DNA from: Acetobacteraceae bacterium
GTDB taxonomy: Bacteria; Pseudomonadota; Alphaproteobacteria; Acetobacterales; Acetobacteraceae
NCBI GenBank assembly: GCA_025352375.1
Contig: JANXTL010000276.1
Coordinates: 1 to 32,276, forward strand
Direction of reading: 5' to 3'
DNA length: 32,276 nt
In this document: in pieces, positions 1 through 32,276 of the stretch
How positions within the stretch are numbered: the stretch's first letter is position 1
How the letters are laid out: each line of letters begins with the position of its first letter
Translations under genes and position numbers: made by a program
Notes under the pieces: model-generated
The model's input: the letters and a program-made list of their open reading frames with translations, nothing else
Databases searched by the model: none
Told to the model about the DNA's origin: nothing

Positions 1-1
1 C

Positions 2-20
2 GGGCTGGCCAGGCCAGCCC
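2..20 (-). terminator. Candidate hairpin terminator after the luciferase-like gene
   Basis: A perfect inverted repeat (arms 2-10 and 12-20 around one base) starts 5 bases beyond the stop codon of the minus-strand gene ending at 26. It would fold into a strong GC hairpin at the end of the six-gene operon. A following T-run cannot be judged because the window ends here, so this could also be a simple palindrome. Confidence 0.42.
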
Positions 21-25
21 CGAGG

Positions 26-853
26 TCAGATCAGTCCCCGGATCGTCTCCAATTGCGCCGGATCGTCCGCGGGAACGACGCACAGAACATCGTCCACGCC
101 CATTCCTTCCAGGCGCTTCAGCCGTTCCTTCGCCTCGGCCGGGGTGCATTGCAGGGTAATTTTCGGCACGTGATGCGAAATCCCCAGCACCGCGTCGGGA
201 CGGAAATCGGTGAACACGTTGGCCAGGATTACCCGTTTACCCCCCTGCTCGCGGTACATCTTGATGCCGAGTTCCAGGTCTTCGTACGACCCGTGGATGC
301 CGGACGCGATCCAGCCCTGGCAATGCTGCGCTGCCAGATTGATCCAGCGTTGGCTGCGCCAGGCCCCGAGCATGACGGGCGGGCCGCCTTCGGTGCCGGG
401 CCAGACGGAGATGGCGGGGCCGTAGACGGGTTCGCCGTTCCATACTTTTTGCATGACCGCGAGGTAGGCCGGCAGGGTTTTGAAGCGTACCTCGAAATCC
501 CCCTGGATGGCATCGAAATCGGCCTTGGTCGATCCGCTGCCGACACCGAAGCGCAGCCGCCCGTTGGTCAGCAAATTCAGGGTCTGCACGCGGTGCGCAT
601 GCTCCACCGGGTGGCGCAGCGGAAGCTGCACGACGCAGGTGCCGAGTTCGATGGTTTTGGTGGTCGCGGCCAGGGCGCCGAGCAGCACCAACGGGTCCAG
701 AGTGTGGAAGCCGCGGGCGAAGGCGTCGGTGACCCATAGGCCTTCGAAGCCCAGCCTTTCAACGTTTTGGGCGATCGAGACCACTTGCTCGATGACGGGC
801 GTGCCGCTGGTTTCCGCCATCCGGCGCGGGATGGTGACGATTCCGAGTTTCAT
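26..853 (-). CDS. LLM-class flavin-dependent oxidoreductase (luciferase-like)
   Basis: Predicted 275-residue bacterial-luciferase-fold flavin monooxygenase. These enzymes use reduced FMN or F420 from a partner and act on small organic substrates in the cytoplasm. Visible family features are the N-terminal strand MKLGIVTIPRR, the segment RLGFEGLWVTDAF, the stretch ATTKTIELGTCVVQLPLRHP, and the glycine-rich RLRFGVGSGSTKADFD that normally borders the flavin phosphate. The ATG at 853 was chosen over a 21-codon upstream extension because the family N-terminus begins there and a GGAG lies 8 bases upstream. It is the last gene of a six-gene minus-strand operon, 13 bases after the crotonase gene at 867. 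Its place among CoA enzymes suggests oxygenation of a CoA-pathway substrate, but neither substrate nor cofactor (FMN or F420) can be read from the sequence. No flavin reductase partner gene is seen in the window. Confidence 0.88.
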   Translation of the reverse strand: MKLGIVTIPRRMAETSGTPVIEQVVSIAQNVERLGFEGLWVTDAFARGFHTLDPLVLLGALAATTKTIELGTCVVQLPLRHPVEHAHRVQTLNLLTNGRLRFGVGSGSTKADFDAIQGDFEVRFKTLPAYLAVMQKVWNGEPVYGPAISVWPGTEGGPPVMLGAWRSQRWINLAAQHCQGWIASGIHGSYEDLELGIKMYREQGGKRVILANVFTDFRPDAVLGISHHVPKITLQCTPAEAKERLKRLEGMGVDDVLCVVPADDPAQLETIRGLI

Positions 854-866
854 TTTTGGACTCCGT

Positions 867-1664
867 TCAACGGCCTGCAAAACGAGCGTGGCGCTTCTCA
901 CGGAAGGCGGCAACACCCTCGGCGTGATCCTCGGTCATGCCGGCGTATTTTTGCTCTCGGGCTTCCAGGTCGAGTTGCTGTTCCAGCGTGTTGTCCAGGC
1001 TGGCCCAATACATGCGGCGGATCATGCCCAGCGACTTCGGCCCGTCGGCAAGGGAAGTCGCCAGTTCCAACGCTTTCGGCAACAGATCGCCATCGTCGAC
1101 CAGCCGGTTGATCATGCCCCATTCCAGCGCCTTCTCCGCCGGCAGGCGTTCAGCGAGCAGAGAGAGTTCCATTGCTCGGGCGACCCCGATCAGGCGCGGC
1201 AGGATGTATGACGATCCGGCGTCCGGTACTAATCCGATACGGGCAAACGCTTGCAGGAACGATGCCGATTTCCCCGCGATCTTGATATCGCCGCACAGGG
1301 CAAGGCTCATGCCAGCCCCCGCCGCGATGCCATTGATGGCGGTGACGATGGGGATATCCATGTTCCGGATGCGGATCAGCGTCGGATTGTACCAGGCTTC
1401 CAGGTCGCTTTTGACCTTGCCGCGCAGTTCTGCCTCTCGGTCGCGCGGGGGGCGGTTGGGGTCGTTCAAATTCGCGCCCGAGCAGAATGCCCGGCCCGCG
1501 CCGGTGATCATCAGGCAACGGGCGCCGCTGGTATCGACGGCGTCCAGCGCCTCGGTCAGGTCCTGCTTGAGGTAAAACCCGAGTGCATTGAGCACGCTGG
1601 GGTCGTTCAACGTGACGATGGCCACTTTATCCTGGATTTCCAGACGGACGCGATCGTGTTTCAT
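867..1664 (-). CDS. Enoyl-CoA hydratase/isomerase, PaaG-like
   Basis: Crotonase-superfamily protein of 265 residues, normal length. The oxyanion-hole segments AFCSGANL and NGIAAGAGMSLAL are present. The two glutamates of classical enoyl-CoA hydratases are missing: the GGGCE position reads GAGMS and the PE position reads FA. An aspartate stands in IGLVPDAGSSYILPRL, where the phenylacetate-pathway isomerase PaaG has its catalytic Asp (its IPDCGG segment). The C-terminal half also resembles PaaG (the ALEWGMINRLVDD segment and the ending EGVAAFREKRHARF). That points to isomerase rather than hydratase chemistry, such as shifting a double bond or opening an epoxide/oxepin in a ring-derived CoA thioester. 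This is inference from recalled family sequences. The ATG at 1664 overlaps the stop of the FAD monooxygenase (ATGA), so translation is probably coupled. Confidence 0.9.
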   Translation of the reverse strand: MKHDRVRLEIQDKVAIVTLNDPSVLNALGFYLKQDLTEALDAVDTSGARCLMITGAGRAFCSGANLNDPNRPPRDREAELRGKVKSDLEAWYNPTLIRIRNMDIPIVTAINGIAAGAGMSLALCGDIKIAGKSASFLQAFARIGLVPDAGSSYILPRLIGVARAMELSLLAERLPAEKALEWGMINRLVDDGDLLPKALELATSLADGPKSLGMIRRMYWASLDNTLEQQLDLEAREQKYAGMTEDHAEGVAAFREKRHARFAGR

Positions 1665-2845
1665 GACGGGGACACCTTGTTGACGATGTGGTTGGGCGTA
1701 TTGGACGCGAACAATCCGGTTTTAAGCCCGCCGAGGGTGCGGATCATCTCGCGATGCAGGAACGGGACGCGTTTCATCGGATGAAAGAACGCGTCGCGCA
1801 ATGCCGGCAGGGTGCGGGAATCGGACTGGAAGAAAGCGGTCATCAGCAGGCTGGCATATTGGTAGAACCGCACATGGTTTTTCCGCGCTTTCGCATAAAG
1901 CTGAAAGGCCTGCGGCAGGTCTTCGGTCGCCGAAAGCGCGTCCGCCAATACCACCGCGTCGATCAGCGCCTGATTGGCGCCTTGCCCGAGCTGAGGGGAG
2001 GTTGCATGGGCGGCATCTCCGGTCAGCAGAAGGTTACCGCGCCAGGGGCGGGACTCAATGAAATGAATGTAGGTTGCGTGGGTGAAATCGTCGGCGCTGT
2101 GCAATGCGTCCATTACCGGACCCAGTTCGGGCCAGAGCGTCCGCGCCCCGTCCCGCCACGCTTCGAAGCCGTTGCGCCAGGCTGGGTAGTTTTCTGCCCG
2201 CAGGCTCCAGAATATCGCGGCCATCGGTGCTTCGTTCGGGGCGCGCAGGCCGACGGGCAGGTAGCCGAGCATGATGCGGGCGGCGACGTATCGCTGCGCC
2301 AGGGTGGCGTTGGCGATGCCGATATCCGGAACCGAGGCCCAGACGGCGCCAAAGGGAAACGCTGAGGTGCGCTTGCCGGACACGAAGGGCCGCAGCATGG
2401 AACGCGCCCCCGAGGCGTCGATTACCAGATCGGCACCGGACAGCGTGGGGTCGGTCGGGGAGGTTACTTCATGTCCGAGTTCCAGCCTGGCGCCGCAGGT
2501 TTGGAATGCCTCCCACAACACAAGATGCAGCGCCGCGCGATGGATTCCGACGGCGTAAAAATCGGGGGCGAGGTCGGTGTAGCGCAGGTCGAAGATCGTG
2601 CGTCCGGACGCCGTCATGCCGTGCAGATAGGTGATGCGGTGGCCCAGGGCCTCCAGCGCGGTTCGCAAGCCTAGGCGATCCATCGCGGCGAGGCCGGTCG
2701 GCTGTATCAGCAAGCCGGAACCGAGCGGGCGCGGTTCGGTAAATCGTTCGAGGACTGTGACGGTGTGGCCGAGGCGTGACAGCAGGATGCCGTGGGCCAG
2801 GCCGCCGACACCCGCCCCGACAACGGCGATTCGCAGGCGTTTCAG
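1661..2845 (-). CDS. FAD-dependent monooxygenase (PHBH/UbiH fold), probable CTG start
   Basis: Predicted 394-residue class A flavoprotein hydroxylase using NAD(P)H, O2 and tightly bound FAD. The N-terminal Rossmann motif reads IAVVGAGVGGLAHGI and ends in a charged VLERF strand. A DG-like motif is LVIDASGARSML, and the second FAD motif is LLLTGDAAHATSPQLGQGAN near the C-terminal third. No ATG, GTG or TTG lies near the Rossmann strand. The reading frame meets the preceding CoA-transferase stop in a CTGA overlap, with GAGGG about 6 bases upstream, so a CTG start at 2845 is the best fit. The nearest in-frame ATG is at 2899, inside the CoA-transferase gene, and would add 18 Arg-rich residues. Relatives hydroxylate aromatic or similar rings. 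In this operon it likely oxidises a ring substrate or intermediate, but the substrate is unknown. Confidence 0.88.
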   Translation of the reverse strand: MKRLRIAVVGAGVGGLAHGILLSRLGHTVTVLERFTEPRPLGSGLLIQPTGLAAMDRLGLRTALEALGHRITYLHGMTASGRTIFDLRYTDLAPDFYAVGIHRAALHLVLWEAFQTCGARLELGHEVTSPTDPTLSGADLVIDASGARSMLRPFVSGKRTSAFPFGAVWASVPDIGIANATLAQRYVAARIMLGYLPVGLRAPNEAPMAAIFWSLRAENYPAWRNGFEAWRDGARTLWPELGPVMDALHSADDFTHATYIHFIESRPWRGNLLLTGDAAHATSPQLGQGANQALIDAVVLADALSATEDLPQAFQLYAKARKNHVRFYQYASLLMTAFFQSDSRTLPALRDAFFHPMKRVPFLHREMIRTLGGLKTGLFASNTPNHIVNKVSPS

Positions 2846-4041
2846 ATCACGCCCTCGGCTTTCAGAGTGTCCATGTCGCCGGCGGACAGACCGAGCCATT
2901 CGCCGTAGACGGATTGGTTGTGTTCGCCAACATGGGGGCTGAGCGAGGTTGGAACTTTGTCGGTCCCGTGGAATCGGAGCGCGGAATTTTGCAACACGAT
3001 AGGATATTCGTAATCGTAATGATCGACCCATTCCAGGGTGCCGCGGCCGTGCATGTGGGGGTCGTTCATGACCTCCTCGATGTCGCGCACCGGGGCACAG
3101 GGGACTTTTTCGCGGCCGGTGGCGGCGAAGATGGCGGCGCGGGTATTCGCCCGCGTCCAGGTGCGGACGACGTCTTCCGTGGCTTCGTAGTTGGCGATGC
3201 GCGCGGTGTTGGTGACGAAACGGGGGTCATCCTTCAGATCTTCCCGGCCCATCGCGCGCAGGAGGTTTTGCCACTGGCCTTCGGTCACCAGAATAATCGC
3301 AACATGACCATCGGCCGCTTCGTAGACGTTGTACGGCGCCCGGTTATGATTGGCGAAAGCGTTGCCGGTGCGCGCGGGGATTTTTCGGCCGGCGCGGTGG
3401 TATTGATCCAGCACCGTTGCGAGGCAGGGATAGACCGCCTCGACCATCGCGACCTCGATCAGGCGTCCGACGCCGGTGCGGGCTTGTTCCAGCAGGCCGG
3501 TCATCAGCGCCCCATACAGATGCGCACCGCCGAGGATATCGACGTAGGGTGCGCCGGTCCGCAGGGGCGGTCCATCGGCGAAGCCCGTGGTGCTCATGAC
3601 GCCGGACGCGGCCTGGACGGTGAAATCCATTGCCAGGTTATCGCGGTCGGGCCCCGACAGGCCGAAACCGGTGGCAGAGGCATAGACCATGCGTGGATTG
3701 ATTTCGTGCAGCACTGAAAAACCGACGCCCAATCGGTCCATCACGCCGGGTGCGTAATTTTCCACCAATGCGTCCGCTTTCGGCACGAGACGGCGCAATA
3801 TTTCCTTGCCCTTATCGGTCTTCAAATTCAGCGTGATGCCGCGCTTGTTGGCATTCAGCATCGCCACTGGCATCGACGTTTCCTTACCGGGCGGGGCCAT
3901 CAGGCGCAGGCTTTCGCCACCCGGCGGTTCGATCTTGATCACGTCGGCGCCGGCCTTGGCGGCCATGAACGTTGCGTACGGCCCTTGGTAGAACTGGGTG
4001 AAATCCAGGATGGTGTAGCCCGATAGCGGCGTGTTGCTCAT
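2842..4041 (-). CDS. Family III CoA-transferase (CaiB/BaiF), copy 2
   Basis: A 399-residue CaiB/BaiF-type CoA-transferase, full length for the family. These cytoplasmic, usually interlocked dimers move CoA from one acyl-CoA to a free acid through an aspartyl-CoA anhydride. Seen here: the N-terminal ILDFTQFYQGPYATFMAAKAG with the CoA-binding segment DVIKIEPPGGE, the NANKRGITLNLKT strand, VENYAPGVMDRLG, and GAPYVDILGG, where Asp168 falls at the expected catalytic position. The C-terminal GEHNQSVYGEWLG is also typical. It starts 3 bases after the paralogue at 4045 and is very similar to it over the whole length, so the pair probably arose by tandem duplication. AAGGAG lies about 11 bases before the ATG. 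The two copies could form a heterodimer or act on two acids. The donor and acceptor are unknown. Confidence 0.93.
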   Translation of the reverse strand: MSNTPLSGYTILDFTQFYQGPYATFMAAKAGADVIKIEPPGGESLRLMAPPGKETSMPVAMLNANKRGITLNLKTDKGKEILRRLVPKADALVENYAPGVMDRLGVGFSVLHEINPRMVYASATGFGLSGPDRDNLAMDFTVQAASGVMSTTGFADGPPLRTGAPYVDILGGAHLYGALMTGLLEQARTGVGRLIEVAMVEAVYPCLATVLDQYHRAGRKIPARTGNAFANHNRAPYNVYEAADGHVAIILVTEGQWQNLLRAMGREDLKDDPRFVTNTARIANYEATEDVVRTWTRANTRAAIFAATGREKVPCAPVRDIEEVMNDPHMHGRGTLEWVDHYDYEYPIVLQNSALRFHGTDKVPTSLSPHVGEHNQSVYGEWLGLSAGDMDTLKAEGVI

Positions 4042-4044
4042 GTG

Positions 4045-5232
4045 TCAGATCGCTCCTTCGTCGCGCAGCGCCGTTATTTGCGCCGCCGAAAGCCCCATCC
4101 ATCCACCGTATATTTCATCGTTGTGTTGGCCGACCCGGGGGCTGGGCGCCATCGTCGCCACGTCCAGCCCGTGCAGTCGTAGCGGTGTCGTCGGCATTAC
4201 GACATGGCCCAGATCGGGGTGGTCCACCCATTCCAGGGCGCCGCGTCCGTGCATGTGTTCGTCGCGCATAACCTCGGTCACGTCGCGCACGGGGGCCAGG
4301 GGGATGCGGAACTTCTGGGCTTGGGCGACGGCTTCGGCTTTGGTCAGGCCGCTGGTCCAGGCGGCGACGATGGCATTGACGTCCTCGGCGCAGGCCGCGC
4401 GGTCGTGCATGGTGAGGAAGCGGGGTTCGTCCTTCAGATCGGCGCGGCCCGCGGCGTCGAGGATATTGTGCCAATGACCCTCGGTTCCCGTGTGGATCGC
4501 AACGAAACCGTCCTTTACAGGATAGACGCCGTAGGGGGAAATCGCGCCGTTGCCATCGTTACCGCTGCGTTTTGGAACTTTGCCGGTGCGGTTGTACTGC
4601 TCCAGAGATCCGGCGAGCGTGTAATAAACCGCCTCCTGCATCGCGATTTCCACCAACCGACCTTGGCCGGAACGATCGCGTTCATAGAGCGCGGTCAAAA
4701 TGCCGGCGTAAAGATGCGTGCCGCCCATGAAATCGGCGACCGTGACGCCCGCTCGCACCGGCGGGCCATCCTCGAAACCGGTGACACTCATGATCCCGCT
4801 CGCGGCCTGTACGGTCAGGTCCATTGCCAAATTGTCGCGGCTGGGGCCGCTGAGGCCGTAGCCGGTGCCGGAGGCATAGATTAACCGCGGGTTCAAAGCG
4901 TGCAGCACCTCCCACCCGACGCCCAAACGGTCCATCGCGCCGGGACCGAAATTTTCCAACACGACATCGGCGCGCTTGACCATGTCGAACAGCAATTCCC
5001 GCCCGCGCGGGGTTTTCAAGTTCAGTGTGATCGCGCGCTTGTTGGCGTTCAGCATCGCGAAGGACATGGTGGTCTTCGCGCCCGGTGGCGTGCGCTTGCG
5101 CAACGGCTCCCCACCCGGCGGTTCGATCTTGATGACGTTAGCGCCAGCTTTGGCCATCAGGACCGTGGCGTAGGAGCCTTGAAAAATCTGACCGAAGTCG
5201 AGGACCGTGACGTCCGAGAGGGCGAATGTCAT
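4045..5232 (-). CDS. Family III CoA-transferase (CaiB/BaiF), copy 1
   Basis: A 395-residue paralogue of the next gene, sharing nearly all landmark segments: VLDFGQIFQGSYATVLMAKAG, VIKIEPPGGE, LNANKRAITLNLKT, LENFGPGAMDRLGVGW, the SGPSRDNLAMDLTVQAASG block, and the catalytic-aspartate region GVTVADFMGG (Asp167). As in its twin, the residue before the conserved QG is aromatic. It follows the crotonase stop by 5 bases and precedes copy 2 by 3 bases, so all are probably on one transcript. With no acyl-CoA ligase nearby, these enzymes are the likely route by which the pathway's acids are activated, with CoA recycled from a product thioester. That role is inference. Substrate identity is not readable from sequence. 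Confidence 0.93.
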   Translation of the reverse strand: MTFALSDVTVLDFGQIFQGSYATVLMAKAGANVIKIEPPGGEPLRKRTPPGAKTTMSFAMLNANKRAITLNLKTPRGRELLFDMVKRADVVLENFGPGAMDRLGVGWEVLHALNPRLIYASGTGYGLSGPSRDNLAMDLTVQAASGIMSVTGFEDGPPVRAGVTVADFMGGTHLYAGILTALYERDRSGQGRLVEIAMQEAVYYTLAGSLEQYNRTGKVPKRSGNDGNGAISPYGVYPVKDGFVAIHTGTEGHWHNILDAAGRADLKDEPRFLTMHDRAACAEDVNAIVAAWTSGLTKAEAVAQAQKFRIPLAPVRDVTEVMRDEHMHGRGALEWVDHPDLGHVVMPTTPLRLHGLDVATMAPSPRVGQHNDEIYGGWMGLSAAQITALRDEGAI

Positions 5233-5237
5233 TGCGA

Positions 5238-6026
5238 TTAACGTCCTTTAAATTCTGGTTTCCGCCGTTCCCGCCAGGCCTGATGGCTTTCCGCGCGGTC
5301 TTCCGTCATTTCCAGTACGGCGAAGCGGTATAAATCGGCAAGGACAGCCTCGGGCAGCGGACTGTCCAAGCCCGACCGCAACGACTCCTTCGTCACCCGC
5401 ACCGCCAGCGGCGGTTGGTCGCAAATGTGCAGCGCGCATTCCATCGCCTTATCCATCAGGTTGTCCGGCGGCACCAGCCATTGCGCCAACCCGATACGGT
5501 AAGCCTCGTCCGCCGGCAGCGGGAACCCGTACGCCAAACGCGCGGCCATGCCCTTGCCCACCCAACGAGCGACGCGGACCGAACCACCTTGTGCCGGCAT
5601 GATCCCCAGGCGGCTTTGCGGCAGGCGCCACTCCGCCCGCTCCGACGCCACGATCATGTCGCAGCAATAGGTGACGATGCAGCCAATGCCGATCGCGTAG
5701 CCATTCACCGCCGCGATGATGGGCTTGGAGAAATCGGTCACCAGCGCGATGGCGCTGCGTCGGCGGCGTTCGGGGAGCTCGTCCAGGAAGTCCGCCATCG
5801 ACGCGTGCGCATGGGTCATGGGGTTCTTCAAATCCGCCCCGGCGCTGAACGCGTTGCCCGCCGGATCGCCCGTCAGGATCACGCAGCGGATGTCCTTATC
5901 CGCCTCCAACATAGGCAGCAGCTCGATAAAACCCTCATTATACGCATCGCACCAGGCGTTGCGCGCCTCCGGCCGGCTGAGCGTCAGGATCGCGACCTGA
6001 CCGCGTTTTTCGCAGAGCAACGGCAT
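5238..6026 (-). CDS. Enoyl-CoA hydratase/isomerase family protein with atypical active site
   Basis: Crotonase-fold protein of 262 residues and the first gene of the minus-strand operon. The ATG at 6026 was chosen because a GGAGGGAG sequence lies just upstream and MPLLCEKRGQVAILTLSRPEARNA is the usual beginning. A further in-frame ATG at 6059 has no such site. Oxyanion-hole segments are NAFSAGADLKN and NGYAIGIGCIVTYCCD. The first catalytic glutamate position is Ile (GIGCIV) and the second is Gln (LPQSRLGIMPAQGG), so ordinary syn-hydration is doubtful. Other crotonase reactions such as isomerisation, ring cleavage, dehalogenation or thioester hydrolysis remain possible. The C-terminus ends in the family-typical AWRERRKPEFKGR. 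Its product probably acts with the two CoA-transferases directly downstream. Confidence 0.9.
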   Translation of the reverse strand: MPLLCEKRGQVAILTLSRPEARNAWCDAYNEGFIELLPMLEADKDIRCVILTGDPAGNAFSAGADLKNPMTHAHASMADFLDELPERRRRSAIALVTDFSKPIIAAVNGYAIGIGCIVTYCCDMIVASERAEWRLPQSRLGIMPAQGGSVRVARWVGKGMAARLAYGFPLPADEAYRIGLAQWLVPPDNLMDKAMECALHICDQPPLAVRVTKESLRSGLDSPLPEAVLADLYRFAVLEMTEDRAESHQAWRERRKPEFKGR

Positions 6027-6045
6027 CGCTCGTCTCCCTCCATTT

Positions 6046-6074
6046 TTGCGTCGCCCCACGCTAGCGGCTAAATT
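6046..6074 (+). promoter_or_regulatory. Candidate sigma70-type promoter for the 6106 crotonase gene
   Basis: TTGCGT at 6046-6051 and TAAATT at 6069-6074 are separated by 17 bases inside the 79-base divergent gap, and a start site near 6081 would leave room for the GGGAGGG ribosome site at 6091. The match to consensus is modest (3/6 and 4/6), so this is only a plausible reading. The opposite operon must also be driven from this short gap or from inside the neighbouring gene. Confidence 0.28.
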
Positions 6075-6105
6075 TCCGGCGACAAGGTGCGGGAGGGAAC
6101 AAAAG

Positions 6106-6906
6106 ATGGCCGACGACGTGGAACGCCAATACGTGGACTACGAGTGCAAAGATCGCATCGCGATCATCGCGATGAACCGGCCGGAGAAGCTGAACGCCGT
6201 CAGCGATGAGGTCGTGCGCCAGCTAATTGCCGCCATGCGCCGCTTCGACGCCGACCCGGATGCCTGGGTGGCGATCCTGTGCGGTCGCGGCCGAGCGTTT
6301 TGCAGCGGGGCGGACGTGCTGCAACGGCAGTTGCGGTCGCGCGAGGAGTTCGAGCGTCTGGGCGGTCCGCAGGGCCATGGTGCCAACGCCGGCGATCTTT
6401 TAACGCAATCGGTGAATTACAAGCCGGTGATCTGCGCGGTGCATGGCTATGTGCTGGGGTTGGGCACCGGCATGATGTTGGACTGCGACCTGATCGTCGC
6501 GGAAGAAGGCACGAAACTGCAAATTACCGAAACTTCCCGCGGCCTTGGGTCGGCCAAGCACTGGGCACAGATGCACTTTCGCAACGCTGGGGCGTTCGGC
6601 GACGACGTGGTGCTGACCGGCCGTTACTTCACCGCCGAAGAAGCGCACGCCGCGAACGTCATTAACCGCCTCGCGCCCCAAGGCAAAGCGATGGAGGTAG
6701 CGATGGAAATGGCCCGGCAGGTGGCCTCAAATCCGCCGTTGTCGGTGCGGGCCACGGTGCGCACGCGTCGATTTACGCTGGCGCAGTATACGCGGGAAGC
6801 CGCGTTCCAGATGGCACCACTGAAGTTGTATCTCAGCGAGGACTTCCACGAAGCCGCGCTCGCGTTCAAAGAGAAGCGTAAACCGCGTCCCTTCAAGGGG
6901 AAGTGA
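6106..6906 (+). CDS. Enoyl-CoA hydratase/isomerase family protein
   Basis: Crotonase-fold protein of 266 residues, divergent from the six-gene operon. The ATG at 6106 has GGGAGGG 8 bases upstream. An earlier in-frame ATG at 6046 would add an unconserved tail. Oxyanion-hole segments are GRAFCSGADVL and HGYVLGLGTGMMLDCDLI. The first catalytic glutamate is replaced (GLGTG). A glutamate is kept near the second position (ITETSRGLGSAKHW), so the protein may catalyse hydration or isomerisation with a single acid/base. The ending KEKRKPRPFKGK is usual for the family. It differs from the other two crotonases of the locus, so the three probably do different steps. It ends 40 bases before the convergent MucR-type gene, with a hairpin between them. 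Confidence 0.9.
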   Translation: MADDVERQYVDYECKDRIAIIAMNRPEKLNAVSDEVVRQLIAAMRRFDADPDAWVAILCGRGRAFCSGADVLQRQLRSREEFERLGGPQGHGANAGDLLTQSVNYKPVICAVHGYVLGLGTGMMLDCDLIVAEEGTKLQITETSRGLGSAKHWAQMHFRNAGAFGDDVVLTGRYFTAEEAHAANVINRLAPQGKAMEVAMEMARQVASNPPLSVRATVRTRRFTLAQYTREAAFQMAPLKLYLSEDFHEAALAFKEKRKPRPFKGK

Positions 6907-6910
6907 GAGG

Positions 6911-6938
6911 CGGCCCTGGCTCATTCTGGCCAGGGCCG
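6911..6938. terminator. Bidirectional hairpin terminator between convergent genes
   Basis: A perfect 10-bp inverted repeat (6911-6920 and 6929-6938) with an 8-base loop lies between the stop codons of the plus-strand crotonase and the minus-strand regulator. T-runs on either side are weak, so termination may be partial, but position and stem strength suit a shared terminator. Confidence 0.65.
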
Positions 6939-6946
6939 TCTGCTTG

Positions 6947-7426
6947 TCAGTCACCGGAACGACGGCCGGGTTTACGCCCGCCACGCTTCGGTTGCGCCGC
7001 GCGGCCAAGCCCCATCTTCTTCGCGAGATTGGAGCGCGTGAGCGCGTAGCTCGGCGCCACGGTCGGGTAGTTGGACGGTAGGTTCCACCTGGCCCGATAT
7101 TGATCGACCGTCATGTTATGTTCGGTCATCAAGTGGCGCTTCAACATGGTCATCTTCTTCCCGTCTTCCAGGCAGACGATGTGATCGTTAAAGACCGATT
7201 TGGTAACGGGAACAGCAGGCTGTAACGACGAGCCCGCGACCGGTGCGGGGGCCGCTGCGGCTCGGGCCGACGCTGTGCGCGCTTCCGGCGCGGGGGCACC
7301 GCTGAGTTCGGCGAGGGTGGAATGCACTTCCCGGATCAGGGTCGCCAAAGCGTCCACGGCCACGGGATTACGCTGCACATGCGCGCTGACGATTTGGGCC
7401 GTCAGGCCGAGGATATCTTCTTGCAT
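6947..7426 (-). CDS. MucR/Ros family zinc-finger-like transcriptional regulator
   Basis: Predicted 159-residue member of the alphaproteobacterial Ros/MucR family of DNA-binding regulators. The N-terminal part (1-40) is the oligomerisation-type region, followed by an Ala/Pro-rich linker (about 43-72). The DNA-binding domain starts near residue 78 and continues through MLKRHLMTEHNMTVDQYRAR and VAPSYALTRSNLAKKMGLGR, with a basic tail. The metal-site pattern is Cys85-x2-Asp88-x9-His98-x4-His103: the second cysteine of the classic Cys2His2 site is Asp. A Cys-Asp-His2 variant is known for some Ros-type proteins (from memory), so DNA binding is still expected. The ATG at 7426 was chosen because the family begins MxED; the long upstream open frame is unconserved. 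It is divergent from the SDR gene and flanked by catabolic genes. It could be a local regulator or a global MucR copy. Confidence 0.93.
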   Translation of the reverse strand: MQEDILGLTAQIVSAHVQRNPVAVDALATLIREVHSTLAELSGAPAPEARTASARAAAAPAPVAGSSLQPAVPVTKSVFNDHIVCLEDGKKMTMLKRHLMTEHNMTVDQYRARWNLPSNYPTVAPSYALTRSNLAKKMGLGRAAQPKRGGRKPGRRSGD

Positions 7427-7578
7427 TATTTGCTTTCCAACAGATTGCCCGGGTGCGTTTAACGGAATCTCACCACGGTTAGCGACTGATAGGACGAATG
7501 CCCACCGACTGTCTACCGGTTTGCGCCTGGACCGGTTCCGGGGCAGTATCGGCGGCGGCAAAAACAGGAGGAAAGCAC

Positions 7579-8361
7579 GTGGAACTCGGTTTAAGCGGCA
7601 AAGTCGCACTCGTAACCGGCGCGAGCCGGGGCATTGGCGCTGCGATCTGTGTAGAACTGGCACGCGAAGGTATGGACATCTGTTTGGTCGCGCGCGACGA
7701 AGTCAAGATGCGGGAAGTCGCCGCCGGCCTGAGTAACGCCGATGTCCAAACCCATGTGCACACCGCCGATTTGCGTGCGCCCGATGCCGGCGACAAAGCC
7801 GTCGCGGCGGCGATCGCCACGTTTGGGCGACTCGATTTGGTCGTCAACAATGCCGGAGCCACGAAACGGGCCGATTTTTTCACCCTCACGGAGGAGGATT
7901 GGCAGGACGGATTCGCGCTGAAATTCCATGGCTATGTGCGGATGACTCGCGCGGCATGGCCGCATTTGCGGGCGACCCGCGGATCGGTCGTGAATATCGT
8001 CGGCATCGGCTCCCGCTCTGGGTCGGCCGAATTTACCATTGGTGGATCGGTCAACGTAGCAATTCTGAACTACACGAAAGCGATGGCCGATATCGGTGTC
8101 GAACAGGGTGTTCGGGTGAATGCGATCAACCCCGGGTTGATCGAAACGAATCGATTCACCCGAAACGTCGAGCGCACGATGCGCGAGCATACCATGACCC
8201 GGGAAGACGCAGTGAAACACTTGCTGGTGTCGCACAGGACAACCCGGGTGGGTCGTCCAGACGAGATTGGTGCATTGACCGCCTTTTTGGCATCGGAAAA
8301 AGCCGACTTTATTCAAGGCGGCATCATCGATATCGACGGCGGTGCCACACGTTCGCTTTGA
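7579..8361 (+). CDS. SDR-fold protein lacking the Ser-Tyr-Lys catalytic residues
   Basis: A 260-residue short-chain dehydrogenase/reductase-like protein. The GTG at 7579 is the chosen start because a perfect AGGAGG precedes it by about 7 bases and the Rossmann strand follows at once (GKVALVTGASRGIGAA). NNAG is present at 90-93, and the C-terminal RVNAINPGLIETN and IIDIDGGATRSL segments are standard. By alignment against the conserved TKAMA helix end, the YxxxK motif reads G155-G-S-V-N159, and the serine 13 residues before the Tyr position is Gly142. Classical proton-relay chemistry therefore looks impossible. The protein may bind NAD(P) and do something else, or use other residues. It precedes the MmgE/PrpD gene by 21 bases, probably in one transcript. 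Confidence 0.9.
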   Translation: MELGLSGKVALVTGASRGIGAAICVELAREGMDICLVARDEVKMREVAAGLSNADVQTHVHTADLRAPDAGDKAVAAAIATFGRLDLVVNNAGATKRADFFTLTEEDWQDGFALKFHGYVRMTRAAWPHLRATRGSVVNIVGIGSRSGSAEFTIGGSVNVAILNYTKAMADIGVEQGVRVNAINPGLIETNRFTRNVERTMREHTMTREDAVKHLLVSHRTTRVGRPDEIGALTAFLASEKADFIQGGIIDIDGGATRSL

Positions 8362-8382
8362 CGTTATCGGGGGAGCACGTTC

Positions 8383-9738
8383 ATGCCATTCGCTGAAAAT
8401 GAGGTGACCGGCCGCCTGGCGGATTATGTGGTTACGGCCGATCCGCGGGATTTGCCGTCGCATGTGCGGCATGAGGCCCTGCGATCGTTCTTCAATATTG
8501 TCGGCTGCACCATTGGCGGTGCCCGGCATGAGATCGTGGACCTCGCGGACAAGACTCTGGCGCCGTTTGCCGGGCCGCAGCAGGCGACGTTATTTGCCCG
8601 TAGCCGCAAAGCCGACATGATGCACGCGGCGCTGATCAACGCGTTCGCGTCCAGTATCTATAGCTTTGACGACACGCATGCGCAGGCCGTGGTGCACCCC
8701 TCCGGTCCGGTGGCGGCGGCGGTGCTGGCACTGGCGGAAATGCGGGCGGTGTCGGGCGACGATCTGTTGGCGGCGTTCGCTTTGGGCGTCGAACTGGAAT
8801 GCCGGTTGTGCAAGGCGGTATCGGTGCCGCCGGCCCAGGGATCGATGGCATGGTCGGGCACGGGCATTTCCGGCGGATTTGGCGCCGTGGCGGCCGTCGG
8901 CAAGTTGTTAAAACTGGATACCGAACGCATGCGATGGGCGATGGGCATCGCGCTGTCGCAGGCGTCGGGATTTCGCGCCATGCACGGCAGTATGCAGGCG
9001 TCGATGATGCCGGCCCAGGGCGCACCGGTCGGCTTGCGCGCCGCGATCATGGCGGAGCGGGGGTTCACCGCGTCGCCGGTCGCGTTGGAGGGGAAGTACG
9101 GCTTCTTGACCGTGTTTTGCGATACGCCCGATCTCGACGCCTTGGCGGGCGGGCTGGGCACCCGGTTCGAGTTATTGAGCAATACCTACAAAGCGTATCC
9201 CTGCGGCATCGTCATACAACCGATTATCGATGCATGCCTGCAGCTCCGCAACGAAAAGGGAATCGCCGCCGATCGGATCGCGCGGGTGGATATACAGGCG
9301 TCTCCCGGCACGATGGCGTTGTGCAATAACCGCAACCCGAAAAACGAGTTGCAAGCGCATGTCAGTCTGCACCATTGGGTCGCGGTCGCGTTCATCCGCG
9401 GGACGGCACGCATTCAGGACATGGACACCGAAACGGCGGTCCGCGATCCCGCACTGATGGCGTTCCAGGACAAGGTGGACGCGGTACTGAACCCCGCCAT
9501 CGGCTCGGACGGGACAGAGGTGACCGTGACGATGAACGACGGAACCAAGTTTGTGTGCAAGATCGACCATTGCATCGGTAGCGCGACCAACCCGATGACC
9601 GACCAGGATTTGGAGCGGAAATTCGCGGCTATGGCGGAGCCGGCGATCGGCGCGGCGCGGGCGCGGGAGTTGGTGGCGAAGACCTGGGGGGTTGGGGCGT
9701 TGGCGGATGCTGGGGAGCTGTCGCGGGCTTCGGCTTAG
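8383..9738 (+). CDS. MmgE/PrpD family protein
   Basis: A 451-residue member of the MmgE/PrpD superfamily, which includes 2-methylcitrate dehydratase, cis-aconitate decarboxylase and many uncharacterised lyases acting on carboxylic acids. Family landmarks are the N-terminal helix ending [20 protein letters not shown], then [34 protein letters not shown], the [18 protein letters not shown] stretch, and [18 protein letters not shown] in the lid domain. The ATG at 8383 has GGGGGAG upstream. It follows the atypical SDR gene closely. A dehydratase or isomerase role on a polycarboxylate made by the locus is reasonable, but the substrate is not predictable. The DNA after the gene (9739-9905) shows nothing recognisable except the leader of purQ. 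Confidence 0.92.
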
Positions 9739-9905
9739 GGCCGTATCTGCAACAGGCGACGCGTGGCAGGCCTCCTAACCTGCGACCGGCATTTCGAAAA
9801 CCTCTCCGCCGTGCATTACCTTCCGAAGCCGGCGACATAACAGCTTTCATTGTCCCGCCCGCCAATCCCCGCTATCTACCGCGCCGCACCACATCCACGG
9901 ATACC

Positions 9906-10564
9906 ATGAAACCCGGAATCGTCGTCTTCCCAGGCATCAACCGCGAGCGCGACATGGCCATCGCGCTGGAGCAGTCCTTCGGCGAGAAGCCGCGGATGAT
10001 CTGGCACAAGGAAACCGATCTGTCCGGAATCGACCTCGTGGTCATCCCCGGCGGTTTTTCGTTCGGGGACTACTTGCGGTGCGGCGCGATGGCCGCACGC
10101 TCCCCGGTGATGGGTGCGATCCATCAACACGCTGCACGCGGCGGTTACATTCTGGGTATTTGCAATGGGTTCCAGATTCTCACGGAAGCCGGCCTGCTCC
10201 CTGGTGCCCTATTGAAGAATGCCTCGCTCCGCTTCCTGTCGATGGATTGCCAGCTGCGGGTCGAGCGCACCGACACCGTCTTCACCAGGCAATTCCAGAA
10301 GGGCCAGATTTTCCGAGCGGTGATGGCGCACGGGGACGGGAATTTCTTCGCCGACGACGCGACGTTGGACCGGCTTGAGGGCGAAAACCTGGTCGCGTTC
10401 CGCTACGCCGATGCTAACCTTAACGGCAGCGCGCGTGCGATCGCCGGGCTGTTCAGCGAGAATCGCCGCATTCTCGGCTTAATGCCGCACCCGGAAGACC
10501 TGGTGGACCCGCTGATGGGTGGTGCGGACGGTAAACCCCTTTTCGATGCATTGGCGGCTGCTTG

Positions 10565-10565
<1 letters not shown>
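9906..10565 (+). CDS. purQ: Phosphoribosylformylglycinamidine synthase subunit PurQ
   Basis: Glutaminase subunit of FGAM synthase (219 residues), the fourth step of de novo purine synthesis; it hands ammonia to PurL in a complex bridged by PurS. The class I glutamine amidotransferase triad is visible: Cys86 in GICNGFQ, His195 and Glu197 in PHPED. The N-terminal substrate loop reads FPGINRERD, and [13 protein letters not shown] is the expected PurQ signature. The gene overlaps purL by one base (TGATG). In many alphaproteobacteria purS stands directly before purQ. Here purS and purC lie 16 kb away on the other strand. Only a weak ribosome site is seen before the ATG. Confidence 0.97.
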
Positions 10566-12763
<2,198 letters not shown>

Positions 12764-12768
12764 CCCGC

Positions 12769-13002
12769 ATGGCGATGGCCGCGAGCGAAATCGAAGCGCT
12801 GATCAAATCCGCTCTGCCCGACGCCGAGGTCACGATGCAGGATCTCGCGGGGGATAACGACCATTGGGGCGCGCGTGTCGTATCCTCGGCGTTCAAAGGC
12901 CTGTCGCGGGTCAAGCAGCACCAGATCGTCTACGCCGCCTTGCGCGGCCGCATGGGGGGCGAGCTGCACGCCCTGGCCCTGCAAACATCCGCCCCCGAAT
13001 AA
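12769..13002 (+). CDS. bolA: BolA family protein
   Basis: A 77-residue BolA-fold protein. BolA proteins bind monothiol glutaredoxins through a shared [2Fe-2S] cluster and take part in iron-sulfur trafficking or iron sensing. Visible: the N-terminal helix IEALIKSALPDAEVTMQDL, the GDNDHWGARVVS strand, and the conserved helix SAFKGLSRVKQHQIVYAALRG, with His as a cluster-ligand candidate. AGGAG lies about 10 bases before the ATG at 12769; a second in-frame ATG two codons later is possible. It sits between purL and the Grx4 gene, 15 bases before the latter, the classic partner arrangement. Length is normal for the short BolA type. Confidence 0.95.
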   Translation: MAMAASEIEALIKSALPDAEVTMQDLAGDNDHWGARVVSSAFKGLSRVKQHQIVYAALRGRMGGELHALALQTSAPE

Positions 13003-13017
13003 ACAGGAGTTCCAACC

Positions 13018-13347
13018 ATGGCCGCCATCGACGATCGCATCAAAGGTGACATCAGCAAAAGCGACGTGTTTCTCTACATGAAGGGCACCCCGATGTTCCC
13101 GCAATGCGGGTTTTCGGCCCGCGTCATCCAGATGCTGACGCACATGGGCGTGCCGTTCAATTCCGCCAACGTGCTGGAAGACGACGAATTGCGGGACGGT
13201 ATCAAGAGCTTCTCGCAGTGGCCGACCATTCCGCAGCTTTACGTGAAGGGCGAGTTCGTCGGCGGCTGCGACATCGTGACCGAGATGTTCCAGTCCGGCG
13301 AGCTGGAATCGCTGCTGAAAGAAAGCGGCGTTCCCGTCAAAGCTTAA
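13018..13347 (+). CDS. grxD: Monothiol glutaredoxin Grx4 (CGFS type)
   Basis: A 109-residue CGFS monothiol glutaredoxin that carries and transfers [2Fe-2S] clusters and pairs with BolA. The motif [16 protein letters not shown] has its active cysteine at position 30. [19 protein letters not shown] carries the cis-proline and glutathione-binding GGCD segment. AGGAG lies 8 bases before the ATG. The gene follows bolA by 15 bases and is followed by a strong terminator, which makes it the last gene of the purQ-purL-bolA-grxD unit. Confidence 0.97.
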
Positions 13348-13378
13348 CGTTTCGTTAACCTTTTCATTGTAAAAGAGC

Positions 13379-13407
13379 GGGTGGGGCTTCGGTCCCGCCC
13401 CTTTTTT
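13379..13407 (+). terminator. Intrinsic terminator after grxD
   Basis: A 9-bp stem with two G-U pairs (13379-13387 with 13392-13400) closes a TTCG tetraloop and is followed by a C and six T (13402-13407). It lies 32 bases after the grxD stop and only 15 bases before the glycosyltransferase start, so it separates the two units. Confidence 0.9.
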
Positions 13408-13421
13408 CGTGGTGAGGGATC

Positions 13422-14351
13422 GTGCGCATCGGGATCGTCACGCCGGCATTCAACGTAGCCCCGTATATCGGAGACACCATCCGGTCGGTGCTGGGGCAAA
13501 CCCTTCCGAACTGGACCATGGTCGCGGTGGATGACGGGTCCACCGACGATACCGCCTCCGTGGTGCGGGGGTTCCGCGATCCGCGCCTGCGCCTGATCTC
13601 CCAGAACAATGCCGGCGTATCGGCGGCCCGCAACCGCGGTGCGGCGGCGCTCGACTGCGACGCGATGTTGTTCCTGGACGGGGACGACCGGCTGGCCCCG
13701 TTCGCGTTGGATTCTCTGGCACGGGCGCTATCGGCCGCACCGGACGCGCGCGCGGCGGTGGGTGCCTATGAACGTGGCGGCCGTGTCTACCCCCCTCCGA
13801 CCGGCAATCTGTTGGAGCGGCTGCTGGTCCGAAACCTGTTCGTCAACGGCGGACATGTCCTGATCCGTCGGGACGCGGTTCAGCCGTTCCGGGCGGATTT
13901 GCGGTACGGGGAAGACTGGGAGTTCTGGGTGCGGCTGGCATCGGCAGCACCACCGCCAAGCCCGGCCATGACGGCTTCATTCACTACCATCGCCGGCCCC
14001 CGCCCCATCCTCCACGTTCGCGAGCGTTCCAGCGGCGCCTACTTGCGTATGTCCACCGACCCCGCGTCCTTCACCGCCTGCCTGGACGCCATCCACGACA
14101 ACCCGGTACTCGCGACCATTTACACGCCGGAAAGACGCGCCGCACTCCGCCGCCACGCGGCGGCCGAGGTCCAATGGACCATCGGCCGCGAACTCATCCG
14201 CCATCGGCGCTACCGCGCGGGCATCATGCGGCTCAGCCGGTCGCTCGCGCTCGCTCCGACCCTGCGCCGAACAGCGGTGTTGGCCGCGATCGCGTTGCTG
14301 CCGCCGCGTTGGCGGGGGCCTCTTTACCCGTACGCCGAAGACAGCGAATAA
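13422..14351 (+). CDS. Glycosyltransferase family 2 protein
   Basis: A 309-residue GT-A fold glycosyltransferase, probably transferring a sugar from a nucleotide donor to a surface polysaccharide or lipid on the cytoplasmic side. The N-terminus IGIVTPAFNVAPYIGDTIRSVLGQT, the DDGSTDDTASVVRGF donor loop, NNAGVSAARNRGAAAL and the metal-binding FLDGDDRL (DxD) are typical. GEDWEFWVRLA gives the usual catalytic ED. The start is a GTG at 13422 with GAGGG unusually close (about 4 bases); no better start exists because the first strand begins there. The C-terminal 80 residues are Arg-rich and helical without clear membrane segments. It stands alone after a terminator. Donor and acceptor are unknown. 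Confidence 0.92.
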   Translation: MRIGIVTPAFNVAPYIGDTIRSVLGQTLPNWTMVAVDDGSTDDTASVVRGFRDPRLRLISQNNAGVSAARNRGAAALDCDAMLFLDGDDRLAPFALDSLARALSAAPDARAAVGAYERGGRVYPPPTGNLLERLLVRNLFVNGGHVLIRRDAVQPFRADLRYGEDWEFWVRLASAAPPPSPAMTASFTTIAGPRPILHVRERSSGAYLRMSTDPASFTACLDAIHDNPVLATIYTPERRAALRRHAAAEVQWTIGRELIRHRRYRAGIMRLSRSLALAPTLRRTAVLAAIALLPPRWRGPLYPYAEDSE

Positions 14352-14383
14352 TCGGTCTGCACCTCACCTCTGGAATGACCATC

Positions 14384-14896
14384 ATGCATGCCCGCCTCGC
14401 CACCATCGCTTTCGCGACGTTGTTTTTCCTGTTCGCATCTGCCGCCGACAGCCGAGGGCAGACCGTCTCAGTGCCTTTGGGCAGCGGCAGCGCGTCGATC
14501 ACCTTCCCCACTACCTGGAAGGTCTCGAGCGTCAAACGCGGCCCGGAAGCCAAGACCAAGGACGACGAAGTCTACGTCTGGGCCGAAGCCGTCAACGACG
14601 CGAATTTCCCGACCATCATGAAAGAGCACGAGGAATACTTCACCGGGCAGAATGTGGCCCTGAAGGGAGCGCCGAAGACCGAGACGCGCAAAGTCAACGG
14701 CCTGACCATGACGGTCATTGAGGCGCAGGCGACCTGGAAAGGCGCGCCGACGGTGCTGCAGTACCTGATCGTCGATCCCGGATTTCCGTCGGGCTGGAAG
14801 CTGATGGTGACGGAGTGGGCATCGCCCGAAGGCGACCGGCAATATCAAAAGGATCTGGACAGCATTCAGAACAGTCTGGTGTTCAGCGCGCGATAA
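14384..14896 (+). CDS. Small secreted protein of unknown function
   Basis: A 170-residue protein with a clear Sec signal peptide (HARLATIAFATLFFLFASAA, cleavage likely after the ASA motif near residue 20). The mature part has strand-rich segments TVSVPLGSGSASITFPTTWKV and EVYVWAEAVND, followed by KLMVTEWASPEGD and a final helix. It resembles periplasmic proteins of the kind that bind or shield something, but I do not recognise the family. The ATG at 14384 is chosen (GGA about 9 bases upstream); an in-frame ATG at 14375 would add three residues. Longer readings overlap the glycosyltransferase and are not credible. It starts 32 bases after the glycosyltransferase stop, so co-transcription is possible. 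Confidence 0.8.
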   Translation: MHARLATIAFATLFFLFASAADSRGQTVSVPLGSGSASITFPTTWKVSSVKRGPEAKTKDDEVYVWAEAVNDANFPTIMKEHEEYFTGQNVALKGAPKTETRKVNGLTMTVIEAQATWKGAPTVLQYLIVDPGFPSGWKLMVTEWASPEGDRQYQKDLDSIQNSLVFSAR

Positions 14897-14978
14897 CGCG
14901 CTGCGGCGATCCGTTCGACCCCCGCCGGCTTCTGCGTTCCCAGGGTGTGGCCTTCTGACGGGATCGGATGACCTGCTT

Positions 14979-15000
14979 GCGGCCGGAGGGCTCCAGCCGC
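14979..15000 (+). terminator. Candidate hairpin terminator without T-run
   Basis: A 5-bp stem (GCGGC/GCCGC) stacked on a 4-bp stem (GGAG/CTCC) with one C-A mismatch and a GG loop lies about 85 bases after the secreted-protein stop. No T-run follows, so it may only be a weak terminator or chance. Confidence 0.3.
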
Positions 15001-15014
15001 TACTTTGTGGCACC

Positions 15015-15131
15015 TAGACCATGATCGTTTGAGGTTGCACGCGATCTCGGCGTTCGATGATGGTCTAAGCCTTTGTTTGAGAGGGTGATTCACGCCCGAG
15101 GTTGAAGTCAACCTCAGGCGATCACGCTCTA
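15015..15131. mobile_element. MITE-like element, copy 1 (TA-flanked, 117 bp)
   Basis: First of two copies of a non-coding element, 114/117 identical to 28091-28207. It begins TAGACCATGATCG and ends CGATCACGCTCTA, so both ends are TA. The left end and the reverse complement of the right end agree at 17 of 21 positions after the TA (GACCATGATCG against GAGCGTGATCG at the tips). Internally there are two hairpins: the left arm TAGACCATGATCG pairs with CGATGATGGTCTA (one mismatch in this copy), and GAGGTTGA pairs with TCAACCTC around AG. Inverted ends and TA borders suggest a MITE moved by an IS630/Tc1-type transposase. It ends 17 bases before the VOC gene start and so forms most of that gene's upstream region. 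Confidence 0.72.
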
Positions 15132-15148
15132 AAGGGAGCGATCGAGCC

Positions 15149-15703
15149 ATGACCACGCTGCTGTCCCGCCCACCCGAGCGCCTGCATCACCATGCTTTCG
15201 TGGTGAAGGACCAGGAGAGGAACCGCCGGTTCGTCGAAGACGTGTTGGGCATCCCGCTCGCCGCCACTTGGTGCGAAAGCCACCACAGCCCCTGGGTGGA
15301 TCGGGAAGTCGCGTTCTGCCACACTTTCTACACCATGGGCGACGGCGGGGCGCTGGCGTTCTTTTCGTTCGCCGACGACGAGGTGTATCAAAAGACCCAG
15401 GCCGAGAAGCCGGCCGAAATCGGTAGCTTCGACCATATTTCCTTCAAGGTGGACGAAGCGACGTTCGGCGACCTGGTCGGCCGATTGCAAGCTGCGCGGG
15501 AGGCGGTGCGGATCACCGACCACGGCTATTGCAGATCGATGTACTGCACGTCCCCCGACGGGCTGATCATGGAGTTCACGGTGGACCCGCCCGATGCCGC
15601 CCGCATCGACGCGATCCGCCGGGCCGATGCGCATGCGGAGCTGAAGCGATGGATGGCGGGGGATCATCGGCCGAACAACGACCTGCGGCACGCCGCCGAA
15701 TAA
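15149..15703 (+). CDS. VOC family protein (glyoxalase/extradiol dioxygenase fold)
   Basis: A 184-residue vicinal-oxygen-chelate protein with two beta-alpha-beta-beta-beta halves. Probable metal ligands are His14 or His15 in LHHHAFVVKD, His96 in GSFDHISFKV and Glu142 in DGLIMEFTVDPP, the pattern of glyoxalases and extradiol dioxygenases. The RSMYCTSPDGLIMEF segment is typical of the C-terminal half. It could be a ring-cleaving dioxygenase-like enzyme, an isomerase or a lyase; sequence alone does not decide. The ATG at 15149 has GGGAG about 11 bases upstream. The upstream DNA is mostly the repeated element at 15015-15131, which may have changed its original promoter. Confidence 0.9.
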   Translation: MTTLLSRPPERLHHHAFVVKDQERNRRFVEDVLGIPLAATWCESHHSPWVDREVAFCHTFYTMGDGGALAFFSFADDEVYQKTQAEKPAEIGSFDHISFKVDEATFGDLVGRLQAAREAVRITDHGYCRSMYCTSPDGLIMEFTVDPPDAARIDAIRRADAHAELKRWMAGDHRPNNDLRHAAE

Positions 15704-15874
15704 GGGCACGCCGCGCGGGGTTCGCCAAACTGTCATCGAATCGCCATTGTTTGGTCCCAGTGCTGGAAGTATCCACCGCAGATGCCTGAATCGAACCCGA
15801 ATCCTCCGCCCGGCAAGATCGGCCATTTGGCTCGTCGGCCCCGCTTGTTCCATCGCAACGACGGTGGTGGGCCT

Positions 15875-16753
15875 ATGGATATGTCCTTGCCCCTGAGCCC
15901 GCCATCGCTGACCAGCCGGTTGCGCGCCCTTCGCCGTCTTGCGGCGGTGTTCCTGTGGACGCTCCCGAGTGCGCCGATCCAGGCGGTATGTCTGCTGTTG
16001 CCGGGCCGGGCGAAGATCGCATTCGCCAAACTTTATTGGGCCGTGTTCGCCCGCCTGCTTGGGTTGCATGTGCGGGTGATCGGGGAACTGGCCTCAGGCG
16101 GGTCGGATCGCCCGGTGATCTATGTGTCCAACCACTCGTCCTGGGTGGATGTCCCCGTGGTGGGCGGCGTGCTGGATGGCTGTTTCGTCGCCAAGGGCGA
16201 TGTCGCGGGTTGGCCGATCGTCGGCACAATCGCACGCCTCGGCCGTTCGGTGTTCGTGACCCGCCAGCGCGGCTCCACGGTGCGGGAGCGCGATACTATG
16301 CAGGGGCTGCTGTCGGGCGGCGACAATCTCATTCTTTTCCCCGAGGGCACGAGTTCCGACGGGTCCCGGGTGCTGCCGTTCCGGTCTTCTTTCTTCTCCG
16401 TCGCGCAGAGTGAGGCTCAGCCGATCATTCAGCCGGTATCGGTGGTATACGACCGCCTGGGCGGGCTGCCGACCGGGCGCGCCAACCGGCCGGTGTTCGC
16501 GTGGTATGGGGATATGGATATCGCCTCGCACGCCTGGCGGTTGGCGCGGTGCAGCGGGCTGCGGGTGACGGTGCTGTTGCACGCACCGATGGATCCGGCG
16601 CGTTTCCCGGATCGCAAAGCGCTGTCGCAAGCGATATGGCGGACGGTCGCTGACGGTGCGGCGACGCTGCGGCAGAACCGCCCAGCGCGGCCTCTGGCGG
16701 TCGAGGACGGGCCGGGCGGAGATCCGATCGGGTCGGCGGAGGCGTTTGCGTAA
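15875..16753 (+). CDS. Lysophospholipid acyltransferase (PlsC-type)
   Basis: A 292-residue 1-acylglycerol-3-phosphate-type acyltransferase acting at the inner membrane. The HX4D motif is NHSSWVD (His87, Asp92) and the acceptor motif is LFPEGTSSDGSRVLPF (from about 154). The GRSVFVTRQRG segment and IQPVSVVY strand are also family features. One hydrophobic helix (about 23-43) precedes the catalytic domain. An in-frame ATG at 15782 would add 31 residues that are Pro-rich and show lower G/C at third positions, so the ATG at 15875 is preferred, though no strong ribosome site supports either. It could act in phosphatidic acid synthesis or on ornithine lipids (OlsA-like). It is convergent with the YciE-type gene, leaving only 34 bases between them. 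Confidence 0.9.
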   Translation: MDMSLPLSPPSLTSRLRALRRLAAVFLWTLPSAPIQAVCLLLPGRAKIAFAKLYWAVFARLLGLHVRVIGELASGGSDRPVIYVSNHSSWVDVPVVGGVLDGCFVAKGDVAGWPIVGTIARLGRSVFVTRQRGSTVRERDTMQGLLSGGDNLILFPEGTSSDGSRVLPFRSSFFSVAQSEAQPIIQPVSVVYDRLGGLPTGRANRPVFAWYGDMDIASHAWRLARCSGLRVTVLLHAPMDPARFPDRKALSQAIWRTVADGAATLRQNRPARPLAVEDGPGGDPIGSAEAFA

Positions 16754-16787
16754 ACCACGCCATTGTGGATATCGGTATGCCGCAATA

Positions 16788-17297
16788 TCAGGCGGCCTTG
16801 GCTGACACACCTTTTGCGGCGTCCCTGGCGATGCTCTTCAGCGCGAGATCGTTAAGGAGCTTGTCCGCATGTTTCTCTTCATCCAGCGTCTCCTGTAACA
16901 ATGCCGTCACTTCCGCATGGCCGTCCGCTTTTGCCCAGGCAATGAGCGCACCATACCGTGCAATTTCGTAGTGTTCAACGGCCTGGCCGCATGCCAGGAG
17001 GCCAGCGTCACGAACCGGTCCTGCCTCGAAGGTTTCGATAATCTCCTCGCCTTCTTCAAGTAAACCCTTTATGGCCTCGCAAGGAATTGCCTTGGCGGGC
17101 TTCCCGAGTTTCTCGAACACCTGTTCGAGGCGATGTACCTGATGCACCGTTTCTTCGCGATGCGCGGTAAAGACCGCCTTCAGGTTCGGGTCATGCGCGG
17201 CTTTAACCATCTTCGGCAGTGCCTTCAGTATCTGCCGCTCGGCGTAGTAGACGTCCCGCAGAAAATGCGTGAACAGTTGATCCAGGGTCGTGTTCAT
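16788..17297 (-). CDS. YciE/YciF-type ferritin-like protein (DUF892)
   Basis: A 169-residue four-helix ferritin-like protein of the DUF892 family, in which carboxylates and histidines of the bundle bind two metal ions. Typical parts are the first helix LDQLFTHFLRDVYYAERQILKALPKM, then HREETVHQVHRLEQVFEKLG, the EAGPVRDAGLLACGQAVEHYEIARYGAL helix, and ETLDEEKHADKLLNDLA. The Glu/His pairs in these helices are all present. Relatives are induced in general and osmotic stress; the exact role is unknown. The ATG at 17297 has a GGAG about 10 bases upstream. It lies 58 bases after the membrane-protein gene and is probably in the same transcript. Confidence 0.93.
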   Translation of the reverse strand: MNTTLDQLFTHFLRDVYYAERQILKALPKMVKAAHDPNLKAVFTAHREETVHQVHRLEQVFEKLGKPAKAIPCEAIKGLLEEGEEIIETFEAGPVRDAGLLACGQAVEHYEIARYGALIAWAKADGHAEVTALLQETLDEEKHADKLLNDLALKSIARDAAKGVSAKAA

Positions 17298-17355
17298 GGC
17301 TTGGGACTCCGTGGGTTTCGGGTTGGGGTTTCGCGTTGGGTGGCGCAGCGGTCAA

Positions 17356-18246
17356 TCACGCGTGCCGATCGCGCTGTTCGCCGCCAAGGGCCGCGGCGGC
17401 ACAAGCAATGAATGCCCCGATCAGCATCGCCAAACCGGTGTAGATCGATAAAGAGGCGGCTGTTTTGCGGGCGCTATCCACGGCCGCGCGCGCTTTGGCT
17501 TCGGCCGCCTTTTCCTGCGCGATAACGTCGTCGACCCGCTTCGCGGCATCCGCCGGCGAGAGACCAGTACGGGCACTGACAAGCTGCGCTAAATGAGTCT
17601 TGTCCGCCGCCGGAACATCGCCATTGCGCATTCCCATCATCAGAATACGCCCGGCTTCCGCGCTCGAATCCTGATTTGTTGCCGGCGAGCTGGGACGATC
17701 CGAACGATAGAGGCTATCGACCCAATATCCCGAGGCGTTGGCCATCCCGCCGGGCGATTGTATGGCGGCTTGCGACGCTCCCTGTGCGGCACCCGCCGCC
17801 ACGCCCGTCGCGGCCTGGGTTATACCACCCACTATCGATGAGGCCGCAGACGCAAGGAAAGCCGCCATAACGACCGCGCCGACCGCCCAACTGAGGAATC
17901 CGTTCGCTGTATCGCGGAAGAAAACCTCGTGGGTATGCAGGCCCGCCCACTTGGTGCGCAGCCGCCCCGTGAGGTAACCGCCGACACCGGACGTAAACCA
18001 TTGCACTATAATCAGCCATATCGCGGCTGTCACCGTGAAGGTCGTGGCCGACGCGCCTGAATTTGGCCATGGGGATACCGCAGCCAGACCAAAGCCCGAG
18101 CCAAGGGCTAACAGCGCCAAATACAGCGCCGCTGCGGCAAAGGCGCCGCCGAGGATGGCTGGCCAAGCAACCGCGGAAGTCGAAGCTTCTACGATCCGAT
18201 CGTCTGCCATGCCGGCACGGCCGGAGGCAGGAAGGGCTTGTTCCAT
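17356..18246 (-). CDS. Membrane protein of unknown function
   Basis: A 296-residue integral membrane protein. Hydrophobic segments lie near 27-58, 70-92, 117-140 and 265-287. Between the third and fourth is a soluble stretch that begins with an Ala/Gly-rich part and ends in a charged Ala/Lys helix (about 236-262) likely to form a coiled coil. The N-terminus reads VAWPAILGGAFAAAALYLALLALGSG, a pattern I recall from uncharacterised alphaproteobacterial membrane proteins near stress genes. GGAG is placed 6 bases before the ATG at 18246. It follows the 25-residue micro-protein gene by 12 bases and precedes the YciE-type gene. No enzymatic or transport motif is visible. Confidence 0.85.
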   Translation of the reverse strand: MEQALPASGRAGMADDRIVEASTSAVAWPAILGGAFAAAALYLALLALGSGFGLAAVSPWPNSGASATTFTVTAAIWLIIVQWFTSGVGGYLTGRLRTKWAGLHTHEVFFRDTANGFLSWAVGAVVMAAFLASAASSIVGGITQAATGVAAGAAQGASQAAIQSPGGMANASGYWVDSLYRSDRPSSPATNQDSSAEAGRILMMGMRNGDVPAADKTHLAQLVSARTGLSPADAAKRVDDVIAQEKAAEAKARAAVDSARKTAASLSIYTGLAMLIGAFIACAAAALGGEQRDRHA

Positions 18247-18258
18247 TACTAGCTCCGA

Positions 18259-18336
18259 TCAATGCCAAAACAGCGCAAGCAAGATAATGATCGGGATTGG
18301 AACGCCAATCAGCCAGAGAAGTATGCCGCGGCCCAT
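18259..18336 (-). CDS. 25-residue hydrophobic membrane micro-protein
   Basis: A very short gene encoding one transmembrane helix: it starts MGRGILLWLIGVP, continues with Ile/Leu-rich PIPIIILLAL, and ends FWH. GGAGG stands 5 bases before the ATG at 18336, a textbook ribosome site; a further ATG four codons upstream overlaps that site and is less likely. It ends 12 bases before the membrane-protein start, and so leads a three-gene minus-strand unit with that gene and the YciE-type gene. I recall similar tiny peptides in alphaproteobacteria, annotated only as hypothetical. It may be a small regulator or partner of the downstream membrane protein (inference). Confidence 0.75.
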   Translation of the reverse strand: MGRGILLWLIGVPIPIIILLALFWH

Positions 18337-18728
18337 TTTAGCCTCCATTCGAGTTTGCTCGGTTTCGGTGCGATGTTCGTTGCGGCCAACCCCGCACGGC
18401 ATTGTGTGGCATGCCATGCGATTCTTGGTAAACTCGATTATCGCTAATAATGCCAGTGGTGCCAGCCCCGGAATCTACTTACGGGAAAATATGCCGATGC
18501 GGACCCGGCGCTCGATTAAATATTACCTGGACGCGGTGTTTTGGCGTCGGAATCGAATCGATCGTGTTTTAGGTAATTTCCGATCCTACCGAATATAGGC
18601 GCCGGAGGTTAGAAGACGATTGCTTGCCGTGCATGCCGATGCGCCTAAGTCGCGAAGGGGCGGTTACGCTGGCGTGGGGCGGTTCGAACGATATCCCGGA
18701 AACTCACCAAGATCAGGAGTAGCATACG
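18337..18728. promoter_or_regulatory. Divergent intergenic region of the stress island, no gene seen
   Basis: This 392-base gap separates the minus-strand micro-protein unit from the plus-strand PepSY-like gene and must hold both promoters. It is visibly more A/T-rich near 18500-18600 than the neighbouring genes. A 10-base palindrome TGGCATGCCA lies at 18407-18416. I looked for the GGAAC...GTT pattern of the alphaproteobacterial general-stress sigma factor EcfG and found no convincing match. No coding frame here looks real. Confidence 0.4.
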
Positions 18729-19076
18729 ATGTCGAAAATTGCATGGAGTGCGCTGGCACTCGCGGCCATTTGCGCGGGGCCGGCCTTTTCCCAAACGACA
18801 ACGCCGTCCCAAACGACAACACCCTCCACGGTGACGCCCTCGGTCGCGACACCGACCACGCCTCCGCCGGCAGGCGCACCCGTCGCCGGCGCCAACAGTT
18901 TCACCGAGGCTCAGGCACGCACGCGCATCGAGGACCAGGGTTACACGAACGTCACGGGTCTGATGAAAGATAGTCAATCGATATGGCGCGGAACGGCCAT
19001 GAAAAGCGGGTCATCCATGGCGGTTTCTCTCGATTACCAGGGCAACGTCGTCGGCACCGCGGCAGCCAAACCGTGA
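18729..19076 (+). CDS. Small secreted PepSY-like protein
   Basis: A 115-residue exported protein. Residues 1-21 are a Sec signal peptide (MSKIAWSALALAAICAG then PAFSQ, cleavage after the AFS motif). Then follows a low-complexity Thr/Pro/Ser linker (about 22-55) built partly from a tandem QTTTPS unit, matched in the DNA by an 18-base direct repeat at 18789-18824. The C-terminal 60 residues (FTEAQARTRIEDQGYTNVTGLMKDSQSIWRG and later MAVSLDYQGNVV) have the helix-strand-strand shape of PepSY-like domains. AGGAG lies 9 bases before the ATG. It is the first gene of the plus-strand stress set. Its function is unknown; the linker suggests it spans part of the envelope. Confidence 0.85.
   Translation: MSKIAWSALALAAICAGPAFSQTTTPSQTTTPSTVTPSVATPTTPPPAGAPVAGANSFTEAQARTRIEDQGYTNVTGLMKDSQSIWRGTAMKSGSSMAVSLDYQGNVVGTAAAKP
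18789..18824 (+). repeat. Two-unit 18-bp tandem repeat in the PepSY-like gene
   Basis: Units 18789-18806 and 18807-18824 are 16/18 identical and encode the repeated QTTTPS of the Thr/Pro linker. The repeat is in frame, so slippage would lengthen or shorten the linker without breaking the gene. Confidence 0.8.
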
Positions 19077-19144
19077 AACGGGAAGCCGACGCCATAGCGC
19101 GCGGCTCTCGGACCATCGCATCCACCATGAACAAGGAACCTCAA

Positions 19145-19750
19145 ATGACAGCCAACACTATAACCGGTCTCTATGACACCTATGGCGCGGCGGAGCAGAC
19201 CGTTCGCGACCTGAAGGCTGCCGGCATATCGGATGCCGACATCAGCCTCGTCGGGAACCGGGCGCACGATGCCACCGAGCACACCAGTGACGCGGGGACC
19301 GGGGCGGTGACAGGCGCGGCGGTCGGCGGCGTGGCGGGCGCGGGCGTGGGAATACTGACCGGGCTCGGGCTTCTCGCAATTCCGGGCGTGGGTCCGGTCG
19401 TGGCCGCGGGGTGGCTGGTGGCGACCGCCGTCGGAGCCGTCGCCGGTATCGGCGCGGGCGCTGCGACAGGCGGGCTTATTGGTGCGATGACCGATTCTGG
19501 AATCAGTCGCGATCACGCCCATCTGTATGCCGAGGGGATACGGCGTGGCGGCACCTTGGTTACGGCGCGGGTCGACGATACCCGGGCCGCGTCGGCCGAG
19601 GCCATCATGAACCGTCATGGCCGGGTCGACATGTCCGTGCTCGAGAAGACCTATCGCGATGATGGGTGGAACGGGTTCGACGAGCATGCGCCGCCGTACA
19701 CGCCCGCGGAACGGTTGGCCGTCCCGTTCGGCAAAGACAAGCGGCTGTAA
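19145..19750 (+). CDS. General stress protein (17M-like domain with glycine zipper)
   Basis: A 201-residue protein. The N-terminal domain (TGLYDTYGAAEQTVRDLKAAGISDADISLVGN) is the ferredoxin-like module found in general-stress protein 17M/YflT-type proteins. It is followed by a long Gly/Ala-rich segment (about 50-120) with GxxxG repeats, a glycine zipper likely to insert in or span a membrane, and then a second copy-like domain (ISRDHAHLYAEGIRRGGTLVTARVDD) that handles the same fold's second half. The C-terminus is Pro-rich and charged. AAGGA lies 7 bases before the ATG at 19145; the longer open frame upstream overlaps the PepSY-like gene and is not credible. Neighbouring katE supports a stress role. 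The biochemical function is unknown. Confidence 0.87.
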   Translation: MTANTITGLYDTYGAAEQTVRDLKAAGISDADISLVGNRAHDATEHTSDAGTGAVTGAAVGGVAGAGVGILTGLGLLAIPGVGPVVAAGWLVATAVGAVAGIGAGAATGGLIGAMTDSGISRDHAHLYAEGIRRGGTLVTARVDDTRAASAEAIMNRHGRVDMSVLEKTYRDDGWNGFDEHAPPYTPAERLAVPFGKDKRL

Positions 19751-19765
19751 GCCAGCGGCGCGAGG

Positions 19766-19810
19766 CGGGTTGGAGTCCGTGACGTCCAAAAAGCTGAAGA
19801 TTCCAACCCG
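19766..19810 (+). repeat. Inverted repeat between the stress-protein gene and katE
   Basis: CGGGTTGGA (19766-19774) and TCCAACCCG (19802-19810) are perfect 9-base arms around a 27-base loop, 45 bases upstream of the katE start. It could be a terminator-like or attenuator stem, or a binding site. No T-run follows directly. Confidence 0.45.
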
Positions 19811-19855
19811 TCCTATCTCTATTTCGAACCTAAAAGAAACGTTCGTGGAGTTCCA

Positions 19856-22033
19856 ATGGCCAAGATATCAAACCGCGGTTCCCGCGCGTCGGCGCCCCAA
19901 CCGGCCGGCACGCCCGCGCAAGCCGGTTCTCCTCCGCATGAATCTGAAAAGATTTCCGAATTGGCACGGGACACGGTCGCGCCCGGCGCTGTGATGACCG
20001 GTAACCAGGGCGTCAAAATAGGCGACGACCAGAACTCGCTGAAGCTAGGACTACGCGGGCCGACGCTCATGGAGGATTTCCACCTCCGCGAAAAAATAAC
20101 GCATTTCGATCACGAACGCATACCTGAGAGGGTGGTGCATGCGCGCGGTGCGGCGGCGCATGGTATTTTTCAGGTCTATGAGGACCTGTCCGATCTGACC
20201 AAAGCTTCGGTGTTGACCGATACTTCCCACCAAACGCCGGTCTTCGTACGGTTCTCGACCGTTGCCGGTTCACGCGGTTCCAGCGATTGCGCACGCGACG
20301 TCCGCGGGTTCGCGGTGAAATTCTACACGTCCGAAGGGGTGTGGGACCTCGTCGGTAATAATATACCAGTCTTTTTCATCCAGGATGCGATCAAATTTCC
20401 CGATCTTATCCATGCTGTGAAACCCGAACCGAACAACGAAATTCCACAGGCAGCCTCGGCCCACGACACGTTTTGGGATTTTGCCTCTTTGACGCCGGAA
20501 TGCGTCCACACTTTAATGTGGGTCATGAGCGACCGGGGACTGCCGCGGAGCTTCGCGATGATGGAGGGCTTTGGCGTTCACACTTTCCGGTTGGTGAATG
20601 CGGCTGGAAAGAGCCGTTTTGTGAAATTCCATTGGAAGCCATTGAAGGGTGTGAAATCCCTCGTGTGGGATGAGGCGCAAAAAATATCCGGTAAGGATTC
20701 GGATTTCCACCGCCGGGACATGTTCGACGCGATTGAACGGGGGGACTTTCCGGAGTGGGAAATGGGCCTGCAGATTGTCGAGGAGGAAGACGAGTTCAAA
20801 TTCGATTTCGACCTGCTGGACCCAACAAAGCTCATCCCGGAGGAGCTGGTTCCCGTCCGCCGGGTCGGTAAGCTCACCCTGAACCGAAATCCCGACAACT
20901 ATTTCGCGGAAACCGAACAGGTTGCCTTCCACACGGGCCATGTGGTGCCAGGAATCGATTTTACCAACGATCCGTTGCTGCAAGGGCGGCTTTTCTCATA
21001 TATCGACACCCAGCTTCGGCGTGTCGGTCCGAATTTCGCCGAGCTTCCCATCAATAGACCTCTCACTCCCGTGCATAACAATCAACGCGATGCGATGGGG
21101 CGTGCGGTCATCGACCAGGGCCGGGTCGCCTATTTTCCGAATCGCCTGGGGGGTGGTTGTCCGATGCATTCCCCCGCCGCCGCCGATGCGTTCGTCACCT
21201 ATGCCGAGAGGATCGACGGTGCGAAGATTCGGGCGCGGAGTGACAGCTTTTCGGACCACTTCAGCCAGGCAACACAGTTTTGGAACAGCATGTCGGATTG
21301 GGAGCAGACCCATATCGCCGACGCCTTTGCCTTCGAACTGAATCAGGTCGTCGATGAGGAGGTTCGTCACCACGTTATGAACGAACTTCTGGTGAACATT
21401 GCCGACGCGCTCGCCCAAGCCGTTTCGGCCCAGACCGGCATCAAGATCGCCCCGGTCGGCACACCGGAAAACCCGACACCATCGGCGCCGAGCCCATCGG
21501 GACCTCTGCGTCCTGGTGCGAAGAATCTTACTTCGGCGGCTCTTAGCCAGGACAAGGTCGGCAACACAATAAAGGGGCGCAAGATCGCCATTCTAGGCGG
21601 TGATGGTGTCGATGCGAAGCAATTAAAGGCAGTCGAATCCGCGTTGAAGGCAAACGGGGCGATCGGCGAACTCATCGCCGCGCACGCGGGGACAATTACC
21701 GATTCCGCCGGCAAGCCGCAAAAAGTCGATCGCGCAGCTCCCAACGCGCCCTCGGTGGTTTATGACGCCGCGATTGTATTAGGTGGGGCATCCGCGGCCG
21801 CGTTGGCGAAATCCGGCCTGGCGATCCACTTTGTGAATGAAGCCTACCGCCATGGAAAGCCCCTCGCGGCGATCGGCAACGGTGTGTTGTTGTTGCAAGC
21901 GTGCGCGCTTCCGGCAGCACGCGCCGAGGACGGAGTCCTGGTTGGGGATACGGAAAAGGTCATTGATGGGCTAGTGGCCGCCCTGCTGCATCACCGGTTT
22001 CCGCGCCGGGCCGTCGCGGCGGTGCCGGCGTGA
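19856..22033 (+). CDS. katE: Large-subunit catalase (HPII type)
   Basis: A 725-residue clade 2 monofunctional heme catalase that dismutates hydrogen peroxide in the cytoplasm. The catalase core carries the distal His95 in [12 protein letters not shown], the GNN motif (167-169) in [15 protein letters not shown], and the proximal heme ligand Tyr382 in [18 protein letters not shown]. The N-terminal 60 residues are a disordered, Pro/Ala-rich extension. The C-terminal part (about 575-725, from [17 protein letters not shown]) is the flavodoxin/DJ-1-like domain typical of large-subunit catalases; a Pro/Ser linker joins them. Length is close to E. coli KatE (about 750). GGAG lies 5 bases before the ATG. 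Its position at the end of the stress set suggests regulation with stationary phase or general stress. Confidence 0.97.
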
Positions 22034-22122
22034 ATTGCGGAGCATTGCCGCTGGTACGCGCTGGCCGAGGACGCTTGAGCGTAGCGGCGCACCCTGCCGC
22101 CAAACCGTCATCACGAACCTTA

Positions 22123-22153
22123 TTGACACGACGCCAGCCCCGCCTGCCATACT
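22123..22153 (+). promoter_or_regulatory. Candidate promoter for the miaB operon
   Basis: A perfect TTGACA (22123-22128) is followed after 19 bases by CATACT (22148-22153), in the 240-base gap between katE and miaB. The -35 match is complete but the spacing is long and the -10 is only partial, so this is a moderate candidate. Nothing else recognisable is seen in the gap. Confidence 0.35.
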
Positions 22154-22273
22154 CGCGCCACCGAACCGGAGACCCAAACACCTGCCACGCTTGACCCCGC
22201 CCGCCATCCATATGATTCCTCCGGCCTTCCAAGCCGGGCTGGTCCGGTGCGGTTGGTCGGGACATGAATTTTA

Positions 22274-23638
22274 ATGGAAGCCGGACGCGAGGCAGCCACC
22301 ATCGCCACAGCGCGCAAGCGCCTGCACGTGATCACCTGGGGTTGCCAGATGAACGTGTATGACTCCGGGCGCATGGCGGACGTGCTCGCCCCCCTGGGAT
22401 ACGCCCCCGCGGCCGTTCCCGAGGGTGCCGACATGGTGATCCTCAACACCTGCCACATCCGCGACAAAGCTGCCGAGAAGGTCTTTTCGGAGCTCGGCCG
22501 TCTGCGCCGCATGAAGGAAGCCACCGGCGGGCGCATGATTCTCGCTGTTGCAGGCTGCGTCGCGCAGGCCGAGGGCGCGGAAATTCTGGCCCGCGCGCCC
22601 TACGTGGACATCGTGCTCGGCCCCCAGACCTATCACCGCCTGCCGGAAATGGTTGCCCGCGCCAGCCGTGCCGGCAACAAGGTGATCGAGACGGATTTTC
22701 CGGCCGAGGACAAGTTCGACCACCTCCCCGACGCCGCCGCGCCGCAGGGCATCACTGCCTTCCTGACCATCCAGGAGGGCTGCGACAAGTTCTGCAGCTT
22801 CTGCGTCGTGCCCTATACGCGCGGTGCCGAGCAATCCCGGTCCGCTGCGACGGTGATCGCGGAGGCGAGGCGGCTCGTCGCGCAAGGGGCGGTGGAAATT
22901 TCCCTGCTCGGGCAGAACGTCAATGCCTGGCACGGGACCGAAGGCTGGGGCCTGGGTCGCCTGCTGCGCGCCATGGCCGAAATCCCCGGATTGAAGCGCC
23001 TGCGTTACACCACCTCCCACCCCCGCGACATGGACGACGACCTCATCGCCGCGCACCGCGACCTGCCGACCTTGATGCCGTTCCTGCATCTTCCGGTGCA
23101 GTCGGGCTCCGACCGCATCTTGTTTGCGATGAACCGCAAGCACACGGCGGACGAATACCGGGCGGTCGTGCGCAAGCTGCGCGACGCCCGCCCCGACCTC
23201 GCGCTATCGTCCGACTTCATCGTCGGCCACCCAGGCGAAACCGAACAAGACTTCGAAGCCACCATGCAGTTGGTGCGCGATGTGACGTTCCCCATGGCCT
23301 ACAGCTTCAAATACTCGCCCCGCCCCGGCACCCCCGCCGCCGGCGCGCCGATCCAGGTCCCCGAAGCTGAGAAAGACCGCCGCCTGCAAGCGTTGCAAGC
23401 GTTGCTGCGCGAGCAGCAAGCCGCGTTCAGCGCATCCTGCGTCGGCCTGACCATGCCCGTCCTGTTCACCGGCACCGGCCGCCACCTCGGCCAGATCGCG
23501 GGCCGGTCGCCCTATCTTCAACCCGTGCACGTCACCGGCCCCGCCGAACTGATCGGCACCGAACAACCAGTGACGATCACCGCCACCCACCCCAACTCGT
23601 TAGCAGGAACCGTTAGCCAGGAGAGACGACGCGCTTGA
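22274..23638 (+). CDS. miaB: tRNA-2-methylthio-N6-dimethylallyladenosine synthase MiaB
   Basis: A 454-residue radical-SAM methylthiotransferase that adds the 2-methylthio group to i6A37 of tRNAs. The N-terminal MTTase domain has the three cluster cysteines Cys24 (WGCQMN), Cys60 (NTCHIR) and Cys94 (AGCVAQ). The radical-SAM motif is Cys170-x3-Cys174-x2-Cys177 ([17 protein letters not shown]). [17 protein letters not shown] and the [16 protein letters not shown] segment are typical. The TRAM domain forms the last 65 residues. No strong ribosome site is seen before the ATG at 22274. The stop overlaps the TTG start of the phoH-type gene, the usual alphaproteobacterial order. Confidence 0.97.
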
Positions 23639-24696
23639 CCCTCGTAACCGCCCTCCCCACGCAAGGCCTTCCCTCCGCGACCGGCGGCAAGGCCACCACC
23701 CTTCAGTTCAACGACAACACCTTGCTCCCCCTCCTGCTCGGCGACCACGACCGGCATCTGGTGCGGATCGAGCAAGCCCTGGGGGTCCGGCTGTCATGCC
23801 GCGGCAACCGGGTGGCGATCGCCGGAGAGCCCGGCCGCGTGGATGTGGCGCAAGGCATACTGCAAGGCCTGTGGCGCAAGCTGGAACGGGGGGAGAGCGT
23901 CGGCCGGCCGGAAATCGAGGCGGCGATCAAGCTGGCCGACACCGAGATCGACCCGCGACTGCCGTTGGCGGACCTGCCCGCCATCCGCACCCGCCGAGGC
24001 GCCGTCGGCCCGCGAAGCCCCGGCCAGGCCACCTACATGGAGGCGCTGGCGGCGCATGAGATGGTGTTCGGCGTCGGCCCCGCCGGCACCGGCAAAACCT
24101 ATTTGGCCGTCGCCCAGGCCGTCGCCATGCTGCAAGCCGGCAAGGTGGACCGCATCGTGCTGTCACGCCCCGCCGTCGAAGCCGGCGAGCGTCTGGGCTT
24201 CCTGCCAGGCGACATGAAAGAAAAAGTCGATCCGTATTTGCGCCCGCTGTACGATGCGCTGCACGACATGATGCCCGGCGATCAGGTCACCCGCCGCATT
24301 ACCAGCGGGGAGATCGAGGTCGCACCGTTGGCCTTTATGCGCGGCCGAACATTGGCGCACTGCTACGCCATCCTCGACGAGGCCCAGAACACCACCGCCG
24401 CGCAGATGAAGATGTTCCTGACCCGCATGGGCGAGGGCACGCGCATGGTCATCACCGGCGATCTTTCGCAGGTGGACCTGCCCGCCGGCACAAGATCCGG
24501 CCTCCGCGACGCGCTGGACACGGTGGAGGGCGTGCAAGGCATTGGCGTCGTCCGCTTCACCGCGCGCGATGTCGTGCGACACCCCATGGTCGCGCGCATC
24601 GTGGAGGCGTATGAACAGCGCGAGGCCGCTGAGGGCGACACGCGACGGGAAGCCCGGCGCACATACGAGCAGAGAGATGGATCCCGGGGACAGTAG
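23635..24696 (+). CDS. phoH: PhoH family ATPase
   Basis: A 353-residue PhoH-like P-loop protein, probably an RNA-linked NTPase that works with YbeY in ribosome quality control. An N-terminal KH-like nucleic-acid-binding region (residues 22-82) precedes the Walker A motif [13 protein letters not shown] (about 147-159). [32 protein letters not shown] is the PhoH signature, Walker B is YAILDEAQN, and the sensor-like segment is [13 protein letters not shown]. The start is a TTG at 23635 inside a TTGA overlap with miaB, with AGGAG about 11 bases upstream; no ATG near it fits. The C-terminal 20 residues are charged. Its end overlaps the ybeY start by 20 bases. Confidence 0.95.
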
Positions 24697-25135
24697 ACGC
24701 CCCGCGCAAGCGGGGGATTTTGGTGCGGTTACCGTGATCGTCGCCGAACCGGCCTGGCGCCGGTTCGTGCCGCGCGTGGAGGCTTTGGTCCTTCGCGCCG
24801 CGCGGGCAGCCGGTGCGGTCGGCACCATCATCCTGGCCGATGACAGGGTGGTCCAGCAGTTGAACGCGCTGCATCGCCGCCGCAACAAACCCACCAACGT
24901 GCTGACCTATGAGCATCCGGAGCCGGAAATCATCCTGGCACTCGGCGTGATCCGACGGGAGGCCGCGGCGGCCGGGCGTTCGGTGGCGCGACACCTCGCG
25001 CATCTGGTCGTGCATGGGTCGTTGCACTTGCAGGGCCTGGATCATCACCAGGCCGGGGAGGCCCGCGAGATGGAAATGGCGGAGTCCCGCATCCTGCACA
25101 CGATCGGCGTCCCCAACCCGTGGAAGCGAGCATGA
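24677..25135 (+). CDS. ybeY: rRNA maturation RNase YbeY
   Basis: A 152-residue zinc endoribonuclease for 16S rRNA 3'-end maturation and ribosome quality control. The metal motif is His113-x3-His117-x5-His123 in VVHGSLHLQGLDHHQ. RRRNKPTNVLTYEHPEPEI replaces the usual TDVLSFP segment and the following GDI element is not conserved (reads PEIILALGVI), so the substrate loop is shorter than in many homologues. The ATG at 24677 is inside the phoH 3' end, with a GAG-rich ribosome site; longer readings overlap phoH in another frame and are unlikely. It overlaps the corC-type gene by an ATGA. Confidence 0.95.
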   Translation: MDPGDSRRPAQAGDFGAVTVIVAEPAWRRFVPRVEALVLRAARAAGAVGTIILADDRVVQQLNALHRRRNKPTNVLTYEHPEPEIILALGVIRREAAAAGRSVARHLAHLVVHGSLHLQGLDHHQAGEAREMEMAESRILHTIGVPNPWKRA

Positions 25136-25995
25136 GCGGGTCGATTATCGGCCGCCTGCGGGTTATGCTGGGCGGCAAGCACCCGGAACATTCCTTGCGA
25201 GAGTCAATTGCGGAATTGGTGCAGGAAGCGGCCGATGCCCAGCACGAGCCGGGCGAAATTCCCGAACTGGACCGGCATGAACGATTGCTTATTGCCAACG
25301 TTCTGCGGCTGCGGGAGACGACGGCCGACGACGTGATGGTGCCGCGGGCAGATATCGTTGCGATGCGCGCCGACGTGACGCTGGAGCAGGCGATCGAGCT
25401 GATCCGCGACGACGGCCACTCCCGCCTGCCGGTGTACCGGGAGCAACTGGACGACGTCATCGGCATGATCCATGTGAAGGACGTTTTTGCTTACGTCGGC
25501 AAACCCGAAACGTTCACGCTGGAATCGATCCTGCGCAAACCGCTGATGATCGGACCGCAGATGCCGGTGCTAGATTTGTTGTTGCAAATGCGCCAGCAGC
25601 GCATGCACATGGCGCTGGTGGTGGACGAGTATGGCGGTATCGACGGACTGGTAACGATTGAGGACTTGGTCGAAACAATCACCGGCGATATATCCGACGA
25701 GCACGACGACCCCGAAGCCCCCATGGTCACCGAACGCGCTGACGGCTCGCTGGACATCAATGCCCGGCTGTCGGTGGCAGATTTTGAACAGAAAATGGGT
25801 CCGGTGCTGACCGAGGACGAGCGCGACGCCGACATCGATACGGTCGGCGGGCTGGTGTTTACGCTGGCGGGACGGGTGCCGACGCGGGGGGAACTGATCG
25901 GGCATCCCTCGGGGATCGAGTTCCGGATCCTGGATGCGGATCCGCGGAAGATCCGGCGGGTGCGGGTGCGGCGGATGGAGGCGATCGAGGGGTAG
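25132..25995 (+). CDS. CorC/HlyC-type CBS-domain protein
   Basis: A 287-residue soluble protein of the CorC/TlyC family with two CBS domains (about 60-120 and 130-180) and a C-terminal CorC_HlyC domain (from about 195, with DIDTVGGLVFTLAGRVPTRGE). The signature TTADDVMVPRADIVAM starts the first CBS domain, and MHMALVVDEYGGIDGLVTIEDLVE ends the second. No membrane domain is present, unlike the DUF21 relatives. The role is usually annotated as magnesium/cobalt efflux or hemolysin-like, but is not well defined. The ATG at 25132 overlaps the ybeY stop (ATGA). In many relatives an lnt gene follows; here the convergent purS comes next, so lnt is elsewhere. Confidence 0.93.
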   Translation: MSGSIIGRLRVMLGGKHPEHSLRESIAELVQEAADAQHEPGEIPELDRHERLLIANVLRLRETTADDVMVPRADIVAMRADVTLEQAIELIRDDGHSRLPVYREQLDDVIGMIHVKDVFAYVGKPETFTLESILRKPLMIGPQMPVLDLLLQMRQQRMHMALVVDEYGGIDGLVTIEDLVETITGDISDEHDDPEAPMVTERADGSLDINARLSVADFEQKMGPVLTEDERDADIDTVGGLVFTLAGRVPTRGELIGHPSGIEFRILDADPRKIRRVRVRRMEAIEG

Positions 25996-26073
25996 GGTGA
26001 CACAGGCACCGAAACGCAAGGAGACGACCGTATAATATCGCGCGGCGCAGGCCGGTGGTTGGGACGGCGCGTA

Positions 26074-26316
26074 CTACCCCGCCACCTCCACCCGAAAGCT
26101 TTCGATTACCCCGTTGGCCAGCAGCTTGCGCGCCATGTCCTCGGCCTGGGCTTGCGCCTTGCCGGCGTCGGTTTCGGCCAGATCGATCTCGATCACCTTG
26201 CCGGCGCGCACGTCGTTGACGCCTCCGAAACCCAGGGTGCCAAGGGCGTGGGCAATCGCTTTGCCTTGGGGGTCGAGGACCCCGTTCTTCAGCATGACGG
26301 TAACCGTGGCTTTCAC
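26074..26316 (-). CDS. purS: Phosphoribosylformylglycinamidine synthase subunit PurS
   Basis: An 80-residue small subunit that bridges PurQ and PurL in FGAM synthase. [29 protein letters not shown] and the [10 protein letters not shown] strand are the expected PurS fold. The start is a GTG at 26316 in a GTGA overlap with the purC stop; a longer open frame upstream runs over purC in another frame and is not real. Its PurQ and PurL partners are encoded at 9906-12763 on the other strand, so the usual purC-purS-purQ-purL run is broken in this genome. It is convergent with the corC-type gene, 78 bases away. Confidence 0.95.
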
Positions 26317-27077
26317 TGCATCATCTCCGGGCCTTTTAGGTCTCGCGTGCCGGCTTCGGGCAGGATGCCCAGGCGGCGGGCCACTTCCTGGTAGCCTTCC
26401 TCGACCTTGCCCAGGTCGCGGCGGAAGCGGTCTTTGTCCATCTTCTCGTTGGTCTTGCTGTCCCACAGGCGGCAATTATCCGGGCTGATCTCGTCGGCCA
26501 GGATGATGCGCATTTCGTCGTTTTCCCACAGGCGGCCGAATTCCAGCTTGAAATCCACCAGGGTGATGCCGACGCCAAGCAGCAGCCCCGACAGGAAGTC
26601 GTTGATGCGGAGTGCCAGCGCGACCATGTCGTCGAGGTCGGCGGTGCCGGCCCAACCGAAGCAGGTGATGTGTTCTTCCGACACCAGCGGATCGTTCAGA
26701 GCCTCATTCTTGAAGTAATATTCGATGATCGAGCGAGGCAGCCGCGTGCCTTCCGCGATGCCCAGACGCGTCGAAAGACTGCCGGCAGCGACGTTACGGA
26801 CCACCAGCGCCAGCGGGATGATCTCAACCTCCCGGATGAGCTGCTCGCGCATATTCAGGCGGCGCACGAAATGCGTGGGGATGCCGATCTCGGCCAGACG
26901 CGACATCAGGTACTCGCTAATGCGGTTGTTCAGCACCCCTTTGCCGGTGATGATGCCTTTCTTGGTGCCATTAGCGGAGCTGGTGTCGTCCTTGAAGTAC
27001 TGCACAAGGGTTCCGGGTTCCGGTCCCTCGAACAGAATCTTGGCTTTGCCCTCGTAGAGCTGGCGGCGGCGGGCCAT
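26313..27077 (-). CDS. purC: Phosphoribosylaminoimidazole-succinocarboxamide synthase PurC
   Basis: A 254-residue SAICAR synthetase that joins CAIR and aspartate with ATP in purine synthesis. Characteristic segments are [27 protein letters not shown] (ATP site), [47 protein letters not shown] and [13 protein letters not shown]. Length and motifs are normal. An AGGG sequence precedes the ATG at 27077, and the gene starts 84 bases after the NRDE-family gene. Its stop overlaps purS, so translation is coupled. Confidence 0.97.
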
Positions 27078-27161
27078 CGTGGAATCCCTTTGGTAGTCCC
27101 AGCCGCCAAGGGGAAAAGCCCAGGGCCGGCCAGAACAAGCGCGGGGTATAGCAGCGCCGCC

Positions 27162-27884
27162 CTATGCACGAAAGGCGGAATGGAACACCGCGCGGTTTGG
27201 CGGTCCGGCGGCGAACAGCCAGACCGGTTTTCCAGCCGCTGGCAGTGCCACCAAAGACGAGCACACGGTGCCAAAACCCGCGCGCGGCACGACGTTGATC
27301 TGCTCCCCGGCATCGCCGGAGCGGTCGGACAGGATGTCGGTCCAGGCCTGCCAATCGCCGGGTTCCGGCGCCGCGGCCTGACGGAAACGGCCGAGATGGC
27401 GCGCAACCCGCGGGCTCTCGGGATCGTTCGGGTCATGCGCGGTGACCATATGAACGCCGGGCGGCAGCGGGACGGCGCGAGGATGCCCGTGTCCGGCCCC
27501 GCGCACGAACACCGCCCCGCTCGCATCCGCCAAGACCAAATTGAACCCCCGCCACTGCCCGGCATCCAGTTCGGTTATCGCCCGAGCGGCGTCCGCGGCG
27601 GTGCGGTGGTCCAATGCGATGAGCGGGAGTTCCCCCCGGCTGCGTTTTCCCGGCGCCGGCCCTAAACTGCCTTGCCGGTTCAACACCGCTGCGACAACGC
27701 CGAACGCGTTGATCCCCATCCATGTGCCGCCACCGGAGTGGTCGCGGCCGGCGATAGTCCCCGGCCGGTCCGGCCACCAGGCGGCGGGCGGGTCCCAGGC
27801 GCGATCCAGCCGCTCATCGCGATTGGCGGCGAGGATCAGCGGCCAGGCATGGCCGGGACGGATCAGGATCGTGACGGTGCACAC
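27162..27884 (-). CDS. NRDE (TANGO2) family protein
   Basis: A 240-residue protein of the NRDE/TANGO2 family, named for the conserved AANRDERLDR segment near residue 20. The second residue is Cys (MCTVTIL), consistent with an Ntn-hydrolase-like fold in which Cys2 could become the nucleophile after Met removal. GTWMGINAFGVVAAVLNRQ and HMVTAHDPNDPESPR are further landmarks, with TVCSSLVALP near the C-terminus. Eukaryotic TANGO2 is linked to lipid or heme handling; bacterial function is unsettled. It lies just 10 bases after the end of the cut-off asnB tail and presumably was in the asnB transcript. Confidence 0.9.
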   Translation of the reverse strand: MCTVTILIRPGHAWPLILAANRDERLDRAWDPPAAWWPDRPGTIAGRDHSGGGTWMGINAFGVVAAVLNRQGSLGPAPGKRSRGELPLIALDHRTAADAARAITELDAGQWRGFNLVLADASGAVFVRGAGHGHPRAVPLPPGVHMVTAHDPNDPESPRVARHLGRFRQAAAPEPGDWQAWTDILSDRSGDAGEQINVVPRAGFGTVCSSLVALPAAGKPVWLFAAGPPNRAVFHSAFRA

Positions 27885-27894
27885 GGAGGGCAGA

Positions 27895-28089
27895 CTACGC
27901 GCGGGCTGGGACGGTTGAAAGCCGCGCCGCCGTCATGGACTGGTGCCAAGCCTGGAACATCGGCAAACTCCAGATCAAAGGGGTCCAGGACCGGCCGCGC
28001 ACCGAGAAATCCTCCCAGATGTGGCGACAGGTATCGACGTTCAGTAGACCATGGCGGGCCAAGGCGTCCCGGCTGAGCAGCGCTTCCGC
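27895..28089 (-). pseudogene. asnB: Cut-off C-terminal fragment of the asparagine synthetase
   Basis: On the minus strand this stretch reads AEALLSRDALARHGLLNVD, then a CRHIWEDF segment and LIWSLPMFQAWHQ, ending at a TAG at 27897-27895. That is the expected end of the asparagine synthetase at 28205-29947 (compare the usual WAEALL... and LMFQAWLE endings of the family). It has no start codon or ribosome site of its own. The 117-bp element at 28091-28207 separates it from the main gene. Removing the element with one TA puts the two parts in the same frame, giving a protein of about 645 residues, normal for this family. Seen directly: the homologous tail. Inferred: the insertion event. Confidence 0.82.
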
Positions 28090-28090
28090 C

Positions 28091-28207
28091 TAGACCATGA
28101 TCGTTTGAGGTTGCACGCGATCTCGGCGTTCGATCATGGTCTAGGCCTTTGTTTGAGAGGGTGATTCACGCCCGAGGTTGACGTCAACCTCAGGCGATCA
28201 CGCTCTA
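28091..28207. mobile_element. MITE-like element, copy 2, inserted in asnB
   Basis: Second copy of the TA-flanked repeat, differing from 15015-15131 at three positions. In this copy the left hairpin arms TAGACCATGATCG and CGATCATGGTCTA are perfectly complementary, and the inner palindrome is GAGGTTGACGTCAACCTC. The retained perfect stem suggests this copy is closer to the founder sequence, or that the stem is selected. Its right end supplies the TAG stop codon now used by asnB (28207-28205). No open frame lies inside it, so movement would depend on a transposase elsewhere. Confidence 0.78.
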
Positions 28208-29947
28208 AGCGCGCAATATGTCGAGAAGCCACAGCTGCACCGGCGCGTTGAACCCCATTTTAGGGCGGTCCACCAGGGACGCCGGCACATGCTGCTTCAA
28301 CAGCCGGCGCAGCGGCAGCTTGCCCACGCCCCCGCGGGTTTTCTCGTCGGCCGGGAAACGCCACGACATTTCGAAGATCCGATGATCCAGCAGCGGGCAA
28401 CGCACCTCCAGCGAGGCCGACATCCCGGCACGATCGACCTTGGTCAGAATGTCGTCTATCAGGAACGTTCCACTATCCATGAACAAAAACCGGTCGATAT
28501 CGGAGCCGCGACCGAGGCGATACTGGGGTTCCAACAACACATTGGGCGCCCCGACGGGTGCGGCCAACAACGCGTCCGGGTTCAGCGCATGCGACACGAT
28601 CGCGGCGCTGAAGGCCTCCGCCGTGCCGTCGGCGAGCAACGCATCGAACAGCCGCAAGCGTCGTTCAGTACGGTTCCAACCCAGGCACTCGGCCGCCGGG
28701 CGCGCCACTCGAGCGGCGGCGCCGGCTATCGCGCGTATCGGAGCCGGCGTGGCGCGACGGCGGGCGAGCCATCGGGCTGCATCGACGTAACGATCGTACC
28801 CTGCGAACAACTCGTCCCCACCATCGCCCGACAGCGCGACCGTTACGTCCTGCCTCGCTGCCCGGCACAGCAAGGTCGTGGGGATCATGGAATTGTCCGC
28901 CATCGGTTCGTCGAAAATCGTTGCCAGGGCCGGCACCAGTGCCAAGGCGTCGGTCGCCCGGATCCGCGATTCGTGATGCTGCGTTCCCAGATGTTTGGCC
29001 ACGGCTCGGGCGTAGAAGGACTCGTCCCACGCGGGCACATCGAACCCAACCGAATACGTATGAACCGGGCCGGTCGCGCTTTTCCCCATCAGCGCGACGA
29101 TCAGGCTGGAGTCGATGCCGCCCGACAGCAGGCCACCGACCGGCACGTCGGCCACGGTGCGAATCCCGACGGCATCGCGCAGCAGGGCATCCAACTCTTC
29201 CGAGGTCGCGGTCTTACCGCTGTCCCGGGCATCGAGGCCGCGCAGTGCGATGTCCTTGCGGTCCCAATACGTGTGGAGAACCGCGGGAAGTCGGCGGTCC
29301 CCTCCGATCGCCAGCATCTGGCCGGCGGGCAGTTTGCGGGTGCTGGCGAAGATGGATCGCGAGCCGGGCACGTAACCCACGCGCAGGAAATCGGTTAGTG
29401 CGGTCGGGTCGATCGCCGCATCGAAGCCGGGGTGCCGCCAAAGCGCTTTCAGTTCGGAGCCGAATATGAAATCGTCCCCAGCCCATCCATAATACAACGG
29501 CTTTTTGCCGATGCGGTCACGGGCCAGGTGAAGGATGTGGTCTCGGCGATCCCAAACCGCGAGTGCGAACATGCCGTTGGAGCGCCGCAGGGCGGCTTCT
29601 AGCCCCCACAGGGCAACGGCCTCGACCAACACTTCGGTGTCCGAATGCCCCCGCCAGGCGAGAGGACCGATCTCACGACGGATGTCCTCGGCGTTGTAAA
29701 TCTCGCCGTTCAAGGCCAGGACGAAGCGCCCGTTGGCCGACAGCATGGGTTGGTGGCCGGCTGGCGACAGATCGCTGATCGCCAGCCTGCGGCTTCCCAA
29801 GGCGATCCCAGCGGTGACATCGAGCCACGATCCGGCGTCGTCCGGCCCACGATGAACAAGCTGATCCCGCATGTCGGCGATGAGCGATGCGGTGCGTGCT
29901 TCGCATGCGATGCCCGACGGGTTCGAGATACCGACAAAACCGCACAC
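28205..29947 (-). CDS. asnB: Asparagine synthetase (glutamine-hydrolysing), C-terminally truncated
   Basis: A class II glutamine amidotransferase/asparagine synthetase, 580 residues as it stands. The N-terminal glutaminase domain begins MCGFVGISN with nucleophile Cys2 and has LVHRGPDDAG and LALNGEIYN. The synthetase domain has the pyrophosphatase loop GGLLSGGIDSSLIVAL (SGGIDS at 275-280), then SGDGGDELFAGYDRY and VDRAGMSASLEVRCPLLDHR. The start is GTG at 29947 with AAGGAG about 10 bases upstream. The protein now stops right after KMGFNAPVQLWLLDILRA, at a TAG formed by the inserted element. The missing 64-residue end is still encoded at 27895-28089. The C-terminal helices pack on the synthetase domain, so activity is probably reduced or lost. 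Such genes often act in surface-polysaccharide or secondary-metabolite amidation rather than in general asparagine supply. Confidence 0.92.
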   Translation of the reverse strand: MCGFVGISNPSGIACEARTASLIADMRDQLVHRGPDDAGSWLDVTAGIALGSRRLAISDLSPAGHQPMLSANGRFVLALNGEIYNAEDIRREIGPLAWRGHSDTEVLVEAVALWGLEAALRRSNGMFALAVWDRRDHILHLARDRIGKKPLYYGWAGDDFIFGSELKALWRHPGFDAAIDPTALTDFLRVGYVPGSRSIFASTRKLPAGQMLAIGGDRRLPAVLHTYWDRKDIALRGLDARDSGKTATSEELDALLRDAVGIRTVADVPVGGLLSGGIDSSLIVALMGKSATGPVHTYSVGFDVPAWDESFYARAVAKHLGTQHHESRIRATDALALVPALATIFDEPMADNSMIPTTLLCRAARQDVTVALSGDGGDELFAGYDRYVDAARWLARRRATPAPIRAIAGAAARVARPAAECLGWNRTERRLRLFDALLADGTAEAFSAAIVSHALNPDALLAAPVGAPNVLLEPQYRLGRGSDIDRFLFMDSGTFLIDDILTKVDRAGMSASLEVRCPLLDHRIFEMSWRFPADEKTRGGVGKLPLRRLLKQHVPASLVDRPKMGFNAPVQLWLLDILRA

Positions 29948-30152
29948 GCAACCCTACTCCTTGGACCGGTCGAGTGATCAGGGGAGCACGCCGCCGGCAC
30001 CACAGGTTGTACCCAGGGCAAGGGCTGAGTGCAACAAAACGCGGAAATCCCACTTCTTTTTTTAGACAAATGTGCAACGGGCGGGGGTCTGGGCCAAACC
30101 CTCCGGACACGGTAGTCTGTTGCCGACACAATCGTCTAATCGGGGGAAACCA

Positions 30153-31118
30153 ATGGGTAAGATCATCATCGCGGACAATCCGCTGAACGAACTCTCAATT
30201 GCGCGTGAGCTGCTGCCGCCAAGCCTGGATGGCGTCTTTGCCATGCATGGCAGTCCTGACTTCAATGCCGCGTTGGGAGACGCCGCGTGCTTGGTGGGCT
30301 TCGGCGACGGCAGCATGGACGATGCCTTCTACCAGCGCGCGCCGAAACTGAAGCTGGTTCAACTGCTGTCCGCCGGCTACGACCGGATCGACATCGAGTC
30401 CGCGCGTCGGGCTGGCGTGGCGGTCTGCAACAACGGCGGCGCCAACTCCACCGCCGTGTCGGAACACGCGATCATGCTAATGCTGGCGGTGTCCCGCAGC
30501 CTGGTGTGGCAGCATGCCAACGTGTCCGGCGGGCGCTGGCGCGGCAACAATGCGTCCGACGTCAAGCTTTACGAGATGTACAACAAGACTCTGGGCATTG
30601 TTGGACTGGGCACCATTGGCCGCAAGACGGCGAAACTCGCCCGCGCCTTCGGCATGCGGGTGCAGTACTACGATGTCGCTCGACTCAGCGAGGAGCACGC
30701 GGAAAACATCGGTGTGCGGTTTGCGTTGCTGGAGGAGCTGCTGCGCACGTCCGACATCGTGTCGCTGCACGTGCCGCTGCTGCCGGCGACCAAGCACATG
30801 ATTGGCGCCGAGCAGCTGAAGCTGATGAAGAAGTCGGCGTATCTGATCAATACCTGCCGCGGCCCCGTGGTGGACGAGCCGGCGTTGATCGAGGCGTTGT
30901 CCAATGGCACCATCGCCGGCGCCGGCCTGGACGTATTCGATCAGGAACCGCCGCCGCCGAATAACCCGCTGTTCAACCTGCCGAACGTGGTACTGACGGC
31001 GCATTTCGCTGGACCGACCTGGGATACCCAGTATTCCCGGTTCCGCAACGCGTTCGACAACTGCCAGCGGATGATCCGCGGCGAGAAGCCGCTGTGGATT
31101 ATTCCCGAGTTGCAGTGA
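30153..31118 (+). CDS. D-isomer-specific 2-hydroxyacid dehydrogenase
   Basis: A 321-residue NAD(P)-dependent D-2-hydroxyacid dehydrogenase, interconverting a 2-hydroxyacid and a 2-ketoacid. The nucleotide-binding motif is GIVGLGTIGRKTA (151-156 GLGTIG) followed by YYD, whose Asp174 favours NAD over NADP. Catalytic residues are Arg236 (NTCRGPVVDEPAL), Glu265 (LDVFDQEPPP) and His284 (LTAHFAGPTW). The substrate loop reads LLSAGYDRID. The ATG at 30153 has GGGGGAAA upstream; the longer reading frame from 30072 is not supported. It is divergent from asnB, with 205 bases between, and converges with the transporter gene, leaving one base between stops. Exact substrate (glycerate, phosphoglycerate-like or other) is unknown. 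Confidence 0.94.
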   Translation: MGKIIIADNPLNELSIARELLPPSLDGVFAMHGSPDFNAALGDAACLVGFGDGSMDDAFYQRAPKLKLVQLLSAGYDRIDIESARRAGVAVCNNGGANSTAVSEHAIMLMLAVSRSLVWQHANVSGGRWRGNNASDVKLYEMYNKTLGIVGLGTIGRKTAKLARAFGMRVQYYDVARLSEEHAENIGVRFALLEELLRTSDIVSLHVPLLPATKHMIGAEQLKLMKKSAYLINTCRGPVVDEPALIEALSNGTIAGAGLDVFDQEPPPPNNPLFNLPNVVLTAHFAGPTWDTQYSRFRNAFDNCQRMIRGEKPLWIIPELQ

Positions 31119-31119
31119 C

Positions 31120-32025
31120 TCACCGGCTGAGGATCACCAGCAACACACCGAACACCACCAGCGCGAGCCCGGCGACATCGCCGGGCTTTAGCACTTCCTT
31201 CAGATAGAACCGGCTGAACAGCAGGGTGAACACCATCTCGACCTGTCCGACGGCGCGTACCATGGCGATGGGCGCGATGGCGAAGCCGGTGAACCAGCAC
31301 GCCGAACCGGCGCCGGACAAGGTGCCGACCCACATCGAACTGCGCCAGCTGGTGAAGGCCTTTTTCAGCTCCGCCGGTTCGCGCCAGAGCAAGTAGGTGC
31401 CTTGCATGCCGATCTGCATCGTATTGGTCACCACCAAACCGAATAGCGCGCGCACCGTCAGGTTGGGATCGGGCAGCGCCTGATTGGCGAATTTGATGAA
31501 GACCGTGGTGAAGGCGAACAGCAGCCCGGCACCCAGCCCGCATACCGCCGCCGGCTGCACGGTCGCGATCAGCAGGTCGCGCGGTTTGAAGCCCTTCCCC
31601 GCCAAAGACAGGGTCATGACGCCGACCAGCCCAACCCCCATGCCGCCGATGGCGAGGGGGCGCAGGCTCTCGTTCAGCAGGAAATAGGCCAGGATCGCGC
31701 TCTGTACCGTTTCGGTTTTGGAATAGGCGGTGCCGACGGCGAAGTTGCGATAGCCGAATGACATGATCAGCAGATTGGTCGCCAGGATCTGCCCGACCCC
31801 GCCGAGAGCGCTGAACAGCAGGAATGCCGGGTTGATCTGCGGCAACGGCGCGCCGGTGATCCATAGCGCGACCAATAGGATGACCAACGCGGTCGGCATC
31901 CCATAGAGGTACCGCACGAAGCCCGCGCCATTGACCGACAACAGGCCGCGCAGCTTCTGCTGCATCGCCGTGCGCCAGCATTGAAACAAGGCGGCGGTGA
32001 CCGCAATGGGGATCCAGATAGGCAT
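31120..32025 (-). CDS. DMT-superfamily (EamA-like) transporter
   Basis: A 301-residue inner-membrane protein with about ten predicted transmembrane helices, in the pattern of drug/metabolite transporters. Hydrophobic segments include LYGMPTALVILLVALWITG, PAFLLFSALGGVGQILATNL, ILAYFLLNESLRPLAIGG and VAGLALVVFGVLLVIL. The AYSKTETVQSAILAYFLLNE segment is the repeat-end typical of EamA domains, and FSRFYLKEVLKPGDVAG is its second-half counterpart. The ATG at 32025 has GGGAGAATG-type spacing to a GGGAG about 13 bases upstream. It is probably an exporter or importer of a metabolite; no substrate can be assigned. Confidence 0.9.
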   Translation of the reverse strand: MPIWIPIAVTAALFQCWRTAMQQKLRGLLSVNGAGFVRYLYGMPTALVILLVALWITGAPLPQINPAFLLFSALGGVGQILATNLLIMSFGYRNFAVGTAYSKTETVQSAILAYFLLNESLRPLAIGGMGVGLVGVMTLSLAGKGFKPRDLLIATVQPAAVCGLGAGLLFAFTTVFIKFANQALPDPNLTVRALFGLVVTNTMQIGMQGTYLLWREPAELKKAFTSWRSSMWVGTLSGAGSACWFTGFAIAPIAMVRAVGQVEMVFTLLFSRFYLKEVLKPGDVAGLALVVFGVLLVILSR

Positions 32026-32039
32026 ACGCGCTCATTCTC

Positions 32040-32276
32040 CCTGGGAGCCGCCGACCGGCCCAGAGACCCGTGGAGCCGAGCAGGGTCATCGGGGGCGTCG
32101 GCAGTACGAGTTCACCACTGTCAGCGTCCAGCCGAACGGCGAGAACGGGCAACTCGACCACCCCCATCGCACGCCATTCCCGGACCCCGAGGTAGGCGGG
32201 CCGGGAAGCACCGAGGACGACCGCTCCCTGCGGGCCCACCAGCACGCGCAGGTCGGTGGTGTCGCCAACTCCCCGG
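32040..32276 (-). other. Unresolved open frame at the right edge of the window
   Basis: On the minus strand, from the window edge toward the transporter, one frame (including VLVGPQGAVVLGASRPAYLG and VVELPVLAVRLDADSGELVL) has G/C-rich third positions and protein-like content. It has no stop before it runs into the transporter gene in another frame, where it is clearly a shadow. Either a real gene enters from the right and its end is disturbed by a frameshift, or the frame is chance. A TGA in the transporter's frame lies 7 bases before the transporter start. I recognise no family. Confidence 0.3.

Follow-up and report, generated by a model that had tools for sequence, protein, structure and literature searches.

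Does the asparagine-synthase-type gene near one end of this window (the whole stretch of 32,276 nucleotides that was analysed, from an Acetobacteraceae bacterium) end where its reading frame ends, or has it been cut by an inserted repeat? The initial annotation had described a minus-strand asnB frame ending at a TAG in the end of a 117-bp inverted-repeat element, with the rest of the gene beyond it. Both the reading and the coordinates of the stop, 28207-28205, are right. The element was delimited at 28091-28207 with its hairpins and a genome-wide repeat family, and the two halves, 580 codons and 64 codons, join in frame around it (Table 1). It is thus confirmed that the insertion of a mobile repeat removed the last tenth of this asparagine-synthase-type gene.

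Table 1. Coordinates of the split gene and of the element between its two parts
Feature	Position	Strand	Description
5' part of asparagine-synthase-type gene	28205..29947	-	GTG start, 580 codons, then TAG
Stop codon TAG	28205..28207	-	Junction TA followed by core base 1 of the element
Mobile element	28091..28207	+	117 bp including both terminal TAs; stops in all six frames
Module H1	28091..28143	+	Hairpin TAGACCATGATCG...CGATCATGGTCTA
Module H2	28142..28207	+	Hairpin with end ...GATCACGCTCTA; TA 28142-28143 common to H1
Orphaned 3' gene part	27895..28089	-	64 codons plus stop; no frameshift or extra stop

The 580-codon frame scores over the curated cut-off of TIGR01536 (427.7 bits, cut-off 267.1), and its product includes the glutaminase domain and the greater part of the synthetase domain, with SGGIDSS present. 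The match to PF00733 ends at profile position 300 of 354. The match to TIGR03108 (XrtA/PEP-CTERM amidotransferase) covers profile positions 1-570 of 628 with a score of 483.5, below the cut-off of 816.9, and the intact form of the congener designated G003 is also under this cut-off (495.6 vs 816.9). Positions ~571-624 of TIGR03108 represent the region lost here, and they are kept in the intact orthologue. The tail queried alone gave no family match in the profile search. With tblastn, 28089-27895 was aligned with the C-termini of three congener orthologues (69, 65, and 70% identity; E-values 7e-28, 1e-26, and 7e-28), in agreement with the family-typical C-terminus that had been proposed. In the frame of the tail, a TAG lies directly upstream, and the first possible start is TTG at the tenth codon. 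Since the element carries stops in all six frames and the tail has no usable start, translation of the last 64 codons has presumably ceased. Annotation would otherwise call a normal 580-residue enzyme at 28205-29947.

A close orthologue was found in three of the 32 congeners searched: G003 (72% identical), G001 (68%), and G016 (64%). With the residue that aligns to codon 1 taken as the first, these orthologues have 652, 652, and 661 codons, respectively, and none of the three shows the 580-residue form, whose presence as the ancestral state had been named as a refutation. The gene order is the same on both sides of the locus in all three. In nucleotide alignments with the three congeners, the flank next to the tail is aligned right up to the element, and the opposite flank stops 13-28 bases short of it. 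The empty site holds a net 2 bp in 3/3 congeners, against TA-element-TA here. The congener G002, whose genome is 80% complete, gave no match for the gene. G009 has a distant family member and a 44-residue stretch at 73%, and the best stretches in the other congeners searched are ~32-47% identical. One further family member, 37% identical, is encoded in the own genome on contig C86.

The age of the break was examined through pairwise dN/dS against the three congeners, calculated with an in-house Nei-Gojobori script. The main part of the gene shows dN/dS of 0.18, 0.21, and 0.24 against the congeners, and 0.20-0.24 is observed among the congeners themselves. The corresponding values for the tail are 0.18, 0.17, and 0.17, with 0.16-0.28 among the congeners. 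In each pairwise comparison, the three neighbouring genes examined are better conserved than the asparagine-synthase-type gene. As both halves are free of decay, the break appears to be recent on the time scale of these species; the clean frame and the congener-like dN/dS support the earlier suggestion that an undecayed tail points to a recent event. A long-standing pseudogene was considered and rejected, as no sign of it was seen in dN/dS or in the reading frames. The locus thus represents a clean, apparently recent case of a gene broken by a high-copy bacterial miniature inverted-repeat transposable element (MITE), with intact orthologues at the corresponding locus in three congeners.

The element is composed of two hairpin modules, H1 and H2. 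The hairpin arms 28088-28103/28131-28146 are perfect over 16 nt, and the second pair, 28169-28182/28183-28196, matches at 93%. Terminal inverted repeats are present, with the outer ends TAGACCATGATCG and TAGAGCGTGATCG. The predicted folding of the element is 6.7 and 7.5 s.d. better than that of 200 shuffles on the two strands. The genome has 323 places that match an 18-base core with two or fewer mismatches, tandem modules being counted separately, against 0 for the reversed control. The number of core places and the strong folding indicate that the repeat is not a product of chance. In the 69 sites first mapped, the overlap of H1 and H2 is exactly two bases without exception, and 67 of them are H1-H2 and 2 are H1-H2-H2. 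The larger set of 90 own sites includes 83 H1-H2, 3 H1-H2-H2, 2 H1 alone, 1 H2 alone, and 1 H2-H2. The Rfam search with the element gave no match.

Full copies number at least 40, and among the matches listed, 39 are 97-98% identical to the copy that splits the gene. Most of the hundreds of copies lie outside recognized genes. TA is found at both ends in 89/90 own sites, although the site search pattern, which allowed 8-9 mismatches, itself favours TA ends. The surrounding context is Y-TA-R: the left base is a pyrimidine in 89/90 own sites and 24/24 sites of G003, and the right base is a purine in 90/90 and 23/24, respectively. The element is matched in 17/33 genomes of the genus, the own genome included. 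Outside the own genome, full-length matches at ~97% were found only in G003, followed by G009 with 81%. The window itself contains a second copy at 15015-15131, 97% identical to the copy at 28091, within which a minus-strand frame of 315 codons (15122-16069) terminates.

Descriptions exist of bacterial MITEs below 200 bp that carry terminal inverted repeats and TA ends and duplicate their target, and RUP with IS630-Spn1 is the best-supported case (PMC2229807, PMC3049150). RUP, the repeat unit of pneumococcus, is 107 bp long, has more than 100 copies, inserts at TA, carries stops in six frames, and has ends that resemble IS630-family element ends (PMC2229807). The present element is likewise short and non-coding, with many dispersed near-identical copies, terminal inverted repeats, and filled and empty sites, as in other bacterial MITEs. 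It also has TA at both ends and an end sequence in common with an IS630-family element. The family is thus similar to the RUP/IS630-Spn1 kind in size, high copy number, TA ends, IS630-like ends, and six-frame stops, with the TA in the empty site being putative. It differs from RUP/IS630-Spn1 in sequence and host and in being built from two hairpin modules joined by a common TA, and the IS630 that matches it best comes from a congener and not from the own genome. Correia/NEMIS and ERIC elements are also small MITE-like repeats that are mostly intergenic with some in genes (PMC2229807, PMC3049150). Their sequence and the modular build set them apart from the element here. TA ends are found in Correia/NEMIS and ERIC elements as well, and RIME and Bru-RS are short palindromic repeats of alphaproteobacteria with a size similar to that of the present element. 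In the open-licence literature searched, the element family is not named in titles or abstract openings.

Candidates for the enzyme that moves the element were searched among IS630-family transposases (PF13358). Five matches were found in the own genome, and 30/33 genomes of the genus have a match, 28 of them over the cut-off. TA-ended terminal repeats were recognized in 14/34 IS630 loci taken. The best of these 14 TA-ended loci is L091 from the congener G027, although the 30 loci of the genus search were taken from a longer list and better sources may exist. L091 is 1,060 bp long from end to end and contains an IS630-type transposase frame of 281 codons between the ends TAGAGCGTGATCGTTTTAAG and TAGAGCGTGATTGTCTGAAG, flanked by T and A. 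The element end agrees with the L091 end at 23/26 bases (88%, E-value 3.6e-4), and the alignment scores, 24 and 26, exceed the 99% point of random scores (16). The element and L091 are alike in end type, TA ends, and the flanking T and A; they differ in that L091 carries its transposase frame and the element here codes for nothing. Another locus, L089 from G007, has an end TAGAGCACGGTTGCTTGAGGTTGACT that looks the same by eye.

The IS630 copies of the own genome were also considered as the source, and 0/5 have clearly matching ends. One of them, L082, encodes a transposase with 56% identity to the L091 enzyme; the visible end of L082, TAGAGCATTTTCCG, differs from the element, and the locus is cut by the contig end. 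Another, L086, has 20-base terminal repeats of other sequence, and it is only weakly similar to the element end, with a score of 17 where the random 99% point is 16. A TA-ended repeat was not found in three of the five own matches. An origin from REP/RAYT (REPIN) systems was rejected, as Y1_Tnp (PF01797) has 0 matches in the own genome, with the control positive in 5/14 genomes. From the similarity of the ends, an IS630-family transposase would move the element in trans.

Very probably, then, the element is a non-autonomous IS630/Tc1-mariner-like MITE with two TA-bounded hairpin modules, which inserted into an accessory asparagine-synthase-type gene and ended its translation after codon 580. 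This degree of confidence applies to the explanation without the order of events at the junction codon. There the initial annotation had left a loose end: the joined codon is TAG, where relatives have Trp. The loose end is real. The junction codon is TGG in 8/9 relatives aligned to the tail, and in L042, the ninth, whose alignment begins at query residue 14, TGG comes one codon later and Trp lines up in the protein alignment. The motif LR/LK-x-W-A is found in 15/16 homologues, L022 being the exception. The two options that had been offered for this codon also stand, either a target sequence that is not exactly recoverable or a gene that was already damaged.

With TA as the target, the Trp codon would already have read TAG when the element inserted. 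A nonsense mutation at this codon would then come first, creating the TA site used by the element. This order is judged reasonably probable; this grading and that of a change in the dinucleotide are judgements, not computed values. The alternative is that the insertion turns a CA/TG-type (or TN) target into TA on both sides, and that the intact gene was hit directly with no prior nonsense mutation. This is possible, yet on the unlikely side. Its main evidence is the asnB site itself, where the codon is Trp and 3/3 congeners hold CA by position, in the element orientation, and not TA. The second case is a hicB-like gene in the own genome, with TAG at the junction where the congener G007 has a Ser codon, and again a net 2 bp.

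Empty relatives were found for asnB, the hicB-like gene, an ABC-ATPase gene, a third gene, and one site at the stop codon of a gene. At the four sites besides asnB, the nearest relatives have CA or GA: the ABC-ATPase site corresponds to GA, CA, and CA in the three closest matches; the third gene has CA in its own-genome paralogue, and CA in six, GA in one, AC in one, and TA in one of nine congeners; and the stop-codon site is CA in G003, with 900 bp aligned on each flank. The alignments of L287/L285 and L296/L259, too diverged for empty-site reading, and of L292/L265, with 43 extra bases, were dropped. Six uncomplicated intragenic insertions were recognized by a coding-score scan and by eye among the 90 own sites, a list that is not exhaustive; three junctions fall in Leu-codon phase, one straddles two codons, and two are in stop phase. 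Two of the six would need a prior nonsense mutation if TA was the target. Since dS is near 1, differences are expected at synonymous and stop positions, and only asnB and the hicB-like gene weigh much.

Against a change of the dinucleotide, TA duplication is typical of IS630/mariner elements (PMC2229807). Sleeping Beauty insertions at CA/TG are reported to have either a non-TA dinucleotide that is duplicated or TA at just one of the two sides, and not at both (PMC5801840, PMC7987939). Besides the one TA among the relatives of the third gene, G003 holds TA at one other own site, in a stop codon (by eye, from the left flank only). As a property of the family, entry into CA/TG-type dinucleotides with TA left on both sides, the apparent TA duplication being a product of insertion, is unlikely. 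If it were true, such MITEs could create in-frame stops directly in intact genes, at a Trp codon here and at a Ser codon in the hicB-like gene. The oddity of the junction makes testable the question of whether TA-flanked bacterial MITEs always need a prior TA.

The function of the enzyme has probably been abolished or strongly reduced. The predicted structure of an intact relative has a mean pLDDT of 45.4, too poor for use. It is improbable that the 580-residue product, whether tolerated or favoured by selection, still works as a shortened enzyme. The active-site motifs are present and the main-part dN/dS is as low as that among the congeners, but if the insertion is recent, a low dN/dS is uninformative on present function; moreover, the lost region is present in the intact orthologue, and the tail was under the same constraint. 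An assembly error at a high-copy repeat could be suspected from the several draft contigs that start or end in or near the element, and is very improbable for this junction, since both flanks are adjacent and collinear in the three congeners and the element is presumably shorter than a usual short read. Bypass of the element by ribosomes or by RNA processing, with continued production of the full-length protein, might be suggested by its strong folding on both strands and by the undecayed tail; it is scarcely credible given the lack of an Rfam match for the element, the lack of identical take-off and landing codons as judged by eye, and the hundreds of copies, mostly outside recognized genes, which mark a plain mobile repeat.

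Several further copies were recorded during this analysis. The names HicB-, KefB-, CopA-, and FAD-oxidoreductase-like are presumptive and reflect the appearance of the sequences; OpgC and ABC_tran are weak Pfam matches. Pieces of the hicB-like, third, and OpgC-like genes had no match among plasmids, and the hicB-like pieces had one match among phages, at 47.5%. In G003, a kefB-like gene is interrupted by the element (L174, ~1011) with ~6 bp of the target apparently missing, which does not fit plain TA duplication; the loss was judged only against five distant plasmid homologues, annotated as cation:proton antiporter, and the case was set aside. In L322 (~3175 on the strand scanned), the element lies between N-terminal and near-C-terminal pieces of a CopA-like (copper-ATPase) gene whose middle is apparently lost, and this case was left out of the six intragenic ones. 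The two sides of the own copy L073 match separate G003 contigs, L235 and L264, a pattern like that of a rearrangement point. Contigs C226, C249, C229, and C265 are among those starting or ending in or near the element, and the element is likely to be a cause of assembly breaks in such draft contigs. In the window, 18983-19750 holds an intact 255-codon frame with no NCBIfam match; a copy of the element interrupts the paralogue of this frame on contig C102, and the identity between the two around the junction is 70%.
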